Shown here: positions 1-64,000 of the stretch, in pieces
How the letters are laid out: every line of letters begins with the position of its first letter
Position numbering within the stretch: the stretch's first letter is position 1
Origin: Plantibacter flavus
Lineage (GTDB): Bacteria > Actinomycetota > Actinomycetes > Actinomycetales > Microbacteriaceae
Direction of reading: 5' to 3'
Assembly: GCF_002024505.1 (NCBI RefSeq)
Contig: NZ_CP019402.1
Location: 1,426,001 to 1,490,000 of the forward strand
DNA length: 64,000 bases
Program-made: the position numbers and the translations under genes
The notes under the pieces: generated by a model
What the model was told of the DNA's origin: nothing
What the model saw: the letters and a program-made list of their open reading frames with translations, nothing else
Databases searched by the model: none

Positions 1-243
1 GCACCCTTCGGGGGTGAGCCCCTGGAGTCCCGCGACGACGGCGTCGGGGGTGCCGTGGCCGATGCCGGTCGCGCCGAGCGATCCGTACAACGAGCACGTG
101 ACGCGGTCGACCCGGTCGAGCAGGCCGTCGTCCGCGAGCCCGGTGGCGAAGGCCAGGGCCGCCCGCATCGGTCCGACCGTGTGCGAGCTGGACGGCCCGA
201 TCCCGATGGAGAAGAGGTCGAACGCGGACACGTATGCGGTCAC
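1..243 (-). CDS. sdaA: L-serine dehydratase, N-terminal part (cut by window edge)
   Basis: Reverse-strand gene of which only the first 81 codons lie in the window. The residues [18 protein letters not shown] near the N-terminus are the hallmark opening of the iron-sulfur L-serine dehydratases (SdaA/SdaB), which deaminate serine to pyruvate and ammonia. The SSSHT segment belongs to the N-terminal beta domain; the cysteines that hold the 4Fe-4S cluster would lie beyond the left edge. The GTG start follows a purine-rich GAAGGGGG ribosome binding site by 7 nt. The family call is secure; whether the full gene is intact cannot be seen. Confidence 0.9.
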
Positions 244-304
244 TGGACGACCCCCTTCGGTGCGACTGGCTCCTCTCACTCTAAGCGTCTTCAGCGCCGG
301 GTGC

Positions 305-334
305 GGTGTCAGCGGGTGTCAGCGGGTGTCAGCT
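305..334. repeat. Three tandem copies of a 10-bp unit
   Basis: The unit GGTGTCAGCG occurs three times in direct succession, the last copy ending in T instead of G. It lies in the 179-bp gap between the divergent serine dehydratase and DrrA-like genes, so it could hold a regulator site or be simple slippage. Nothing else recognisable is seen in the gap apart from the ribosome binding sites. Confidence 0.6.
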
Positions 335-422
335 GTGGGTGAGCGCTCCGTGAGTGCCCCAGCCCACACTGTTGTCCGGGTCGCCCACCGGCGGTCCACA
401 CCTGATTTCGAAAGGCATCCGC

Positions 423-1436
423 ATGAGCATCAGCTCCGACTGGGCGATCGAAGCCCACGGCCTCGTGAAGACCTTCGGCGACAACCGGGCGGTCGACGGT
501 GTCGACCTCTCGGTCCGCACCGGCACCGTCTACGGCGTCCTCGGCCCGAACGGCGCCGGCAAGACCACCACCATCAGCATGCTGGCGACGCTCCTGCGTC
601 CTGACGCCGGCACCGCCACCGTCTTCGGTCACGACATCCAGCGGGAGTCGCAGGTCGTGCGTCAACTCATCGGCGTGACCGCGCAGTTCGCGTCGGTCGA
701 CGAGAACCTCTCGGCCACCGAGAACCTCGTCATCTTCTCGCGACTGCTCGGACTCGGCCGCGCGGAGGCGAAGCGCAAGAGCGCGGAACTCCTCGAGGAG
801 TTCGGCCTGAGCGACGCGGCGTCGCGACCCTTGAAGAAGTTCTCCGGCGGCATGCGTCGTCGTCTCGACCTCGCGGCGAGCCTCATCGCCCAGCCGCCCC
901 TCATCTTCCTCGACGAGCCGACCACGGGCCTCGACCCGCGGACCCGCGCGCAGATGTGGGACACGATCCGCCGCCTGGTCGCGACGGGCTCGACCGTCCT
1001 CCTGACCACCCAGTACCTCGACGAGGCGGATCAGCTCGCCGACCGGATCGCCGTCATCGACCGCGGTCTCGTCGTCGCCGAGGGCACCTCCGACGAGCTG
1101 AAGGCCTCCGTCGGCGAGTCGTCGCTGCAGCTGCGGCTCGCGGACCCCGCCGACCTGGAGGATGCACGACGGGTCATCTCGAGCGTCCTCGGCGTGGACA
1201 CCGTCGTGTCGCCGGAGGCCACCCGCATCACGGCCCCGATGCGCGACCCCGACGCCGTGACCGACCTGTTCATCACGCTCCGGGAAGCCGGGATCCGGCT
1301 CGCGGAGATGAGCGTCCAGAAGCCGACGCTCGACGAGGTCTTCCTCACCCTCACCGGGCACGGCGTCGAGGCGGACGACGCCGACGCCGTGTCCGACACC
1401 GATTCCCTCGACACCGCAGAGCAGGTCCACGCATGA
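423..1436 (+). CDS. DrrA-family ABC exporter ATPase
   Basis: Cytoplasmic ATPase subunit (337 aa) of a two-component ABC-2 exporter of the daunorubicin-resistance type. Walker A GPNGAGKTTT is at residues 41-50, the signature SGGM at 141-144 and Walker B LIFLDEP at 160-166. The C-terminal extension after about residue 240 matches the DrrA family, where it contacts the permease. The ATG was chosen because GAAAGG lies 8 nt upstream; a GTG 69 nt earlier has no ribosome binding site. The stop overlaps the permease start (ATGA), so the two are co-translated. The substrate (drug, lipid or metabolite) cannot be told from sequence. Confidence 0.9.
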   Translation: MSISSDWAIEAHGLVKTFGDNRAVDGVDLSVRTGTVYGVLGPNGAGKTTTISMLATLLRPDAGTATVFGHDIQRESQVVRQLIGVTAQFASVDENLSATENLVIFSRLLGLGRAEAKRKSAELLEEFGLSDAASRPLKKFSGGMRRRLDLAASLIAQPPLIFLDEPTTGLDPRTRAQMWDTIRRLVATGSTVLLTTQYLDEADQLADRIAVIDRGLVVAEGTSDELKASVGESSLQLRLADPADLEDARRVISSVLGVDTVVSPEATRITAPMRDPDAVTDLFITLREAGIRLAEMSVQKPTLDEVFLTLTGHGVEADDADAVSDTDSLDTAEQVHA

Positions 1437-2248
1437 GCACGATCACCATCACCCCGGCCGCAGACCGGTCCCTCCGGAACCACGTCAGCCTCTCGCAGAC
1501 GGTCCGCAACTCCTTCACCATGGCGTACCGCGGACTGCTCAAGATCAAGCGCACGCCCGAGCAGCTGATCGACGTGACGGTCCAGCCGATCATCTTCACG
1601 CTGATGTTCACGTACATCTTCGGCGGCGCGATCGCCGGCGACGTCGCGAGCTATCTGCCGATCATCATCCCGGGCATCCTGGTCCAGACCGTCATCACGA
1701 CCTCGGTCGTGACCGGCATCCAGCTCCGCGAGGACATGGACAAGGGCGTGTTCGACCGCTTCAAGTCGATGCCCATCGCCCGCATCGCACCGCTGGCCGG
1801 TGCCCTCCTCGCCGACACGGTGCGCTACACGATCGCCACGACGCTCACCTTCGCGATGGGCTTCGTCATGGGGTACCGACCGGAGGGCGGCATCGGCTTC
1901 GTGGCCCTCGCCGGCCTTCTCGTGATCGTCTGCGCCTGGGCCATCAGCTGGATCTTCGCGTTCTTCGGGGTCATCGCCCGGAGCGCGAGCAGCGTGCAGG
2001 GCATCTCCTTCCTCGTCCTGTTCCCGCTGACGTTCCTCTCGAACGCCTTCGTGAACCCGGAGACGATGCCGAGCTTCCTCCAGGGCTTCGTGGACGTGAA
2101 CCCCGTCTCGCACCTCGTGACCGCGGTCCGCGACCTCGCGAACACGGGTGTCTTCGGCGGTGACGCCTGGCTGGCGCTCCTCGGCGCCGCCGTCATCGTG
2201 GCGGTCTTCGCACCGCTCACCGTGCGGGCGTACATGCGGCGCGCCTGA
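1433..2248 (+). CDS. DrrB-family ABC-2 permease
   Basis: Membrane partner (271 aa) of the preceding ATPase. A soluble N-terminal stretch of about 45 residues is followed by roughly six hydrophobic segments. The loop QLREDMDKGVFDRFKSMP between the second and third segments is the typical ABC-2 permease coupling motif, and LTFLSNAFVNPETMP near the C-terminal half is the usual DrrB signature. It overlaps the ATPase gene by 4 nt. It faces an AfsR-like regulator across a 24-bp convergent gap, so co-regulation with that gene is possible but not shown. Confidence 0.9.
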   Translation: MSTITITPAADRSLRNHVSLSQTVRNSFTMAYRGLLKIKRTPEQLIDVTVQPIIFTLMFTYIFGGAIAGDVASYLPIIIPGILVQTVITTSVVTGIQLREDMDKGVFDRFKSMPIARIAPLAGALLADTVRYTIATTLTFAMGFVMGYRPEGGIGFVALAGLLVIVCAWAISWIFAFFGVIARSASSVQGISFLVLFPLTFLSNAFVNPETMPSFLQGFVDVNPVSHLVTAVRDLANTGVFGGDAWLALLGAAVIVAVFAPLTVRAYMRRA

Positions 2249-2272
2249 CGACGAGACGACCGCAGCGACCGA

Positions 2273-5200
2273 TCAGCGCGCCGCCAGGGCGGGACTGCCG
2301 AGCAGTTCGAACGCCCTGGCGGCGCTCTCGTGCGCCTGCAGGGGGAGGGTCCGCTCGGCGAGGCGGTCGCGCTCGGTCGCCGTGAGGCGCGCCGCCGCTG
2401 CTGCCTCGTGTGGTGTGCGGACGAGCGATGGGATGTCCTGACGGGAGGCGAGCGCACTGGCGAGCGCGACGAGCTCGGCGCCGACCAATCGCACTTCGTC
2501 GTCGTCCGAGCGGACGTACCAGGCGCCGAGGGCGACGACGGTGGAACCGAGCACCGGTCGGTCGAACCGGTTCGGGAGGAGGCGTCCCAGCGCGAGGGTG
2601 CGGGTGCGGACCCGCCGCACGAGACGCTGGACCTCGGTGGCGTCCGGGACGCCGTCCAGCACGGCGGCGGCGATCGCGGCGGAGCCGACGAGGGTGAACC
2701 ACGGCGATCGTCGCGACTCACCCGGAGCGAACGCGACGAGCGCCTTCCCGTAGAGCTCGGCTCCCCGTGCGGCGTCGCCCTGGGCCCGTGCGATCTCGGC
2801 GAGACCGGCCCAGCCGATCGACCGGCGTTCGGGGAGCGGGGCGAACGCGGAGAACGAGACGTCGTCCGAGAGGAACCGGTCGAGCACGGTGGCGGCGGCG
2901 GCGTGGTCACCACGGGCGATGTCGCCGATCGCGATCAGCCACTCGAGTTGACGGAGGTCCGCCTCGGCACCGATCGCGGTCAGCCCCTCGGCAGCGCGGG
3001 CCGCCCAGATGAGCGCCTCCTCCGGCTCGTCGTTCTGGCTGTGCAGTTGGGCGAGCATGTGCGCACTCATGGCGGCGCCCCAGACATCTCCGAGCGTGAG
3101 CGAGAGGTCGTTCGCGCGCAGGGCGGCCGCTTCGGCGGCGGGGGGGTCGCCGTCGTTCTCCGCCGCCTGTGCCGACATGAGGTTTCCGAGGTTCGCGACG
3201 TGCGGGTCGGTCGACCGGGAGTACTCGCGGAGGAGGGCCTCCGCGCGTTCGGGGCGACCCGCGACCAGCAACAGGCTGACCATCGCGCGCATCCGTGGGG
3301 CCTGTGTCGTCCGCGCCCGTTCGAGTCGGCGGAGGACGCCGATCGCCCGCGCGGACGTGCGGGGATCGGTGGCGAGGGACGTCACGGTGATGATGGCGAC
3401 GGCGATGGCGGGGGTGTCGGTCGACACCGACTCCGGGTCCTGGTGGCGGAGCACGTCGAGGACGGCCGCACCGAAGACCAGGACCTCCTGATGCGCGCTG
3501 CGGATCGTCCAGAAGAGGGCGAGTGCTGCGAAGACCGGGGCGACGACATCGGCGCGATCCTCGGCGACGGCCCCGCGGAGCACGTCCACCAGGGTGTCCT
3601 GTTCGACGGCGAGGCGCGCGAACGCCGCCACCTGTCGAGGCCCTTGCATGGCGGGGAGGAGCGTCTCGGCGAGTGCGACCGCCCATGTCCGCGTGCGGTC
3701 GAGTACGAGGTCGTCCTCGTGCGCCTCGGCGGACTTGATCGCGCCGAACTCGCGGACCGTCTCCAGCATCCGGAATCGGACGGTCCCGGTGGCCGGGTCG
3801 TCCTGCACGGTGAGCAACGACTGGCCGACGAGCGCGTCGAGCGCCTCCACGACCTCGACCTCAGGCGCGAGCGCCGCCACCGCCTCCAGATCGAAGCCGT
3901 CGGGGAACCTGGACATGCGACGGAGGACGACACGTTCGTGCTCGCCCAGGAGGTTCCAACTCCAGTCGATGACGGCGAGCAGGGTGCGGTGGCGCTCAGG
4001 AGCACTGCGATCACCGGCGGTCAGCAGGGTGAAGCGGTTCCCGAGTCGTCGCTCGATCTCCTCGACCGACATGGATCTGGTGCGCGCCGCCGCGAGTTCG
4101 ATCGCCAGCGGGAGGCCGTCGAGTTTCGCGCACAGACGCGCCGCGACGTCGAGTGGCACATGGAGACCCGGACGGGCTGCGCGGGCACGCTCGACGAACA
4201 GCCGCACCGCCGGGCCCGCGTGTTCGAGGTCGGTGCCGTCCACGGCGGCGTCCAGCGGGTCGAGCTGGTAGACGTGCTCGGCGGCGATCGACAACGGGCT
4301 CCGACTCGTCGCGAGGACGCGGAGGTCGCCGGCCCAGGCCAGCGCATCGGCGATCCAGCGTGCCGCCGCGTCCACGAGGTGCTCGCAGTTGTCCATCACG
4401 AGCAGCGTCGGCCGTTCCGAGAGTCGGTCGATGATGCGCTCGCGCAGTTCGACCGGTTGCACCATGATCGCTTCGCTCAGCCGACGCGGGGTCGGGGCCT
4501 CGCGGATGCCGAGTGCGGTCGCGACCGCGAGTGGCAGATCGTCCGGGTCCCGCACGCTCGCCAGTTCCACCACGACGACGCCGGGTGTGGTCGTGGTGGC
4601 ACGTCGGGCGACCTCCTGGGCGAGTCGGGTCTTCCCGAGGCCACCGGGGCCGAGGATCGTGGTCAGGCGGACCTCGGACACGAGCGTGCCGATCGCGTCG
4701 AGGTCGGTGTCGCGACCGAGGAGTTCGTTCGGCGCCGTCCGGAGCCCGAGCACCATGCTGGAGACCCGGGTGGTCACCGGAGTGGCCACCGGCGGAGGCG
4801 CCTCGACGGCGTCCTGCAGGAGCGCCGTGTGCGCCGCGACCAGTGCCGACGTCGGGTCGGCACCGAGTTCGTCGCGGAGCCGGTGACGGTGATCGGCGAA
4901 GAGCTGCATCGCGTCGGAGCGACGTCCGCTCTGCGCGTAGGCGTTGAAGAGCATCAGCTGGGTGGCGTCGTCGAGCGGGTCGGCGGCGACGAGCGTCTCG
5001 AGGTCGGTGATCACGGCCGCGCCGTCGCCGAGCTCGAGGCGGCTCTGAGCACGCACCCGACGCAGCTCGTCGCGGAGTCGCGCCGCGCGGTGCGCCAGCT
5101 CCTCGCCGATCGGACCGTCCAGTTCAGCGCCGGGATCACCCGTCCAGAGGAGGAGCGCGTCCCGGGCGAGCATGTCGGCGGTGTCCGGGTCTGCGGCGCG

Positions 5201-5548
5201 GATGGCCGTCGACGCCGCATCGGCCGCCCGCGCGGCGACGTGGAGGTCGACCAGGGGCTGGTCGACCGACAGTCGATAGCCGGCGGCCGAGGAGTCGATG
5301 AGGTCGGGTGCCGACACGGCGCGCACCCGTGAGACCAGGGTCTGCAGTGCAGCTTTCGCACCCGCGGGCGGTGCGTCGTCCCACAGCTCGTCGATGAGGG
5401 CGGCCGTCGACACGGCGCGCCCGTCCGCGAGCACCAGGATCGTCACCAGCGCTTTGGCGAGCCGGCCACCGGGTTGGACGAGCCGGCCGGTGCGTCCCTC
5501 GACGAGCACCGGCCCCAGGACGGTCACTCGGAGGTTCGACGCAGGCAC
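2273..5548 (-). CDS. SARP/AfsR-like transcriptional regulator with NTPase domain
   Basis: Large regulator (1091 aa). Residues 5-95 form an OmpR-type winged helix (KALVTILVLADGRAVSTAALIDELW) and about 95-250 a bacterial transcriptional activation domain, the SARP arrangement. An AAA/NB-ARC-like ATPase follows, with the P-loop GPGGLGKTR at 300-308 and a Walker B-like LLVMDNCEHLV. The last third is alpha-helical and Ala/Arg/Glu-rich, like TPR-type sensor regions. In streptomycetes such proteins activate secondary metabolism; no biosynthetic cluster is visible here, only the convergent DrrAB exporter. The GTG start has no ribosome binding site but a TACACT box lies 6 nt upstream, so the message is probably leaderless. 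Confidence 0.85.
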   Translation of the reverse strand: MPASNLRVTVLGPVLVEGRTGRLVQPGGRLAKALVTILVLADGRAVSTAALIDELWDDAPPAGAKAALQTLVSRVRAVSAPDLIDSSAAGYRLSVDQPLVDLHVAARAADAASTAIRAADPDTADMLARDALLLWTGDPGAELDGPIGEELAHRAARLRDELRRVRAQSRLELGDGAAVITDLETLVAADPLDDATQLMLFNAYAQSGRRSDAMQLFADHRHRLRDELGADPTSALVAAHTALLQDAVEAPPPVATPVTTRVSSMVLGLRTAPNELLGRDTDLDAIGTLVSEVRLTTILGPGGLGKTRLAQEVARRATTTTPGVVVVELASVRDPDDLPLAVATALGIREAPTPRRLSEAIMVQPVELRERIIDRLSERPTLLVMDNCEHLVDAAARWIADALAWAGDLRVLATSRSPLSIAAEHVYQLDPLDAAVDGTDLEHAGPAVRLFVERARAARPGLHVPLDVAARLCAKLDGLPLAIELAAARTRSMSVEEIERRLGNRFTLLTAGDRSAPERHRTLLAVIDWSWNLLGEHERVVLRRMSRFPDGFDLEAVAALAPEVEVVEALDALVGQSLLTVQDDPATGTVRFRMLETVREFGAIKSAEAHEDDLVLDRTRTWAVALAETLLPAMQGPRQVAAFARLAVEQDTLVDVLRGAVAEDRADVVAPVFAALALFWTIRSAHQEVLVFGAAVLDVLRHQDPESVSTDTPAIAVAIITVTSLATDPRTSARAIGVLRRLERARTTQAPRMRAMVSLLLVAGRPERAEALLREYSRSTDPHVANLGNLMSAQAAENDGDPPAAEAAALRANDLSLTLGDVWGAAMSAHMLAQLHSQNDEPEEALIWAARAAEGLTAIGAEADLRQLEWLIAIGDIARGDHAAAATVLDRFLSDDVSFSAFAPLPERRSIGWAGLAEIARAQGDAARGAELYGKALVAFAPGESRRSPWFTLVGSAAIAAAVLDGVPDATEVQRLVRRVRTRTLALGRLLPNRFDRPVLGSTVVALGAWYVRSDDDEVRLVGAELVALASALASRQDIPSLVRTPHEAAAAARLTATERDRLAERTLPLQAHESAARAFELLGSPALAAR

Positions 5549-5554
5549 GTCACG

Positions 5555-5560
5555 AGTGTA
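5555..5560 (-). promoter_or_regulatory. -10 box (TACACT) of the SARP-like regulator gene
   Basis: TACACT read on the reverse strand ends 6 nt before the GTG start. With normal -10 to start-site spacing, transcription would begin at the start codon. No convincing -35 box is seen. Confidence 0.5.
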
Positions 5561-5591
5561 TCCAGGGCCGTATCCCGTACCACCGAGCCGT

Positions 5592-5612
5592 CCCCGGTCA
5601 CTGAGCCTGTCG
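5592..5612. repeat. Degenerate CTGAGCCTGTCGAAG-type intergenic repeat
   Basis: CACTGAGCCTGTCGGAGTG is a variant of the palindromic repeat also found near 6.27 kb and 24.65 kb in this window. It lies between two reverse-strand genes and has complementary ends (CACT/AGTG). Confidence 0.55.
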
Positions 5613-5649
5613 GAGTGCGACCTGCCGACGAGTTCAGGGAACCGAGGCG

Positions 5650-6288
5650 TCAGCGCAGGGTCTTGCGGGCGGTGATCTGGCCGGTGTCGAAGCCGAGCAG
5701 GTGGAGTCCACCGTGGAACCGGGCGTGCTCCACCTTGATGCAGCGGTCCATCACGACGTTCAGGCCCTTCGACTCTCCGTACTCGGCTGCCTCCTGGTTC
5801 CAGATGCCGAGCTGCACCCAGACGGTCGGAGCTCCGACGGCGACGACCTCGTCGATGACCTGGGGGATGTCGCTCGCCTTGCGGAAGACGTCGACGATGT
5901 CGGGTACCTCCGGCAGGGAGGCGAGGTCGGGGTAGGCGGGCTGTCCGAGGATTTCCGTAGCGTTCGGGTTCACGAAGTAGATCCTGAAGTCGCTCGACTG
6001 CTGGAGGTAGGTGCCCACGAAGTACGAGGAACGCGCCGGGTTCGGGGAGGCGCCGACGATCGCGACGGACTTCGCCTCGCGGAGGAGCTTCAGACGGGAC
6101 TTCGCGTCGGGGCCCGCCCAGGTGCGCTGCGAACGCAGCAGCTTCGCGAGCGGCGAATCGGCGGGCAGCGCGCAGGTGAGGCCGTTGGTGAGCCGGACCG
6201 TCTCGGTCGTGTCCTGGTCGGTCACGGTCGCGTCCACACCGTTCACGGTCGCGCCCTCACCGGTCACTGAGCTTGTCGAAGTGCTCAT
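5650..6288 (-). CDS. CoA-binding (Rossmann) domain protein
   Basis: A 212-aa protein of the small CoA-binding family (YccU/CoA_binding_2), which resembles the CoA-binding domain of succinyl-CoA ligase alpha subunits. The core starts near residue 70 with SVAIVGASPNPARSSYFVG, followed by IYFVNPNATEILGQPAYPDL and the conserved WVQLGIWNQEAAEYG. Biochemical role unknown. It starts 4 nt after metY and shares its transcript; GAAGGAG 8 nt upstream supports this ATG. The first nine codons (MSTSTSSVT) are made of a copy of the CTGAGCTTGTCGAAG repeat, so the N-terminal 45 or so residues look like a recent, probably disordered extension. Confidence 0.85.
   Translation of the reverse strand: MSTSTSSVTGEGATVNGVDATVTDQDTTETVRLTNGLTCALPADSPLAKLLRSQRTWAGPDAKSRLKLLREAKSVAIVGASPNPARSSYFVGTYLQQSSDFRIYFVNPNATEILGQPAYPDLASLPEVPDIVDVFRKASDIPQVIDEVVAVGAPTVWVQLGIWNQEAAEYGESKGLNVVMDRCIKVEHARFHGGLHLLGFDTGQITARKTLR
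6264..6288. repeat. CTGAGCTTGTCGAAG repeat embedded in a coding N-terminus
   Basis: CACTGAGCTTGTCGAAGTG has complementary ends (CACT/AGTG) and belongs to the same family as the copy near 24.65 kb. Here it supplies the start codon region of the CoA-binding protein gene. Confidence 0.6.
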
Positions 6289-6292
6289 GCCA

Positions 6293-7582
6293 CTACTCCT
6301 TCACCGCGGCGGCGAGCGCCTGGTCGAGGTCGTAGATGATGTCGTCCGGGTCCTCGATGCCCACGCTCAGCCGGACGATACCCGGCAGCACACCGGCGTC
6401 GACGAGCTGCTGGTCGGAGAGCTGCGCGTGCGTCGTCGATGCGGGGTGGATGATGAGCGTCTTCGCGTCGCCGATGTTCGCCAGGTGGCTCGCGAGGTCG
6501 ACGGACTCGATGAGCTTCTGGCCGACCTGACGGCCACCCTTCACCTCGAAGCTGAAGACCGAGCCCGGCCCCTTCGGCAGGTACTTGTCCGCGCGCTCGT
6601 GGTGCGGGTGATCCGGGAGTCCGGCCCAGTTGACGGCGGCGATGCGCGGGTCGGCGTCGAGCCACTCGGCGACGATCCGCGCGTTGTCGACGTGGGCCTG
6701 GATCCGGAACGGCAGCGTCTCGACCCCCTGGGCGAGGAGGAAGGCCGAGTGCGGTGCGAGCGCCGGACCGATGTCGCGGAGCTGCTCGGCGCGCAGCCGG
6801 GTGAGGAAGGCGTACTCGCCGAAGTTGCCCGACCACTGCAGGCCGCCGTAGCTCGGGACGGGTTGGCCGAACAGGGGGAACTTGTCGGTGTTCCAGTCGA
6901 AGCGCCCGCTCTCGACGACGACGCCACCGAGGGTCGTGCCGTGGCCGCCGAGGAACTTGGTGGCCGAGTGCGTGACGATGTCGGCACCCCACTCGATCGG
7001 GCGGTTGAGGTAGGGCGTCGCGATGGTCGAGTCGATGATCAGCGGAATGCCGTGTGCGTGCGCCACGTCCGCGAGGCCCTCGATGTCGGCGATCTCACCC
7101 GAGGGGTTTGCGACCGTCTCGGCGAAGACGAGCTTCGTGTTCTCCTGGATGGCGGCGGCGTAGTCGGCGGCGTCGGAGGACTGCACGAAGGTGGTCTCGA
7201 TACCGAACCGGCGGAGGGTGACGTCGAGCTGCGTGATCGAGCCGCCGTAGAGGTTGGCCGAGGCGACGATGTGGTCGCCCTGTCCGGCCAGCGAGGCGAA
7301 GGTGATGTACTGCGCGGCGAGACCGGAGGCGGTCGCGACGGCACCGAGGCCGCCCTCGAGGCTGGCGATGCGCTCCTCGAAGCTCGCGACCGTCGGGTTG
7401 GCGAGGCGGGAGTAGATGTTCCCGTACTTCTGCAGGGCGAAGCGGGCGGCGGCGTCGGCGGTGTCGTCGAAGACGAAGGCGCTCGACTGGTAGATGGGCA
7501 GCGCCCGTGCGCCGGTCACCTGGTCGGGGATGTTGCCCGCGTGGATCGCACGCGTGCGGAAGCCATACTCACGATCTGCCAT
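6293..7582 (-). CDS. metY: O-acetylhomoserine sulfhydrylase family PLP enzyme
   Basis: A 429-aa Cys/Met-metabolism PLP enzyme. It makes homocysteine from O-acetylhomoserine and sulfide (direct sulfhydrylation) in methionine synthesis. [17 protein letters not shown] carries the PLP-binding lysine, and [22 protein letters not shown] and [19 protein letters not shown] are typical of MetY rather than cystathionine gamma-synthase. The length fits the MetY class (about 430 aa). The ATG has no ribosome binding site but a TAGCGT box 6 nt upstream, suggesting a leaderless message. It is co-transcribed with the downstream CoA-binding gene (4-nt gap). Confidence 0.92.
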
Positions 7583-7588
7583 GCGTTC

Positions 7589-7594
7589 ACGCTA
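7589..7594 (-). promoter_or_regulatory. -10 box (TAGCGT) of metY
   Basis: TAGCGT on the reverse strand ends 6 nt before the metY ATG, the spacing expected for a leaderless transcript. Confidence 0.6.
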
Positions 7595-7679
7595 CCGGAG
7601 CACCGTCGAGCGCTTCACCGTGCTGCAACATTGCGTCGCATTCGACCGCACTGCACAGGGCCTGCCCAGGGCGTCGGCG

Positions 7680-7685
7680 TATCGT
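7680..7685 (+). promoter_or_regulatory. Possible -10 box (TATCGT) for the riboswitch-sugE transcript
   Basis: TATCGT would place the transcription start near 7691, just before a 6-bp hairpin (CAGCCC-TGATC-GGGCTG, 7694-7710) that directly abuts the riboswitch. No clear -35 box is seen, so confidence is low. Confidence 0.35.
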
Positions 7686-7710
7686 GTGGGGCACAGCCCT
7701 GATCGGGCTG

Positions 7711-7750
7711 CCGGACGAGGGCGCAGTACCCGGAACGCGACAAGACTGAC
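7711..7750 (+). promoter_or_regulatory. Guanidine-III riboswitch (ykkC-III class)
   Basis: The segments CCGGACGAGG, GCGCAGT, ACCCGG and GACAAGACTG occur in this order with the spacing of the guanidine-III (ykkC-III) aptamer. CCGG pairs with CCGG of ACCCGG to form P1; the loop bases CAGT pair with the downstream ACTG to form the pseudoknot that creates the guanidinium pocket. The GGGAG ribosome binding site starts 6 nt after the aptamer, so ligand-controlled access to it is the likely mechanism. The downstream gene is a Gdx/SugE guanidinium exporter, a usual partner of this riboswitch class. Confidence 0.88.
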
Positions 7751-7768
7751 CACTTGGGAGTGATCGTC

Positions 7769-8092
7769 ATGTCGTGGATCGTACTCATCGCGTCCGGTGT
7801 CCTGGAAGCCGTCTGGGCCACCGCGCTCGGCAAGTCCGAGGGCTTCACGAAGCTCTGGCCGACCGTGACGTTCGCGGGGGCGCTCGTGCTCAGCATGGCC
7901 GGACTCGCCTGGGCCATGCGCGACATCCCGGTCGGCACCGCCTACGCGGTCTGGGTCGGGATCGGCGCAGCGCTCACCGTCGGCTACGCCATGACCTTCG
8001 GTGGCGAGCAGCTGTCGGTGGTCAAGGTGCTCCTCATCCTCGGGCTCATCGGCTGCGTCATCGGCCTGAAGATCGTGGGCGGCGAGCACTAG
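7769..8092 (+). CDS. sugE: Guanidinium exporter, SMR family (SugE/Gdx)
   Basis: Four-helix small multidrug resistance protein (107 aa) that works as an antiparallel dimer exchanging guanidinium for protons. E13 and W16 in SGVLEAVWA are the substrate/proton site and its partner. LAWAMRDIPVGTAYAVWVGIG is diagnostic of the Gdx (SugE) branch rather than the promiscuous Qac branch. The ATG was chosen over an in-frame TTG 15 nt earlier because GGGAG is spaced 8 nt from it. The guanidine-III riboswitch upstream confirms the substrate prediction independently. The gene is convergent with a YeiH-type gene, 28 nt away. Confidence 0.93.
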   Translation: MSWIVLIASGVLEAVWATALGKSEGFTKLWPTVTFAGALVLSMAGLAWAMRDIPVGTAYAVWVGIGAALTVGYAMTFGGEQLSVVKVLLILGLIGCVIGLKIVGGEH

Positions 8093-8120
8093 TCACGCTG
8101 GTCGGACACGCACGCCTGCC

Positions 8121-9140
8121 TCAGGCCAGGTGCACCGCTCCGAGCGCGAGCACCGCGATGAGGAGCCAGGAGACGAGCCCGACGACGAGCGCGCGCCACC
8201 CGGTGGTGACGAGTGTGCGGACGCGGATCGCGGCACCGAGCGCGAAGAGCGCCATCGCCAGCAGTGCGGTCTGCACGCCGTCGGCGAGGTCGAGGACGAG
8301 CTCGGGCACCGGGAGCAGGGTTCGGACGAGCACCGCGGCGATGAAGCCCGCCACGAAGAGCGGGACGATCGGCGGTCGGGCTGCGGTCGCGGTTCCGTCG
8401 GTGTCGACCTGCGCACCGGCGCCGGCCGACACCGCCAGGAGTCGGCGGCGTTCGATCGTCGCGGCGGCGGCGACCATGGGGGCGAGGAGTACGACGCGGG
8501 TGAGCTTGACGACGACGGCGATCGCGAGTGCGCTCGTGCCGGCGATCTGGGCGGTCGCGACGACCTGACCCACGTCGTGCACACTCGCCCCCACCCAGTG
8601 GCCGAACTGCTCGTCGCTGAGACCGAGGGGGCCGCGGAGTGCAGGGAGGACGAAGATCGCGAGGGTCCCGCAGAGCGTGACGAGCGCGACAGGCGTCGCC
8701 TGCTCCTCGTCCTTCGCCTTCACGACACCGCTCATCGCGCCGATCGCGGAGGCGCCGCAGATGGAGAAGCCCGTGGCGATGAGGAGCGGTTCGGGGCCCG
8801 CGAGCCCGAGCCTCCGGCCGAGCCAGAGGGTGACGAAGAAGGTGACGACGACGATCGCCACCGTGGTGGCGAGCGTGACCCACCCCAGGCCGGCGATGTC
8901 GACGAGGCTCAGCTTCAGCCCCAGCAGGACGACACCGATCCGCATGAACCGCTTCGCGCTCATCCCGAGTCCCGGCTTCAGGACGCCCGCCGCGAGCCGC
9001 TGGAACGGCGGCAGCTGGCCCACCACCATGCCGAGCAGGACGCTCGCGGTCAGGAGCGGGACGACCGGCAGGAGGGTGTGGAGGCCCAGGGCGGCGAGCG
9101 CCGCGGCACCGGCGGCGAGCACCCCGGGGAGCGCCTTCAT
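8121..9140 (-). CDS. YeiH/UPF0324 family putative sulfate (anion) exporter
   Basis: Polytopic membrane protein (339 aa, about ten hydrophobic helices) of the YeiH/PSE family. Family landmarks are LKLSLVDIAGLGW, the repeat-like ATGFSICGASAIGAMSGVVKAKDEE and VGASVHDVGQVVATAQIAG. The family is linked to export of sulfate or sulfonate-derived anions, but substrates are rarely proven. GGGAGG lies 6 nt before the ATG. It begins 13 nt after the protein mannosyltransferase stop, so the two are probably co-transcribed, although no functional link is evident. Confidence 0.88.
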   Translation of the reverse strand: MKALPGVLAAGAAALAALGLHTLLPVVPLLTASVLLGMVVGQLPPFQRLAAGVLKPGLGMSAKRFMRIGVVLLGLKLSLVDIAGLGWVTLATTVAIVVVTFFVTLWLGRRLGLAGPEPLLIATGFSICGASAIGAMSGVVKAKDEEQATPVALVTLCGTLAIFVLPALRGPLGLSDEQFGHWVGASVHDVGQVVATAQIAGTSALAIAVVVKLTRVVLLAPMVAAAATIERRRLLAVSAGAGAQVDTDGTATAARPPIVPLFVAGFIAAVLVRTLLPVPELVLDLADGVQTALLAMALFALGAAIRVRTLVTTGWRALVVGLVSWLLIAVLALGAVHLA

Positions 9141-9153
9141 CGTCGTCCTCCCG

Positions 9154-10743
9154 TCACACCCATGACGGCAACCAGGCGTGCAGGTGCCAGAACCAGTAGG
9201 GCACGGTGATCGCGGTCCAGAGCGGATACCAGAAGATGCTCAACAGCGTCGTGATGGTCACGAACACCCCGATGACGCCGACGCCGGCGAACCGTCGTTC
9301 CTCCGGGTCGTCGCGGGACCCGAGGATCTTCCCGATCGCGAAGACGAGGGCCAGGATGAGGTACGGCTCGAAGACGATCGTGTAGAACTGGAACACCGTC
9401 CGGTTCAGGTAGAGCAGCCAGGGCAGGTACCCTGCTGCGACTCCGAGGACGATGAGCCCGACCTGCCACTCGCGGTACCGGACGAGCCGGTAGACGCAGT
9501 ACCCGAGCGCGACGGCGGCGCCCCACCAGATGAGCGGGTTGCCGATCGAGGTGATCGCGGAGGAGCAGGCGTCCCACGCGCAGCCGTCGGTCCCGGTGGC
9601 GGGGGACTGGTAGTACATGCTCGTCGGCCGGATCATGAGCAGCCAGCCGAGCGGGTTCGCGGCGTAGGGGTGCGGGGTGCTGAGGCCGACGTGGAAGCTG
9701 TAGGCGCTCTGGTGGTAGTGGAGGAGGCTCTGGAACCAGTGGGGGACCCACGCGAAGGTGCCGGTCCACGCGTTCCCCACCGCGTCCGCCCATTGGCGGT
9801 CGTACCCGCCGGACGTCCTGATCCACCCGGTCCAGCTGGCGAGGTACACCACGGCGGCCACGGGGACGAGGGTCACGAAGGACACGGGGCCCTGTTTGAG
9901 GACCGCCGCGCTCGCCCACAGGCTGAGGCCCAGTCGGCGTCGGAGCAGGAGATCCGTGACGATCACGTACACGCCGAACGCGGCGAGGAAGTACAGTCCG
10001 TTCCATTTGACCGCGGTGGCCGCGCCGAACGCGACCCCTGCGGCGAGCAGCCACGGCCGCCACCAGAGGACGGGACCCCAGGCCGGATCGGCGCCCCTCG
10101 CCCGGGCTGACGCGACCTTCGCCGCCAGGCGTGACGCGTGCCACGACCGGTCCAACAGGATCGCGCCGAACCCCGCCAGCACGAAGAACATGACGAAGTT
10201 GTCGAGCAGCGAGACCCGGGCCATGACGATCGCGTGCCCGTCGATCGCGAACAGGAACCCGGCCAGGACGGCGAGGATCGAGGAAGTGAACAACCGCTTG
10301 GCGATGAGCGTGACGAGCAGGACCGCGAGCGTTCCGGCGATCACGGTGGAGATGCGCCACCCGGTGCTGTCGTCGATGCCGAACACGGCGATGCCGAGCG
10401 CGATCAGCCATTTGCCGAGCGGTGGGTGCACGACGTAGGAGGGGTTCGTGCTCGGGCTGCCCGCGTCGCCGTTCGCGAAGCCCTCGTCCGCCCCGTCCGG
10501 CCAGGTGCTCTCGTAGCCGTTCAGCCACAGCGACCACGAGTCCTTCACGTAGAAGGTCTCGTCGAAGACGAGCGAGTGCGGGTGACCGAGGTTCCAGAAC
10601 CGCAGCACGAACGCGAGGAGCGTCACGGCGGCCGGGCCGCCCCAGATCCAGAGCTTCCTGCGGCGTTCGGTGCGAAGCATCCGCTCCCACCATCGGTCGA
10701 GGCGGGATCCCGTCTCAGGGGCTTTCACGAGATCGACCGACAC
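9154..10743 (-). CDS. pmt: Protein O-mannosyltransferase (GT39)
   Basis: A 529-aa multi-spanning glycosyltransferase that uses polyprenyl-phosphate-mannose to mannosylate secreted proteins on the outer face of the membrane. The first external loop carries the catalytic acidic pair in HSLVFDETFYVKDSWSLW, and the C-terminal half has the typical run of helices ending in WYPLWTAITVPYWFWHLHAWLPSW. Length and topology match actinobacterial Pmt proteins. The GTG start lacks a clear ribosome binding site; TTAGAT 6 nt upstream may be a weak -10 for a leaderless message. It is divergent from rsmI across 41 bp. Possible clients in this window include the Ser/Thr/Pro-rich surface proteins. Confidence 0.92.
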   Translation of the reverse strand: MSVDLVKAPETGSRLDRWWERMLRTERRRKLWIWGGPAAVTLLAFVLRFWNLGHPHSLVFDETFYVKDSWSLWLNGYESTWPDGADEGFANGDAGSPSTNPSYVVHPPLGKWLIALGIAVFGIDDSTGWRISTVIAGTLAVLLVTLIAKRLFTSSILAVLAGFLFAIDGHAIVMARVSLLDNFVMFFVLAGFGAILLDRSWHASRLAAKVASARARGADPAWGPVLWWRPWLLAAGVAFGAATAVKWNGLYFLAAFGVYVIVTDLLLRRRLGLSLWASAAVLKQGPVSFVTLVPVAAVVYLASWTGWIRTSGGYDRQWADAVGNAWTGTFAWVPHWFQSLLHYHQSAYSFHVGLSTPHPYAANPLGWLLMIRPTSMYYQSPATGTDGCAWDACSSAITSIGNPLIWWGAAVALGYCVYRLVRYREWQVGLIVLGVAAGYLPWLLYLNRTVFQFYTIVFEPYLILALVFAIGKILGSRDDPEERRFAGVGVIGVFVTITTLLSIFWYPLWTAITVPYWFWHLHAWLPSWV

Positions 10744-10784
10744 CGTCTCATCTAACCACCCCGACCGGATGGGAGACTGGTCCG

Positions 10785-11642
10785 GTGATCATCCTCGGAG
10801 CGACCCCCATCGGCAACCTCGGCGATGCGTCGCCACGACTCCGGGAGGCGCTGGCCGCGGCTGAGGTCATCGTCGCCGAGGACACCAGGACGGCCATCCA
10901 CCTGCTGCGCGCCCTCGGTGTGGAATCGCGGCCGCGGCTCATCGCCATGCACGACCACAACGAGCGCGAACGTGCGGCCGAGATCGTCGAACTGGCCCGC
11001 GAGACCGACGTCCTCGTGCTCAGCGACGCCGGCATGCCGACCGTGTCCGACCCCGGCTTCCACCTCGTCGACGCGGCGGCGGCCGCAGACGTCCAGGTCA
11101 CCGCGATCCCCGGGCCGTCGGCGGTGGTGACGGCGCTCGCCGTGTCCGGTCTCGCGACGGACCGCTTCACCTTCGAGGGGTTCCTCCCGCGGAAGCCGGG
11201 CGACCGGCGCAGCAGCCTCCGAGCGCTCGCGACCGAGCCGCGCACGATGGTGTTCTTCGAGTCGCCCAACCGACTGGCCTCCTCCCTCGAGGACATCGCC
11301 TCCGTGCTCGGTGCCGATCGTCGCGTGGCGGTGTGCCGTGAGCTCACCAAGCTGTTCGAGGAGGTCAAGCGGGGGACGGCCGCTGAACTGGCCGAGTGGG
11401 CGTCCGGCGGTGTGAAGGGCGAGATCTGCATCGTCATCGCCGGTGCGGAGGCCGTCGAAGCCGATCCGGCCACCGCGCTCGAGCAGGTGCTCGCGCTCGT
11501 GGCCTCGGGCACGCGCCTGAAGGACGCTTCGAACGAGGTCGCCGAGGCCACCGGTCTCTCGAAGCGCGACCTGTACCAGGCGGCTCTCGCAGCCCGGCCC
11601 CCGAAGGCGTCGCCGGACGCGAGGGTGCGTCCCGCACCGTAA
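10785..11642 (+). CDS. rsmI: 16S rRNA C1402 2'-O-ribose methyltransferase
   Basis: A 285-aa SAM-dependent methyltransferase of the tetrapyrrole-methylase fold. It methylates the ribose of C1402 in the 16S rRNA P-site. The N-terminus VIILGATPIGNLGDASPRL and the VIVAEDTRTAIHLL motif identify RsmI, with VLVLSDAGMPTVSDPG and FEGFLPRKPGDRRSSL following. The GTG start is preceded by GGGAG at 10 nt. The C-terminal tail (ASNEVAEATGLSKRDLYQ) is the small helical domain usual in this family. Confidence 0.93.
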   Translation: MIILGATPIGNLGDASPRLREALAAAEVIVAEDTRTAIHLLRALGVESRPRLIAMHDHNERERAAEIVELARETDVLVLSDAGMPTVSDPGFHLVDAAAAADVQVTAIPGPSAVVTALAVSGLATDRFTFEGFLPRKPGDRRSSLRALATEPRTMVFFESPNRLASSLEDIASVLGADRRVAVCRELTKLFEEVKRGTAAELAEWASGGVKGEICIVIAGAEAVEADPATALEQVLALVASGTRLKDASNEVAEATGLSKRDLYQAALAARPPKASPDARVRPAP

Positions 11643-11670
11643 CAGGCACGGTGGCGGCGCCCGCTCGTCC

Positions 11671-11676
11671 TAGGAT
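11671..11676 (+). promoter_or_regulatory. -10 box (TAGGAT) of metG
   Basis: TAGGAT ends 7 nt before the metG ATG, which has no ribosome binding site; a leaderless transcript is likely. Confidence 0.6.
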
Positions 11677-11683
11677 TGACCCC

Positions 11684-13264
11684 ATGGCCGACGGCACCTC
11701 GTTCTACATCACCACGCCCATCTTCTACGTCAACGACGCCCCGCACATCGGGCACGCCTACACGGAGGTGGCCGCGGACGTCCTCGCGCGCTGGCACCGT
11801 CAGGCCGGCGACCGCACCTGGTTCCTGACCGGGACCGACGAGCACGGCCAGAAGATCCTGCGCACGGCGACCGCGAACGGCGTGACGCCGAAGGAGTGGG
11901 CCGACAAGCTCGTCAGCGAGTCCTGGTATCCGCTGCTCGACACGATCGACATCTCGAATGACGACTTCATCCGCACGACGGACGTGCGGCACGAGCAGAA
12001 CGTCCAGCTCTTCCTCCAGCGTCTGTACGACGCCGGCTTCATCTACACCGGTGAGTTCGAGGGGTACTACTGCGTCGGCTGTGAGGAGTACAAGCAGGAG
12101 AGCGACCTCGTGCAGGGCACCGGCGAGTACGTCGGGCAGCTCGTGTGCGCGATCCACTCGAAGCCGGTCGAACTGCTCCAGGAGAGCAACTACTTCTTCC
12201 GCATGAGCGACTTCGCCGAGCGCCTGCTGGCCCTCTACGAGGAGCGACCGGAGTTCGTGCAGCCGGAGTCGGCGCGCAACGAGGTCATCCAGTTCGTGCG
12301 CCAGGGGCTCAAGGACCTGTCCATCTCCCGCTCGACCTTCGACTGGGGCATCAAGGTCCCGTGGGACGAGAGCCACGTCGTCTACGTGTGGTTCGACGCC
12401 CTGCTCAACTACATCACCGCCGCCGGGTACGGCTCCGACGAGGAGGCGTTCGCCGAGCGCTGGCCCGCCACGCAGATCGTCGGCAAGGACATCCTGCGGT
12501 TCCACGCGGTCATCTGGCCGGCCATGCTCATGGCCGCCGGGCTCGAGGTGCCGAAGCGGGTCTTCGGTCACGGCTGGCTGCTCGTCGGCGGCGAGAAGAT
12601 GTCGAAGTCGAAGCTCACCGGTATCGCACCGAGTGAGATCACCGACACCTTCGGCTCCGACGCGTTCCGCTACTACTTCATGCGCGCCATCGCCTTCGGG
12701 CAGGACGGTTCGTTCAGCTGGGAGGACCTCTCCGCGCGGTACCAGGCGGAGCTCGCGAACGGCTTCGGCAACCTCGCGTCGCGCGTGCTCGCCATGGTGA
12801 CGCGGTACTTCGACGGCGTCGTGCCGGCGAGTGGCCCTGCCGAACCGGCCGACGTGGCCATTCAGGAGACGGTCGCCCGGGCTGCTGCGGACGCCGACGC
12901 CGCGATCGAGCGCCTCGCCATCCAGGACGCGCTCGCTGCCATCTGGCGGATCGTCGACGAGCTGAACGGCTACATCACCGAGCAGGAGCCGTGGGCGCTC
13001 GCGAAGGACGAGGCCAAGCGGGAGCGGCTCGGCACCGTGCTCGCCACGGCGGTCGAGGGCCTGCGCGCCCTGTCGGTCCTGCTCCACCCCTTCGTCCCGA
13101 AGGCGACCACCAAGCTGTGGTCCGCCCTCGGCGCCGAAGCCGCCCTCGGCGAGCTCGGGGCACAGCGCATCGGCGATGTCGGCACCTGGGGGCAGCTGCC
13201 CGCGGGCACCTCGGTGGCAGGGCTCGAGCCCCTGTTCCCGCGGATCGAGGCCGTCGCCGAATGA
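11684..13264 (+). CDS. metG: Methionyl-tRNA synthetase
   Basis: Class I aminoacyl-tRNA synthetase (526 aa) charging tRNA-Met. The HIGH signature occurs literally in APHIGHAYTEV near residue 25, and the KMSKS loop in GGEKMSKSKLTG near residue 307. A zinc-knuckle remnant (YYCVGCEEY and LVCAIHSKP) lies in the connective domain. The C-terminal EMAPII-like tRNA-binding domain of longer homologues is absent, as in many actinobacteria. The stop overlaps the tatD start by 4 nt. Confidence 0.96.
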   Translation: MADGTSFYITTPIFYVNDAPHIGHAYTEVAADVLARWHRQAGDRTWFLTGTDEHGQKILRTATANGVTPKEWADKLVSESWYPLLDTIDISNDDFIRTTDVRHEQNVQLFLQRLYDAGFIYTGEFEGYYCVGCEEYKQESDLVQGTGEYVGQLVCAIHSKPVELLQESNYFFRMSDFAERLLALYEERPEFVQPESARNEVIQFVRQGLKDLSISRSTFDWGIKVPWDESHVVYVWFDALLNYITAAGYGSDEEAFAERWPATQIVGKDILRFHAVIWPAMLMAAGLEVPKRVFGHGWLLVGGEKMSKSKLTGIAPSEITDTFGSDAFRYYFMRAIAFGQDGSFSWEDLSARYQAELANGFGNLASRVLAMVTRYFDGVVPASGPAEPADVAIQETVARAAADADAAIERLAIQDALAAIWRIVDELNGYITEQEPWALAKDEAKRERLGTVLATAVEGLRALSVLLHPFVPKATTKLWSALGAEAALGELGAQRIGDVGTWGQLPAGTSVAGLEPLFPRIEAVAE

Positions 13265-14166
13265 GCGGGGGCGTCGCGCCGGATCCGGCCGCCACACCGC
13301 ACCTGCGGCAGCGCGAAGCGGGGGAGCGGAAGCAGCTGAGCTACCCCGAGGCACCTGCGGCGCTGCCGGTCGCGGTCTACGACAACCACACGCACCTCGA
13401 GCACGCCGACGGCGACGCCCCGCTGACCCCGTCGGAGCACTTGGACCGCGCGGGCTCCGTCGGGGTCCGAGGCATCGTGCAGGTCGGCACCGACGTCGAG
13501 ACCTCCCGTTGGTCGGCTGCGATCGCCGCTCGTGACCCCCGTGTGCTCGCGGCGGTCGCGATCCATCCCAACGACGCGCCGGACCTCGACCGCGCGGGCA
13601 CCCTGGACGAGGCGCTGGCCGAGATCGACCGTCTGGCGGCGGAGCCTCGCGTCCGCGCCGTCGGCGAGACCGGCCTCGACTTCTTCCGCACCGAGGAGGA
13701 CGGCCGAGCGGCGCAGTTCGCGTCGTTCGAAGCGCACATCGCCATCGCGAAGCGCCACGGTGTCGCGCTGCAGATCCACGATCGCGACGCCCACGACGAG
13801 GTCGTCGAGACGCTCCTGCGGGTGGGCGCCCCGGAACGCACCGTCTTCCACTGTTTCTCGGGCGGCCCGGAGCTCGCCCAGCTGTGCGCCGAGCACGGCT
13901 GGTACGCCTCCTTCGCCGGGACGGTGACGTTCAAGAACGCCGCACCGCTGCGTGAGGCGCTCGCGATCATGCCCCGCGAGTTGATCATGGTCGAGACCGA
14001 CGCGCCCTACCTCACGCCCGCCCCGTTCCGCGGTCGGCCGAACGCGCCGTACCTCCTCCCGTACACGGTGCGCGGCATGGCCGAGCACCTGGGTGAGGAC
14101 GTCGCAGCGTTCGCGACGCAGCTCGCGACGAACACCGAGCGCGTCTACGGCTCCTGGGCCGACTGA
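13261..14166 (+). CDS. tatD: TatD family metal-dependent hydrolase
   Basis: A 301-aa amidohydrolase-fold enzyme of the TatD DNase family. Metal ligands are visible in YDNHTHLEH (HxH), AVGETGLDFF, LQIHDRDAHDE, VFHCFSGG and MVETDAPYL, in the normal order. Family members are 3'-5' exonucleases with roles in DNA repair or quality control. An unusual 35-residue N-terminal extension rich in Pro, Ala and charged residues precedes the catalytic domain. It overlaps metG by 4 nt, in the metG-tatD-rsmA order conserved in actinobacteria. Confidence 0.93.
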   Translation: MSGGVAPDPAATPHLRQREAGERKQLSYPEAPAALPVAVYDNHTHLEHADGDAPLTPSEHLDRAGSVGVRGIVQVGTDVETSRWSAAIAARDPRVLAAVAIHPNDAPDLDRAGTLDEALAEIDRLAAEPRVRAVGETGLDFFRTEEDGRAAQFASFEAHIAIAKRHGVALQIHDRDAHDEVVETLLRVGAPERTVFHCFSGGPELAQLCAEHGWYASFAGTVTFKNAAPLREALAIMPRELIMVETDAPYLTPAPFRGRPNAPYLLPYTVRGMAEHLGEDVAAFATQLATNTERVYGSWAD

Positions 14167-14229
14167 GCGACTGAGCCCGTCGCCGAGCCGCGCGCCCGTC
14201 GCCCGACGAGGACCGGCTCCCCGATCAGG

Positions 14230-14235
14230 GATACT
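14230..14235 (+). promoter_or_regulatory. -10 box (GATACT) of rsmA
   Basis: GATACT ends 6 nt before the rsmA ATG. The GGAGGG between them abuts the ATG and is too close to act as a ribosome binding site. Confidence 0.5.
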
Positions 14236-14241
14236 GGAGGG

Positions 14242-15093
14242 ATGACCGCCTCCGTCGCCCTGCTCGGCCCCGCCGAGATCCGAGATCTCGCCACCCTGCT
14301 GGACGTGACGCCGACGAAGAAGCTCGGTCAGAACTTCGTCATCGACGCGAACACCGTCCGCAAGATCGTGTCGGTCGCGCACGTCGCTCCGGGCGACGTC
14401 GTCGTCGAGATCGGCCCCGGCCTCGGCTCGTTGACCCTCGGCCTGCTCGAGGCCGACGCGAGCGTCGTCGCCGTCGAGATCGACGGTCGGCTCGCCAAGC
14501 AGCTGCCGCTCACCGTGGGGGAGATGGCACCGGGCATGATCGACCGGTTGTCGGTCGTCCACGAGGACGCGATGCGCATCGAGGAACTCCCCGCGCAGCC
14601 CAACCGACTCGTCGCCAACCTGCCGTACAACATCTCCGTTCCCGTCCTCCTGCACTTCCTGGAGCACTTCACCTCGCTGACGGCCGGTGTCGTCATGGTG
14701 CAGGCCGAGGTCGGCTACCGACTCGCCGCGGTCCCCGGCAGCAAGGTCTACGGCGCCCCGAGCGCGAAGGCCGCCTGGTACGGCGCGTGGCGCATCGCCG
14801 GCCAGGTGAGCCGCCAGGTGTTCTGGCCCATCCCGAACGTCGACTCCGTGCTCGTCGGATTCGAGCGACGCAGCGACGTCATCGGCACCGAGGAGGAGCG
14901 TGTCAAGACCTTCGCGCTCATCGACGCGGCGTTCCAGCAGCGTCGCAAGATGCTCCGGCAGGCACTCGGGAGCGTCCTCGGCAGCTCCCAGGCCGCGACG
15001 GAGCAGATGGAGGCCGCCGGGGTGAAGCCGACGGCGCGCGGCGAGGAGCTCACGGTCCACGACTTCCTGTCGATCGTGCGTGCGGGACGATAA
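14242..15093 (+). CDS. rsmA: 16S rRNA (A1518/A1519) N6-dimethyltransferase
   Basis: A 283-aa KsgA/RsmA methyltransferase that dimethylates two adenines at the 3' end of 16S rRNA during small-subunit assembly. KKLGQNFVID is the N-terminal family signature, VVEIGPGLGSLTLGLLE is the SAM-binding motif I, and NLPYNISVPVLL is the catalytic motif IV (NLPY). The C-terminal helical domain follows from about residue 200. It sits between tatD and ispE, as in related genomes, and ends 9 nt before an aldo-keto reductase gene that seems to have its own promoter. Confidence 0.95.
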   Translation: MTASVALLGPAEIRDLATLLDVTPTKKLGQNFVIDANTVRKIVSVAHVAPGDVVVEIGPGLGSLTLGLLEADASVVAVEIDGRLAKQLPLTVGEMAPGMIDRLSVVHEDAMRIEELPAQPNRLVANLPYNISVPVLLHFLEHFTSLTAGVVMVQAEVGYRLAAVPGSKVYGAPSAKAAWYGAWRIAGQVSRQVFWPIPNVDSVLVGFERRSDVIGTEEERVKTFALIDAAFQQRRKMLRQALGSVLGSSQAATEQMEAAGVKPTARGEELTVHDFLSIVRAGR

Positions 15094-15096
15094 CGT
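15091..15096 (+). promoter_or_regulatory. -10 box (TAACGT) of the aldo-keto reductase gene
   Basis: TAACGT includes the rsmA stop codon and ends 6 nt before the next ATG, so the downstream gene can be transcribed without a leader. Confidence 0.55.
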
Positions 15097-15102
15097 TGGC
15101 GC

Positions 15103-16170
15103 ATGACCGCTGATGCTCGATTCCCGCTGAACGTCCCCGACATCCACCGCCCGTACGCTGCGGCGGACGACCGCTACGCGCGGAACGACTACCGCCAGGT
15201 CGGCACCTCGGGCCTCTTTCTCCCGCCGATCTCGCTCGGCCTCTGGTACAACTTCGGCGACAACCGGCCGTTCGACGGGCAGCGCGCGCTGCTGCGCCAC
15301 GCGTTCGACCACGGCATCACCCACTTCGACCTCGCGAACAACTACGGCCCGCCCTATGGTTCCGCCGAGACGAACTTCGGTCGCATGATGCGCGAGGACT
15401 TCGGTCCGTACCGCAACGAGCTCATCATCTCCTCGAAGGCCGGCTACGACTTCTGGCCAGGCCCGTACGGCAACTTCGGTTCGAAGAAGTACCTGACCGC
15501 GAGCCTCGACGAATCGCTCGAGCGGATGGGTCTCGACTACGTCGACATCTTCTACTCGCACCGGGTCGACGAGGTCACGCCCATCGAGGAGACCGTGGGC
15601 GCGCTCGACGCGATCGTGCGCTCCGGCAAGGCCCTGTACGTCGGCATCTCCTCGTACTCGGCCGAGCGGACCGCCGCCGCGCACGCCGTCGCTCGCGAGC
15701 TCGGCACGCCGCTCGTGATCCACCAGCCGTCGTACTCGATCCTCAACCGCTGGGTCGAGGACGGCCTCACCGAGGTGCTGACCGAGACCGGCCTCGGCGC
15801 GATCGCCTTCGTGCCGCTCGCGCAGGGCCTGCTCACCGACAAGTACCTCGGCGACGGCCCGGCCGAACGCGCGACGAACCGTCCCTCCCTGCCCGACCGC
15901 CAGGTGAGCGAGGAGATGGCGACCCGCCTCCGGTCCCTCAACGACATCGCCGTGGAGCGTGGGCAGACCCTCGCGCAGATGTCGCTCGCCTGGGTCCTCA
16001 ACAACCCCGCGATCACCTCCGCCCTCATCGGCGCCTCCCGCCCCGAGCAGCTCGACGAGAACCTGGCGGCGCTCGACGGCCCCGCGTTCACGACCGAGGA
16101 GCTCGAGGAGATCGACCGACTCGCGGAGGGCGCCGACGTCAACATCTGGGCGGACTCCTCCGACAAGTGA
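15103..16170 (+). CDS. Aldo-keto reductase (YghZ/voltage-channel beta-subunit-like)
   Basis: A 355-aa NADPH-dependent TIM-barrel oxidoreductase. The catalytic Asp and Tyr appear in THFDLANNYGPPYGSAE and the catalytic Lys in LIISSKAGYDFW; the C-terminal NADP-binding segment is SALIGASRPEQLDENLAAL. The N-terminus RQVGTSGLFLPPISLGLWYNFGD and the overall length match the E. coli YghZ subfamily, which reduces L-glyceraldehyde 3-phosphate and methylglyoxal. The exact substrate is an inference. Its position between rsmA and ispE interrupts the usual order and may be an insertion. Confidence 0.88.
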   Translation: MTADARFPLNVPDIHRPYAAADDRYARNDYRQVGTSGLFLPPISLGLWYNFGDNRPFDGQRALLRHAFDHGITHFDLANNYGPPYGSAETNFGRMMREDFGPYRNELIISSKAGYDFWPGPYGNFGSKKYLTASLDESLERMGLDYVDIFYSHRVDEVTPIEETVGALDAIVRSGKALYVGISSYSAERTAAAHAVARELGTPLVIHQPSYSILNRWVEDGLTEVLTETGLGAIAFVPLAQGLLTDKYLGDGPAERATNRPSLPDRQVSEEMATRLRSLNDIAVERGQTLAQMSLAWVLNNPAITSALIGASRPEQLDENLAALDGPAFTTEELEEIDRLAEGADVNIWADSSDK

Positions 16171-16198
16171 CGCGGTCTGAGGCGCCTGCTCGATCGAC

Positions 16199-16204
16199 TA
16201 ACTT
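16199..16204 (+). promoter_or_regulatory. -10 box (TAACTT) of ispE
   Basis: TAACTT ends 6 nt before the ispE ATG, giving a probable leaderless transcript. Confidence 0.55.
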
Positions 16205-16210
16205 GGAACA

Positions 16211-17149
16211 ATGACCACCGAGGCCATCCTCAAGCACGTCCACGTGCGAGCACCGGGGAAGATCAACGTCTTCCTCAAAGTCGGCGAAGTGATGGACGAC
16301 GGCTACCACGACGTCGCGACCGCGTACCAGGCGATCTCCTTGTACGAGGACGTGCACGCGTACCCGGCCGACGACTTCAGCGTGTCGTTCTCCGGCTCGG
16401 TGGACGTGTCGGGTGTGCCGACCGACACGAGCAACCTCGCCATCCGCGCCGCGAAGGCCCTCGCGCGCCGGACGGGGTACCGCGGCGGTGTCCGGCTCGA
16501 GATCGAGAAGCACGTCCCGGTCGCCGGCGGGATGGGCGGCGGCTCAGCCGACGCGGCGGCCACGCTGCTCGCCTGTGACGCCCTCTGGGGGACCGAACGC
16601 AGCCGCGACGACCTCCTGGCGCTGGCGGCGCGCCTCGGCGCGGACGTTCCCTTCGCGCTGCTCGGCGGCACCGCGGTCGGCACCGGCCGCGGCGACCAAC
16701 TGAGCAGTGCGTTGGCCAAGGGGCAGTTCGAGTGGGTGCTCGCCCTCGCCGACTTCGGGATGTCGACCCCGCAGGTCTACCAGGAGCTCGACGCCCACCG
16801 GGCACGGCACATCCTCGACATCTCGCCGTCCGGTCGTCAGCCGACGGTCGACGCCGCGGTGCTCCAGGCATTGCGGGCGGGCGACGCCCACCTCCTCGGC
16901 GAGGTCCTCTACAACGACCTGCAGGCCGCCGCGCTGCAGCTGCGCCCGGTGCTGGGCGAGGTGCTCGAGTTCGGCGACTCCCAGGGCGCCCTCGGCAGCC
17001 TCGTCTCCGGCTCCGGGCCGACGATCGCCTTCCTGGCGGCCGACACCGACGACGCCGTCGAACTGCAGGTGACGCTCGCCTCGTCCGGGCTGAAGGTCAT
17101 CCGAGCCCACGGGCCGGTCCACGGCGCCCGCATCGTCTCGCAGAGCTGA
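16211..17149 (+). CDS. ispE: 4-diphosphocytidyl-2-C-methyl-D-erythritol kinase
   Basis: GHMP-family kinase (312 aa) for the fourth step of the MEP isoprenoid pathway. [23 protein letters not shown] is the N-terminal signature containing the substrate-binding Lys, [19 protein letters not shown] is the ATP-binding glycine-rich loop and [13 protein letters not shown] is the third GHMP motif. Length is normal. Isoprenoid supply feeds the polyprenol carriers used by Pmt and the menaquinone that NDH-2 would reduce. The gene ends at a strong bidirectional terminator. Confidence 0.95.
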
Positions 17150-17174
17150 GACACGGCCCGCACGAACGAAGCAA

Positions 17175-17198
17175 CCCCGGTCGGAGATCCGACCGGGG
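17175..17198. terminator. Bidirectional hairpin terminator between ispE and the diiron protein gene
   Basis: CCCCGGTCGG-AGAT-CCGACCGGGG is a perfect 10-bp stem with a 4-nt loop, placed between two convergent genes. No U-tract follows, as is common in high-GC actinobacteria. Confidence 0.85.
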
Positions 17199-17220
17199 CT
17201 GCTGTCCGAGGTGGTGCGGT

Positions 17221-18015
17221 TCAGGCAGCGACGCCGCGCACGCGGAGCGAGTTCTCGATGATCGTGAGCCCCTCCATGCCGGGGAGCTTCGCGATGTGCC
17301 CGTCGATGCGGCGCACCTCGGCCAGGCCGTCCTCGTCGCCGAAGAGGTGTCCCATGACGTGCGTGACCTCGGAGTCGGGCATGACGCCGGAACCGACGGG
17401 GCCCCACACCTTGCGGAGGAGGAACCGGGTGAGTCGACGGGCGCTCTTCGACGACTCCAGGCGTGCCCTGGCCTGGCTCGCGTAGAACGCCACGTGACGG
17501 GTCTCCTGCTTCGCGATCCGCTTGAGGAGGACCGAGAGCACCGGGTGCCGCTCCAACTGTGCGAGGCGGGTGTACGCGGCGGTCGCTGACCACTCGTTCG
17601 CCGCGCCCCAGCTCATGTGCACCGCGATGAAGTCGGTGCCCACGAGGTTGCCGAGGATCGACTGCTTGATGGGGTCGAGGCGGTCCTTCCAGCCGAGCTT
17701 CAGGCGCGTCGCCTTGAGCTCGTCGAAGTCGACCGTGATGTCGTGGGCGGCTAGGACGGCGGCGAGCGCCTCCCCGTGCCAGAACTCCTCACGGTTCCAC
17801 ATCGTCATGAACGCGCCGACCTCGTCGTCCTCATGGGACGGCGTCATGAGCATGTCGCGCAGGTAGCAGACCGTGTGGTACTCGATGTCGCACATGTAGC
17901 GCAGGCTGCGCAGGGTGGAAGCGGGGAGCGGGTTCGTCTTGAACTCGTCGAAGTCGAGGTCGCTCCAGTTCACCGAGACACTCGTCTCGGTGAACTTGTC
18001 GATGTCAAACGCCAT
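17221..18015 (-). CDS. Ferritin-like diiron protein of the ether-lipid island
   Basis: A 264-aa all-helical protein with a full set of ferritin-type diiron ligands: E45 (DIEYH), E77 and H80 (EEFWH), E141 (ANEW), and E171 with H174 (ETRH). That pattern is used by ribonucleotide reductase R2, fatty-acid desaturases, arylamine oxygenases and aldehyde-deformylating oxygenase, so O2-dependent oxidation of an aliphatic or amine substrate is plausible. There is no transmembrane segment. Its start overlaps the end of the fatty acyl reductase gene by 11 nt, so it is translationally coupled to that enzyme. A degenerate paralogue lies two genes upstream. The substrate is unknown; an alkyl, aldehyde or ether-lipid substrate is inferred from context only. 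Confidence 0.75.
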   Translation of the reverse strand: MAFDIDKFTETSVSVNWSDLDFDEFKTNPLPASTLRSLRYMCDIEYHTVCYLRDMLMTPSHEDDEVGAFMTMWNREEFWHGEALAAVLAAHDITVDFDELKATRLKLGWKDRLDPIKQSILGNLVGTDFIAVHMSWGAANEWSATAAYTRLAQLERHPVLSVLLKRIAKQETRHVAFYASQARARLESSKSARRLTRFLLRKVWGPVGSGVMPDSEVTHVMGHLFGDEDGLAEVRRIDGHIAKLPGMEGLTIIENSLRVRGVAA

Positions 18016-20416
18016 GTGCGGTGGGGCGGTCGGGGATCGTGTCCTCGGCCGTCCGCTCTCCTCTCGGCTGTGCGGGGCGCGGTGCGCGGGTCAGTTCGTC
18101 TTCGGAGCGGACGCCTCCGGTGGTTCGTGCCCATTCTCGCACCGTCCACCGCCCGGCCTGCGCCAGCTTGTACAGGGTGTGGTCGGGGTTGACGGCGACC
18201 GGGTTCCCGACCAGCTGCAGCCAGGCGGCGTCCGCGTGGGAGTCGCCATAGCCGTAGGAGTGCGCGAGGTCCATGCCGTGCTGCTCGGCGTACTGGGTGA
18301 GCCAGGCGCCGCGCGCTTCGTCGACGAGCGGCGGGCTGTCGAGGTAGCCCGTGAGGCGTCCGTTCTCGGCGTGCATCGCCCCGGCCACGACCTCGTCGAA
18401 GAACGGTTCGAGCGGAGCCGTCATGAGGTCGATGGTGCCGGTGACGAGGATCGTCCGGTGACCGGCTGCCCGGTGCGCGGCGATCTGCTCGAGCGCCTGG
18501 GGGAGGAGGCGGGACCGGACGGCCTTGCCGAAGCCGCCCCGGACGATCTTCTCGAGCTGCGCCACGTCGACGCCCTCGTAGCGACGCATGAACGTGCGGA
18601 TGAACTCACCGCGGTCGCGGAGTTCAGCACCGATGTACCCCGGCATGGACGCGCCGAGTGCAGCGATCTCGATGGGCCAGCGCGACCGCGAGGTCGCGGC
18701 GAGCCGCAGCCAGAGGTACTGCTCGATGAGGTTCCAGGCGAGCACCGTGCCCTCGAGGTCGAACACCGCGAGGACGTCGTCGCGCACGGGCAGGATCTTC
18801 TGCTGCTTCGCGGCGCCCGCCTTGCGGTTGGCGAAGGCGCGGGTCAGGGTCGTGACGGCGGGGAAGTGGATGCGCTGGAAGTAGTCGTCCCAGTCGATCG
18901 TCGTGACGTCGAACCCGCGGTCCGCCTGCTGCTCGGGCGTCAACGAGGCGTGCAGGGCACGGGTGCGCTGGTCGTCGAAGACGATCTCGCTCTGCACGTA
19001 GGAGCGGTAGAGCCCGGTGAAGTCGCGGAGCGAGCCGAGGTCGCTCGACGCCTTGCGGATCCGGTCCTGCCACCCGCGGGTGGTCGCGTTCGCCGGCAGG
19101 TGGGAGACGACCCGGCCGGCAGCCGTTGTCGCCTTCTGCCGCCGGTCGATGGAGCGCTCGATCGCGCGCCCGCCGGGGAAGTTCCAGGTCGGCACGCTGA
19201 TGTCGCCGGCGTCCGCCGGGATCGGGTGCTCGGTGAAGTAGCTGTGCACGTTCGCGTACATCTTGTGGAACGGCAGCGGGTTGCTGGCTCCTGAGCTCAC
19301 GTGGAAGTAGCGCGCCGCAGCCGGCTCCGGCGGGGTCTGCGCAGCAGCGAGGATCGCGTTGACGACGAAGTCGACGGGGATGATGTCGAGCACGCTGTCG
19401 GGGAGGCCCGGGAAATCGGGCAGCTGCCCGCGGCCGTAGGCGATGATCAGCGGGTCGGCGACCTTGTAGCCGTCGATCCAGCCGGGGAAGGGGTGCGCGA
19501 GCGCGCTCTCGATGATCGAGGGGCGCACGACGGAGAGTCGGTTGCCCTCGCCGGCCCAGCGCTCTTCGGCGACCCGCTCGGCCATGGCCTTCGTGAAGGT
19601 GTAGACGTCGGTCCAGCCGAGGCTCTCGGCGCGTGCGCGGCCGTGGGCGACGAGTCGGGCGTCGACCCAGGCGATGCGTGCGGCCTCGGCGGCGTTCGAG
19701 ACGGCCTGGGGGCCGGCCTTGCCGTGCTCGCGGCGGGCGGTCTGCATGAGCTTGCGCAGGACCTCCGGACGACGGGACGACTCCTCGGTGCGGACGCGCG
19801 CCGAGCGGGCTGCCTCGGCCTCGACGCGCCAGTCGACGTCGTGTGCGAGGCTGCGTTCCGGCTGGATGCCCTTCCGGGTGCCACCGACGTAGGCGGTGGA
19901 GACGTGGACGACGTGCGGGGTCGCGCCGCTCTTCGCGAGCGCCGCGTACAGCGTGGTCGCTCCGCCGACGTTCGTGGCGAAGGCCTCGTCGATCGGCGGG
20001 TCGAAGGAGACGGTCGACGCGCTGTGGATGACGACGTCGAGGTCGGCCGGCAGTGCCATCTCGTCGAGGCCACCCTCGATCACGCTGACGCGTTCGGCCA
20101 CGATCGCCGCAGCGGCTTCGGCGCCGACGCGTTCGCGCCAGGCCTTGAACACCGGCTTGCGGAGCAGGGTCTGGAGACGGTCGCTTCCGCGCACCGACCC
20201 CTTCTTCCGGATGAGCAGGCTGACACGGGTGGTCGGGTGATCGGCGAGCAGGCGCTCGAGCACCGCCTGACCGAGGAAACCGGTTCCACCGGTGACGAGC
20301 ACGTGCGCGCCGTCGAGGGCGTCCGGGGCGGTGGCGGGCTGCTCAGCGGCCGGCTGCTGAGCCTCGGGCTCCTGCGTGTCGGGCTGCTCGGCGTCTGGCG
20401 TGGGGGTGTCGGTCAT
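18005..20416 (-). CDS. Fatty acyl reductase fused to a HAD-IB phosphatase-like domain
   Basis: An 803-aa two-domain protein. After a 34-residue acidic Pro/Gln/Glu tail comes an extended-SDR domain of the fatty acyl-CoA reductase type: VLVTGGTGFLG (39-49) binds NADPH, HVVHVSTAYVGG marks the active site, Y272-x3-K276 (VYTFTKAMAE) is the catalytic pair, and VVRPSIIESA and DIIPVDFVVNAI follow. It would reduce acyl-CoA to aldehyde or alcohol. The C-terminal domain from about residue 545 is a SerB-like HAD-IB fold with motif I FDLEGT (552-557), a motif II Thr (VTGT) and motif IV YGDSHAD. The second motif-I Asp, normally the general acid/base, is Glu. A GAGGAG site precedes the ATG, which overlaps the upstream stop (ATGA). 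Confidence 0.85.
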   Translation of the reverse strand: MTDTPTPDAEQPDTQEPEAQQPAAEQPATAPDALDGAHVLVTGGTGFLGQAVLERLLADHPTTRVSLLIRKKGSVRGSDRLQTLLRKPVFKAWRERVGAEAAAAIVAERVSVIEGGLDEMALPADLDVVIHSASTVSFDPPIDEAFATNVGGATTLYAALAKSGATPHVVHVSTAYVGGTRKGIQPERSLAHDVDWRVEAEAARSARVRTEESSRRPEVLRKLMQTARREHGKAGPQAVSNAAEAARIAWVDARLVAHGRARAESLGWTDVYTFTKAMAERVAEERWAGEGNRLSVVRPSIIESALAHPFPGWIDGYKVADPLIIAYGRGQLPDFPGLPDSVLDIIPVDFVVNAILAAAQTPPEPAAARYFHVSSGASNPLPFHKMYANVHSYFTEHPIPADAGDISVPTWNFPGGRAIERSIDRRQKATTAAGRVVSHLPANATTRGWQDRIRKASSDLGSLRDFTGLYRSYVQSEIVFDDQRTRALHASLTPEQQADRGFDVTTIDWDDYFQRIHFPAVTTLTRAFANRKAGAAKQQKILPVRDDVLAVFDLEGTVLAWNLIEQYLWLRLAATSRSRWPIEIAALGASMPGYIGAELRDRGEFIRTFMRRYEGVDVAQLEKIVRGGFGKAVRSRLLPQALEQIAAHRAAGHRTILVTGTIDLMTAPLEPFFDEVVAGAMHAENGRLTGYLDSPPLVDEARGAWLTQYAEQHGMDLAHSYGYGDSHADAAWLQLVGNPVAVNPDHTLYKLAQAGRWTVREWARTTGGVRSEDELTRAPRPAQPRGERTAEDTIPDRPTAHGV

Positions 20417-21315
20417 CGGTTCTCCTCGAGGCTGCCGCGGCGTCCGCGGCGGGCGAGTCTTGCGGCGAGATGGAGGCCCGACTGACCGGGCAGCGCGTCG
20501 ATCGACGCGTCGATGCCGAGGACGGCGGGGTCGCTCCAGGTGGCGGTACTGCGGAACACGAGCGCGGCGAACCGTGCCGTCTGTCGGGGGCCGTTCGCAT
20601 CGGAGCCGGTGGGCCACACGGCGTTCCGGATGCGGCGACGGGTGATGCCCTGCGCACGGGGCGACGCGGCGAGGCGGTCGCTCGCTTGTGCGGTGAAGAA
20701 TTCGAGGTGCCTGGCCTTCGTCTCGAGGATCTCGTCGACGAGGCGGTCGAGCACGGGGTGCGGCTCGCGCTCGCGCACCGTGCGGTACGCCGCGTGGGTG
20801 ATGAGGTCGTCGATCGTCCCGATCGTCATGTGCCAGGCGATGATGTCCTCGCCGAGCACGTTCGCGACGAGGGCCTGACCGATGGGCGCGAAGCGGTCGC
20901 GCACGCCGTGGACGGTGCGGCGGAGACCCGTCGAACGCGTCTTGTCGCGAGGGGTCCCGTTCGCCTTGAGCACGGTGTCGAGGGTGTCGGTGATCCAGTA
21001 CTTCTCGTACGCCCAGGTGATGAGGAACGCGGTGACCCTGGCGTCCTTGTGGGTGGGGGTGACGAGCACTCCGCGGAGGTACTGCATGGTCGCGCGCTCG
21101 ATGTCCGACAGGGCCCGGAGGAGCGCGACCGTCTCAGCACTCAGCGGCGTTTCGGCGAACGCCTCGGCGTCGATCTCCTTGCGACGACTGCCGACGGCGG
21201 ACTTCGCGTAGTCGCGGACGCTGAACCCGTGGGCAGGCCGCAGCATGGCGCTCTCCTGCTCCGCGTCCTCGAGGGCTGCGGGTGCTGTTCCGCGCGGCGA
21301 ATCCCGGTTCACCAT
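20413..21315 (-). CDS. Degenerate ferritin-like paralogue (probable non-catalytic partner)
   Basis: A 300-aa protein clearly related to the 264-aa diiron protein two genes downstream: DIERATMQYLRGVLVTPTH aligns with DIEYHTVCYLRDMLMTPSH, and HPVLDRLVDEILETKARHLEFF with HPVLSVLLKRIAKQETRHVAFY. Four of the six metal ligands are changed: the equivalents of E77, H80, E141 and E171 are K105, I108, D170 and K200. E73 and H203 remain. It is therefore unlikely to bind a normal diiron centre and may be a scaffold or regulatory subunit of its paralogue. The ATG was chosen for the GGAG 6 nt upstream; it is the first gene of the leftward operon. Confidence 0.72.
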   Translation of the reverse strand: MVNRDSPRGTAPAALEDAEQESAMLRPAHGFSVRDYAKSAVGSRRKEIDAEAFAETPLSAETVALLRALSDIERATMQYLRGVLVTPTHKDARVTAFLITWAYEKYWITDTLDTVLKANGTPRDKTRSTGLRRTVHGVRDRFAPIGQALVANVLGEDIIAWHMTIGTIDDLITHAAYRTVREREPHPVLDRLVDEILETKARHLEFFTAQASDRLAASPRAQGITRRRIRNAVWPTGSDANGPRQTARFAALVFRSTATWSDPAVLGIDASIDALPGQSGLHLAARLARRGRRGSLEENR

Positions 21316-21348
21316 GGCGTCTCCGTTCCGTGACGATCCGACCTCATC

Positions 21349-21354
21349 ACTGTA
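21349..21354 (-). promoter_or_regulatory. Possible -10 box (TACAGT) of the leftward lipid operon
   Basis: TACAGT on the reverse strand lies about 33 nt before the first ATG of the leftward operon and beside the 20-bp palindrome. No good -35 box is seen. Confidence 0.4.
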
Positions 21355-21364
21355 GCTTGCAACG

Positions 21365-21384
21365 ATACGCAACGCGTAGCGTAT
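21365..21384. promoter_or_regulatory. 20-bp near-perfect palindrome in the divergent lipid promoter region
   Basis: ATACGCAACG joined to CGTAGCGTAT is a palindrome with a single mismatched pair of positions. It overlaps the -10 box of the rightward operon and sits just upstream of the leftward one. Its half-site CGTAGCGTAT resembles CGTAGCGCAAT of the palindrome in front of the tetR gene at 26.3 kb, so the same regulator may bind both, although the half-site spacing differs. Confidence 0.6.
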
Positions 21385-21387
21385 TCT
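21382..21387 (+). promoter_or_regulatory. -10 box (TATTCT) of the rightward lipid operon
   Basis: TATTCT ends 7 nt before the ATG of the SDR gene, which has no ribosome binding site. A repressor bound at the overlapping palindrome would block it. Confidence 0.65.
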
Positions 21388-21394
21388 GATCCCC

Positions 21395-22192
21395 ATGGCT
21401 ACAGCTCTCGTCACCGGTGGGACGTCCGGCATCGGTGCCGCGTTCGCCACGGCGCTCGCCGGACGGGGCTTCGATCTGGTGCTCGTCGCCCGTGACGTCG
21501 AGCGGCTCGAGCGATCGGCCGAGCGACTGCGCGCGACCGGTCGCACCGTCGAGGTGATCAGTGCCGACCTCTCGGACCGCGCCGACGTGGCGAGACTCGC
21601 CGCACGGATCGAGGACCACGCGTCGCCGATCGAGGTCGTCGTGAACAACGCCGGGTTCGGCGTGCACGCCCGCCTCACCGATCCCGACACGAGCGAGCTC
21701 GACAACGCGATCGAGGTCATGTGCCGGAGCGTCACCACCCTCTCGGGCGCCGCGGCCCGCGCCATGCGGGAACGCGGACGCGGCACCATCATCAACGTCT
21801 CGAGCACGGCGGGGTACATCACCACCGGCGGCTACTCCGCGGTGAAGGCGTTCGTCACCACCTACACCGAGGCGCTCGCCGTCGAGCTCGCCGGCTCGGG
21901 TGTCCGCGTGACGGCCCTGTGCCCCGGATGGGTCCGCACCGAGTTCCACGATCGCGCCGGCATCAGCACCCGCTCGATCCCGTCGGGTCTGTGGATCGAT
22001 GTGGACCGGCTCGTCGCCGACGCCCTCCGCGACGCCGGGAGGGGGGTCGTCGTCTCCATCCCGAGCTTCCGCTTCAAAGCCCTCATGGCCCTCGTCAAGT
22101 TCGCGCCCCGTGCGTCCATCCGGTGGATCTCCGGCCGGATGTCCTCGAGCCGTCGAGCCGCCAACGCCGCCCAGTCAGGAGCCCGCCGATGA
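21395..22192 (+). CDS. Short-chain dehydrogenase/reductase of the ether-lipid island
   Basis: Classical SDR (265 aa). TALVTGGTSGIGAAFA is the NADP-binding glycine motif, VVNNAGFG the NNAG motif, IINVSSTAGY supplies the catalytic Ser, and YSAVKAF the Tyr and Lys. A hydrophobic, basic C-terminus (FKALMALVKFAPRASIRW) could attach to membrane. In eukaryotic ether-lipid synthesis an SDR reduces 1-alkyl-DHAP to 1-alkyl-glycerol 3-phosphate; with alkyl-DHAP synthase two genes downstream that role is the most economical guess. Its stop overlaps the PlsC start (ATGA). The leaderless start is supported by the -10 box. Confidence 0.85.
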   Translation: MATALVTGGTSGIGAAFATALAGRGFDLVLVARDVERLERSAERLRATGRTVEVISADLSDRADVARLAARIEDHASPIEVVVNNAGFGVHARLTDPDTSELDNAIEVMCRSVTTLSGAAARAMRERGRGTIINVSSTAGYITTGGYSAVKAFVTTYTEALAVELAGSGVRVTALCPGWVRTEFHDRAGISTRSIPSGLWIDVDRLVADALRDAGRGVVVSIPSFRFKALMALVKFAPRASIRWISGRMSSSRRAANAAQSGARR

Positions 22193-22893
22193 CCGCAGAG
22201 CCGCGGTTCACCTCCTCCCTCCACGCCAACGCGCGCTTCGTCGCCCAGCGTCTGCTGCTGAAGCCCCTCGTGTGGTCGCTGACCCGCGTGACGGTGACGG
22301 GTCGCGAGCGCCTGTCGGGCGTGACCGGGCCGTACATCGTCGTCGCCAACCACCAGTCGCACCTCGACGCACCGCTCGTCGTCGGGGCCATGCCTCGTCG
22401 GCTGTCGCGCTACCTCGCCGCAGGCGTGGCGGCCGACTACTTCTTCGACGTCCCCGCCCGTCGGATCTTCGCCGCGCTCTTCTTCAACGCCTTCCCGGTG
22501 GACCGCTCGGGCGACCGCAAGCGTGCGGGCGTGTCTCGGCAGCTGCTCGAGAGCGGCGTCCCGATCCTGATCTTCCCCGAGGGCGGCCGGTCGCGGACGG
22601 GCGAGCTCGGCCGGTTCAAGCCCGGTGCCGCGGCACTCGCCACACGCCAGGGCATCCCCTGCCTCCCGGTGGCCGTCCTCGGCACCCACTCCGCCATGCC
22701 GAAGGGTCGCAACTGGCCCGTCCCCGGACGACCGCCGGTGCGCGTCGTCTTCGGGCAACCGATCCACCCGCAGCCGAACGAGACGCCCGTCCAGCTCATG
22801 GACCGCGTCGTCGCCGAGATCGTCGCGCTGCGCGCCTCGGTCGAGCCGGGAGCACACGTTTCGATCGACACACCACGAAAGGAAGCCGGATGA
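22189..22893 (+). CDS. PlsC-family 1-acylglycerol-phosphate acyltransferase
   Basis: A 234-aa membrane-associated acyltransferase. Motif I NHQSHLD (HX4D) is the catalytic centre, FPEGGRSRTGELGRFKPGAA is motif III for phosphate binding, and PCLPVAVLGTH is motif IV. It normally transfers an acyl chain to the sn-2 position of lysophosphatidate. In this operon it could acylate 1-alkyl-glycerol 3-phosphate or supply acyl-DHAP as substrate for the next enzyme. It overlaps both neighbours by 4 nt, so SDR, acyltransferase and alkyl synthase are translationally coupled. Confidence 0.88.
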   Translation: MTAEPRFTSSLHANARFVAQRLLLKPLVWSLTRVTVTGRERLSGVTGPYIVVANHQSHLDAPLVVGAMPRRLSRYLAAGVAADYFFDVPARRIFAALFFNAFPVDRSGDRKRAGVSRQLLESGVPILIFPEGGRSRTGELGRFKPGAAALATRQGIPCLPVAVLGTHSAMPKGRNWPVPGRPPVRVVFGQPIHPQPNETPVQLMDRVVAEIVALRASVEPGAHVSIDTPRKEAG

Positions 22894-24554
22894 CGTCTGT
22901 GGAGCACATGAAGTGGTGGGGCTGGGGAGTCGAAGGGGTCGCCTTCGAGCACAGCAACAAGCCGGACTTCGCGCCGTTCGTGAAGCAGGCCGTCGGTCTC
23001 GACCTCCGGAAGCCGGCGCAGTCACACCTCAGCTTCGACGAGCTCACCGTCCCGGCGTCCCGTGCGTCCGAGGAGTTCATCGCCGAGCTCTCGACGCTCG
23101 TCGGCCAGGGTCACGTGACCACGGACGACCAGGAGCGCGTCGTCCACACCTACGGCAAGAGCATCCGCGACCTGCTGCGGATCCGCGCGAACGACCTGCC
23201 CCGCACGCCCGACCTCGTCGTGTACCCGGCTGACGAGGCCGAGGTCGCGTCGGTCGTCGCTGCAGCCGTCGACGCAGACGCCGTGATCATCCCGTTCGGC
23301 GGTGGCACCAACATCGCCGGCTCGCTCGACCCCCAGCCGACGGAGGAGCGGGTCATCATCTCGCTCGACCTCGGTCGGCTCGACCGCGTCCTGTCGATCG
23401 ACGAGGGCTCCGGTCTCGCCACCATCCAGGCCGGTGCGCAGGGGCCCTCGATCGAGGAGCAGCTCGGCGCCAAGGGCTGGACGATGGGCCACTTCCCCGA
23501 CAGCTTCACGCACTCCACGCTCGGCGGATGGGTCGCGACCCGCTCCTCGGGCATGCAGTCCGACAAGTACGGCGACATCGCCGACATCACCAAGGGTCTG
23601 CGGATGGTGCGCCCGAACGGCATCGTGGCGATCCGCCCCGTCCCGAGCGCGTCGACCGGACCGAGCGTCCGCGAGATGATCATCGGCAGCGAGGGTCGAC
23701 TCGGCATCATCACCGAGGTCACCGTGCAGGTCCACCGGACGCCGGCCGTCCGCGAGGTCCTCGGCTACTTCTTCCCCACCTGGGAGGCAGGGCTCGCGGC
23801 GATGCACGAGATCGCGGAGAGCGACGCCAGCCCCTCGGTCACCCGGGTGTCGAACGCCCGGGAGAGCGGCTTCTCGCTCGCGACCCGCAAGGCCAGCACC
23901 GGCGTCTCGGCGCAGGTCACCAAGGGGCTCATGAAGGTGCTCACGGCCAGGGGTTGGGACCTCGAGCAGCTGTGCCTCTCCTTCATCGGCTACGAGGGCA
24001 GCGCGTCGCACGTGCGATACGAGAAGGGCCTCGTCGGCTCGATCGTCCGGAAGCACGGCGGCATCGGCGTCGGCAAGGGCCCCGGCGCCCTCTACGACCA
24101 GAAGAAGTTCGACACCCCGTACCTGCGCGACTTCCTCCTCGACCGCGGAGCCGCGGCGGACGTCTCGGAGACCGCAGCGCCCTGGTCGCGCCTGCAGGAG
24201 GTCTACGACGCCGCGAACGACGCCGCCAACGCCGCGTACGACAAGCTCGGGGTGCATGGATGGATCATGTGCCACCTCTCGCACTCGTACCACTCCGGCG
24301 CGTGCCTGTACTTCACGTTCGCGTTCATCACCGGCGACGACCCGATCGGCGAGTACGAGCAGGTCAAGTCGGCGATCCAGCAGTCCTTCGTCGACCACGG
24401 TGGCACCCTCTCGCACCACCACGCGGTCGGCGTCGAGCACTCGCCGTGGATGGAGCAGGACATCTCGACCGAGGGCGTCGCGATCATGCGCGGCCTCTTC
24501 GACAGCGCGGACCCCGGCTCGAACTTCAACCCCGGCAAGATCCTCGCGGACTGA
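22890..24554 (+). CDS. Alkylglycerone-phosphate (alkyl-DHAP) synthase homologue
   Basis: A 554-aa FAD enzyme that exchanges the acyl chain of acyl-DHAP for a fatty alcohol, forming the ether bond. It carries the whole AGPS pattern rather than that of lactate or glycolate oxidases: KWWGWG (8-13), PRTPDLVVYP, the FAD loop PFGGGTNIAG (135-144), GHFPDSFTHSTLGGWVATR, STGPSVREMIIGSEGRLGII, ETAAPW (427-432), SHSYHSGACLYFTFAF with the catalytic-type Tyr 467, and SHHH (508-511), the active-site histidine triad. AAAGGAAG precedes the ATG. The neighbouring acyl reductase would supply the alcohol. The family call is strong; activity in this organism is inferred. Confidence 0.85.
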   Translation: MTSVEHMKWWGWGVEGVAFEHSNKPDFAPFVKQAVGLDLRKPAQSHLSFDELTVPASRASEEFIAELSTLVGQGHVTTDDQERVVHTYGKSIRDLLRIRANDLPRTPDLVVYPADEAEVASVVAAAVDADAVIIPFGGGTNIAGSLDPQPTEERVIISLDLGRLDRVLSIDEGSGLATIQAGAQGPSIEEQLGAKGWTMGHFPDSFTHSTLGGWVATRSSGMQSDKYGDIADITKGLRMVRPNGIVAIRPVPSASTGPSVREMIIGSEGRLGIITEVTVQVHRTPAVREVLGYFFPTWEAGLAAMHEIAESDASPSVTRVSNARESGFSLATRKASTGVSAQVTKGLMKVLTARGWDLEQLCLSFIGYEGSASHVRYEKGLVGSIVRKHGGIGVGKGPGALYDQKKFDTPYLRDFLLDRGAAADVSETAAPWSRLQEVYDAANDAANAAYDKLGVHGWIMCHLSHSYHSGACLYFTFAFITGDDPIGEYEQVKSAIQQSFVDHGGTLSHHHAVGVEHSPWMEQDISTEGVAIMRGLFDSADPGSNFNPGKILAD

Positions 24555-24641
24555 GCCCGGTCGCTGAGTGGTCCTCCGGTCCTGAGTGATTCCTCCGGTT
24601 TCTGAGTCGCTCCTCCGGTCCCTGAGCCGTTTCTCCGGGCC
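24551..24641. repeat. Imperfect tandem repeat, units of about 20 bp beginning CTGAG
   Basis: After the stop region of the alkyl synthase gene, units of the form CTGAGTNNNTCCTCCGGTC recur at 24564, 24582, 24602 and 24622. They lead into the CTGAGCCTGTCGAAG palindrome at 24642. The alkyl synthase stop codon is itself part of a CTGAGCC copy. No coding potential or spacers are seen. Confidence 0.75.
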
Positions 24642-24670
24642 CTGAGCCTGTCGAAGGGCGGGCTCAGGGC
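24639..24670. terminator. Repeat-derived bidirectional hairpin
   Basis: GCCCTGAGCC and GGCTCAGGGC form a perfect 10-bp stem around a 12-nt loop that contains TGTCGAAGGGC. It lies between convergent genes and includes the stop codon of the lipid kinase, so the dispersed repeat seems to serve as terminator for both. Confidence 0.7.
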
Positions 24671-25695
24671 CGGAGCCGTCCCGATCGCACCGCAGTCGCC
24701 GGCAGCCGGACGATGAGTGCACCAGGGTCGACGGTCAGCCGGGCCGCAGAGACCAGGCCGATCCCGTCGCCGTCCGCCTGGAACTCGGCGGGCGGTGAGA
24801 CCGTCACGTCGATACGGCGCACCCGCAGGTAGCGGAGCGCACCTCCGGCGGAACCGGCCGTCTCGACGGCACTCGGCTGCACGCGGCGGCCCCGCGTCCG
24901 TCTGCCCTTGGAGAACCGGGCGACGGGATTGTTCGCGCGGTGCAGCCAGCGCGTGACGCGGACCCCGTCCCACCCTTCGAGGGAGCGCACCATGAGGACG
25001 TCGAGCACACCGTCGTCCAGGAGTGCGTCGGGCAGGACGTCGAGGCCCGCTGAGACGGTGCCGCAGTTCCCGACGAACATCGTGTGCGTCCGTCCGCTCC
25101 GGATCGGTCCGCCGTCCTCCTTCCAGGAGACGCGGGGCCGATCGCGCCGGAAGAGTCCGCGGATGATCGGGACGACGTAGGCGATCCAGCCGAAGCGGCG
25201 CTTGAGCACCGGGTCGGCGTGGGCCACCATGTCCGCGTCGACACCGAAGCCCGACATGACGAGGAACGGGGTGCTGCGCCGGACGCCCTCGGGGTTCCGG
25301 TACTCGATCAGGCCGACGTCGACGCTGCGGTCCTCGCCGATGAACGCGGCCCGCACCGCGGCGACCGTGTCGATCGGGATCCCGGCGTTCCGCGCGAAGA
25401 GGTTCGCGGTACCGACGGGGACGACGGCGAACGGCGTCCGGGTGTGACGCATCGCCCCGGCCACCTCGCGGACCGTCCCGTCACCGCCGGCGGCGATCAC
25501 GAGCGCCGCACCGCCCCCGAGCGCCTCCGCGACCTGGTCGACCGCGGTCGACCGCTCGCGGGTCGGGATCCAGCTGGTCGGGCCCCAGCCGGCCTCGGCG
25601 GCTGCGGCGTCGACGAGCCTCGTCACGCGCTCGAGCTGGATGCGCGTCGGGTTGTAGATCACCGCAGCGTGCGGCGGGGTGCTGCCTCGCGTCAT
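24664..25695 (-). CDS. Diacylglycerol kinase-family lipid kinase (YegS/DagK fold)
   Basis: A 343-aa lipid kinase. VIYNPTRIQLERV opens the catalytic domain, VIAAGGDGTVREVAGAM is the nucleotide-binding GGDGT motif, and VVPVGTANLFARNAGIP is the conserved second motif. FVGNCGTVSAGLDVLPDALLDDGVLDV and the C-terminal FQADGDGI complete the family pattern. It phosphorylates diacylglycerol or a related lipid to the phosphatidate level, and an alkyl-acyl-glycerol would be a fitting substrate next to the ether-lipid genes. The start overlaps the tetR stop by 4 nt, so expression is tied to that regulator. Confidence 0.86.
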   Translation of the reverse strand: MTRGSTPPHAAVIYNPTRIQLERVTRLVDAAAAEAGWGPTSWIPTRERSTAVDQVAEALGGGAALVIAAGGDGTVREVAGAMRHTRTPFAVVPVGTANLFARNAGIPIDTVAAVRAAFIGEDRSVDVGLIEYRNPEGVRRSTPFLVMSGFGVDADMVAHADPVLKRRFGWIAYVVPIIRGLFRRDRPRVSWKEDGGPIRSGRTHTMFVGNCGTVSAGLDVLPDALLDDGVLDVLMVRSLEGWDGVRVTRWLHRANNPVARFSKGRRTRGRRVQPSAVETAGSAGGALRYLRVRRIDVTVSPPAEFQADGDGIGLVSAARLTVDPGALIVRLPATAVRSGRLRP

Positions 25696-26258
25696 GCGGC
25701 CAGTGCCGGCCAGAGGACGGACAGGACCTGTTCCGCCCAGTCGTCGTCCATGTCGGCGCCGCGGACGAGCTGTCCGAGGACCGCGCCGAGGAGCAGGGTC
25801 GCGACGAGCCGGCCGTCGAGTCCGGGCTTCAGATCGCCGGTGGAGATCCGTTCGTCGACCAGGTTGGACAGCGCGCGCGCCCGGTTCCTCGTGAGGTCGC
25901 GGAGCAGCGTCGAGAACTCGGGGTCGTCCTGGAGCAGGATCGACGCGATCGTGCCCCGGCCCACCACGTCCTCGATCATCGCCCGGGCTTCGTGGAGCAG
26001 CCAGGTGAAGGTGTCGTAGGTCGAGAGGTTCTCGGGGATCTCGACCGGAGTCTCCATGGCGCGGGCGACGGCCGCCGTGAGCAGCTCCGAGCGGTTGCGG
26101 TACCGCCGATAGATCGTCGTCTTCGCCACGCCGGTGGTCTCCGCGACCGCCTCGATGTTGACGGCGACCGAGCCGCGCGAGCGCATGAGGTCGAGGGCTG
26201 CGTCGAGGATGCGGTCGCTCATCTGCTGAGCGCGGGAGACGCGTCGGGAGACGGGCAC
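25692..26258 (-). CDS. TetR-family regulator of the lipid island
   Basis: A 188-aa repressor. The N-terminal helix-turn-helix is SDRILDAALDLMRSRGSVAV through TTGVAKTTIYRRYRNRSELL; the remainder is a helical ligand/dimer domain. The GTG start is chosen because GGAGGAGG lies 7 nt upstream; earlier in-frame starts would run into the palindromic operator. It is co-translated with the lipid kinase. Regulation of its own promoter is likely because a 29-bp inverted repeat lies 46 bp upstream. A similar half-site at 21.37 kb suggests it also controls the divergent ether-lipid operons. A lipid or acyl-CoA inducer is a guess. Confidence 0.82.
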   Translation of the reverse strand: MPVSRRVSRAQQMSDRILDAALDLMRSRGSVAVNIEAVAETTGVAKTTIYRRYRNRSELLTAAVARAMETPVEIPENLSTYDTFTWLLHEARAMIEDVVGRGTIASILLQDDPEFSTLLRDLTRNRARALSNLVDERISTGDLKPGLDGRLVATLLLGAVLGQLVRGADMDDDWAEQVLSVLWPALAA

Positions 26259-26303
26259 CGACCAACCTCCTCCGCGCGACGCCGGAGTCCGGTCGGATCG
26301 GTC

Positions 26304-26332
26304 CATTGCGCTACGCCCACCGTAGCGCAATG
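26304..26332. promoter_or_regulatory. Perfect inverted repeat, probable TetR operator
   Basis: CATTGCGCTACG and CGTAGCGCAATG are perfect 12-bp inverted arms separated by CCCAC. The site lies 46 bp before the tetR start and contains a TACGGT sequence on the reverse strand that could be the -10 box, so repressor binding would block tetR and lipid kinase expression. Confidence 0.8.
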
Positions 26333-26374
26333 GGCTGTGCGCGCATAGGGACGGCCCCGGTGACGGTCCGGTCG

Positions 26375-27250
26375 TCAGTCCCAGCGAGGGTCGTCCGGGT
26401 CGGGGGAGTCCTCGCCGTCGGCGTCGGTCATGATCGTCGCGCCGTCGATCCAGGCCGTCAGGGCGTCACCGTGTAGCTGCTCGGGGGCGGGAGCGCCGAA
26501 GAGCTGCGGGTGCGTCACGGCCGCGAGCGGTGCGTCGCTCGCGAAGACGACGACGTTGCCGAGCGGCCCCTCGTCGTCGACCGGATCGAAGTCGAGGACG
26601 ACGGCGACGTGGGCGAACACGGCTCGCAGCGTCGCCGCCTGGCGTCGCGAGTAGTCGAACGGGCTGCCGTCGAGCAGGTTCACCGCGATCACGCCGTCGT
26701 CCGCCGAGCGCGCCGCCACGCGGCGGTAGAACTCGAGGCTCGCGACCCGACGGTGGATCACCGCCGCATCCCAGAGGTCGACGACGGTCACCTTCGCGTC
26801 CCGCCACGCTGTGACGTCCGCGCCGGTGGTGGCGGCTTCGTCGATCAGCTCGTCCGCGACGGCCCTGGCGTCACCGAAGCGGACCTCGACCCGATGACCG
26901 TCCGGGAGCGGCAGCGCCTCCAGCATCCCGGTGAACAGCTCCGGTTCAAACTCGACGACGAGCTGCGGCGATCCCGGACGCGTCGCCTGGACGTAGCGGG
27001 GGAGCGTCAGCGCTCCGGCTCCGAGGTGGACGACGAAGAGCTCCTCGCCCGCCGGGGCCTCGGCGTCGATCACTCGTGCGATGTGCCGGATGTACGGGTA
27101 CTCGAGCGAGCGGGGATCCACGAGGGAGACCACCGACTGCGGGATGTCGTCGACGCTGAGTTCGTAGCGCAGTGTCCGCTTGTCGAGGAGGGTGATCCGG
27201 GCGTCGCGGCCGCCGAACGGCAGTCGGCGGGAACGGGAGAACAGAGGCAC
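26375..27250 (-). CDS. Spermidine synthase-like methyltransferase-fold protein
   Basis: A 291-aa protein of the spermidine-synthase-like group. FVVHLGAGALTLPRYV resembles the nucleotide-binding loop, LVVEFEPEL the acidic residue after strand 2, and VRFGDARAVADEL and DAKVTVVDLWDAA the active-site region with acidic residues. The N-terminal domain (LRYELSVDDIPQSVVSLVDPRSLEYPYIRHIARVI is split by loops) replaces the usual tetramerisation domain. True aminopropyltransferase activity is doubtful because no polyamine genes are nearby. The GTG start has no ribosome binding site but a TAGGCT box 6 nt upstream. The acidic C-terminus (DADGEDSPDPDDP) is unusual. Confidence 0.75.
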   Translation of the reverse strand: MPLFSRSRRLPFGGRDARITLLDKRTLRYELSVDDIPQSVVSLVDPRSLEYPYIRHIARVIDAEAPAGEELFVVHLGAGALTLPRYVQATRPGSPQLVVEFEPELFTGMLEALPLPDGHRVEVRFGDARAVADELIDEAATTGADVTAWRDAKVTVVDLWDAAVIHRRVASLEFYRRVAARSADDGVIAVNLLDGSPFDYSRRQAATLRAVFAHVAVVLDFDPVDDEGPLGNVVVFASDAPLAAVTHPQLFGAPAPEQLHGDALTAWIDGATIMTDADGEDSPDPDDPRWD

Positions 27251-27256
27251 CCGTGC

Positions 27257-27262
27257 AGCCTA
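27257..27262 (-). promoter_or_regulatory. -10 box (TAGGCT) of the spermidine synthase-like gene
   Basis: TAGGCT on the reverse strand ends 6 nt before the GTG start, implying a leaderless message. It is divergent from the ABC-F promoter 35 bp away. Confidence 0.55.
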
Positions 27263-27296
27263 CGGTGCACGGGCGGTGCTCGACGCCCGGGCCCGG

Positions 27297-27302
27297 TATC
27301 GT
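27297..27302 (+). promoter_or_regulatory. -10 box (TATCGT) of the ABC-F gene
   Basis: TATCGT ends 9 nt before the ATG, slightly longer than the usual 6-7 nt here; a leaderless or very short leader is likely. Confidence 0.45.
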
Positions 27303-27311
27303 TGACCGGAT

Positions 27312-29111
27312 ATGGCACACCTTCTCGGCGCTGAAGCGCTCCACCTCGAGTACCCGACCAAGGTCGTCTTCGACGGCATCACGATCGGGGTGAACGAGGG
27401 CGACCGCATCGGCATCGTCGGCCGCAACGGCGACGGCAAGTCCACGCTCCTCGGCCTCCTCGCCGGCCGCAAGGAGCCCGACTCCGGCCGCGTGACGGTG
27501 CGCAACGGCGTCACGGTCGGCGTGCTCGACCAGTCCGACACCCTCGACCACGACAAGACCGTCGGCCAGACCATCGTCGGCGGCTTCGACGAGCACGAGT
27601 GGGCGGGCGACCCGAAGGTCCGCGACGTCATCTCCGGCCTCGCCTCCGACATCGCCTGGGACGCCCTCGTCGCCGACCTCAGCGGTGGGCAGCGTCGCCG
27701 GGTCGCGCTCGCCGCCCTGCTCGTGGGCGACCACGACATCCTCTTCCTCGACGAGCCCACGAACCACCTCGACGTCGAGGGCATCACCTGGCTCGCGCAG
27801 CACCTCAACCGCCGCTGGTCGAAGAACTCCGGCGGCCTGCTCGTCGTGACCCACGACCGGTGGTTCCTCGACGCCATCTGCACGGCCACGTGGGAGGTGC
27901 ACGACCGCGTCGTCGAACCCTTCGAAGGCGGGTACGCGGCCTACGTCCTGCAGCGCGTCGAGCGCGATCGCTCCGCCGCGGTCTCCGAGGCCAAGCGCCA
28001 GAACCTCATGAAGAAGGAGCTCGCCTGGCTGCGCCGCGGCGCTCCCGCCCGGACGGCCAAGCCGAAGTTCCGGATCGAGGCCGCCAACGCGCTCATCGCC
28101 GACGAGCCGCCCGTGCGCAACACGGTCGAGCTGGCCGGCATGGCGACCGCCCGCCTGGGCAAGGACGTCGTCGACATCCTCGACGTCACCGTGTCCTACG
28201 GCGACCGGACAATCATCAAGGACGTCGAGTGGCGCATCGCCCCGGGCGAGCGCACCGGCATCCTCGGCGTGAACGGCGCCGGCAAGTCCACCCTGCTCGG
28301 GCTCGTCACGGGCGAGGTCGAAGCGACCGAGGGTCGTGTCAAGCGTGGCAAGACCGTCCAGGTCGCGACACTCACGCAACAGCTCGACGAGCTCGCCGAG
28401 TACGAGCAGGACCGCGTGAGCGACGTCATCGGGCGGAAGCGCACGAGCTACGTCGCCGGTGGCAAGGAGATGACCCCGGGGCAGCTGCTCGAACGCCTCG
28501 GCTTCACGAGCGCTCAGCTCTCCACCCCCGTGAAGGACCTCTCGGGTGGTCAGCGCCGCCGCCTGCAGCTCCTGCTCATCCTCCTCGACGAGCCGAACGT
28601 CCTCGTGCTCGACGAACCGACCAACGACCTCGACACCGACATGCTCGCCGCCATGGAGGACCTCCTCGACTCGTGGCCGGGCACGCTGCTCGTCGTCTCG
28701 CACGACCGGTACTTCCTCGAGCGGGTGACCGACCAGCAGTACGCGATCATGGACGGCCACTTCCGGCACCTGCCCGGCGGCATCGACCAGTACCTGGAGC
28801 TCAACGCCGGGACGGCCGGCAGTCGCTCGCAGGAGCACGACCGACCGACGGCCTCCGGCGGCGGCCCGACCAAGAAGACGCCGAAGCTGAGCGGTGCGGA
28901 GCTCCGGAACGCGCAGCAGGAGATCAAGGCGATCGACCGCAAGCTCCACAAGCTCAACGGCCAGATCGAGCAGGCCCACGAGAAGGTCGCGGTCCACGAC
29001 CAGAGCGACTTCGCCGGGATCACCGCGCTCGGTGCCAAGATCCAGGCCATGTACGGCGAGATCGCCGACCTCGAAGTCCGCTGGCTGGAGCTCTCCGAGC
29101 TCGTCGAGTAG
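27312..29111 (+). CDS. ABC-F family ATPase (Uup-like)
   Basis: Soluble protein (599 aa) with two ABC cassettes and no membrane domain. Cassette one has GRNGDGKST near residues 37-45, DLSGGQRRRVALAALL and FLDEPTNHLD. Cassette two has GVNGAGKST, DLSGGQRRRLQLLLIL and VLDEPTNDLD. An interdomain linker rich in basic residues (KKELAWLRRGAPARTAKPKF) matches the ribosome-contacting P-site-tRNA interaction motif. The C-terminal coiled coil from about residue 525 (ELRNAQQEIKAIDRKLHKL) is Uup-like. Such proteins act on stalled ribosomes; there is no evidence for a specific antibiotic-resistance role. Confidence 0.88.
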   Translation: MAHLLGAEALHLEYPTKVVFDGITIGVNEGDRIGIVGRNGDGKSTLLGLLAGRKEPDSGRVTVRNGVTVGVLDQSDTLDHDKTVGQTIVGGFDEHEWAGDPKVRDVISGLASDIAWDALVADLSGGQRRRVALAALLVGDHDILFLDEPTNHLDVEGITWLAQHLNRRWSKNSGGLLVVTHDRWFLDAICTATWEVHDRVVEPFEGGYAAYVLQRVERDRSAAVSEAKRQNLMKKELAWLRRGAPARTAKPKFRIEAANALIADEPPVRNTVELAGMATARLGKDVVDILDVTVSYGDRTIIKDVEWRIAPGERTGILGVNGAGKSTLLGLVTGEVEATEGRVKRGKTVQVATLTQQLDELAEYEQDRVSDVIGRKRTSYVAGGKEMTPGQLLERLGFTSAQLSTPVKDLSGGQRRRLQLLLILLDEPNVLVLDEPTNDLDTDMLAAMEDLLDSWPGTLLVVSHDRYFLERVTDQQYAIMDGHFRHLPGGIDQYLELNAGTAGSRSQEHDRPTASGGGPTKKTPKLSGAELRNAQQEIKAIDRKLHKLNGQIEQAHEKVAVHDQSDFAGITALGAKIQAMYGEIADLEVRWLELSELVE

Positions 29112-29248
29112 CCCACTCGGCGCACGCCGATCCGTCGATCGTCGCTCTGTTCCGAAGTGTTACGCACCGGTTCGTCATCCCTGCTAGGCCGACGTACCGT
29201 CGAATCAGCGTCCACCGGCGCGCACCACCCGAAAGAGGAATCACAGCA

Positions 29249-30157
29249 ATGACCTTCTCGAAGAAGCTTCTGGCCGGACTGGCCATCATCCCCGCCCTCG
29301 CGCTCCTCGCCGGATGCGCCGGCGGCGCAGGCTCAGGCGCCGCCGCCGAAGACAAGGGCACCGAGGCGAACCCCGTCAAGATCGGTGTCGTCGGCGCGAG
29401 CGACCCCTACTGGGAGACGTACAAGGAGGCCGCCGAGAAGGAGGGCATCTTCGTCGACATCGTCGACTTCGGCGAGTACACGCAGCCGAACCCGGCGCTC
29501 ACCGAGGGCGAGATCGACCTCAACCAGTTCCAGCACATCGTCTACCTCGCGCAGTACAACGAGGCCTCCGGTGAGGACCTCACGCCCATCGGCTCGACGG
29601 CGATCTACCCCCTCGGCCTCTACTCCACTAAGGTCGACAGCGTCAAGGACATCAAGAAGGGCGACACGATCGCCATCCCGAACGACGAGAGCAACCAGGC
29701 TCGTGCGCTCCTCGTCCTGCAGTCCGCAGGCCTGCTGGAGCTGAAGGACGGCGGCAACATCTTCTCGACGCCCGACGACATCATCGCCGACAAGTCGAAG
29801 GTCACCGTCACCTCGCTCGAGGCCTCACTGACGCCGACCTCGCTGCCCGACGTCACCGGCGCGATCATCAACAACGACTTCATCAACGACTCCGGTCTGA
29901 AGGCGTCCGACGCGATCGCGGAGGACGACCCGTCCGACCCGAACGCGCTGCCGTACGTCAACATCTTCGCCGCGAAGGCCGCCGACGCCGACAACGAGAC
30001 GTACGCGAAGCTCGTGAAGATCTACCAGGACACGAAGTCCGTCGTCGACGGCGTCGTGGAGAACTCCGGCGGTACCGCGGTTCCGCTCAAGACCCCGGTC
30101 AAGGACCTCGTGAAGTCGCTCGAGACCGTCCAGAAGGACATCAAGGCCAAGGGCTGA
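29249..30157 (+). CDS. metQ: Methionine ABC transporter substrate-binding lipoprotein
   Basis: A 302-aa NlpA/MetQ lipoprotein. The signal peptide MTFSKKLLAGLAIIPALALL ends in the lipobox LLAGC, so it is anchored to the outer face of the membrane. KIGVVGASDPYWETYKEAA and GEIDLNQFQHIVYLAQYN are standard MetQ motifs; the binding cleft includes IPNDESNQARALLVLQ. AAAGAGG precedes the ATG. It heads the metQNI operon and is separated from metN by a long hairpin. Methionine (or its D-isomer) is the expected cargo, in keeping with metY elsewhere in the window. Confidence 0.93.
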   Translation: MTFSKKLLAGLAIIPALALLAGCAGGAGSGAAAEDKGTEANPVKIGVVGASDPYWETYKEAAEKEGIFVDIVDFGEYTQPNPALTEGEIDLNQFQHIVYLAQYNEASGEDLTPIGSTAIYPLGLYSTKVDSVKDIKKGDTIAIPNDESNQARALLVLQSAGLLELKDGGNIFSTPDDIIADKSKVTVTSLEASLTPTSLPDVTGAIINNDFINDSGLKASDAIAEDDPSDPNALPYVNIFAAKAADADNETYAKLVKIYQDTKSVVDGVVENSGGTAVPLKTPVKDLVKSLETVQKDIKAKG

Positions 30158-30170
30158 TCCGACGTTCAGC

Positions 30171-30211
30171 GCGTTCCTGTGGGAGGCTGTCATCCGCTCC
30201 CACAGGAACGC
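30171..30211 (+). promoter_or_regulatory. Intercistronic hairpin between metQ and metN
   Basis: GCGTTCCTGTGGGAG and CTCCCACAGGAACGC are perfect 15-bp arms around an 11-nt loop, 13 nt after the metQ stop. Such a structure can stabilise or partly terminate the metQ message, giving more binding protein than ATPase. No separate promoter for metN is obvious. Confidence 0.85.
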
Positions 30212-30260
30212 TTCGTCGTTCCACCGCCTCCTGATCACCCGACACACCGAGGACACCCCC

Positions 30261-31289
30261 ATGCCACTCGTCAGCCTCCGAGACGTCGCCAAGCGCTATC
30301 CGTCTCCGCAGAAGGGCGCCGCGCCGATCGCCGCGATCGACGGCGTCGACCTCGACATCGAGGCCGGTGACGTCTTCGGGATCATCGGCTACTCGGGAGC
30401 CGGGAAGTCGACGCTCGTCCGCCTCATCAACGCGCTCGAGCCCGCGACGTCGGGGAGCATCGTCGTCGACGGCACCGAGGTGACGACGCTCTCGGAGCGC
30501 GGCCTCCGCGACCTCCGACTCGGCATCGGGATGATCTTCCAGCAGTTCAACCTCTTCAACTCCAAGTCTGTGCGGAAGAACATCGCGTACCCGCTCGAGG
30601 TCGCCGGACGCCCCCGCGCGGAGATCCGCACCCGCGTCGAGGAGCTGCTGAAATTCGTCGGGCTGGCCGACAAGGCCGACAACTACCCCGACCAGCTCTC
30701 CGGCGGACAGAAGCAGCGCGTCGGCATCGCTCGCGCGCTCGCGACCTCGCCCCGGATCCTGCTCGCGGACGAGGCGACGAGCGCCCTCGACCCCGAGACC
30801 ACGCAGGAGGTCCTCGCGCTGCTCAAGCAGGTGAACCGCGATCTCGGCGTGACCATCGTCGTGATCACCCACGAGATGGAGGTGATCCAGTCGCTCGCGA
30901 CGAAGGTCGCCGTCATGGAGCGCGGCAAGGTCATCGAACAGGGCGACGTCTTCGAGGTGTTCTCCGACCCGCAGCACGCCGCGTCCAAGCGCTTCGTGTC
31001 GACGGTCATCAAGGGCGTCCCGTCACCGGCCGAGCTGTCGGTGCTCAAGGAACGACACGTCGGGCGCATCGTCACCCTGTCCTTCCGCGACGGCGACGCC
31101 TCGCAGGCGGGCGTCTTCCTCACGCTCGCGCAGGCGGGCGTCGACTTCGAGCTCGTGTACGGCGGGATCAACGACATCCAGGGTCGCGCGTTCGGCCACC
31201 TGACGCTCGCCCTCCGCGGCGACGACCAGACGATCGACGGAGCGCTGACCGCCATCGGATCCCAGGCGACCGTGACGGAGGTGCGCTGA
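30261..31289 (+). CDS. metN: Methionine ABC transporter ATPase
   Basis: A 342-aa cytoplasmic ATPase of the methionine importer. Walker A GYSGAGKSTLVR, Q-loop IFQQFNLFNSKSV, signature LSGGQKQRVGIARAL, Walker B ILLADEATSALD and the H-loop VVITHEMEV are all present. The last 80 residues form the NIL domain, which binds methionine and shuts the transporter down when internal methionine is high. Its stop is 1 nt from the metI start. Confidence 0.95.
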   Translation: MPLVSLRDVAKRYPSPQKGAAPIAAIDGVDLDIEAGDVFGIIGYSGAGKSTLVRLINALEPATSGSIVVDGTEVTTLSERGLRDLRLGIGMIFQQFNLFNSKSVRKNIAYPLEVAGRPRAEIRTRVEELLKFVGLADKADNYPDQLSGGQKQRVGIARALATSPRILLADEATSALDPETTQEVLALLKQVNRDLGVTIVVITHEMEVIQSLATKVAVMERGKVIEQGDVFEVFSDPQHAASKRFVSTVIKGVPSPAELSVLKERHVGRIVTLSFRDGDASQAGVFLTLAQAGVDFELVYGGINDIQGRAFGHLTLALRGDDQTIDGALTAIGSQATVTEVR

Positions 31290-31290
31290 C

Positions 31291-31950
31291 ATGGACGCAC
31301 TGATCGATCTGCTCCCGAAGCTCGGCGACGCGACCGTCGAGACCCTCTACCTCGTCTCCTTCAGCCTGCTCTTCGGTGGGATCGCCGGACTCGTCGTCGG
31401 CACCGGGCTCTACGTGACGCGGCCCGGCAACCTGTACTCGCACCCGGTGCTCTACGGCGTGCTCAACGTGATCGTGAACATCTTCCGGCCGATCCCGTTC
31501 ATCATCTTCCTCGCGGCCGCCCAGCCGCTCTCACGACTCGTGATCGGCACCGGCATCGGTGCGAACGCCTTCATCTTCATCATCTCCCTGGCGGCGACCT
31601 TCGGCATCAGCCGCATCGTCGAGCAGAACCTGCTGACCGTGTCGCCCGGTGTCATCGAGGCCTCGCGTGCCGCGGGAGCGAGCCGGCTCCGGACGCTGCT
31701 GAGCATCGTCCTCCCGGAGGCGCTCGGTCCGCTGATCCTCGGCTACACCTTCGTGTTCGTGGTCATCGTCGACATGTCGGCGGTCGCGGGCTTCATCGGC
31801 GGCGGTGGGCTCGGTGCCTTCGCCATCCAGTACGGCTTCCGCCAGTTCGAGCCGGTCGTCACGTGGGCCGCGGTGATCATCATCATCCTGCTCGTGCAGC
31901 TCATCCAGTTCTTCGGCAACTGGCTGGCCCGGAAGATCCTCCGCCGCTAG
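31291..31950 (+). CDS. metI: Methionine ABC transporter permease
   Basis: A 219-aa permease with five hydrophobic segments and the ABC coupling motif EASRAAGASRLRTLLSIVLPEALGPL (EAA loop) that docks on MetN. VVDMSAVAGFIGGGGLG is a typical MetI signature. The stop is immediately next to the stop of the convergent marR-type gene (TAG and CTA adjoin), with no room for a classical terminator. Confidence 0.94.
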   Translation: MDALIDLLPKLGDATVETLYLVSFSLLFGGIAGLVVGTGLYVTRPGNLYSHPVLYGVLNVIVNIFRPIPFIIFLAAAQPLSRLVIGTGIGANAFIFIISLAATFGISRIVEQNLLTVSPGVIEASRAAGASRLRTLLSIVLPEALGPLILGYTFVFVVIVDMSAVAGFIGGGGLGAFAIQYGFRQFEPVVTWAAVIIIILLVQLIQFFGNWLARKILRR

Positions 31951-32445
31951 CTAGTCGAAGTCGAGGCTGAGCTTCCGCAGGAGGACGGTCAGTCGGGCCT
32001 GTTCGGTCGAGCTCAGCCCGTCGAGCAGGTCCGCCTCGGCGTCGACGAGGCGCGTGATGGCCGCGTCGACCGTGTTGAGTCCCGCGTTCGTCATCTGCAC
32101 GAGGATGCCGCGGCCGTCGTTGGGGTCGCCCTGGCGTTCGACGAGTCCGCGCTCGACGAGGCGGTCGATGCGGTTCGTCATCGTGCCGCTCGAGACGAGC
32201 GTCTGGAGCAGGAGGGCCTTCGGACTCAGCCGGTAGGGGGAGCCGGCGCGACGGAGCGCCGCGAGGACGTCGAACTCCCACGGCTCCAGGTTCGACCGGG
32301 TGAAGGCCGCCCGCCGCGCACGGTCGAGGTGGCGTGACAGCCGGGCGACACGGGAGAGGATCTGGAGGGGCGAGAAGTCGAGGTCCGGGCGCTCGCGGTT
32401 CCAGGCGTCGACGATCCGGTCGACCTCATCGGTGCTAGCTGGCAT
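31951..32445 (-). CDS. MarR-family transcriptional regulator
   Basis: A 164-aa winged-helix regulator. The DNA-binding core is LEPWEFDVLAALRRAGSPYRLSPKALLLQTLVSSGTMTNRIDRLVERGLVERQ (shown only as a span of residues 60-112 in practice), followed by the wing GDPNDGRGILVQMT. MarR proteins repress efflux or catabolic genes and respond to small phenolics or oxidants; no divergent target other than tRNA-Gln lies nearby. The ATG is preceded by GATAAT at 6 nt, so the transcript is probably leaderless. Confidence 0.88.
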   Translation of the reverse strand: MPASTDEVDRIVDAWNRERPDLDFSPLQILSRVARLSRHLDRARRAAFTRSNLEPWEFDVLAALRRAGSPYRLSPKALLLQTLVSSGTMTNRIDRLVERGLVERQGDPNDGRGILVQMTNAGLNTVDAAITRLVDAEADLLDGLSSTEQARLTVLLRKLSLDFD

Positions 32446-32451
32446 CCCACC

Positions 32452-32457
32452 ATTATC
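32452..32457 (-). promoter_or_regulatory. -10 box (GATAAT) of the marR-type gene
   Basis: GATAAT on the reverse strand ends 6 nt before the ATG; leaderless transcription is likely. Confidence 0.6.
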
Positions 32458-32559
32458 GAGGCACGGAAGCCGGTCGGCCTGAATCGGGCGACGGGTGCTG
32501 AATCGATGGTCGTCCATCCATGGCAGAATTGACCACGCCGCCCGGCCTCCGGGTGGTGG

Positions 32560-32631
32560 TCCGCCATAGTGTAACGGCAGCACGGCAGCCTTTGGAGCTG
32601 TTCGGTCCAGGTTCGAATCCTGGTGGCGGAG
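32560..32631 (+). tRNA. tRNA-Gln (anticodon TTG)
   Basis: 72-nt cloverleaf. The acceptor stem is TCCGCCA with TGGCGGA, the anticodon arm GCAGC-CTTTGGA-GCTGT gives anticodon TTG (reads CAA), and the T arm is CCAGG-TTCGAAT-CCTGG. The discriminator base is G and CCA is not encoded. It lies directly upstream of glmU. Confidence 0.95.
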
Positions 32632-32677
32632 CGACCGATCACCGACCGGGCGAGTCCCGGACCGAGGGGGAGCACAC

Positions 32678-34159
32678 GTGACCGACGACCGTCTGGCCAT
32701 CATCATCCTGGCCGCTGGCCAGGGAACCCGCATGAAGTCGGCGCTGCCGAAACTCCTGCACCCACTCGGCGGCGTGCCGATCGTCGGGCACGTGCTGGCG
32801 ACCGCCCGCTCGCTCGACGCCGGGCACGTCATCGCCGTGGTCCGCCACGAGCGCGACCGCCTCGTCGAGGCCATCGAGTCGGAGCTCCCCGGTGCGACCA
32901 TCGTCGACCAGGACGAGGTGCCCGGCACCGGTCGCGCGGTGGAGCAGGCGCTCCTGGCACTGCCCGACGACTTCGACGGCGACGTCCTCGTGGTCAACGG
33001 CGACGTCCCGCTGCTGAACGCGGCCACGCTCACCACGCTCATCGAACGCCACCGCAACCACGACGTCGCGGCGACGATCCTCTCGGCCATGCCCGACGAC
33101 GCGACCAGCTACGGACGCATCATCCGCACCGAGGCCGGCGCCCTCGACTACATCGTCGAGCAGAAGGACGCGACCGACGCCGAGCGGGCCGTGAACGAGA
33201 TCAACGCCGGCGTGTACCTCTTCGGTGTGAGCCAGCTCCGCGACGCGCTCGCCGAGGTCACCACCGACAACGCCCAGGGGGAGAAATACCTCACGGACGT
33301 CATCGGCCTCCTGCGACGCGCGGGCTCCGAGGTCTCTGCGCTCCCCGTGAGCGACTCCTGGCTGGTCGAGGGCATCAACGACCGCGCCCAGCTGAGCGCC
33401 GCCGCGGCCAAACTGAACGCCCTCCTCGTGCGCGCCTGGCAGCTCGCCGGCGTGACCGTCCAGGACCCGGCCACGACGTGGATCGACATCAAGGCGCGGC
33501 TGCACGCCGACGTCACTCTGCTTCCCGGGACGCAGATCCTCGGCGCGACGGTCGTCGAGTCCGGTGCGACGATCGGTCCGGACACCACGCTCATCGACAC
33601 CGAGGTCGGCGCTGGCGCGCGCGTCCGCCGCACGGACGCGACGCTGTCGGTCATCGGTGCCGGCGCCGAGGTCGGGCCGTTCGCCTACCTGCGACCCGGC
33701 ACGGTGCTCGGCGAGCGCGGCAAGATCGGCACCTTCGTGGAGACGAAGAACGCGCAGATCGGCGAGGGCAGCAAGGTCCCGCACCTCAGCTACATCGGCG
33801 ACACCGAGATCGGCGTCGAGTCGAACGTCGGTGCCGGCACGATCACCTCGAACTACGACGGCGTGCACAAGCACCGCACGACCATCGGATCGCACGTCCG
33901 CACCGGCGCGCACAACACGCTCGTCGCCCCGGTCAGTGTCGGGGACGGTGCCTACTCCGGCGCCGGCACCGTCATCCGCAAGGACGTCCCGGCGGGTGCG
34001 CTCGCCCTGACGGTCGCGCAGCAGCGGAACGTCGAGGGCTGGGTCGAGCAGAAGCGCCCGGGCACGGCGGCTGCGACGGCAGCCGGCGCCGCCTCGGCAG
34101 CACCGACCGCGGATGCCGTGTCGGACGACGCGGCTGCGGCTGGTAACGTCGACTCGTGA
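32678..34159 (+). CDS. glmU: Bifunctional GlcNAc-1-phosphate uridyltransferase / GlcN-1-phosphate acetyltransferase
   Basis: A 493-aa bifunctional enzyme that makes UDP-GlcNAc for peptidoglycan. The N-terminal pyrophosphorylase domain opens with IIILAAGQGTRMKSALPKLL; GEKYLTDVIGLL and EINAGVYLF are conserved. The C-terminal left-handed beta-helix carries LRPGTVLGERGKIGTFVETK and the acetyltransferase residues in SYIGDTEIG and TITSNYDGVHKHRT. A 40-residue Ala-rich tail follows, typical of actinobacteria. GGGGGAG lies upstream of the GTG start. The stop overlaps a candidate prs start. Confidence 0.95.
   Translation: MTDDRLAIIILAAGQGTRMKSALPKLLHPLGGVPIVGHVLATARSLDAGHVIAVVRHERDRLVEAIESELPGATIVDQDEVPGTGRAVEQALLALPDDFDGDVLVVNGDVPLLNAATLTTLIERHRNHDVAATILSAMPDDATSYGRIIRTEAGALDYIVEQKDATDAERAVNEINAGVYLFGVSQLRDALAEVTTDNAQGEKYLTDVIGLLRRAGSEVSALPVSDSWLVEGINDRAQLSAAAAKLNALLVRAWQLAGVTVQDPATTWIDIKARLHADVTLLPGTQILGATVVESGATIGPDTTLIDTEVGAGARVRRTDATLSVIGAGAEVGPFAYLRPGTVLGERGKIGTFVETKNAQIGEGSKVPHLSYIGDTEIGVESNVGAGTITSNYDGVHKHRTTIGSHVRTGAHNTLVAPVSVGDGAYSGAGTVIRKDVPAGALALTVAQQRNVEGWVEQKRPGTAAATAAGAASAAPTADAVSDDAAAAGNVDS
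34144..34149 (+). promoter_or_regulatory. Candidate -10 box (TAACGT) inside the end of glmU
   Basis: TAACGT ends 6 nt before an in-frame GTG at 34156 that would extend PRPP synthetase by 13 residues. It could drive prs separately from glmU. Confidence 0.45.
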
Positions 34160-34194
34160 GTGAGGCCGGAGGACTCCGGCAGAAGGCAGGGTCT

Positions 34195-35172
34195 GTGTCA
34201 GGCATCACGGCGGACAACAAGAAGCAGCTGGTCCTCGTCTCCGGACGAGCCCACCCGGAGCTCGCCGAGGCGATCGCGGCGGAGCTCGACTCCGAGCTCC
34301 TCCCCACCGATGCCAGGACCTTCGCCAACGGCGAGATCTACGCCCGGTACGACGAGAGCATCCGCGGCACCGACGTCTTCGTCATCCAGTCGCACACCGC
34401 TCCGATCAACGAGTGGCTCATGGAGCAGCTCATCATGGTCGACGCGGCCAAGCGCGCGAGTGCCAAGCGCATCACCGTGGTCGCCCCGTTCTACCCGTAC
34501 GCGCGCCAGGACAAGAAGGGTCGCGGACGCGAGCCCATCTCCGCCCGCCTCGTCGCCGACCTCTTCAAGGCCGCCGGTGCCGACCGCATCATGTCGGTCG
34601 ACCTCCACGCCGCGCAGATCCAGGGCTTCTTCGACGGTCCCGTCGACCACCTCTTCGCCATGCCGGTCCTCCTCGAGCACTTCCGCGCGAAGCTCGACCC
34701 GTCGACGCTGACGGTCGTCTCGCCCGACATGGGCCGCGTCCGCGTGGCCGACATCTGGAGCGACAAGCTCGGCGCACCGCTCGCCATCATCCACAAGCGC
34801 CGCGACCCGCTGGTCCCCAACCAGGTCAGCGTCCACGAGATCGTCGGCCAGGTCGAGGGCCGGGTCTGCCTGCTCGTCGACGACCTGATCGACACCGGAC
34901 GCACGATCGTCAAGGCTGCCGAGGCCCTCAAGAACGCCGGCGCGATCGGCGTCGTCGTCGCGGCCACCCACGCGGTGTTCTCCGACCCGGCGGTGGAGCT
35001 CCTGCAGAGCGACGCCATCGACTCGGTCGTCGTCACCGACACCCTCCCGGTCGACGAGGCCAAGCGCTTCGACAAGCTGACCGTCCTCTCGATCGCGCCG
35101 CTTATCGCCCGTGCGATCCACGAGGTCTTCGACGACGGCTCCGTGACGAGCATGTTCGACGGCGCCGCGTAG
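34195..35172 (+). CDS. prs: Ribose-phosphate pyrophosphokinase (PRPP synthetase)
   Basis: A 325-aa class I PRPP synthetase giving PRPP for nucleotide, histidine and tryptophan synthesis. QLVLVSGRAHPELAEAIA is the start of the family core; VAPFYPYARQDKKGRGREPIS is the ATP flexible loop, SVDLHAAQIQGFFDGPVDHL contains metal and ATP ligands, and LLVDDLIDTGRTIVKA is the ribose-phosphate loop. The GTG at 34195 gives the normal N-terminus (VSGITADNKK) after AAGGCAGGG. A GTG 39 nt earlier, behind a TAACGT box, is an alternative leaderless start giving 338 aa. Confidence 0.93.
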   Translation: MSGITADNKKQLVLVSGRAHPELAEAIAAELDSELLPTDARTFANGEIYARYDESIRGTDVFVIQSHTAPINEWLMEQLIMVDAAKRASAKRITVVAPFYPYARQDKKGRGREPISARLVADLFKAAGADRIMSVDLHAAQIQGFFDGPVDHLFAMPVLLEHFRAKLDPSTLTVVSPDMGRVRVADIWSDKLGAPLAIIHKRRDPLVPNQVSVHEIVGQVEGRVCLLVDDLIDTGRTIVKAAEALKNAGAIGVVVAATHAVFSDPAVELLQSDAIDSVVVTDTLPVDEAKRFDKLTVLSIAPLIARAIHEVFDDGSVTSMFDGAA

Positions 35173-35192
35173 CCCGTCACCTTCCGCTGGTA

Positions 35193-35231
35193 CGCAGAAC
35201 GCCCGGTCCGATTCGGACCGGGCGTTCTGCG
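35193..35231. terminator. Bidirectional terminator between prs and gnd
   Basis: Two perfect 19-bp arms (CGCAGAACGCCCGGTCCGA and its complement) meet around a single T, forming a very stable hairpin between convergent genes. Confidence 0.9.
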
Positions 35232-35246
35232 TGTGCAGGCCGCGAG

Positions 35247-36707
35247 CTAGTGGCTCGAGCCCGCCTGCTCGACCTCACTGCGGTCGCCCGACCAGAGGGT
35301 GTGGAACGTGCCGTCGAGGTCGACGCGCTTGTAGGTGTGCGCGCCGAAGAAGTCGCGCTGGCCCTGGACGAGCGCTGCGGGCAGACGCTCGGCGCGGAGG
35401 CCGTCGTAGTACGACAGCGACGACGAGAACGCCGGCGAGGGGATGCCCGCCTGCGCGGCCGCGACGACCACGCGGCGCCAGCTGTCCTGCGCCTCCGCGA
35501 CGGCGTCGCTGAAGTAGGGCGCCGTCACGAGGGCGACCAGCTCGGGGTTCTCCTCGTACGCCTCGGTGATGCGGTTGAGGAACTGCGCACGGATGATGCA
35601 GCCGCCGCGCCAGATCTTCGCGATCTCGCCCTTCTTGATGTCCCAGCCGTACTGCTCGGCACCGGCGACGATCTCGTCGAAGCCCTGCGAGTAGGCGATG
35701 ATCTTCGACGCGTAGAGCGCCTGGCGCACGTCCTCGACGAACTGGTCGGGGTCGGCGACGGTCCACTCCTCGGAGGGACCGGCGAGCTCGCGGGCCGCTG
35801 CGCGCTGCGCCGGCTTCGACGACAGCGAACGGGCGAACACCGCCTCCGCGATGCCCGACACCGGGATGCCGAGGTCGAGGGCCGTCTGCACAGTCCACGC
35901 GCCGGTGCCCTTGGCGCCGGCCTGGTCGAGGATGACGTCGACGAGCGGCTGCCCGGTCTTCGCGTCGACCTGCTTGAGGACCTCGGCGGTGATCTCGATC
36001 AGGTAGCTCTCGAGCGTGCCGCGGTTCCACTCGGCGAAGATCTCCGCGATCTCGGCCGGCGACTTGCCGGTGCCGCGACGGATGAGGTCGTAGGCCTCGG
36101 CGATGAGCTGCATGTCGGCGTACTCGATGCCGTTGTGGATCATCTTGACGAAGTGGCCGGCACCGTCGGTTCCGACGTGGGTGACGCAGGGCTCACCCTC
36201 GGCGATCGCGGCGATCGACTTGAGGATGGGGCCGAGGGTCTCCCACGCTTCGGCGGAGCCACCAGGCATGATCGACGGTCCCTTGAGCGCACCCTCCTCG
36301 CCGCCGGAGATACCGGCGCCGACGAAGTTGATGCCCGTCTCGCGGACGGCCTTCTCGCGGCGGATGGTGTCGGTGAAGAGTGCGTTGCCTCCGTCGACGA
36401 TGATGTCGCCGGGCTCGAAGACCTCGGTGAGCTGCTGGATGACGGCGTCGGTGCCCTTACCCGCCTGCACCATGATGATCGCGGTGCGGGGCTTCGAGAG
36501 CGACGCGGCGAACTCCTCGATGGTCTTCGACGCGACGAAGCCGGCCTCGGGGTGCTCGCTCACGAGCAGGTCGGTGCGTTCGGGGGAGCGGTTGTACACG
36601 GCGACCGTGTTGCCCTCGCGGCTCGCCAGGTTGCGAGCGAGGTTGCTGCCCATGACGGCCAGACCGACGACGCCGATGTTGGCGCGAGCTTCGGCGGTGT
36701 TCACCAT
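35247..36707 (-). CDS. gnd: 6-phosphogluconate dehydrogenase (decarboxylating)
   Basis: A 486-aa enzyme of the oxidative pentose phosphate pathway that turns 6-phosphogluconate into ribulose 5-phosphate, CO2 and NADPH. IGVVGLAVMGSNLARNLASR binds the cofactor, GAGISGGEEGALKGPSIMPGG and HFVKMIHNGIEYADMQLIAE contain the substrate-binding and catalytic Lys/Glu residues, and the C-terminal SYYDGLRAERLPAALVQ is typical. Length fits the long class. AAGGAG precedes the ATG. It pairs functionally with the divergent gluconokinase gene, which produces its substrate. Confidence 0.96.
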   Translation of the reverse strand: MVNTAEARANIGVVGLAVMGSNLARNLASREGNTVAVYNRSPERTDLLVSEHPEAGFVASKTIEEFAASLSKPRTAIIMVQAGKGTDAVIQQLTEVFEPGDIIVDGGNALFTDTIRREKAVRETGINFVGAGISGGEEGALKGPSIMPGGSAEAWETLGPILKSIAAIAEGEPCVTHVGTDGAGHFVKMIHNGIEYADMQLIAEAYDLIRRGTGKSPAEIAEIFAEWNRGTLESYLIEITAEVLKQVDAKTGQPLVDVILDQAGAKGTGAWTVQTALDLGIPVSGIAEAVFARSLSSKPAQRAAARELAGPSEEWTVADPDQFVEDVRQALYASKIIAYSQGFDEIVAGAEQYGWDIKKGEIAKIWRGGCIIRAQFLNRITEAYEENPELVALVTAPYFSDAVAEAQDSWRRVVVAAAQAGIPSPAFSSSLSYYDGLRAERLPAALVQGQRDFFGAHTYKRVDLDGTFHTLWSGDRSEVEQAGSSH

Positions 36708-36906
36708 GTGGTTCTCCTTCAGAGTGGGTGATGCGGGAAGCGTTCCGAGTGCTCAGGAGTCGACGGGGCGGCTGCAGGACAGCGGCGACACCCTCGTCGA
36801 TCCGGGCACGGCCCGTCCTGCAACCGTAGCAAAGGGAGGTGTCGCTCCACCGCTTGATGACCCCGCGTGCGGGTGAGGTCCGAGCGGGCCGTGCGGGCGT
36901 GTCCGG

Positions 36907-36912
36907 TATCGT
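36907..36912 (+). promoter_or_regulatory. Possible -10 box (TATCGT) of gntK
   Basis: TATCGT lies about 60 nt before the gluconokinase start and is the best -10 match in the gap that separates it from gnd. Confidence 0.4.
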
Positions 36913-36973
36913 GCTGTGCGGGTCGGACGAGCCGGCCGACCGGCCAACGGCCGGAGACCGCAGGGGGTTCCGT

Positions 36974-37477
36974 GTGAATGCACCGCTCGTCGTCGTCATG
37001 GGCGTGTCCGGGTCCGGGAAGAGCACGACCGGAGTGCTGATCGCCGACCGGCTCGGGGTGCCCTTCGTCGACGCCGACGCCCTGCACCCGCTCGAGAACG
37101 TGCGGAAGATGGCCGCCGGCACGCCGCTCGAGGACCCCGACCGCTGGCCCTGGCTTGCCCTCGTGGGCAAAGCGCTGGCAGACGCCTCGGACACCGGGCT
37201 CGTGATGGCCTGTTCCGCCCTCCGACGGGTCTACCGGGAGGCGATCCTCGCGGAGGCGCCAGGGGTGCGGTTCGTGCTCCTCCACGGCTCGCGCGAGGTG
37301 CTCGGACGCCGGATGGAGGGCAGGAGCGGTCACTTCATGCCGCCGTCGCTCCTCGACTCCCAGTTCGCACTCCTCGAGGACCTGGACGCCGACGAGCCGG
37401 GGTTCGTCGTGGACGTCGACGCCACCGTCGACGAGATCGTGGACGAGGCGGTCGCGGGCCTCAGCGCGGTGCGATAG
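36974..37477 (+). CDS. gntK: Gluconokinase
   Basis: A 167-aa P-loop kinase that phosphorylates gluconate to 6-phosphogluconate. VVVMGVSGSGKSTTGVLIAD is the Walker A region, FVDADALHPLENVRKMAAGTPLEDPDRWPWL is the GntK-specific segment (DADxLHP motif), and VMACSALRRVYREAI carries the conserved CSALKR-like motif. The GTG start follows AGGGGG by 6 nt. It is divergent from gnd, whose substrate it makes. Confidence 0.93.
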   Translation: MNAPLVVVMGVSGSGKSTTGVLIADRLGVPFVDADALHPLENVRKMAAGTPLEDPDRWPWLALVGKALADASDTGLVMACSALRRVYREAILAEAPGVRFVLLHGSREVLGRRMEGRSGHFMPPSLLDSQFALLEDLDADEPGFVVDVDATVDEIVDEAVAGLSAVR

Positions 37478-37651
37478 ACTCTCCCACTGAACTTCGGCGA
37501 GGGAAGCGGCCCGTGGCAGCTTCCGTGATCGACGCGGTGGTCTGGCTTCCGGCTTTTCCTCACGCAGATACGCGTTCGAGTTGACTCATCCATTCCGCCG
37601 CGCACCGTCGCGGCACGACCAACCGGGTGCAAGACCCGTGAGGAGAACATC

Positions 37652-38266
37652 ATGTCCGATGACCTGAAGGTCACCGCGGAACTCCGCGAATCGTTCGGCA
37701 AGGGCGCAGCCCGCAAGCTCCGTGCCCTCGGCAAGATCCCGGCCGTGCTCTACGGCCACGGCACCGAGCCCGTGCACGTCTCGCTGCCCGGCCACCAGAT
37801 GCTGCTCATCCTCCGCAAGTCCAACGCGGTGCTCGAGCTCGACATCGACGGCAAGGGCCAGCTCGCGCTGGTCAAGGACGTCCAGAAGGACCCCGTGCGC
37901 CAGATCATCGAGCACCTCGACCTCATCGTCGTCAAGAAGGGCGAGAAGGTCCAGGTCGACATCCCCGTGCACGTCGAGGGCGAGTCCGCCGCCGGCACCA
38001 TCCTCAACCAGGACGCCACCACGGTGAGCCTCGAGGTCGAAGCGACCCACATCCCCGAGCGCGTCACCGTCAGCGTCGAGGGCCTCGAAGAGGGCGCCCA
38101 GATCCTGGCCGGCGACCTCGAGCTCCCGAAGGGCGCGTCGCTCATCACCGAGGCCGACGTCCTCATCGTCGCGATCGCCGTGCCGGCCGCTCCGGTGGAC
38201 GAGGAGACGGAGGCCGCTGAGGCCGCCGCCGAGGAGACCGCAGCCGAGGCCGAGGCCGCCGAGTAG
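37652..38266 (+). CDS. rplY: 50S ribosomal protein L25/general stress protein Ctc
   Basis: A 204-aa long-form L25 (CTC type) binding 5S rRNA. The N-terminal L25 domain (TAELRESFGKGAARKLRALGKIPAVLYG) is followed by the TL5-like beta domain and a Glu/Ala-rich acidic tail of about 30 residues, common in actinobacteria. GAGGAG precedes the ATG. The 174-bp leader contains a TAGACT box near 37476 and a small hairpin (CGGGT-GCAAG-ACCCG) just before the ribosome binding site, which may be an autoregulatory or translational control element. It precedes pth, as in many bacteria. Confidence 0.94.
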   Translation: MSDDLKVTAELRESFGKGAARKLRALGKIPAVLYGHGTEPVHVSLPGHQMLLILRKSNAVLELDIDGKGQLALVKDVQKDPVRQIIEHLDLIVVKKGEKVQVDIPVHVEGESAAGTILNQDATTVSLEVEATHIPERVTVSVEGLEEGAQILAGDLELPKGASLITEADVLIVAIAVPAAPVDEETEAAEAAAEETAAEAEAAE

Positions 38267-38307
38267 TCACCACTCCAGCAGACGAACCTGTCGCCCGCCC
38301 GCCCCGA

Positions 38308-38313
38308 TAGTCT
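38308..38313 (+). promoter_or_regulatory. -10 box (TAGTCT) upstream of pth
   Basis: TAGTCT ends 6 nt before an in-frame ATG at 38320, which lies 75 nt before the start with a ribosome binding site. Either a leaderless longer Pth or a translated leader is implied. Confidence 0.55.
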
Positions 38314-38394
38314 CGGAGCATGGCAGGCGGCAGGTTCGCTCGGTTTCTGGCCGGTCTCACCGGACGGGCCGAGGCGTTCGATCAGGAAGGCAGC

Positions 38395-38976
38395 ATGGCT
38401 GCAGACACGTGGCTCATCGTCGGGCTCGGGAACCCGGGCGAGCAGTACGCCCGCAACCGGCACAACGTCGGGCAGATGGTCCTCGACGAGCTCGCGAAGC
38501 GCATCGGCGGGACCTTCAAGACCCACAAGGGCAACGCGCGCGTGGCTGAGGGGCGTCTCGTGCCCGGCGGCCCGAAACTCGTGCTCGGCAAGCCCAACAG
38601 CTACATGAACCTCTCCGGCGGCCCGACCGCTGCGCTCGCCCAGTTCTTCTCCGTCGACCCCGACCATGTCATCGCCGTCCACGACGAGCTCGACATCCCG
38701 TTCGACTCGATCAAGCTCAAGCAGGGCGGCGGGCACGGTGGGCACAACGGCATCCGCGACATCGCCTCAGCGCTGAAGACCCCGGAATTCCTGCGGGTCC
38801 GGGTCGGCATCGGGAGGCCGCCGGGCCGCCAGGACGCCGCCGACTTCGTCCTCAAGGACTTCGCGGGAACGGAACGGGAGCAGCTCCCGATGCTGATCTC
38901 GGACGCCGCGGACGCGGTCGAACTCCTCCTGAACGAGGGCCTGTTGGCTGCACAGACCCGGTTCCACGGCGCCTGA
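38395..38976 (+). CDS. pth: Peptidyl-tRNA hydrolase
   Basis: A 193-aa enzyme that releases tRNA from dropped-off peptidyl-tRNA. WLIVGLGNPGEQYARNRHNVGQMV contains the catalytic His and tRNA-binding Asn, LGKPNSYMNLSGG and VHDELDIPFDSIKLKQGGGHGGHNGI complete the active site. The chosen ATG follows AGGAAGG at a good distance and gives the normal family N-terminus. An in-frame ATG at 38320 behind a -10 box would add 25 residues (MAGGRFARFLAGLTGRAEAF), a basic segment not found in the family core, so two isoforms are possible. Confidence 0.93.
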   Translation: MAADTWLIVGLGNPGEQYARNRHNVGQMVLDELAKRIGGTFKTHKGNARVAEGRLVPGGPKLVLGKPNSYMNLSGGPTAALAQFFSVDPDHVIAVHDELDIPFDSIKLKQGGGHGGHNGIRDIASALKTPEFLRVRVGIGRPPGRQDAADFVLKDFAGTEREQLPMLISDAADAVELLLNEGLLAAQTRFHGA

Positions 38977-38979
38977 CGC

Positions 38980-38995
38980 CCGCTCAGCTGAGCGG
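38980..38995. terminator. 16-bp perfect palindrome at convergent gene ends
   Basis: CCGCTCAG joined to CTGAGCGG lies 4 nt after the pth stop and includes the stop codon of the opposing surface protein gene. A hairpin of modest size; it may act as a bidirectional terminator. Confidence 0.45.
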
Positions 38996-41026
38996 TGAGC
39001 GGTCGCGTCGGGCCTGACGCGTGCCGGCGCCGACGAGCGTCGCGCCCACCAGGAGCAGCCCGCTGATGAGCAGTGCGGCTGAGCTGGGGACCTCGGCTCC
39101 CGTCCGGGCCAACGGAGCCTCCGGTTCGAGTGGAGCGAGCCCCCACACGATGCCGAGCGAGGTGTGGAGCGCCCCCGTCGAGACACGGGGTTCGTCCGGG
39201 AGCGGTAGGCGACCGGTGACGGCGGACGTCACCGACCCGGTGGGGGCGAGGTCCGACGCGCGCGAATACCCGGTCAGGACCGCCTCGAACGTGTGGGAGA
39301 ACGAGCCGTGGTCGAGTGCGGTCGGTGTCAGGACGAGCGGCTCGGTGCTGGTGCAGACCGTCGAGGCACCAGGCTCGATGAACTCGCTGCTGCAGGTGAG
39401 GCGGGTGTCCGGCGTCTCCGCGAGGGTGATGTCGCCCAGCGCGTTCTCGCCGGTGTTGGTGACCGTCGCGATGACACGCAAGCGGTCACCGGGGTCGATC
39501 GTGACGGTCTCGCCCTCGACCGGAACCCACGATCCGTCGGCACCCTGGATCTCGAGGTGGACGGTGCCCTCCGCGGCCAGCGCGGGGACGAGCACGCGAT
39601 AGGTGGTCTCGTCCGTGCTGCTGAGCCCCGCGGCGGTCTGCTCCACGCGGACGACCGCCTCGCCGGACTCGACGACATCGGTGCTTGCGCAACTCCAGCG
39701 GCCGGCCGGGTCCACGGTGGTCTCACACAGGGTGTGGCCCTCGCCGTCGCGCACGGCGATGTCGGCGCCCGGCTCGCCCGTTCCGGCGGAGGTCGGTCGT
39801 GAGGACTCCACGACGGCGCCGGATGCCGGGCTCTCGATCACGACCCGGTCGACGGCGCTCAGGGCCGGCTGCGAGCCGAGGTCGAGCCCGCGGACGGCGT
39901 CACCCTCCACGGCGACGGTCAGCGAGCCGCGAGCGACCGGTGTGACGTCGACCTCGATCGTGCAGGACTCCTGTCCCGCCGCGAGGTCGCCGGTGAACGC
40001 GATGTCGGCCCCGGCCCCAGGAGCGGTCACCTCTGCCGTGCAGCTCGTGGTCACTCGCGGATCGGCTGTGACCGCGAGTCCGCCGGGCAGGACCGTCCGC
40101 ACGGACCAGCCGGCCTTCGCGGCGAGTTCCGGGGTGTTGTGCACGATGAAGCGGAGACGGACCGTCTCACCGACGACGGCGGTGTCCTGCGACAGCTCGA
40201 CATCGAGGGTCGGGGTCACGTCGATGATGCTCAGATCGTCGAAGGCGTGGTCGTTGCCCGATCCGCCGCCACGTCCGTTTCGCATCACGACGCCGATCGA
40301 ATCATCGTCGATGAAGATGGAGGAGTCGGCCGCGAAGTGGCCGGCACGAGCCGAGACGCCGCCGTGGCTGAACGATTCGGCACGGTCGTCCGTGCAAGGA
40401 TCGATCGCCTGCTCGGACACCGGGTGTTCGACGCCGTCGGAGGTTCGCAGCGCCAGCTGCAATGCGGTCGGCACCGCTGCGAAGCAGTTCAGGGACGCGA
40501 CGTTCACGGAGGCGGTCAGGAAGCGGCCAGTGCCGGTAGCAAGTGGGATCGGCGTGGTCGTCTCCAGTTCGACCGCGCCGTCTGGACCGTTCGTCTGGGT
40601 ATAGGCCGCAACGGCGGAGTTGGTTTCGGGACCGGTGCCGTTGAGGACGCCCAGCACTCCGGCGAGGGCACGGACGTTCGCCATGGCGCTCGCGGCATCG
40701 AGGCAGTCGCCGGGCTCGGCGCCCGTCACGGAGGCGGACAGGATGAAGCCGTTGCATGCCGCTCGGTCCGTCCAGAAGTCGTCGGCGTCGAACCGCAGGT
40801 CCGAATGGCCCAGGTAATCGCCGATCGACATGGGCGTACCGGTGTCGGGGGCGCGTTCGAAGTCCTCGTGGAAGACCTCACTGCGTGGAGTGCCTGCTGC
40901 GTCAGTCGGTGGCCCGGAGGCCGCCGCTCCGGCCGGGGCCGTTTGGATCATCGAGAGGGTCCATCCGACTGCCAGCACGAGCGTCGTGGTCAGGATCGGA
41001 CGGAGTGGGCTGGTCGAAACGCGCAT
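38984..41026 (-). CDS. Secreted, sortase-anchored surface protein (LARTG signal)
   Basis: A 680-aa exported protein. Signal peptide: RVSTSPLRPILTTTLVLAVGW and so on to APAGAAA. A jelly-roll-like N-terminal region (FHEDFERAPDTG, DHAFDDLSIIDVTP) is followed by DUF11-type and Ig-like beta domains (ELSQDTAVVGETVRLRFIV; ESPASGAVVESSRPTSAGTG; TVTNTGENALGDITL). The C-terminus has LARTG, a hydrophobic helix (SSAALLISGLLLVGATLVGA) and a basic tail (RQARRDRSP). LAXTG is the recognition form of class E sortases, so covalent wall anchoring is likely. The ATG is tentative: no strong ribosome binding site, and a TTG four codons earlier is possible. Role unknown; adhesion or surface structure is a guess. 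Confidence 0.78.
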   Translation of the reverse strand: MRVSTSPLRPILTTTLVLAVGWTLSMIQTAPAGAAASGPPTDAAGTPRSEVFHEDFERAPDTGTPMSIGDYLGHSDLRFDADDFWTDRAACNGFILSASVTGAEPGDCLDAASAMANVRALAGVLGVLNGTGPETNSAVAAYTQTNGPDGAVELETTTPIPLATGTGRFLTASVNVASLNCFAAVPTALQLALRTSDGVEHPVSEQAIDPCTDDRAESFSHGGVSARAGHFAADSSIFIDDDSIGVVMRNGRGGGSGNDHAFDDLSIIDVTPTLDVELSQDTAVVGETVRLRFIVHNTPELAAKAGWSVRTVLPGGLAVTADPRVTTSCTAEVTAPGAGADIAFTGDLAAGQESCTIEVDVTPVARGSLTVAVEGDAVRGLDLGSQPALSAVDRVVIESPASGAVVESSRPTSAGTGEPGADIAVRDGEGHTLCETTVDPAGRWSCASTDVVESGEAVVRVEQTAAGLSSTDETTYRVLVPALAAEGTVHLEIQGADGSWVPVEGETVTIDPGDRLRVIATVTNTGENALGDITLAETPDTRLTCSSEFIEPGASTVCTSTEPLVLTPTALDHGSFSHTFEAVLTGYSRASDLAPTGSVTSAVTGRLPLPDEPRVSTGALHTSLGIVWGLAPLEPEAPLARTGAEVPSSAALLISGLLLVGATLVGAGTRQARRDRSPLS

Positions 41027-41065
41027 GCAGCATCCCAAGAAATCATCGGATGGGGGAGGCCGCCA

Positions 41066-41071
41066 GCGTAG
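41066..41071 (-). promoter_or_regulatory. Possible -10 box (TACGCT) of the surface protein gene
   Basis: TACGCT on the reverse strand lies about 40 nt before the ATG, in an unusually AT-rich gap that also holds a GTCTG/CAGAC inverted repeat. Confidence 0.4.
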
Positions 41072-41138
41072 CAGTGCTGGTCTGCTGAGATATCAGACGG
41101 TCGAGGGGTGAATACCCGAAGAAGCGGATGCCGACGGC

Positions 41139-41891
41139 TCAGGCGCGTACGTACCGCGAGATCAGCAGCTCGTCCGCGCGCAGGAGGTGCTGCAACCGCA
41201 TCGGTCGCGGTGCTTCGGACGCGGGACCCGCAGCGACCCGGACGCTCTCTCCGCCGACGAGCGCCGGACTGATCGTCAGGCAGAGCTCGTCGACGGCGTC
41301 GGCGGCGATGAACGAGCCGAAGAGCGCCGGCCCACCCTCGCACAGGATCTGCCGCAGACCACGGTCGGAGAGTGCCTGGACGACTCGCGCCGGTTCGACG
41401 TGTTCCTCGCCGCACGCGACCACGTCGGCGACCGCCTCGAGTGCTGCGCGCTTCGCGGGGTCGGCGCGGTCGGTCGTCACGACGAGCGGCCTGACCGGAG
41501 CCTGGGTGAAGACCTCCGAGCGCAGGTCGAGGTCGAGCGAGCCCGACACGATCGCGAACACCGGGTGCAGGGGGAGGTCGTGGTCGTCGCGCCACATCGC
41601 GGCGTCGACATCGAGCCGCATGGCACCGTAGCCCTCGTCGCGCACGGTCCCGGCACCGACGAGCACGACATCGGCGAGTCGACGCAGGATGTCGAACACG
41701 GTCTTGTCGGCAGGGCCGCCGAGCCCGCCGGAGACCCCGTCGACGGTCGCTCCACCGTCCAGGCTCGTCACGAAGTTCACGCGGACGGTCGTGACGGAGC
41801 GGTCCTCGACGGTGTAGGCCGCCACGAGCTCGTCGACCGACAGCGGTCGGTCCTGCGCGGGGACCAGGCTCGTGATGCTGGGGGTGCTCAT
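41139..41891 (-). CDS. RibD C-terminal domain (pyrimidine reductase-like) protein
   Basis: A 250-aa dihydrofolate-reductase-fold protein like the reductase half of RibD. VRVNFVTSLDGGATVDGVSGG is the N-terminal motif, RLADVVLVGAGTVRDEGYG the NADPH-binding loop, and LRQILCEGGPALFGSFIAADAVDELCLTISP the conserved C-terminal block. A deaminase domain is absent. Stand-alone proteins of this kind may reduce riboflavin precursors or other pyrimidines; the true substrate is unknown. GAGGAG precedes the ATG. It lies 22 nt after the FolP2-like gene in the same direction, suggesting an operon connected to pterin or flavin chemistry. Confidence 0.83.
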   Translation of the reverse strand: MSTPSITSLVPAQDRPLSVDELVAAYTVEDRSVTTVRVNFVTSLDGGATVDGVSGGLGGPADKTVFDILRRLADVVLVGAGTVRDEGYGAMRLDVDAAMWRDDHDLPLHPVFAIVSGSLDLDLRSEVFTQAPVRPLVVTTDRADPAKRAALEAVADVVACGEEHVEPARVVQALSDRGLRQILCEGGPALFGSFIAADAVDELCLTISPALVGGESVRVAAGPASEAPRPMRLQHLLRADELLISRYVRA

Positions 41892-41913
41892 GTGACTCCT
41901 CGAGGGTTCCGGA

Positions 41914-42846
41914 TCAGACGTTGTGGACGGGCGCCACCGGTGCGCGGAAGCCGAGGATCGCCTCGGTCATCCGCACGGCCGCGATCGACTCGGGCACGGC
42001 GTGCATCCGCACGATGCGGGCGCCGAGGAGGATGCACGCGGCAGCGGACACCAGGGAACCCTCGAGACGTTCCGACTTCGGCCGATCGAGGGACTCGCCG
42101 ATGAAGTCCTTGTTCGAGACGGCGGCGAGCGTCGGCAGCCCGAGCGCGGCGATCTCGTCGAACCGTCGCGTGAGCTCGAGCGTCTGCACGGTGTTCTTGT
42201 TGAGGTCGTGCCCGGGGTCCACGATGAGCCGTGACTCGGGGATGCCGTGCGAGAGCGCGAGGTCGACGCGGGCTGCGAGGAAGGCGGCGACCTCACCGGC
42301 GACGTCGTCGTACTGGGGACGGGGATGCGGCTGCCTGGGCCTGGCGAGACTGTGCGTGATGACGAGGGTGGCCTCGCTCGCTGCGACGACGTCCGCGAGC
42401 GCCGGATCGTGGATCCCCGTGGTGTCGTTGATGACGGAGGCGCCCGCCGCGATGCAGGCCGCGGCCACCTCGGGGCGGAAGGTGTCGACGGAGATGACGA
42501 CGTCGCTCCGTGCGGCGAGCGCCTCGACGACGGGGAGCACGCGGTCGATCTCCTCGGCGGTGGGGATCTCCGGCCCGGGGGCGAACTTGGCTCCGCCGAT
42601 GTCGACCCAGTCGGCGCCCTGCTCTGCGGCGGTCACGGCGGCGTCGACGGCTCGGTCGAGTGAGAACGTCGCGCCCTGGTCGAAGAAGGAGTCCGGGGTG
42701 CGGTTGATGATCGCCATGACCGCGACCTGCTTCGAGAAGTCGAACGTCCGCGCTCCGATCCGGCGGATCGGTTGGCGGATCGGGGGGAGCGGGAAGCCGC
42801 CGGTCCGTTCGGGGTGTCGGTCTGACCGGGGCTCCGTGCTCGTCAT
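41914..42846 (-). CDS. folP: Dihydropteroate synthase family protein, FolP2-like
   Basis: A 310-aa TIM-barrel protein of the dihydropteroate synthase family. Loop 1 (MAIINRTPDSFFD, 44-56) is kept, but loop 2 reads GGAKFAPG (84-91) in place of the usual GGESTRPG. DPGHDLNKNT and SNKDFIGE also depart from the canonical forms. The same changes mark mycobacterial FolP2, a paralogue reported to lack true dihydropteroate synthase activity. Another folP elsewhere in the genome would be needed for folate synthesis. The ATG may be leaderless: CATGAT lies 6 nt upstream. Confidence 0.82.
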   Translation of the reverse strand: MTSTEPRSDRHPERTGGFPLPPIRQPIRRIGARTFDFSKQVAVMAIINRTPDSFFDQGATFSLDRAVDAAVTAAEQGADWVDIGGAKFAPGPEIPTAEEIDRVLPVVEALAARSDVVISVDTFRPEVAAACIAAGASVINDTTGIHDPALADVVAASEATLVITHSLARPRQPHPRPQYDDVAGEVAAFLAARVDLALSHGIPESRLIVDPGHDLNKNTVQTLELTRRFDEIAALGLPTLAAVSNKDFIGESLDRPKSERLEGSLVSAAACILLGARIVRMHAVPESIAAVRMTEAILGFRAPVAPVHNV

Positions 42847-42852
42847 GGGTCA

Positions 42853-42858
42853 ATCATG
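42853..42858 (-). promoter_or_regulatory. Weak -10 box (CATGAT) of the FolP2-like gene
   Basis: CATGAT on the reverse strand ends 6 nt before the ATG, matching the leaderless spacing but departing from TANNNT at the first base. Confidence 0.35.
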
Positions 42859-42958
42859 ACGCGTCCGGCGCGCGAGGATGCCGCGTGACGCGTCGTCCGC
42901 AGCCGATTGACAGCGGTGACCGGTGGGCGATGGGGTCATGGGTGTCGGTGGCTCGGCG

Positions 42959-42964
42959 TAGGCT
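42959..42964 (+). promoter_or_regulatory. -10 box (TAGGCT) of mfd
   Basis: TAGGCT ends 6 nt before the mfd GTG, which has no ribosome binding site. Confidence 0.6.
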
Positions 42965-42970
42965 GTCCCG

Positions 42971-45900
42971 GTGACGCTTCAGGGTTTGACTCACGCGCTT
43001 CGGCGCGCCGCAACGATCGACGATGCCCTCGCGTACGCGGGCAAGAGCGCGGACTTCTCCGTGATCGACGGGCTGCGTGCACCGCTCCTCGCGGCGCTCA
43101 TGGACGAGCGCGGTCGGCAGGGTGCCGCCCAGGCGGCCCTCGTCGTCACCGCGACCGGCCGTGACTCCGAGCGGCTCCGCTCCGCGCTCAGCGACCTCAT
43201 GCCCGAGGCCGAGATCGTCGAGTTCCCGGCCTGGGAGACCCTGCCGCACGAGCGCCTCAGCCCGAGCGCCGAGATCGTCGGCCGACGCCTGGAGGCGCTG
43301 CGGCGGCTCGGCGCCTGGACAGGGGAGCGGCCGTTCCTCCTCGTCGCGTCGGTGCGCGCCGCGCTGCAGCCCGTGGCCGACAACCTCACCGAGACCGCTC
43401 CGATCGAACTCGTCCAGGGCGGTCGCGGACACGACCTCGCCGCGATCGCGCTGCGACTCGTCGAACTCGCGTACACCCGGGTCGACATGGTGTCGCGGCG
43501 TGGTGAGTTCGCGTTGCGCGGTGGCATCCTCGACGTCTTCCCGCCGGTCGCCGACCACCCGTACCGGGTCGAGTTCTTCGGCGACGAGGTCGACGGCATC
43601 CGGGCGTTCTCGGTCGCCGACCAGCGATCGCTGCCCGAGCCGGTCGACGCGATCCGCCTGCCGCCGTCTCGGGAACTGCTCCTCAGCCCGGCCGTCCGGC
43701 AGCGCGCCGCGGAGATGCAGCACGAGTTCCCGAGCCTCACCGGCATCCTCGAGAAGATCGCGGAGGGCATCGCGGTGGAGGGCATGGAGTCCCTCTCCCC
43801 GGCCCTCGTCGACCGCCTCGTTCCGATCACCCACTACCTGCCGGATGGAGCGGCCGTCGCCGTCGTCTCGCCGGAGCGCGTCGTCACGCGGTCGATCAGC
43901 CTCGCCGAGACGAACCGCGAGTTCCTCGCCGCCGCATGGAGCGCCGCGACCGTCGGTGCGAACGCGCCGATCGACCTCGCCTCCGGCGACTTCATCTCGC
44001 TGGGCGCCCTGAAGGAGTCCGTCACCTTCAGCGCTCCCGGCCAGCCGGCGCCCGACCACCCGTGGTGGACGTTCAGCGGCTTCCGCGCCGGCCCCGACGT
44101 CGAGACGCTCCCGGAGCACCTCGAACTCGACGAGCTCCTCACCGTCACGGTCGACGGCGACACCGTGCCGAGCTTCCACGGCAACGTCGAGGGTGCCATC
44201 GAACACGTCGCCGACCGCATCCGCGAAGGGTGGACGGTCGTCGTCGCCGCCCGCGGGGTCGGGCTCGTCGAGCGCGCCGCGGACGTCCTCGCCGAGCACG
44301 AGATCGCCGCTCGCATGGTCGACGAGCTGCCGGCCGACCCGGAGCCCGGCGTCGCCTACCTGTTGCAGGCCGACGTCGAGGGCGGCTTCGAGCTCGAGAC
44401 GTCGAAGCTCATGCTGCTCGGCGAGACCGAGTTCTACGGACGCACCGCCGGATACGACTCGCGCCTGGTCAAGAAGCTCGCCACCCGACGCAAGAACGTC
44501 GTCGACCCGATGCAGCTCCGGTCCGGCGACTTCGTCGTGCACCAGACCCACGGCATCGGCAAGTTCGTCGAGATGACCCAGCGCGAGGTCTCGAGCGGCG
44601 GACGCAACCCCGTGAAGAGCACCCGCGAGTACCTCGTCCTCGAGTACGCACCCTCCAAGCGCGGCTACCCGGGCGACAAGCTGCTCGTCCCCACGGACCA
44701 GCTCGACCTGCTCACCCGCTACGTGGGCGGCGAGGCTCCGCAGCTCAGCAAGATGGGCGGCAGCGACTGGTCGCAGGCGAAGAGCAAGGCGCGCAAGGCC
44801 GTCCGCGACATCGCCGTCGAGCTGGTCAAGCTCTACTCGGCGCGCATGGCGTCGAAGGGGCACGCCTTCGGCCCCGACACCCCGTGGCAGCGCGAGCTCG
44901 AGGAGGCGTTCCCGTTCGCGGAGACCCCCGACCAGCTGCAGACCATCGACGAGGTCAAGGCCGACATGGAGCGCGAGATCCCGATGGACCGCCTCCTCTC
45001 CGGCGACGTGGGGTTCGGGAAGACCGAGGTCGCCGTCCGTGCCGCGTTCAAGGCCGTCCAGGACGGCAAGCAGGTCGCGATGCTCGTGCCGACCACGCTG
45101 CTCGTCAAGCAGCACTTCGAGACCTTCCAGGAGCGGTTCGCCGGGTTCCCGGTACACCTGCGGCCGCTCAGCCGGTTCCAGTCCGACAAGGAGGCTCGGG
45201 AGGCGCTCGCCGGACTCGCCGACGGCACGGTCGACGTCATCATCGGGACGCATCGGCTCCTCACGGACAAGGTGCAGTTCAAGGACCTCGGTCTCGTGAT
45301 CATCGACGAGGAGCAGCGGTTCGGTGTCGAGCACAAGGACGCCCTCAAGAAGTTGAAGACGAACGTCGACATCCTGGCCATGAGCGCGACCCCGATCCCG
45401 CGCACGCTCGAGATGGCGGTCACCGGCATCCGGGAGATGTCCACGCTCGCCACGCCACCGGAGGACCGCCACCCGATCCTGTCCTTCGTCGGTCCGTACA
45501 ACGGCAAGCAGGTCGGTGCGGCGATCCGGCGCGAGCTCCTGCGCGAAGGCCAGATCTTCTTCGTGCACAACCGGGTCTCGTCCATCAGTCGGGTCGCGGC
45601 GGACCTCGCGGAGCTCGTCCCCGAGGCACGCATCGCCATCGCCCACGGACAGCTCGGCGAGGCCGCGCTCGAACAGGTCGTGGTCGACTTCTGGGAGCGT
45701 CGCTTCGACGTCCTCGTCTGCACGACGATCATCGAGACCGGCCTCGACATCTCGAACGCCAACACGATCATCATCGACCGCGCCGACAAGTACGGACTGA
45801 GCCAGCTGCACCAGCTGCGGGGTCGTGTCGGGCGAGGTCGTGAGCGCGCCTACGCCTACTTCCTCTACGACGAGCACAAGCCGCTCTCCGAGACCGCCCA

Positions 45901-46582
45901 CGACCGGCTCTCGACCATCGCGGCCAACAACGAGCTCGGCAGCGGCATGCAGGTCGCCCTGAAGGACCTCGAGATCCGTGGCGCCGGCAACATGCTCGGC
46001 GGTGAGCAGGCCGGCCACATCGCGGGAGTGGGCTTCGACCTCTATCTCCGCATGATCGGCGAGGCCGTGTCCACCTTCCGAGGCGACGTCGCCGAGGGGC
46101 AGACCGAGCTCCGGCTCGAGCTACCCGTCGACGCACACATCCCCGAGGAGTACGTCGACAGTGAGCGGCTGCGGCTGGAGGCCTACCAGAAGCTGTCGGC
46201 CGCGTCCGGGCCGGCGGCCAAGGACGGTCAGATCGACCTCGTGATCGACGAACTCACCGACCGCTACGGCGAGCCGCCGGCACAGGTGAGCACACTCATC
46301 GCCGTCTCGAGGCTCCGCCAGCGTGCGCAGCGCTCGGGACTCAGCGACCTCATCGCCGTCGGACCGAACCTGCGGGTCACCCCTGCAGACCTCCCCGACT
46401 CCATCCAGACGCGGCTGCGACGCATGTATCCCGGCGCGAAGTACCTGGCCCAGACGAACACCGTCATCGTGCCGTTGCCGCGCGTCGGCGACGAACCGCT
46501 GGCCGACACCGACCTCATCGCCTGGGTGCAGCAGTTCCTGAACGCGATCTACCCGCTGCCGGAGGGCTCGACGTCGTCCTAG
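42971..46582 (+). CDS. mfd: Transcription-repair coupling factor
   Basis: A 1203-aa DNA translocase that removes stalled RNA polymerase and recruits UvrA. The N-terminal UvrB-like region (ATGRDSERLRSALSDLMPEAE, VDMVSRRGEFALRGGILDVFPP) is followed by the polymerase-interacting domain (RSGDFVVHQTHGIGKFVEM). The SF2 helicase motor includes LLSGDVGFGKTEVAVRAAFKA (Walker A), IIDEEQRFGVEHK (DEEQ box), MSATPIPRTLEMA and QLHQLRGRVGRGRERAYAYF. The C-terminal TRCF domain is present. Size and order are normal. Confidence 0.97.
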   Translation: MTLQGLTHALRRAATIDDALAYAGKSADFSVIDGLRAPLLAALMDERGRQGAAQAALVVTATGRDSERLRSALSDLMPEAEIVEFPAWETLPHERLSPSAEIVGRRLEALRRLGAWTGERPFLLVASVRAALQPVADNLTETAPIELVQGGRGHDLAAIALRLVELAYTRVDMVSRRGEFALRGGILDVFPPVADHPYRVEFFGDEVDGIRAFSVADQRSLPEPVDAIRLPPSRELLLSPAVRQRAAEMQHEFPSLTGILEKIAEGIAVEGMESLSPALVDRLVPITHYLPDGAAVAVVSPERVVTRSISLAETNREFLAAAWSAATVGANAPIDLASGDFISLGALKESVTFSAPGQPAPDHPWWTFSGFRAGPDVETLPEHLELDELLTVTVDGDTVPSFHGNVEGAIEHVADRIREGWTVVVAARGVGLVERAADVLAEHEIAARMVDELPADPEPGVAYLLQADVEGGFELETSKLMLLGETEFYGRTAGYDSRLVKKLATRRKNVVDPMQLRSGDFVVHQTHGIGKFVEMTQREVSSGGRNPVKSTREYLVLEYAPSKRGYPGDKLLVPTDQLDLLTRYVGGEAPQLSKMGGSDWSQAKSKARKAVRDIAVELVKLYSARMASKGHAFGPDTPWQRELEEAFPFAETPDQLQTIDEVKADMEREIPMDRLLSGDVGFGKTEVAVRAAFKAVQDGKQVAMLVPTTLLVKQHFETFQERFAGFPVHLRPLSRFQSDKEAREALAGLADGTVDVIIGTHRLLTDKVQFKDLGLVIIDEEQRFGVEHKDALKKLKTNVDILAMSATPIPRTLEMAVTGIREMSTLATPPEDRHPILSFVGPYNGKQVGAAIRRELLREGQIFFVHNRVSSISRVAADLAELVPEARIAIAHGQLGEAALEQVVVDFWERRFDVLVCTTIIETGLDISNANTIIIDRADKYGLSQLHQLRGRVGRGRERAYAYFLYDEHKPLSETAHDRLSTIAANNELGSGMQVALKDLEIRGAGNMLGGEQAGHIAGVGFDLYLRMIGEAVSTFRGDVAEGQTELRLELPVDAHIPEEYVDSERLRLEAYQKLSAASGPAAKDGQIDLVIDELTDRYGEPPAQVSTLIAVSRLRQRAQRSGLSDLIAVGPNLRVTPADLPDSIQTRLRRMYPGAKYLAQTNTVIVPLPRVGDEPLADTDLIAWVQQFLNAIYPLPEGSTSS

Positions 46583-46656
46583 CGGGCAGCAGGAGATGGG
46601 CCCGCGGGACGACAGCGTCGGTACCCGCGGCCGATCCGACAGCCGTCGTCCATCCC

Positions 46657-46662
46657 TAGCGT
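46657..46662 (+). promoter_or_regulatory. -10 box (TAGCGT) of the alpha/beta hydrolase gene
   Basis: TAGCGT ends 6 nt before the ATG. The GGAGGG between them touches the start codon and is too close to be a normal ribosome binding site. Confidence 0.55.
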
Positions 46663-46668
46663 GGAGGG

Positions 46669-47613
46669 ATGAAGAAGTTCCTCCGCATCGTCCTCACCGG
46701 GGTCGTGGCGCTCGTCGCGCTCGTGCTCGCCGGGCTCCTCACGACCACCATCGTCAACACCGCCGCATCGGCTGCTGAAGCCACGCGCATCGAGGAGTAC
46801 GGGCAGCGGGTCGAGGTCGACGGCAAACGCATGAACGTGTCGGTGACGGGAGACGGCGACCAGACGATCGTCCTGCTGCCCGGCTTCGGCACCGGTTCGC
46901 CCGTGCTCGACTTCTCGCCGCTCGTCGGCGAGCTCTCGTCGTCGTACCGGGTGGTCGTCGTCGAGCCCTTCGGCTACGGGCTCAGCGATCAGACCGACGT
47001 GCCGCGAACGACCGAGAACATCGTCTCTGAGATCCACGAGGCGGTCGCCGGGCTGGGCATCGACCGGTACGTGTTGATGGGGCACTCCATCGCGGGGATC
47101 TACGCGCTGGACTATGTCGAGCGGTTCCGCGACGAGGTGACGGCGTTCGTCGGCATCGACAGCAGCGTGCCCGACCAGCCGGGCATGGACGCCGCGCTGC
47201 CGGTCGACGCCCTGCGTGCGGCCAAGGCACTCGGCATCACCCGGGTCGTCACGGCGCTGTCGGGCGACCCGTACCCCGATCCGCCGTACGACCAGCACAC
47301 GCGTGAGCAGCTCGGGATGATCTCGCTCCGCAACACCTCGAGTGCGACGTCCTCGGACGAGATGTCGCGCATCGGTGCGAACTTCCGTGCGGCGAAGGGG
47401 AAGACCTTCCCGACGGACCTCCCGGTGCTGCTCTTCGCCCAGCGGGACAACCCGACGGTGGAGGGGTGGCTGCCGCTCCATAAGGAGCAGGCCGCGAGCG
47501 TCGACCGAGGCGAGGTCGTGCCGCTCGACGCCGACCACTACCTGCACCACACGACGTCCCGCGAGATCGCCGCGGACGTCGACCGCTTCCTCGCGACTCC
47601 GGGCGTCGGGTAG
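46669..47613 (+). CDS. Membrane-anchored alpha/beta hydrolase
   Basis: A 314-aa hydrolase with an N-terminal helix (FLRIVLTGVVALVALVLAGLL) that acts as signal anchor, placing the catalytic domain outside. IVLLPGFGTGSPVLDFSPL is the oxyanion region, LMGHSIAGIYALDYV contains the nucleophile Ser in GHSIAG, and LDADHYLHH near the C-terminus supplies the catalytic His. The acid is probably the Asp near LFAQRDNPTV. The substrate is unknown; ester or lactone hydrolysis is the family norm. It lies between mfd and an aldehyde dehydrogenase with its own promoter. Confidence 0.82.
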   Translation: MKKFLRIVLTGVVALVALVLAGLLTTTIVNTAASAAEATRIEEYGQRVEVDGKRMNVSVTGDGDQTIVLLPGFGTGSPVLDFSPLVGELSSSYRVVVVEPFGYGLSDQTDVPRTTENIVSEIHEAVAGLGIDRYVLMGHSIAGIYALDYVERFRDEVTAFVGIDSSVPDQPGMDAALPVDALRAAKALGITRVVTALSGDPYPDPPYDQHTREQLGMISLRNTSSATSSDEMSRIGANFRAAKGKTFPTDLPVLLFAQRDNPTVEGWLPLHKEQAASVDRGEVVPLDADHYLHHTTSREIAADVDRFLATPGVG

Positions 47614-47651
47614 CCGGTCGACGGGCCAGGCCGTCGGTCTGCGGACGGACG

Positions 47652-47657
47652 TATGCT
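47652..47657 (+). promoter_or_regulatory. -10 box (TATGCT) of the aldehyde dehydrogenase-mazG operon
   Basis: TATGCT lies 33 nt before the ATG, leaving a short leader with a GGAGGAA ribosome binding site. A -35 box is not obvious. Confidence 0.5.
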
Positions 47658-47690
47658 GGTGCCCACGATCCCGTCGAGTCGGAGGAACCC

Positions 47691-49142
47691 ATGGCGACCA
47701 GCATCCGGACGAAGCAGGAGCCGAAGGTGGTCGTGGCCGACGCCGTGGCCCGGCTCCGACAGACCTTCGACCGCGGCACCACGAAGCCCGTCGCTTGGCG
47801 GCTCCGCCAGCTCCGTGCGCTGAAGCAACTGCTCCTCGAACGGGGCGGCGAGCTCGAGCGGGCGCTGGCGACCGACCTGGGCAAGAGCGGTACCGAGGCG
47901 CAGATCACCGAGATCGGCCTCCTCGTCGGCGAGATCGACCACACGCTGAAGCACCTGAAGCGTTGGGTGCGGCCCCGACGCGTCGCGGTACCACTCACCC
48001 TCGCCCCGGCGTCGGCTTCGGTCGTGGCGGAACCGGTCGGCGTCGTCCTCGTCATCGGCCCGTGGAACTATCCGGTCCAGCTCTGCATCGGTCCCGTCAT
48101 CGGGGCGCTCGCCGCGGGTGACGCCGTCCTGCTGAAGCCCAGCGAGCTCGCCCCCGCCACGAGCGCCGCACTCGCGCGCCTCCTCCCGGAGTACCTCGAC
48201 GACCGTGCCGTCGCGGTCGTCGAGGGCGATGCGGAGGTCGCCACCGCCCTCCTCGCCGAGCGGTTCGACCACATCTTCTACACGGGTGGCGCCACCGTGG
48301 GCAAGGTCGTCGCCCGGGCCGCGGCGGAGCATCTGACCCCGATCACCCTGGAACTCGGCGGGAAGTCGCCGGTGTACGTCGACGACACCGTCGACCTCGC
48401 GGATGCGGCCCGCCGGATCATCTGGGGCAAGCTCATGAACGCCGGCCAGACCTGTGTCGCCCCCGACTACCTGCTCGCGACGCGGTCGGTCGCCGATCGG
48501 CTCGTCCCGTACCTGCGCGACGCGATCGCAGCCCTCTACGGCCCGGACCCCGCCGACAGTGCCGACTACGGCCGCATCATCTCCGACAGGCACTTCGACC
48601 GGGTCAGCGGTCTGCTCGACGGTCTCGAACCGGCCCTCGGCGGCGAGGTCGACGCCTCGGAGCGGTACATCGCCCCGACGGTCGTGAACGGCGTCGACAC
48701 TTCGGCGTCGATCATGCAGGAGGAGATCTTCGGTCCGATCCTGCCGATCCTCCACGTGTCCGGGCTCGAACAGGCCATCGCGCACATCCGGGCGGGGGAG
48801 AAACCGCTCGCGCTCTACGTCTTCAGCGACGACCGCGCCACGCGGAAGCGGTTCACGCGCGACACCTCCTCCGGCGCGTTGGCGTTCGGCGTGCCGGCCG
48901 CCCACCTCCTCGTGCCGGGTCTGCCGTTCGGCGGTGTCGGGGCCAGCGGGATGGGCGCGTATCACGGTCGCCATTCCTTCGACACGTTCAGTCACGCGAA
49001 GGCGGTGTTCTCCAAGCCGCTGTCCCCGGACACGCTGTCGCTCGTCTACCCGCCCTTCACCGAAGCGCGCGACCGGATCGCGCGACTGATCTCGAAGACC
49101 GGCAGCACCGACGGCCGCCGCCCGTGGGGAGCCCGTCGGTGA
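47691..49142 (+). CDS. Aldehyde dehydrogenase (ALDH3-like)
   Basis: A 483-aa NAD(P)-dependent aldehyde dehydrogenase. VLVIGPWNYPVQL starts the cofactor domain, FYTGGATVGKVV is the Rossmann segment, LELGGKSPVYV holds the general-base Glu, NAGQTCVAPDYLL the catalytic Cys, and EEIFGPILPI and PFGGVGASGMGAYHG are late conserved motifs. The short N-terminal domain (FDRGTTKPVAWRLRQLRALKQLL) is that of the ALDH3/fatty aldehyde class, so medium- or long-chain aldehydes are likely substrates. GGAGGAA precedes the ATG and the stop overlaps mazG. Confidence 0.92.
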   Translation: MATSIRTKQEPKVVVADAVARLRQTFDRGTTKPVAWRLRQLRALKQLLLERGGELERALATDLGKSGTEAQITEIGLLVGEIDHTLKHLKRWVRPRRVAVPLTLAPASASVVAEPVGVVLVIGPWNYPVQLCIGPVIGALAAGDAVLLKPSELAPATSAALARLLPEYLDDRAVAVVEGDAEVATALLAERFDHIFYTGGATVGKVVARAAAEHLTPITLELGGKSPVYVDDTVDLADAARRIIWGKLMNAGQTCVAPDYLLATRSVADRLVPYLRDAIAALYGPDPADSADYGRIISDRHFDRVSGLLDGLEPALGGEVDASERYIAPTVVNGVDTSASIMQEEIFGPILPILHVSGLEQAIAHIRAGEKPLALYVFSDDRATRKRFTRDTSSGALAFGVPAAHLLVPGLPFGGVGASGMGAYHGRHSFDTFSHAKAVFSKPLSPDTLSLVYPPFTEARDRIARLISKTGSTDGRRPWGARR

Positions 49143-49807
49143 GCAGCGAGCCCGTCGGCGAAACCTCCGCTGAGCGCCTCGTCGACGCCATGCGGCAGAT
49201 CCGCGACCGCTGTGTGTGGACGCAGGGCATCGATCACGACATGCTCGTGCCGTACCTCATCGAGGAGAGCTACGAGCTCGTCGAAGCGGTCGAGGCCGGG
49301 ACGCGCGACGAACTCGTCGAGGAACTCGGCGACGTGCTGTGGCAGGTCGTCTTCCATGCGGAGATCGCATCCCGTGACGCCGATGCACCGTTCGACTTCG
49401 ACGACGTCGCCGAGGCCGTCACCCGCAAGATGGTCCACCGTCATCCGCACGTGTTCGGCGACGAAGCAGCGCCGACCCCGGATGACGTGGTGCGCGTCTG
49501 GAACGCCGCGAAGGCCGAGGAGAAGGCGAAGCGCAGCAGCGCGCTCGAGGGGATCCCGCAGGGGATGCCGTCGCTCGCCCTCGCCGACAAGGTGCTCGGC
49601 AGGGCCGTGCCGCTCGGAGTCGGACCGATGGCCGTCGCCGATGTCGTCGACGACGAGGACGCCCTGGGGGAGCAGCTCCTCGCCGTGGTCGCTGCAGCAC
49701 GGGCGAACGGGCTCGACGCGGAACGGGCGCTCCGGGGTGCCGTCCGTCGGTTGAGCGCGCGGGTGCGGGACGCCGAGCGTCCGGTGGCGTCACCGACCGA
49801 CGACTGA
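49139..49807 (+). CDS. mazG: MazG family nucleoside triphosphate pyrophosphohydrolase
   Basis: A 222-aa all-alpha NTP pyrophosphohydrolase that cleans damaged nucleotides. EESYELVEAVEAG and DELVEELGDVLWQVVFHAEIA form the EEXXE-x12-EEXXD metal site, and HPHVFGD with a tail of KAEEKAKRSSALEGIPQGMPSL is typical of MazG. Only one full MazG domain is present, compared with two in E. coli MazG, as in many actinobacteria. The GTG overlaps the ALDH stop and follows GGGGAG by 7 nt; an in-frame GTG 15 nt earlier is less likely. Confidence 0.9.
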   Translation: MSSEPVGETSAERLVDAMRQIRDRCVWTQGIDHDMLVPYLIEESYELVEAVEAGTRDELVEELGDVLWQVVFHAEIASRDADAPFDFDDVAEAVTRKMVHRHPHVFGDEAAPTPDDVVRVWNAAKAEEKAKRSSALEGIPQGMPSLALADKVLGRAVPLGVGPMAVADVVDDEDALGEQLLAVVAAARANGLDAERALRGAVRRLSARVRDAERPVASPTDD

Positions 49808-49854
49808 GCGAGGTTCGCCGGGCGCCTGCTCACGGTGCCCGTTCCCCGTCATGC

Positions 49855-49860
49855 CAGAAT
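49855..49860 (+). promoter_or_regulatory. Weak -10 box (CAGAAT) of hisS
   Basis: CAGAAT ends 6 nt before the hisS ATG; the spacing fits the leaderless pattern but the sequence is off-consensus at the first base. Confidence 0.35.
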
Positions 49861-49866
49861 TGAGGC

Positions 49867-51174
49867 ATGGCAGCTCCAGTGAACCCGCCGCGCGGCATGC
49901 GCGATTTCCTCCCCGCCGACAAGGCCCGCCGGGAGCACGCGCTGGGCACCATCCGTCGCGTCTTCACCGCGCATGGCTTCGACGAGATCGAGACGCCCGT
50001 GGTGGAGGAGTACGAGCGGCTGCACTCGGGGCTCGGCGGCGACAACGAGAAGATGGCGTTCAACATCCTCCGGCGGAAGCTCACCCCGGAGGCCATCGTG
50101 GCCGCAGCGGACAACCAGACCGAACTCACCGACCTCGGCCTGCGCTTCGACCTCACCGTGCCGCTCGCCCGGTTCTACGCGACGCACCGGGCCGAGCTCC
50201 CGCCGGTGTTCCGCTCGATCCAGATCGCGCCGGTCTGGCGCGGCGAACGGCCGCAGCAGGGCCGGTACCGCCAGTTCGTGCAGTGCGACATCGACATCAT
50301 CGGAGAGTCGTCGAACCTCGCGGAGACCGAGCTCATCATCGCGACCCTCGGGGCCCTCGCCGAGCTCGGCATCACCGGCTGCAGCGTGCGGATCAACGAC
50401 CGCCGACTCCTCATCGGGATGCTCGAATCGCTGGGCTTCCCCGCCGACGAGCACGCACAGGTGCTCATCACGATCGACAAGCTCGACAAGATCGGTCAGC
50501 AGGGCGTGGTCGCCGAACTGCGCGACCGTGGCGTCGACGCCACCGCCGTCGACGCACTCAAGGCCTTCTTCTCCCGTCCGCAGACGATGGAGTTCAACAC
50601 CTTCGGCGAGCGGGCGATCCGCAAGGCGCTGCCGCTCGGTGCCGATGACGCCGTCGTCGCGGAGCTCGACGCGCTCGGGAAGGGCGTCGCCGCGGCGACC
50701 TCCCTCCAGGGTCAGCAGGCCGACCCCTTCGCGAACCCGCTGGTGTTCGACCCCTTCCTGGTGCGGGGCATGGGGTACTACACGGGCGCCATCTTCGAGA
50801 TCGCGCACCCCGACCTCGGGTACTCGCTCGGCGGCGGTGGTCGCTACGACGGCATGATCGGGCGTTTCCTCGGCCAGGACGTGCCGGCGGTCGGATTCTC
50901 GATCGGCTTCGAGCGCATCGTCGACCTCATCGAGCTCCCCGCCGGAGCGGCCGCGGATGCCGTCGTGCTCGTGCACGACCGTGACGTGGCGCCGATGACG
51001 CTGGTCGCGTTGAAGGCCAAGCTCGTCGCCCAGGGGCGTCGCGTGCGCCTCGAAGCCCGTGTGAAGAACCTCAAGGCACTCCTCGACCGCGTGTCGGCAG
51101 CCGGTTTCGGCGCCTTCGCGTTCGTCTCGGCCGACTCGACGCTCGAGTCGCTCGAGTTCAAATCGCTCGACTGA
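49867..51174 (+). CDS. hisS: Histidyl-tRNA synthetase
   Basis: Class II aminoacyl-tRNA synthetase (435 aa). PPRGMRDFLPADKARREHAL is the usual opening; motif 2 is FRSIQIAPVWRGERPQQGRYRQFVQCDIDIIG, the His-specific motif is YYTGAIFEIAHPDLGYSLGGGGRYDGM, and motif 3 is GFSIGFERIVDLI. The C-terminal anticodon-binding domain is present. Normal length. Confidence 0.96.
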   Translation: MAAPVNPPRGMRDFLPADKARREHALGTIRRVFTAHGFDEIETPVVEEYERLHSGLGGDNEKMAFNILRRKLTPEAIVAAADNQTELTDLGLRFDLTVPLARFYATHRAELPPVFRSIQIAPVWRGERPQQGRYRQFVQCDIDIIGESSNLAETELIIATLGALAELGITGCSVRINDRRLLIGMLESLGFPADEHAQVLITIDKLDKIGQQGVVAELRDRGVDATAVDALKAFFSRPQTMEFNTFGERAIRKALPLGADDAVVAELDALGKGVAAATSLQGQQADPFANPLVFDPFLVRGMGYYTGAIFEIAHPDLGYSLGGGGRYDGMIGRFLGQDVPAVGFSIGFERIVDLIELPAGAAADAVVLVHDRDVAPMTLVALKAKLVAQGRRVRLEARVKNLKALLDRVSAAGFGAFAFVSADSTLESLEFKSLD

Positions 51175-51241
51175 CGATTCCCGCACCCGCTTCCCGATCC
51201 TCGGCGCGCTTCCGAGCCGCTGCCCAGCTCGTCGGTGCAGG

Positions 51242-52315
51242 ATGGAGCATTCGGCCGGATCGCCTCCCTCGAGCGATCCGACCGCTCTGCCCCCGATCGA
51301 AGAACTGGTTCCCCCGATGAGCGTCATGGCCCCTGCAGCGCGCCCGCAGCGCGCCCCGGAGTCGACCGGCCCCACGCGCCGCCGGGTGAGCCTCGTGCGG
51401 CGCCGGGCGACGACGCTCGCGCTGGCCGTCGGTGTCCCGCTCGCCCTGCTGACGGCCGCCCACGCCCTCGTCCCCGACATCCTCGGCCTCGGGCTCGTCT
51501 GGGACAACGCCCTGCCGTGGACGTGGGTCCTGCTGCCGGTGCTCTTCCTCGTCCTCCTCGTCGCCCGCACGCCGGGCGCCGTCATCGGTCTCCTCGCGCC
51601 GACGCTCGTCTGGGCCTTCCTGTTCGGCCCCGGCGTCGTCCCCATGGGCGACGGGCGCTCGGCGGTCCCGGCCGAGGCCTCCCTCACGGTCGCCAGCCAG
51701 AACCTCGGGCCGGAGGGCGATCCCGCGGTCATCGCGGGTTCCCTCCAGGCGAGTGGTGCGGATCTCATCGCGCTCCAGGAGATCGAGGACCACGACCGCG
51801 AACCACTCGCCGCGACGCTCGACGAGCAGTACCCGTACTCCGTGCTCACGGGGACGGTGGGTCTCTGGAGCCGCTATCCGATCGCCGACTCGGTCGGGCT
51901 GAAGCTCGGCCTCGACTGGTACCGGGCGATCAACGCCGTCGTCGACACCCCGTCCGGGGCCGTGAGCGTCTACGTGATCCACGCCGACTCCGCGCGTCCG
52001 GGTGCGCACGCCGAACGGGACGTGATGCTCGCGGAGTTGGCCGAAACCGTCGCGGCGAACACCCGTGATCGGATCGTCGTCATGGGCGACTTCAACGCCT
52101 CCGCCTCCGACCGGGCGCTCGCCGCACTCCAGAGCGAGGTGTCTGAGCCCAACCAGAGCGAGGGAGGCTTCGGACTCACCTGGCCGGCCGGGACACCGCT
52201 CATGCGACTCGACCACGTCTTCGTCCGCGGCATGACCGCGACCCACAACGCCGTCGGCGACGCCGAGGGCAGCGACCACCACGGCATCGTGTCGAGCTTC
52301 CGGCTCGACCGCTGA
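51242..52315 (+). CDS. Membrane-anchored endonuclease/exonuclease/phosphatase-fold protein
   Basis: A 357-aa protein. A variable cytoplasmic N-terminus is followed by three hydrophobic helices (LALAVGVPLALLTAAHALV, WTWVLLPVLFLVLLVA, AVIGLLAPTLVWAFLFG) and an external EEP domain. SQNLG, ALQEIED (Glu metal ligand), DFNAS and EGSDHHGIV (SDHH) are the catalytic motifs of the DNase I/Mg-dependent phosphatase superfamily. Substrates could be nucleic acid, phospholipid or sugar phosphate outside the cell. Start choice is uncertain: an internal ATG at 51317 (MSVMAPAARP) is equally possible, and neither has a clear ribosome binding site. Confidence 0.8.
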   Translation: MEHSAGSPPSSDPTALPPIEELVPPMSVMAPAARPQRAPESTGPTRRRVSLVRRRATTLALAVGVPLALLTAAHALVPDILGLGLVWDNALPWTWVLLPVLFLVLLVARTPGAVIGLLAPTLVWAFLFGPGVVPMGDGRSAVPAEASLTVASQNLGPEGDPAVIAGSLQASGADLIALQEIEDHDREPLAATLDEQYPYSVLTGTVGLWSRYPIADSVGLKLGLDWYRAINAVVDTPSGAVSVYVIHADSARPGAHAERDVMLAELAETVAANTRDRIVVMGDFNASASDRALAALQSEVSEPNQSEGGFGLTWPAGTPLMRLDHVFVRGMTATHNAVGDAEGSDHHGIVSSFRLDR

Positions 52316-52368
52316 CCGCGCGCCTCGGGCGACGATCCGCGGCTCTGCGCCCGTTCAGCCGATGTCAC

Positions 52369-53712
<1,344 letters not shown>

Positions 53713-53724
53713 GCATCGTCACCT

Positions 53725-53766
53725 GAAGGCTCTCAGGGGTGCCGATCGGCACCCCTGAGAGCCTTC
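53725..53766. terminator. Strong palindromic terminator after eno
   Basis: A perfect 42-bp palindrome with 21-bp arms starting GAAGGCTCTCAGGGGTGCCG lies 12 nt after the eno stop and 20 nt before the next start codon. It should reduce read-through from highly expressed eno into the division gene. Confidence 0.9.
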
Positions 53767-53786
53767 GTCGTGTGCGGGAGGCGCCT

Positions 53787-54563
53787 GTGAAGAAGCCATC
53801 GATGCCGGCCGGCGGCGAGTCGGAGCGCACCCCGTCCGGCAGCGGAGCAGCGTCCTCCTCGTCCTCCGGCTCGTCGAAGCAGCGACCGGCGTCGAAGCCC
53901 CGGTCGAGCTCCGCGGATGCCTCCGCCAAGCGCTCCTCCTCGTCGTCCAAGCGCCCGGCGGGAGCCACCGCGAAGCCCGCACGCTCCGCAGCGACAGCCC
54001 CGCGGTCGACGACGAAGGCCCCGCGATCCGCGTCGGCCGGTTCCTCGGCACCGCGCTCGCGGACCGGCTCGACACGGACCACCCCGGCACGCCAGTCGGA
54101 CGCCGGTGGCTGGTTGCGGAGTCTGCGACTGTCCGGGTTCAGCGTCCTGCTCCTCGGGATCCTCGTGCTCGGGGTCGTCGTCCTCGCGCCGAACCTCAAG
54201 ACTTTCCTCGAGCAGCGGCAGCAGATCGCCGCGCTGGAGGCCGGTGTCGCCGACACCCAGAAGCAGGTGGACGCGCAGCAGGCCGAACGCGAGCGCTGGA
54301 ACGACCAGAGCTACGTCATGACCCAGGCGCGCGACCGCCTGTTCTACGCTCTACCCGGCGAGGTCAGCTACATCATCATCAACGACGTCGACCCGGCCTC
54401 GCTGCCCACCACCGAGACACCCGTGAGCGACACGCTCGTCGACTCGCAGTCCGACTGGCTCGACGGGCTGCTGTCCTCGCTCGTCGCCACCGGCTATTCG
54501 CCGGCCCCGGTCGCGACCGAGACCCCTGCTCCCACGCAGACGACGCCTCCCGCCGGCGGCTGA
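53787..54563 (+). CDS. FtsB/DivIC-family septum formation initiator
   Basis: A 258-aa single-pass division protein. A long Ser/Arg/Pro/Ala-rich disordered cytoplasmic region (about 110 residues) precedes one helix (LSGFSVLLLGILVLGVVVLA), followed by a short coiled coil (QRQQIAALEAGVADTQKQVDAQQAERERW) and the conserved LFYALPGEVSYIII block. It should join FtsL and FtsQ at the septum. A Pro/Thr-rich tail ends the protein. The GTG follows GGGAGG by 5 nt. It lies downstream of eno as usual. Confidence 0.87.
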   Translation: MKKPSMPAGGESERTPSGSGAASSSSSGSSKQRPASKPRSSSADASAKRSSSSSKRPAGATAKPARSAATAPRSTTKAPRSASAGSSAPRSRTGSTRTTPARQSDAGGWLRSLRLSGFSVLLLGILVLGVVVLAPNLKTFLEQRQQIAALEAGVADTQKQVDAQQAERERWNDQSYVMTQARDRLFYALPGEVSYIIINDVDPASLPTTETPVSDTLVDSQSDWLDGLLSSLVATGYSPAPVATETPAPTQTTPPAGG

Positions 54564-54589
54564 CGTCCGGACGCAGTGGTGAACCCGGC

Positions 54590-54595
54590 GATAAT
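54590..54595 (+). promoter_or_regulatory. -10 box (GATAAT) of the DUF501 gene
   Basis: GATAAT ends 6 nt before the ATG, giving a probable leaderless transcript. Confidence 0.6.
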
Positions 54596-54601
54596 GGAAC
54601 C

Positions 54602-55123
54602 ATGAGCACCCCTCCCTTCGGCCCCGTCTCCGAGCGCGACGTCGAGATCGTGTCGGCGCAACTGGGACGCCCGGCGCGGAACGTCGTCGGCATCGCGGCG
54701 CGCTGTGTCTGCGGCGCCCCGACGGTCGTCTCCACCGCTCCTCGCCTGGCCGACGGCACGCCGTTCCCCACGTTCTACTACCTGACCCACCCGGCCGCCA
54801 CGGCCGCGGTCTCCTCGCTCGAGGCGACCCAGGTGATGAACGAGTACAACGAGCTCCTGGCCGAGGACGAAGCGGTCCGCGCTGCCTACGCCACCGCGCA
54901 CACGGCCTACCTCGCCGACCGCACCTCCATCGCCGAGGTCGCCGAGATCGACGGGATCTCCGCCGGCGGCATGCCGGTGCGGGTCAAGTGCCTCCACGCG
55001 CTCGTCGGCCACGCCCTTGCGGCTGGTCCGGGCGTCAACCCCATCGGCGACCTCGCGCTCGACCGCGCGAGCTGGAGCCCCGAGGTGTGCGCATGCGCGG
55101 ACGGCCAGGCGGGGCAGGGATAG
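54602..55123 (+). CDS. DUF501 domain protein
   Basis: A 173-aa member of DUF501, a conserved actinobacterial family of unknown function that usually follows eno and ftsB. Conserved features are RNVVGIAARCVCGAPTVV with a CxC pair (C35, C37), FPTFYYLTHPAATAAVSSLEA, and VKCLHALVGHALAAGPGVNPIG with a further Cys and His. The Cys/His set could bind a metal. It overlaps the protease gene start by about 30 nt. Confidence 0.88.
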   Translation: MSTPPFGPVSERDVEIVSAQLGRPARNVVGIAARCVCGAPTVVSTAPRLADGTPFPTFYYLTHPAATAAVSSLEATQVMNEYNELLAEDEAVRAAYATAHTAYLADRTSIAEVAEIDGISAGGMPVRVKCLHALVGHALAAGPGVNPIGDLALDRASWSPEVCACADGQAGQG

Positions 55124-56466
55124 GCCCCGCACGCGACGGGGGTCGCCTGTGGGGGAGTGACGGACCGCGACGCGGAGACCGTCGTCGTCCGCGCGGCCTC
55201 CGAGGTGCGCTGTCGGCGCTGTCCGCGGTGCTCCTGGCGTTCTCGCTCGTGGGGACGCAGGCGCTCCCGGCGTCGGCGGACACGGTGCGCGACATGCAGT
55301 ACTGGCTCGGCGACTACGGCTTCACGACGGCCTGGGAGACGACGAAGGGCGCCGGTGTCACCGTCGCCGTGATCGACACCGGCATCGCGAGCGGTCCCGC
55401 GGAGATGACCGGCGCGGTCGCGGGAGGCGTCGACGTCTCCGGGCTCGGGAGTCCCGACGGCCGGACTCCGGTCGGGTCCGAGGGGAGCGAGCACGGGACG
55501 CTGGTCGCCTCGATGATCGCCGGTCGTGGTCGCACGGGCGGTGCCGGGGTCATCGGCGTGGCGCCCGAGGCGCGCTTGCTCTCCGTCTCGGTCGGGTTCG
55601 GCTCCGACGGGTCGGCCGTCGTCCCCTGGGACGACCAGATCGCGACCGCTGTCCGTTGGGCGGTGGACAATGGCGCGGACGTCATCAACATGTCCCTGAC
55701 GCGTAACAGTCTCGACTGGCCGACGAGCTGGGACGACGCCTTCCTCTACGCCTTCTCGCACGACGTGGTCGTGGTGGCTGCAGCGGGCAACCGGGGGAGT
55801 GGGACGGTCGAGGTCGGCGCTCCGGCGACGATCCCGGGCGTGCTGACCGTCGCCGGTGTGGATCGCACGGGGTCGGCGAGCTTCGACGCCTCGAGCCAGG
55901 GCATCACGATCGCCGTCGCTGCGCCGAGTGAGCAACTCGTCGGGGTGACGCCCGCCGGGTCCTACGTGCAGTGGCAGGGGACGAGCGGGGCGGCGCCGAT
56001 CGTCTCCGGACTCGTGGCCCTCGTCCGCTCCGCCTGGCCGGAGCTCAGCGCCGCCGACGCCATCAAGCGCGTGACGGCAACGGCGAAGCAGGTGGGCGAC
56101 TCCGCGCAGAGCCCCATCTACGGTGCAGGTCTCATCGACGCCGCGAAGGCGGTCAGCGGTTCCGTCGGTCCGGCGACGACCTCGCCGGAGCAGCAGCTGT
56201 CCGACTGGATCACGCTCTACCGACGGGCACCGCAGGTCCCCGATCCCGATCCGGGTGCCGAGCAGCCGTCGCCGACACCGGAGCCGGTACCCCCGGCGAT
56301 CCCGGAGAACGAAGCCGTCGAGGTGCGCGCCAACCCCTTCCTCCCGACGCCGAGCACCCTGCTCTACGGCTCGCTGCCACTGGCGCTCCTCCTCGGAACT
56401 GGTAGCCTGGTCACGCTCGGTGTCATAGGCGCTACCAGGCATTTCAAGCGGGTGCTGCAGAAGTAG
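55093..56466 (+). CDS. Secreted S8 serine protease, mycosin-like
   Basis: A 457-aa subtilisin-family protease. After a basic N-terminus comes a signal helix (ALSALSAVLLAFSLVGTQAL) cut near LPASA. The catalytic triad is D95 (VAVIDTGI), H134 (SEHGTLVAS) and S298 (QGTSGAAP), with N233 (AAAGN) as oxyanion residue. A Pro-rich segment and a C-terminal helix (LLYGSLPLALLLGTGSLVTLG) with basic tail give membrane anchoring as in MycP mycosins. No type VII secretion genes lie nearby, so a link to secretion is open. The ATG overlaps the DUF501 gene; starts are uncertain by a few codons (GTG at 55087). Confidence 0.87.
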   Translation: MRGRPGGAGIGPARDGGRLWGSDGPRRGDRRRPRGLRGALSALSAVLLAFSLVGTQALPASADTVRDMQYWLGDYGFTTAWETTKGAGVTVAVIDTGIASGPAEMTGAVAGGVDVSGLGSPDGRTPVGSEGSEHGTLVASMIAGRGRTGGAGVIGVAPEARLLSVSVGFGSDGSAVVPWDDQIATAVRWAVDNGADVINMSLTRNSLDWPTSWDDAFLYAFSHDVVVVAAAGNRGSGTVEVGAPATIPGVLTVAGVDRTGSASFDASSQGITIAVAAPSEQLVGVTPAGSYVQWQGTSGAAPIVSGLVALVRSAWPELSAADAIKRVTATAKQVGDSAQSPIYGAGLIDAAKAVSGSVGPATTSPEQQLSDWITLYRRAPQVPDPDPGAEQPSPTPEPVPPAIPENEAVEVRANPFLPTPSTLLYGSLPLALLLGTGSLVTLGVIGATRHFKRVLQK

Positions 56467-56479
56467 TACTCTGTTCCGA

Positions 56480-56485
56480 TATTCT
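56480..56485 (+). promoter_or_regulatory. -10 box (TATTCT) of ndh
   Basis: TATTCT lies 47 nt before the GTG start, leaving a leader with a TAGGAGA ribosome binding site. Confidence 0.45.
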
Positions 56486-56532
56486 CAGACACTCATCTGA
56501 ACCAATCGTCTTGACGTAGGAGATCGTTCGCC

Positions 56533-58086
56533 GTGCCCAAAATTCTGATCGTCGGTGGTGGTTACGCCGGGTTCTACACCGCATGGAAGCTCGAGAAGCA
56601 GCTTCGTCGTGGTGAGGCCGAAGTCACCATGGTCGACCCGCTGCCCTACATGACCTACCAGCCCTTCCTGCCGGAGGTCGCCGCCGGTTCCATCGAGCCG
56701 CGTCACGCGGTCGTCTCGCCGCGTCGTCACCTGAAGCACACCAACGTGATCACCGCCAAGGTCACGGGCATCAACCACGCCGAGAAGAAGGCGACCATCA
56801 CGCCTGAGGTCGGTGAGCCCTGGGAGGTCGACTACGACATCATCGTCGTCACCGCCGGAGCCGTCTCCCGCACCTTCCCGATCCCCGGTGTCGCCGACAC
56901 CGCGATCGGGCTCAAGACCATCGAAGAGGCCGTCGCGATCCGCGACCGCGTGCTCTCCAACTTCGACAAGGCCGCGAACCTGCCGGCGGGTCCCGAGCGC
57001 GACCGCCTTTTGACGTTCACGGTCGTCGGTGGCGGCTTCGCCGGTATCGAGGTCTTCGCCGAGCTGCGTTCGTTCGCGAGCTCGCTGCTGAAGTTCTACC
57101 CGCAGCTGTCCTTCGAGGACACGCACTTCCACCTCATCGAGGCCATGGGGCGCATCATGCCCGAGGTCAAGATCGAGACGAGCCACTGGGTCCTCAAGAA
57201 CCTGGCCGAGCGCGGCGCGCTCGTGCACCTCGACACGCAGCTGCAGTCGGCTGTCGACGGCAAGATCGAGCTCTCGACCGGTGAGTCGTTCGAGTCCGAC
57301 CTCATCGTCTGGACCGCCGGTGTCATGGCGAACCCGGGCGTCGTCCGCGGTGGCGACCTCCCCGTCGAGGAGCGCGGTCGCATCAAGACCCGCGCCGACC
57401 TCCGTGTCGGCACCGACGACGACATCGTCGAGGGCGCCTGGGCGGCCGGCGACGTCTCCGCCGTCCCCGACCTCAGCGGTGGTGGCGTCGGCGGCTTCTG
57501 CGTGCCGAACGCTCAGCACGCCGTCCGTCAGGGCAAGCTCCTCGCGAAGAACATCACCGCGGTCCTCCGTGGCGAGGAGCCGAAGAACTACTTCCACAAG
57601 AACATGGGTGCGGTCGCCGGTCTCGGCATCGGCGTCGGTGTCTTCCAGTCCGGCAACCTCGCGATCAAGGGCCTCCCGGCCTGGTTCGCGCACCGTGGGT
57701 ACCACGGGCTGGCCATGCCGAGCTTCGAGCGCAAGTTCCGCGTGTTCGGTGGCTGGTGGAACAACTTCTGGCTCGGACGCGACATCGTCTCCCTGTCGGC
57801 CGTGCAGAACCCGCGTGAGGCCTTCGAGACCTTCGCATCGCGCCCGAAGCCCCCGGCAGACGCTGCGGCCCCCGCAGCCGCTCCGGCGGCTCCCGCGGCG
57901 GCTGAGAAGCCCGCTCGCAAGGCTCCTGTGAAGCGTAAGCCGAAGGCCGTCGCCCCGGCCGAGGCAGCAGCGCCCGCCGCCGAAGCACCTGCTGCAGAGG
58001 CTCCCGCCGGCACCGGTGCCCCGACCGGTGCCGACGACGAGCAGGCCTACGCGACGCCCGCTGAGGAAGTCAGCGCGAACAAGTAG
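56533..58086 (+). CDS. ndh: Type II NADH dehydrogenase (NDH-2)
   Basis: A 517-aa membrane-associated flavoprotein that oxidises NADH and reduces menaquinone without pumping protons. ILIVGGGYAGFYTAWKLEKQL binds FAD, FTVVGGGFAGIEVFAELRSFA binds NADH, and GAWAAGDVSAVPD is the C-terminal FAD motif; AQHAVRQGKLLAKNI is typical. An unusual tail of about 85 residues, rich in Ala and Pro with a basic patch (RKAPVKRKPKAV), follows the catalytic core and may tether or regulate the enzyme. A 13-bp terminator follows. Confidence 0.93.
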   Translation: MPKILIVGGGYAGFYTAWKLEKQLRRGEAEVTMVDPLPYMTYQPFLPEVAAGSIEPRHAVVSPRRHLKHTNVITAKVTGINHAEKKATITPEVGEPWEVDYDIIVVTAGAVSRTFPIPGVADTAIGLKTIEEAVAIRDRVLSNFDKAANLPAGPERDRLLTFTVVGGGFAGIEVFAELRSFASSLLKFYPQLSFEDTHFHLIEAMGRIMPEVKIETSHWVLKNLAERGALVHLDTQLQSAVDGKIELSTGESFESDLIVWTAGVMANPGVVRGGDLPVEERGRIKTRADLRVGTDDDIVEGAWAAGDVSAVPDLSGGGVGGFCVPNAQHAVRQGKLLAKNITAVLRGEEPKNYFHKNMGAVAGLGIGVGVFQSGNLAIKGLPAWFAHRGYHGLAMPSFERKFRVFGGWWNNFWLGRDIVSLSAVQNPREAFETFASRPKPPADAAAPAAAPAAPAAAEKPARKAPVKRKPKAVAPAEAAAPAAEAPAAEAPAGTGAPTGADDEQAYATPAEEVSANK

Positions 58087-58113
58087 TCCGGACCGGAGCC
58101 CGGCTCCGTTCCT

Positions 58114-58157
58114 CGAGAGGCGCATGTCATCCGGTCCGCCGGGGCATGCGCCTCTCG
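58114..58157. terminator. Terminator after ndh
   Basis: CGAGAGGCGCATG and CATGCGCCTCTCG form a perfect 13-bp stem with an 18-nt loop, placed before the tRNA-Leu gene. Confidence 0.85.
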
Positions 58158-58173
58158 GCGTTCGACGCCTCGA

Positions 58174-58179
58174 TACGAT
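58174..58179 (+). promoter_or_regulatory. Possible -10 box (TACGAT) of tRNA-Leu
   Basis: TACGAT ends 9 nt before the mature 5' end of the tRNA, a typical distance for a tRNA promoter. Confidence 0.45.
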
Positions 58180-58188
58180 GAGGTGCAC

Positions 58189-58265
58189 GCCCCCGTAGCC
58201 CAACTGGCAGAGGCAGGCGACTTAAAATCGCCGCAGTGTGGGTTCGAACCCCACCGGGGGTACCA
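58189..58265 (+). tRNA. tRNA-Leu (anticodon TAA) with short variable loop
   Basis: Acceptor stem GCCCCCG pairs with CGGGGGT, the D arm has a 3-bp stem as in Leu tRNAs, the anticodon arm GGCGA-CTTAAAA-TCGCC gives anticodon TAA, and the T arm is GTGGG-TTCGAAC-CCCAC. Discriminator A73 fits leucine and CCA is encoded. The variable region is only GCAGT (5 nt), while leucine tRNAs normally have a long variable arm. Confidence 0.85.
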
Positions 58266-58347
58266 TTCGGCCTCCTCGACCCAGATCGCCCCACCGTGTC
58301 GGCCCGTTTCCTGATGGGATGCACGGGTCGTGGGGTGTGCGAGCAGG

Positions 58348-58803
58348 TCACCGCCGAGTTCGACCGGACGGCGCGGCCATCGCGGACACCGGGAGGTGCC
58401 CCGCGGCGAGGACTGCCGCCGCGACGGCGATCCACGGGTTGCTCAACCACGCTGCAGCACAGAGGAACACCACGACCGGGAGGACTGCCATCGGAATCGG
58501 CACCCACCACCAGCGCTGGTACAGCATGGTCCCGTCGCGACCGCCGAGCAGATACCGACCCCACATCGCGTAGTACCCCACCAATGCGACGAGCGCCGGG
58601 ATCGCCCACTCCCACATGACAACTCCCGGCGCGGTGATGGCCGGGACCACCAGGCACGACACTTGACCTGCACGTTCGAGCCAGATCAGCGGACGAGGTG
58701 CCCGCGTGGCGGGGATGGCGACGCTCGGTGGGAACCACAGCAGCAGGAGGTTCGGTGCCAGGACCGCGAGTCCGACGACCAGACCCCAGAAGGAAAACCC
58801 CAT
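58348..58803 (-). CDS. Small integral membrane protein of unknown function
   Basis: A 151-aa protein with four predicted helices (FWGLVVGLAVLAPNLLLLWF; VSCLVVPAITAPGVVMWEW; ALVALVGYYAMWGRYLL; PIPMAVLPVVVFLCAAAWL). A conserved-looking loop (LGGRDGTMLYQRWWWVPIP) lies between helices three and four. I do not recognise a named family with certainty. It stands alone between tRNA-Leu and a HEAT-like gene on the same strand. Confidence 0.65.
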   Translation of the reverse strand: MGFSFWGLVVGLAVLAPNLLLLWFPPSVAIPATRAPRPLIWLERAGQVSCLVVPAITAPGVVMWEWAIPALVALVGYYAMWGRYLLGGRDGTMLYQRWWWVPIPMAVLPVVVFLCAAAWLSNPWIAVAAAVLAAGHLPVSAMAAPSGRTRR

Positions 58804-58887
58804 GCTCGGAGGATAGCTCCGACCGCGCTCGCCTCCCGTCGAGCGCTTCGCCGACTCCGTGGGCCCATGGCGACGACCGAGCGGCGT

Positions 58888-59574
58888 TCAGAGCAACGAC
58901 GACAGCCGCGCCTTCCGTCGGTTCTCCCGGATGATCCACGCGACATCGGGGTGCCGCTCGTCGAGCTCGCGGAACGCGGGAAGGCCCGTTCCGGGTCGGG
59001 CAGCCACCGCGACGCTCCAGCAGTACCCGAGTGCCTGTCGGAGCGTTCTGGCGTCGTGCTGTCGGTTTCGTTCTGGCGGCAACGCGGCCAGGAACGCTGT
59101 TGTCATCTGGCACACCTCGATGGCCGCCGCTGCGACAGCCGGGTCGTGGAGCAGTCGCGGCTCACAGATCCCGGCGACGGCAGCGCGTTGCACGAGCGGC
59201 GACGCGTCTGCAGCCCATCCGCGAGCGACGTCCGTGAGCGCTGCTGCGTTCCTGTCTCCGAGATGTTGCAGACCGATGGCCACCCCTTCGCGGACCCGCC
59301 AGCGGGCGTCTGCGGCCAGCTCGCGGGCGACGCCCTCGGGCCCGGACCGTTCGGCACGGCTCCCGAGGACGGCGGCAGCGCACATGGCCTGGTATTCACC
59401 GCCGTCAGCGAGGAGCATGCGGGCATCGGCCTCATCCGCCTGGGCGAGCAGCGCCTCCAGGAGACTGAGGTTCGCGCGCGGACCGGGTAGCCCGGAGTGC
59501 TCACCGAGGAGCTGGGGCCACGCGCTGCGAGGGACGTTTTGCAACGTCGCGTCCCTCTTCGTCGCATCCGTCAT
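58888..59574 (-). CDS. HEAT-repeat-like soluble protein
   Basis: A 228-aa Ala/Arg/Leu-rich helical protein. Blocks such as LAADARWRVREGVAIGLQHLG and WAADASPLVQRAAVAGICEPRLL have the spacing and residues of HEAT repeats, which usually bind protein or nucleic acid partners. No catalytic motif is visible. The ATG has no ribosome binding site but TATGCT lies 6 nt upstream. It is divergent from the Lsr2-like gene, and the two promoters overlap. Confidence 0.6.
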   Translation of the reverse strand: MTDATKRDATLQNVPRSAWPQLLGEHSGLPGPRANLSLLEALLAQADEADARMLLADGGEYQAMCAAAVLGSRAERSGPEGVARELAADARWRVREGVAIGLQHLGDRNAAALTDVARGWAADASPLVQRAAVAGICEPRLLHDPAVAAAAIEVCQMTTAFLAALPPERNRQHDARTLRQALGYCWSVAVAARPGTGLPAFRELDERHPDVAWIIRENRRKARLSSLL

Positions 59575-59580
59575 GACGTG

Positions 59581-59586
59581 AGCATA
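59581..59586 (-). promoter_or_regulatory. -10 box (TATGCT) of the HEAT-like gene, overlapping a divergent promoter
   Basis: TATGCT on the reverse strand ends 6 nt before the ATG. On the forward strand TATGGT (59585-59590) overlaps it and could serve the Lsr2-like gene, so the two promoters may compete. Confidence 0.55.
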
Positions 59587-59636
59587 TGGTGCCTCGAGTC
59601 TCCGTCGCACGGCCGTTCCCATGGAAGGATGGACAC

Positions 59637-59852
59637 ATGGCTACCCGCACGATCACGACGCTCGTCGACGACCTCGACGGTTCCGACATCCCCCGCGGGC
59701 TGGGGGAGACGGTCCGGTTCGGCATCGACGGCGAGAACTACGAGATCGACCTGACCGACGACAACGCGGCGGCACTGCGCGAGACGCTTGCGTCGTACGT
59801 CGAGGCCGCACGACCCGTCATCGCGTCGGCGTCGCTCCGCCGCCTGCACTGA
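59637..59852 (+). CDS. Short Lsr2-like protein, N-terminal domain only
   Basis: A 71-aa protein matching the Lsr2 oligomerisation domain: TRTITTLVDDLDGSDI, GETVRFGIDGENYEIDLTD and NAAALRETLASYVEAARPV. Full Lsr2 proteins have about 110 residues and a C-terminal DNA-binding domain with a basic RGR-type loop; here the stop comes right after the first domain (ASASLRRLH). GGAAGGA is well placed before the ATG. Such a protein could pair with full-length Lsr2 and alter its silencing of AT-rich DNA. No remnant of the missing domain is seen downstream. Confidence 0.82.
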   Translation: MATRTITTLVDDLDGSDIPRGLGETVRFGIDGENYEIDLTDDNAAALRETLASYVEAARPVIASASLRRLH

Positions 59853-59935
59853 GCTGACGCCCGCACGGCGCGCTGTACCCGTCTGCACGTTCGCCTCGAT
59901 CCTGCAAGGGTCCCTGCTGGGCGAGGGAGCGCGAC

Positions 59936-59941
59936 TAGCGT
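59936..59941 (+). promoter_or_regulatory. -10 box (TAGCGT) of the small acidic protein gene
   Basis: TAGCGT ends 7 nt before the ATG at 59949. Confidence 0.5.
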
Positions 59942-59948
59942 GCTCAGC

Positions 59949-60203
59949 ATGAGTACTCCGAGCGACCACGACCACGCACTGAACGACGACGAGCAGACGA
60001 GCAAGGACCGCGCGTACAGCCCCTCCAGCGAGGCGGAGACGGCGGCCAAGCAGGACGACGGGCAGCCCGTCGTCCGCGATCCCGACATCGCCTCCGGCAT
60101 GATCGATGTCGCCCCCGGCACCGGTGGTCCTGACGACAGCGGCGACGTCGACGTCGACCCGGGCGAGCTCCACATCCCTCGTGATCCCGACAGCGCGCAC
60201 TGA
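59949..60203 (+). CDS. Small acidic, probably disordered protein
   Basis: An 84-aa protein rich in Asp, Glu, Ser and Pro (for example DHDHALNDDEQTSKDR and GTGGPDDSGDVDVDPGEL), without hydrophobic core or recognisable motif. The leaderless start with a -10 box and GC-rich codon pattern support it as a real gene. I do not recognise its family; function unknown. Confidence 0.55.
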   Translation: MSTPSDHDHALNDDEQTSKDRAYSPSSEAETAAKQDDGQPVVRDPDIASGMIDVAPGTGGPDDSGDVDVDPGELHIPRDPDSAH

Positions 60204-60275
60204 GACAACGATGCCCGAGTGTTGACCCCTGAATGGGGTTCGCAAAACGGACGACGCGAACGCGACACGGCGGTG

Positions 60276-60288
60276 TTGCGTCACGCAA
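60276..60288. promoter_or_regulatory. 13-bp palindrome TTGCGTCACGCAA
   Basis: TTGCGT and ACGCAA flank a central C in perfect symmetry, 17 bp before the candidate -10 box of the structured RNA. It resembles a dimeric regulator site; the regulator is unknown. Confidence 0.5.
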
Positions 60289-60302
60289 GGTGCCTCCCGT
60301 CC

Positions 60303-60425
60303 GCTACCTTCGAGGTGGGGGCGTCACCCGTGAGCCGGTCCCGGAAGCCGCAAGCTTCCTGGTCGACCGGTTGCTAGACGCCTCAAGTGAGGGCGAGGTA
60401 TTCGGGTTACCTCGCCCTCACGCTT
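60303..60425 (+). ncRNA. Candidate structured RNA ending in a terminator hairpin
   Basis: A nested fold is visible: a 5' hairpin CTACCT/AGGTGG (60304-60318 region); an outer stem GGGGCGTC (60318-60325) with GACGCCTC (60377-60384); inside it CCGGTC (60335-60340) with GACCGG (60365-60370), enclosing GGAAGC with GCTTCC; then a 13-bp terminator. Two of the pairs are G-U on the + strand and would be A-C mismatches on the other, favouring + strand transcription. A TACCTT at 60305 may be the -10 box, in which case the RNA would begin near 60317 and lose the first hairpin. It matches no RNA family I know. It could be a small RNA or a riboswitch-like leader for the rhodanese gene. Confidence 0.55.
60388..60420 (+). 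terminator. Terminator hairpin of the candidate RNA
   Basis: TGAGGGCGAGGTA and TACCTCGCCCTCA form a perfect 13-bp stem with a 7-nt loop. It stands 45 nt before the next gene's -10 box, so it ends a separate transcript. Confidence 0.85.
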
Positions 60426-60465
60426 GCCCACCGCATCTCCCGGCCCGACCGCACGTCCTCGACGG

Positions 60466-60471
60466 TAGGCT
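60466..60471 (+). promoter_or_regulatory. -10 box (TAGGCT) of the rhodanese gene
   Basis: TAGGCT ends 6 nt before the ATG; the rhodanese gene therefore has its own leaderless transcript downstream of the hairpin. Confidence 0.6.
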
Positions 60472-60477
60472 GAAACG

Positions 60478-60789
60478 ATGCAGGAGATCACCCCCACCGA
60501 ACTGAGCAAGCTCGAGCAGGCCGTCATCATCGACGTCCGCGAAGCCGATGAGGTCGCCGTCGCCAGCGTGCCCGGTGCCCGGCACCTGCCGATGTCGTCC
60601 TTCCTCGACCACCTCGACGAGGTACCCCGCGAAGAGACTGTGTACGTCATGTGCCACTCCGGCGGCCGCAGCGCCCGCGTCACGGGCTACCTCGAGCAGC
60701 AGGGCTACGACGCCGTGAACGTCACCGGAGGCATCACCGAGTGGGCTGCGAGCGGCCTGCCGGTCGATCGTCCCGCCGACGTCGGCTGA
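60478..60789 (+). CDS. Single-domain rhodanese-like protein
   Basis: A 103-aa rhodanese fold. VIIDVREADEVAVASVPGARHLPMS is the N-terminal CH2 motif, and VMCHSGGRSARVTGYLEQQG the active-site loop with catalytic Cys and a CHSGGRS sequence; VTGGITEWAASGLPV is the C-terminal signature. It is probably a sulfur-carrier or sulfurtransferase enzyme in the cytoplasm; the acceptor is unknown. Confidence 0.88.
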   Translation: MQEITPTELSKLEQAVIIDVREADEVAVASVPGARHLPMSSFLDHLDEVPREETVYVMCHSGGRSARVTGYLEQQGYDAVNVTGGITEWAASGLPVDRPADVG

Positions 60790-60799
60790 GGCCTGACGG

Positions 60800-60835
60800 G
60801 CTGACCGACCGTCGAGCGTTCGACCGTCGGTCAGC
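60800..60835. terminator. Bidirectional terminator between rhodanese and Ig-like protein genes
   Basis: Arms beginning GCTGACCGAC and ending GTCGGTCAGC form a 16-bp stem with one mismatch and a GCGT loop. It includes the stop codon of the convergent membrane protein gene. Confidence 0.8.
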
Positions 60836-63026
60836 GCGCGTCGATCAGCGGCCGGAGGTGACGGTTCCAGGCCCAGGTCCCGGCTCCGATCGCCGCGAAC
60901 GCGAGTGAACCGAGCAGGAGTCCGACGAGCGTGTCACCCGCACCCGGAACCGTCGCCGTCGGACCCAGGAGCCCGAACAGCAGGGTGAAGCCCACGAACG
61001 CGCTGCCGAGCCACGCCGGCTTCGACCAGGCGAGGATGGCGCGTCCACCGAGTGGTCCGAGGGGGAGGAGCGCGATCGACGCGGATCCGATCCCCGCGAT
61101 CGCGGTCAGGTTCACCGCCTCGACCAGCATCGCGCCGACACCACCGTTCGGCTCGCCGGCCAAGGTCGAACCGAGCCAGGCGATCGAACCGAGCCCGGCG
61201 GCCGCAGCGATCCGGGCCAGCGCGAGGCGGCCCGCGATGCGTGGCGTGATGGCCTCGGAATCGGTCTCCACCGAGGCTGTCGAGCCGACGTCATGCGTTT
61301 CGGGTCTCCGGGTCGGGCGGAGTTCGGTCAGCAACGCGAAGAGGAGAGCCGGCTGGAGGGCCAGCAGGCGTGAGAGCGCGGTGACGATGCCGACCGGCAC
61401 CAGTCCGCCGACACGGACGCTGACGCGCATCGAGCCCAGCCCGGCTCGGCGGGCGACGACGAGCTGCGCGAGGAGGCCCACGACGTTGATCGCGACCACG
61501 GCGACGAGCGAGGCGAACCACAGTCGGAGATACGCCGGCTGACCGCTCACGGGGTGCGCGAACATGAGGATGCCTGCTGCGAGCACGGCGGTGACGACGG
61601 CCAGCACCGTGCGACTCGGGAGCGGGACCGACGGGACCCGCTCGAACTCGTCCCTCGGTCGATTGCGCCCGGTCACCGCTGCACGACGACGGTCGGTGAT
61701 CGTGGCGCGCCAGGGGGCAATGGAGGTCGCGAGGAGTCGGGCCGGGATCGCGATGAGCGCCACTGCCGCGAGGGCGAGGAGGGCGGCGAGCCACCACACC
61801 GGCTGGCCGCGGCCGTCGATCGTGGAGGCGAGGGTCTGCGTGAACGGCGTCGTCCCCGACCAGAGGCCGCCACCGCCGCTGGGCGGGGCGGCGCCGGGCA
61901 ACGGCTCGCCGCTGGGCGACGGGGTCGGCTGCTGCGTCCCCGGAGCGGGAGCCCCTGGCGCGGGCGCAGGCTTGGAGCCGTCAGACGGCGATGGGGAGGC
62001 GGGCGGCGCCGGCGTGGCGGGCGCGGCCGATGCATCGCCGAACGTCAGGGTGATCGCCCTACTCGCCCCGCTCGTGTTGCCGGCGGCATCCTGCTGGATC
62101 GCGAGGACGACGTGCGCGCCCGCAGGCACGCCACCGCCCGAGCAGCTCCAGGCGCCACCGGTGACGACCGCCGTGCAGACCGACGTCGAGTCGGCGAAGA
62201 CCGTGACGGTCGCGCCTTCCTCGCCGGTGCCGGCGTAGCTCGCCGCCGAGATCGGCATCGCCTGTCCTGCCGTCGGCGAGGACATCACGGGCGGGGCCGG
62301 AGCGTCGCGGTCGACGGTGAGCACGACCGGGGCGGACGCGTCGGAGCGCTCACTGCCGCTGAACGACGCCTGCTGCGTCGCCGTCACGGAGAGGTCGCCG
62401 GACGGAAGCGGCTCGCCCAGCACGCAGAACCAACTTCCGGAGCTGTCCGCCGCGAAACTGCAGGTGGCACCGGAGTCGGCACGGACCGTGACCGTCGCCC
62501 CGGGGTAGGCGGTGCCGCGGACGCCGCCGTTGCTCGGCGTCCCCGCGGTGATGGTGGGCGGGCCGAGCGCGGAAACGGAGATCTGAGCGGAGAGCGTCTC
62601 CGGACCGCCGACCTCGACGGCGGTGATGAGCAGTCCGCCGCCGTCGGGCAGGTCGATCGTGCAGGACCAGTCGGTGCCGTCGTCCTGCGGCAGGATGCAG
62701 ACCGGCTCGAGACCGTCGCCGACCTGCAGCTGGACACCCGTGCCGGCGTCCTTCGTCCCGGTGACCGTGGTGCTGCCGCTGCCGATGAAGGAACCGGAAT
62801 CGGGACTCGTGATGGTCGGCCCGTCGAGGGGCGGTGGAGTCGGCGTCGCCGCGCTCTCACTCGGGGTGGGGAGCGGCTCGGGCGTCGCGGATGCAGGACC
62901 CGCAATGGTCGTCGTCCAGAGTCCGGCCGAGAGGAAGACGGCGAGAAGGATCGCGGCGCGTCCGATCGAGCGATTCGATCGGACTCCTGTTCCTGCGCGC
63001 GCGTGTTCCCCGGTCACCGTCTCCAT
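60831..63026 (-). CDS. Ig-like repeat membrane protein
   Basis: A 731-aa exported protein. A signal sequence (IGRAAILLAVFLSAGLWTTTIAGPASA) leads into a Pro/Thr linker and three or four bacterial Ig-like domains, each with a Cys pair (for example VCILPQDDGTDWSCTIDLPDGG, CSFAADSSGSWFCVLGEPL, CTAVVTGGAWSCSGGG). A Pro-rich stalk is followed by about seven membrane helices. The segment ALLPLGPLGGRAILAWSKPAW resembles actinobacterial Ig/FGLLP-type membrane proteins of unknown role. No protease HExxH motif is present. The ATG has only a weak GGGGGA next to it. Divergent from a tetR gene. Confidence 0.7.
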   Translation of the reverse strand: METVTGEHARAGTGVRSNRSIGRAAILLAVFLSAGLWTTTIAGPASATPEPLPTPSESAATPTPPPLDGPTITSPDSGSFIGSGSTTVTGTKDAGTGVQLQVGDGLEPVCILPQDDGTDWSCTIDLPDGGGLLITAVEVGGPETLSAQISVSALGPPTITAGTPSNGGVRGTAYPGATVTVRADSGATCSFAADSSGSWFCVLGEPLPSGDLSVTATQQASFSGSERSDASAPVVLTVDRDAPAPPVMSSPTAGQAMPISAASYAGTGEEGATVTVFADSTSVCTAVVTGGAWSCSGGGVPAGAHVVLAIQQDAAGNTSGASRAITLTFGDASAAPATPAPPASPSPSDGSKPAPAPGAPAPGTQQPTPSPSGEPLPGAAPPSGGGGLWSGTTPFTQTLASTIDGRGQPVWWLAALLALAAVALIAIPARLLATSIAPWRATITDRRRAAVTGRNRPRDEFERVPSVPLPSRTVLAVVTAVLAAGILMFAHPVSGQPAYLRLWFASLVAVVAINVVGLLAQLVVARRAGLGSMRVSVRVGGLVPVGIVTALSRLLALQPALLFALLTELRPTRRPETHDVGSTASVETDSEAITPRIAGRLALARIAAAAGLGSIAWLGSTLAGEPNGGVGAMLVEAVNLTAIAGIGSASIALLPLGPLGGRAILAWSKPAWLGSAFVGFTLLFGLLGPTATVPGAGDTLVGLLLGSLAFAAIGAGTWAWNRHLRPLIDAR

Positions 63027-63040
63027 TCCCCCAAGATCAC

Positions 63041-63062
63041 CGCGGGAAGTCAACCTCCCGCG
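63041..63062. promoter_or_regulatory. Inverted repeat near the Ig-like protein start
   Basis: CGCGGGA and TCCCGCG are 7-bp arms separated by 8 bp, 15 bp upstream of the Ig-like protein ATG. It could be an operator or a leader hairpin. Confidence 0.4.
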
Positions 63063-63147
63063 CCAGATCGGGTCACATTCCAGGCCGATCCGCACGGAAA
63101 AATCGTCGCGACAGGTGCGCTCGGGCCGGCGGTCCGCCATACTGGCG

Positions 63148-63171
63148 CGACTGGGTCATCCGTCCCAGTCG
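63148..63171. promoter_or_regulatory. Probable operator of the tetR-MFS operon
   Basis: CGACTGGG and CCCAGTCG are perfect 8-bp arms with an 8-bp spacer. A CATACT box just before it would place the transcription start inside the repeat, 53 bp upstream of the tetR ATG, the position expected for autorepression. Confidence 0.6.
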
Positions 63172-63223
63172 AGTCGACCGCGATGGAGCGGCACGACCCG
63201 CAGGCGCCCCGGGAAGGGTTGCG

Positions 63224-63853
63224 ATGCCGAGGATCTCCGTTGTCGACCGACGAGCCGAGCTGATCAGGGCCGCCCTCCGCGTCGTCGCAGCCGAGGGCGT
63301 CGCGGCCGCCACGACCCGGGCCATCGTGGCCGAGGCCGGGATGTCGCTCGCCAGCTTCCACTACGCCTTCGCCTCCCGCGACGAGCTCCTCGCCGAACTG
63401 GTCGCACACGTCGTCGAGCATGAACGCGTCGTCCTCGACGTCGGCGAGCTGCTGACGGACACTGAGGCCGGTCAGGAGCATCCGCCCACCCTCGAGGCCG
63501 TCGTCCGTGCCGGCCTCGAACGCTACGTCGACCTCCTCCGCGCCGATCCGGCTCGGGAGGCGGCGATGCAGGAGCTCAGCGCCTACGCGATGCGGATGCC
63601 GGGCCTCGAGCACCTCGCGCTCGAGCAGTACCGGCGGTACGAGGAGCTCGCGTGTGAGGCGCTCGCGCTCGCCGCAACGGTCAGCGGCAGCACCTGGACC
63701 CAGCCGGTCGACGAGATCGCGCGGACCGTCATCGCCTTCACCGACGGGCTGACACTCGGCTGGCTGGTGCGACGCGACGATGCCGAGGCCCGGCGACTCG
63801 TCGGGACGGTGGCGCACCTCGTCGCAACCCTCGCCGAACCGGGGCCGGGATGA
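63224..63853 (+). CDS. TetR-family regulator next to an MFS transporter
   Basis: A 209-aa repressor. RRAELIRAALRVVAAEGVAA and TRAIVAEAGMSLASFHYAFASRDELL form the helix-turn-helix domain; the remainder is a helical ligand domain (LERYVDLLRADPAREAAMQEL). GAAGGG precedes the ATG. The stop overlaps the start of an MFS gene, the usual arrangement for a drug-sensing repressor controlling an efflux pump. Confidence 0.88.
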   Translation: MPRISVVDRRAELIRAALRVVAAEGVAAATTRAIVAEAGMSLASFHYAFASRDELLAELVAHVVEHERVVLDVGELLTDTEAGQEHPPTLEAVVRAGLERYVDLLRADPAREAAMQELSAYAMRMPGLEHLALEQYRRYEELACEALALAATVSGSTWTQPVDEIARTVIAFTDGLTLGWLVRRDDAEARRLVGTVAHLVATLAEPGPG

Positions 63854-64000
63854 GCGGCCTCGGCACCGCAGCAGTCGACCACTCGGCAGACCGACGGGTC
63901 ACCGGGCGCTGGGTCGCCGCCTTCGCGGTCGCCTGGCTGGGCGTGTGGATGGCCCAGCTCGCCCCGCTGCAGCTCCTCCTGCCCGCGCAGATCGACGCGA
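63850..64000 (+). CDS. MFS transporter, N-terminal part (cut by window edge)
   Basis: The first 50 codons run to the right edge. After a polar N-terminus comes the first transmembrane helix (VAAFAVAWLGVWMAQLAPLQLLL), with the LGVWMAQLAPLQ pattern seen in major facilitator drug transporters. It overlaps the tetR stop by 4 nt. Family inferred from this helix and the neighbour; substrate unknown. Confidence 0.7.
   Translation, partial: MSGLGTAAVDHSADRRVTGRWVAAFAVAWLGVWMAQLAPLQLLLPAQIDA

Follow-up and report, generated by a model that had tools for sequence, protein, structure and literature searches.

Plasmalogens are best known from animals and anaerobic bacteria, and dimethyl acetals (DMAs) are the marker of these vinyl-ether lipids. 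Does the aerobic actinobacterium Plantibacter flavus carry the genes for such lipids in a single island? The question is raised by eight neighboring genes in the window analyzed here, the 64,000 nucleotides at positions 1,426,001 to 1,490,000 of contig NZ_CP019402.1. The answer that we favor, with modest confidence, is an aerobic ether-lipid pathway running through DHAP, in which the vinyl ether of a plasmalogen-type product is made by two ferritin-like proteins, Fer1 and Fer2. Taken by parts, an ether-lipid pathway via DHAP in aerobic hosts from soil and plants is likely, its products are probably plasmalogens, and the vinyl ether would be made by Fer1/Fer2.

The island consists of a leftward operon, Fer2–FAR-HAD–Fer1, and a rightward operon, SDR–PlsC–AGPS, followed by genes for a lipid kinase and a TetR protein, and all eight genes lie where the original prediction had placed them. 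The operons had been described as facing each other; they are in fact divergent, back to back around a gap of 79 bp (21316-21394). Their predicted coupling is borne out by overlaps of 4 bp at the coupled junctions and of 11 bp between Fer1 and FAR-HAD. On the reverse strand, Fer2 (20413..21315; alternative start 21246) is a paralog of Fer1 with an incomplete set of metal ligands and a candidate structural or partner subunit, FAR-HAD (18005..20416) is a fatty acyl reductase fused to a HAD-IB domain and the putative source of fatty alcohol, and Fer1 (17221..18015), a possible catalytic subunit for plasmanyl desaturation, is a ferritin-like diiron protein with the predicted fold of soluble acyl-ACP desaturases. 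On the forward strand are SDR (21395..22192), a candidate acyl/alkyl-DHAP reductase, a PlsC-type acyltransferase (22189..22893) with a putative role in DHAP acylation or sn-2 acylation, and AGPS (22890..24554), a homolog of alkyl-dihydroxyacetonephosphate synthase. An accessory DAGK/YegS-type lipid kinase (24664..25695) and a TetR-family regulator (25692..26330; PF00440, E 3.3e-10) are on the reverse strand. For the regulator, ATG 26306 is a more probable start than TTG 26330: a perfect 19-bp palindrome (26309..26327, CGCTACG-n5-CGTAGCG), a candidate operator directly upstream of tetR, immediately precedes that ATG. Another candidate operator, CGATACG-n5-CGTAGCG, with one mismatch to the conserved site, lies in the divergent promoter (21363..21381). 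All 19/19 loci where AGPS has a close relative of TetR nearby contain the palindrome, as does one other locus. This conservation links TetR to the island as its probable regulator, with putative binding at these sites.

By sequence, AGPS is an alkyl-DHAP synthase with putative alkyl-exchange activity. It contains the Pfam domains FAD_binding_4 (PF01565, E 2.3e-32) and FAD-oxidase_C (PF02913, E 1.9e-37), and in phmmer it scores 392 and 299 bits against solved alkyl-DHAP synthases, the best D-lactate dehydrogenase reaching only 82 bits; its matches include 2uuu (E 4.3e-116) and 4bby (E 8.2e-88). A grouping with D-lactate/glycolate oxidases, which the original prediction had named as part of a finding that would overturn it, is not what these scores show, and this identity was rejected. 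The window protein has all four of the motifs claimed for it (KWWGWG, ETAAPW, SHSY, and SHHH). Among aligned AGPS rows, KWWGWG is present in 80/81 and SHHH in 81/81; the latter aligns to solved AGPS, and 4bby carries a KWNGWG stretch. We take the SHHH and KWWGWG-like motifs to have a catalytic role in AGPS.

Motifs are conserved in the partner enzymes too. FAR-HAD matches NAD_binding_4 (PF07993, E 7.6e-49) and PF12710 (E 9.1e-29), and weakly Sterile; YxxxK is present in 70/70 rows, and in 68/70 the HAD motif I has DxE in place of DxD. SDR (PF00106, E 1.2e-45) has YxxxK in 79/79 rows, and its nearest NCBIfam family is mycolate_SDR, at 163 bits far below the cut-off of 380. PlsC (PF01553, E 5.5e-23) has HxxxxD in 80/80 rows. 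Both SDR and PlsC are conserved in the island, and both belong to broad families. The lipid kinase (PF00781, E 1.2e-20) has a relative in just 17 of the 80 named AGPS loci, and was dropped as a core member.

Co-occurrence of the other six genes across genomes, proposed earlier as a check, was searched for, and all six were found together in 64/80 named AGPS loci. Recurring within 7.1-9.9 kb in that many loci, they are associated beyond chance. Along with the AGPS similarity, it strongly supports the interpretation of the island as one of ether-lipid synthesis. Among 199 genomes of the family, Fer1 and AGPS occur together in 53, Fer1 alone in 6, and AGPS alone in 2, and 27/85 genera hold both. 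The complete island is known from Microbacteriaceae, Streptomycetaceae, and a Phytoactinopolyspora, and in another family it stands in a single orientation behind a TetR gene (loci L068, L069, L079, and L080). For example, AGPS is present in 12/12 Subtercola genomes, with the full island in 8/8 named loci of this genus, and Agreia and Frigoribacterium faeni are also island-bearing. The idea that the island is a peculiarity of Plantibacter was thus rejected.

There are exceptions to this co-inheritance. Of the six Fer1-positive family genomes without AGPS, one (G107) is a contig-edge case; the remaining five, together with G429, have lone Fer2-Fer1 pairs, and none of these six lone-pair genomes has FAR-HAD at E 1e-20. 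One lone pair is in a probable Agromyces. Hence, the pair can exist apart from the ether-lipid pathway. In a quick Fer1 tree, many of whose branches are weakly supported, four lone-pair rows fall within a 15-row clade that holds 11 island rows (SH-aLRT 99). Because they are nested inside the island clade, the lone pairs look secondary rather than a remnant of an ancestral, ether-independent form. In two genomes (G202 and G236, f5), Fer1 (55-57%) occurs with a FAR-HAD relative and no AGPS match. Kineococcus combines AGPS with a FAR-HAD relative and lacks Fer1, and 9 of its 11 AGPS-positive genomes have Fer3, a distant diiron paralog; in a post hoc reading, Fer3 may stand in for Fer1 there. Seven f12 genomes (G226, G257, G325, G366, G391, G403, and G424) carry AGPS and have neither of the two diiron proteins, Fer1 or Fer3.

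The original prediction spoke of diiron proteins in the plural, and this is right for one of them. Fer1 has all six diiron ligands intact, with ExxH motifs in a predicted acyl-ACP desaturase fold. Fer2 is clearly homologous (E 1.4e-37; hhalign 100%) and lacks a minimum of two ligands, in most copies three: none of 37 aligned rows retains H80 or E171, and 35 of them are also without E77. Fer2 was therefore discarded as a second diiron enzyme and, judged by the ligands, only Fer1 can be one. In Foldseek, the closest matches of the predicted Fer1 fold are soluble acyl-ACP desaturases, and 6d9f, a structure with aldehyde-deformylating activity, comes at rank 48, in lists from which a missing fold is not thereby excluded. 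The window protein scores 17.8 bits against PF03405, below the curated cut-off of 22.7; some relatives carry a precomputed PF03405 label. From the soluble acyl-ACP desaturases, such as the plant enzymes and mycobacterial DesA2, Fer1 further differs by its low identity (just 12-17% in alignments), its pairing with a metal-less paralog, and its genomic tie to AGPS. The bacterial multicomponent monooxygenases (phenol hydroxylase, sMMO) have larger chains than the Fer proteins and bring a reductase, a ferredoxin, and a regulatory protein, no domain of which was found by Pfam among the island proteins of the window; nor does the island contain a gene for an electron donor. The broad claim that a diiron protein modifies the chain can thus be narrowed to a desaturase-like Fer1 with a metal-less partner, vinyl-ether formation being the most likely reaction, and hydroxylation and deformylation possible alternatives.

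Published fatty-acid profiles, a link that the original prediction did not draw, provide chemical data on island-bearing taxa. In the parts of PMC5945732 available, four Subtercola species contain DMAs (i-16:0 at 6.9-17% and a-15:0 at 3.2-11%) and Agreia low amounts of them. The chains in the Subtercola table are saturated except for trace a-15:1, so that the vinyl ether would be the sole desaturation in that table. The reported polar lipids of Subtercola include phosphatidylglycerol (PG), cardiolipin, and glycolipids, as far as the source text extends. An excerpt of PMC12823222 gives a-15:0 aldehyde/DMA for the type strain of Frigoribacterium faeni and for F. adelgis. Outside these genera, Kineococcus rubinsiae is given 2.9% a-15:0 DMA in the available portion of a Kineococcus paper, which identifies the MIDI "C14:0 2OH" peak as really a-15:0 DMA and calls DMAs, hence probable plasmalogens, surprising in an aerobic bacterium. 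According to the section available of PMC7472656, the usual MIDI library is unable to name acetals. A MIDI profile of Subtercola strains lists 2-OH C14:0 along with abundant C18:1/C16:1 (PMC9287328, in part), so that in the texts available the same Subtercola species have DMAs by one method and "2-OH C14:0" by another. That much C18:1/C16:1 counts against the argument that there is no other desaturation. The correspondence is also incomplete: Subtercola endophyticus has the island, yet its MIDI profile, as excerpted, lacks 2-OH C14:0, and for the species of the island-bearing Frigoribacterium endophyticum AS3.20 the available text reports neither C14:0 2OH nor an acetal. Herbiconiux gentiana, H. 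oxytropis, Salinibacterium metalliresistens, and a Lacisediminihabitans MAG are island-bearing too; the available texts on these three species and on L. profunda, which give major acids only, mention neither acetals nor 2-OH acids. In the portions of published texts covered by a limited literature search, no genes were named for the DMAs of Microbacteriaceae.

Domains of the known vinyl-ether systems were searched for as well. PF10520 (the TMEM189/CarF type) was found in 0/199 and 0/25 genomes, with no control genome above the cut-off. PF09989, which we take to be the DUF2229 component of the PlsA/PlsR system, was found in 0/10 genomes and in 4/14 control genomes. Relatives of either system thus went undetected in the genomes of DMA-positive species, the PF10520 search lacking a working positive control. 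One close parallel is the eukaryotic pathway of the peroxisome and ER, composed of FAR1, GNPAT, AGPS, acyl/alkyl-DHAP reductase, and TMEM189/PEDS1. The island would follow a like chemical logic and has apparent counterparts of its fatty acyl reductase, acyltransferase, SDR ketone reductase, and O2-dependent desaturase, and the two AGPS are homologous; the island differs in being clustered, regulated, and bacterial, with branched chains and with PG, cardiolipin, and glycolipids as the polar lipids described for Subtercola, and in its candidate desaturase, a soluble ferritin-like diiron pair where TMEM189 is a membrane protein. Myxococcus xanthus is an aerobe with an AGPS homolog and O2-dependent vinyl-ether formation, as would be the island hosts; it uses CarF, a TMEM189 homolog, whereas no PF10520 was detected in island genomes in that search without a positive control. 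As outlined in the available part of PMC9702350, which also covers the eukaryotic pathway, the anaerobic PlsA/PlsR system reduces diacyl lipids directly, bypassing DHAP, and in facultative anaerobes its genes lie beside a TetR-type regulator. The island would share with it bacterial vinyl-ether lipids and the adjoining TetR-type gene, and would differ by its DHAP route and by the lack of PF09989 in the 10/10 genomes tested.

The computed results comprise which genes are present and inherited together, their intact motifs, the palindrome and its conservation, and the ligands and predicted fold of Fer1. What we infer is the pathway itself: the catalysis assigned to each enzyme, the sequence of the steps, the repression, and, most of all, formation of the vinyl ether. 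FAR-HAD would convert branched fatty acyl thioesters into alcohols, the PlsC-type enzyme would act on DHAP and/or at the sn-2 position, and AGPS would exchange the acyl chain for the alcohol, giving alkyl-DHAP. SDR would then reduce the ketone, leading into normal phospholipid/glycolipid synthesis, and Fer1, with its diiron site, and metal-less Fer2 would carry out an O2-dependent C1'-C2' desaturation of the alkyl chain. TetR would repress both divergent operons and its own gene via the CGCTACGn5CGTAGCG sites.

The pathway could also stop at saturated alkyl (plasmanyl) lipids, Fer1/Fer2 desaturating or hydroxylating an acyl chain, the alcohol, or a headgroup, and the acetals coming from another route. 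The lone Fer pairs without AGPS suggest a substrate beyond the ether pathway, the Fer1 fold is closest to enzymes working on acyl chains, and the partial sources list 2-OH C14:0 and C18:1 in Subtercola (PMC9287328) and leave acetals unmentioned for several island-bearing species. Such a system is nevertheless rather unlikely, as known vinyl-ether systems went undetected in DMA-positive species and the available texts assign the Kineococcus peak to a-15:0 DMA and give Subtercola species both DMAs and "2-OH C14:0", depending on the method.

FAR enzymes also supply wax esters, and this and the adjoining lipid kinase would fit a neutral or storage ether lipid or wax outside the membrane, with HAD and kinase balancing phosphorylation. 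This is improbable: Pfam finds no wax-ester synthase domain in the island proteins, the kinase does not belong to the conserved island, and DMAs, at as much as 17% of all chains in the Subtercola data available, reach a membrane-scale amount. Least probable by far is a glycolate/D-lactate-type dehydrogenase amid unrelated lipid metabolism. The best NCBIfam match of AGPS is indeed glcD, at 126 bits against a cut-off of 568, in a library possibly without an AGPS model; the 299-392 bits to AGPS structures against 82, SHHH in every row, and the usual partnership with FAR, SDR, and PlsC all argue otherwise.

Returning to the vinyl-ether pathway, a wider version of it can be proposed tentatively: Fer1/Fer2 would be a separately evolved, soluble, O2-dependent, heteromeric diiron delta-1' desaturase of ferritin fold, unrelated to TMEM189/CarF, which with AGPS and FAR-HAD completes an aerobic plasmalogen pathway of Actinomycetota, the source of the DMAs of aerobes and of many "C14:0 2-OH" peaks, with Fer3 as its equivalent in Kineococcus. 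This may be a desaturase type not known from animals or anaerobic bacteria and, provisionally, given a weak literature search, no actinobacterial system with the same gene set has been described. If true, it would add an enzyme class for vinyl-ether chemistry to TMEM189/CarF and PlsA/PlsR, and would offer, with its genes, regulator, and operator, a genetically simple system for asking why aerobes should make lipids so prone to oxidation. It would also allow genomic prediction of which actinobacteria contain ether lipids, and suggest that many chemotaxonomic entries of 2-hydroxy-14:0 are misread anteiso-15:0 dimethyl acetals. Among Propionibacteriaceae, a membrane FA_desaturase, a possible replacement for Fer, lies near the cluster in one case (L125).

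The island is real and conserved, and its predicted product is very probably O-alkyl glycerolipids. All eight genes named in the original prediction are present at the coordinates assigned to them, on a contig that is a single one of 4.21 Mb. Fer1 (a ferritin-like protein with a full diiron ligand set), FAR-HAD (a fatty acyl reductase fused to a HAD domain), and Fer2 (a paralogue of Fer1 without full metal ligands) are encoded leftward; SDR, PlsC, and AGPS (an alkyl-DHAP synthase homologue) rightward; and the last two genes, for a lipid kinase and a TetR regulator, leftward again. Inside each operon, adjoining genes share 4–11 bp. The two operons had been described as facing each other; they are divergent, and 79 bp separate Fer2 and SDR (measured from the longest likely Fer2 frame, ATG 21315). 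Four named Plantibacter loci have a Fer1 that is 100% identical to the one in the window, and another locus has one that is 84% identical. A spermidine-synthase-like gene lies directly past the TetR gene, at 26375–27250 (NF037959, 47 bits).

AGPS contains two FAD-oxidase domains (Pfam), and its assignment to the alkyl-DHAP synthase type is borne out by phmmer scores against solved structures: 392 bits for 2uuu, which we take to be the Dictyostelium AGPS, and 299 bits for 4bby, the peroxisomal AGPS, versus 82 bits for the top D-lactate dehydrogenase match. The SHHH motif is found in 81/81 AGPS rows and KWWGWG in 80/81. Two further FAD-oxidase proteins of the genome have weak similarity to AGPS (29–34% over a part). 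At L047:3546–5200, the island's AGPS is in two overlapping pieces, implying a broken gene or a sequencing error. Among the partner enzymes, YxxxK is intact in FAR-HAD (70/70 rows) and SDR (79/79), as is HxxxxD in PlsC (80/80). A conserved oddity is HAD motif I (residues 552–557 of FAR-HAD, window 18005–20416), which reads DxE instead of the canonical DxD in 68/70 rows, making the phosphatase activity of this domain uncertain. Since the island has one PlsC, acylation of DHAP or of the sn-2 position falls to PlsC or to other enzymes encoded in the genome. An extra PlsC-like stretch occurs between Fer1 and FAR-HAD in islands of Subtercola and Labedella (L135:3504–5201, L136, L138, L140, L144, L146, L147, L150, and L155); the island of L135 also encodes a protein with the Lar_N (lactate-racemase N-terminal) domain.

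Fer1 and AGPS closely co-occur. Among 199 genomes of Microbacteriaceae, Fer1 (≥61% identity) is present in 59 and AGPS (≥63%) in 55, with both in 53, Fer1 alone in 6, and AGPS alone in 2 (Fisher p = 8e-39, a value that ignores relatedness). These counts leave out weak Fer1 matches (G045, G099, G116, and G171), a match to Fer2 only (G113), and a 37% AGPS match (G017). By genus, 27/85 have a genome holding both genes, two have only Fer1, and one only AGPS. A set of 248 genomes of the order has 35 with Fer1 (≥55%), 53 with AGPS (≥51%), and 30 with both, leaving out four genomes with weak Fer1 matches and ten with AGPS matches at 36–39%. Co-occurrence of the six genes across genomes, proposed earlier as a check, was found: among the best 80 of at least 485 confirmed named AGPS loci, 64 have the complete set within 7.1–9.9 kb. 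Within the 16 incomplete loci of these best 80, nine have only SDR, PlsC, and AGPS, and four have FAR-HAD as well; L161 is counted here because its Fer2 scored below the cut-off, and L173 and L178 because AGPS is at the end of the sequence stretch. Fer1 is elsewhere in the genome in 4 of 13 genomes whose AGPS locus lacks it. Loci of Propionibacteriaceae or their kin (L125, L137, L142, L149, L151, L154, L177, and L181) have SDR-PlsC-AGPS with no FAR-HAD or Fer gene nearby, and in L125 a membrane fatty acid desaturase (PF00487) is encoded a short distance away.

Six genomes, from two genera and a third that is probably Agromyces, have a lone Fer2-Fer1 pair, AGPS and FAR-HAD being absent from the genome (for example, L061, L062, L063, and L082, two of them in the probable Agromyces). 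Because these pairs nest inside the island clade in the Fer1 tree, loss of the remaining genes is the simpler reading, and the pair must then serve some use without this AGPS. Two genomes of another family (f5) have Fer1 and a FAR-HAD relative with no AGPS match. The probable Kineococcus has AGPS and lacks Fer1, with FAR-HAD relatives in the four genomes tested. A distant paralogue of Fer1 with an identical ligand pattern, Fer3 (hhalign 96.5%; for example, L102:8466–9350 in the probable Kineococcus), is present in 13/23 genomes of the order with AGPS but without Fer1, in 0/30 with both, and in 9/195 without AGPS. It is found in 9/11 AGPS-positive genomes of the probable Kineococcus and 4/4 of a second genus (f8 g107), both without Fer1. 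This link is only a lead, since Fer3 is not adjacent to AGPS and the 13 genomes all belong to just two genera; both Fer1 and Fer3 are missing from ten AGPS-bearing genomes of the order.

Dimethyl acetals (DMAs) are on record for several of these genera. The accessible text of the S. vilae paper gives 6.9–17% i-16:0 DMA and 3.2–11% a-15:0 DMA for four Subtercola species, low amounts of DMAs for Agreia, and none for Frondihabitans (PMC5945732). In Kineococcus rubinsiae, according to the part available, the MIDI peak "C14:0 2OH" was a-15:0 DMA by GC-MS, which was called surprising at first sight, and plasmalogens were suggested (PMC7472656). Excerpts on Frigoribacterium adelgis and the F. faeni type strain report a-15:0 aldehyde/DMA together with C14:0 2OH (PMC12823222). 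In the portion available of the S. endophyticus paper, MIDI profiles list "2-OH C14:0" at 3.9–15.6% for four other Subtercola type strains and none for S. endophyticus, with large C18:1 values (PMC9287328). From these partial sources, MIDI "C14:0 2-OH" in Microbacteriaceae may be a misread anteiso-15:0 dimethyl acetal. Among the best 80 of at least 485 named AGPS loci, the island is present in 8/8 of Subtercola (S. vilae DB165 and S. lobariae among them), 4/4 of Agreia, and 13/13 of Frigoribacterium (two from metagenome-assembled genomes, and one the type-strain record F. faeni NBRC 103066). AGPS is in 12/12 Subtercola genomes, and S. endophyticus has a complete island. Five genomes (S. vilae, S. 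boreus, S. lobariae, Agreia pratensis, F. faeni) gave no match to PF09989, presumably a domain of the anaerobic PlsA/PlsR plasmalogen system (controls positive). PF10520, the TMEM189/CarF-type domain, was likewise not found in these five, nor in any of 199 Microbacteriaceae genomes, both PF10520 scans having no good positive control.

Vinyl-ether formation by Fer1/Fer2 is, we propose, the one reading that best explains the acetals on record. The island as a whole would then be an aerobic DHAP-route ether-lipid pathway with the vinyl ether made by Fer1/Fer2, a reading we hold at somewhat better than even odds. A little short of an even chance is that Fer1/Fer2 form a separately evolved class of vinyl-ether-forming enzymes, giving with AGPS and FAR-HAD a complete aerobic plasmalogen pathway, with Fer3 as the equivalent in Kineococcus. 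From a limited literature search, we know of no such actinobacterial system in print. The genomes of Herbiconiux gentiana, H. oxytropis, and Salinibacterium metalliresistens have the island, and the accessible parts of their descriptions, which give major acids only, name neither acetals nor 2-hydroxy acids; the description of Lacisediminihabitans profunda is equally silent on both. Because only major acids are given and, according to the Kineococcus paper (PMC7472656), MIDI can name acetals only when its anaerobe library is used, this silence is weak evidence against and no support, and it slightly lowers the odds of both readings.

A palindrome, CGCTACGn5CGTAGCG, is a candidate TetR operator. 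Among the best 80 of at least 485 named loci it occurs in 20, including 19/19 in which AGPS has a TetR relative (≥45% identity) nearby; the twentieth is L139, whose contig stops shortly beyond AGPS. It is absent from L135, L147, and L153, three loci with weaker TetR matches, and appeared 0 times in twenty letter shuffles of each locus. The window alone has two sites with ≤2 mismatches, which is not significant (0.78 expected; ≥2 in 17/100 shuffles), and the weight of the palindrome therefore comes from the comparison across loci. The divergent promoter holds it in 16/20 loci, and a copy with one mismatch is in that of the window; an exact copy precedes tetR in four Plantibacter loci and in the window.
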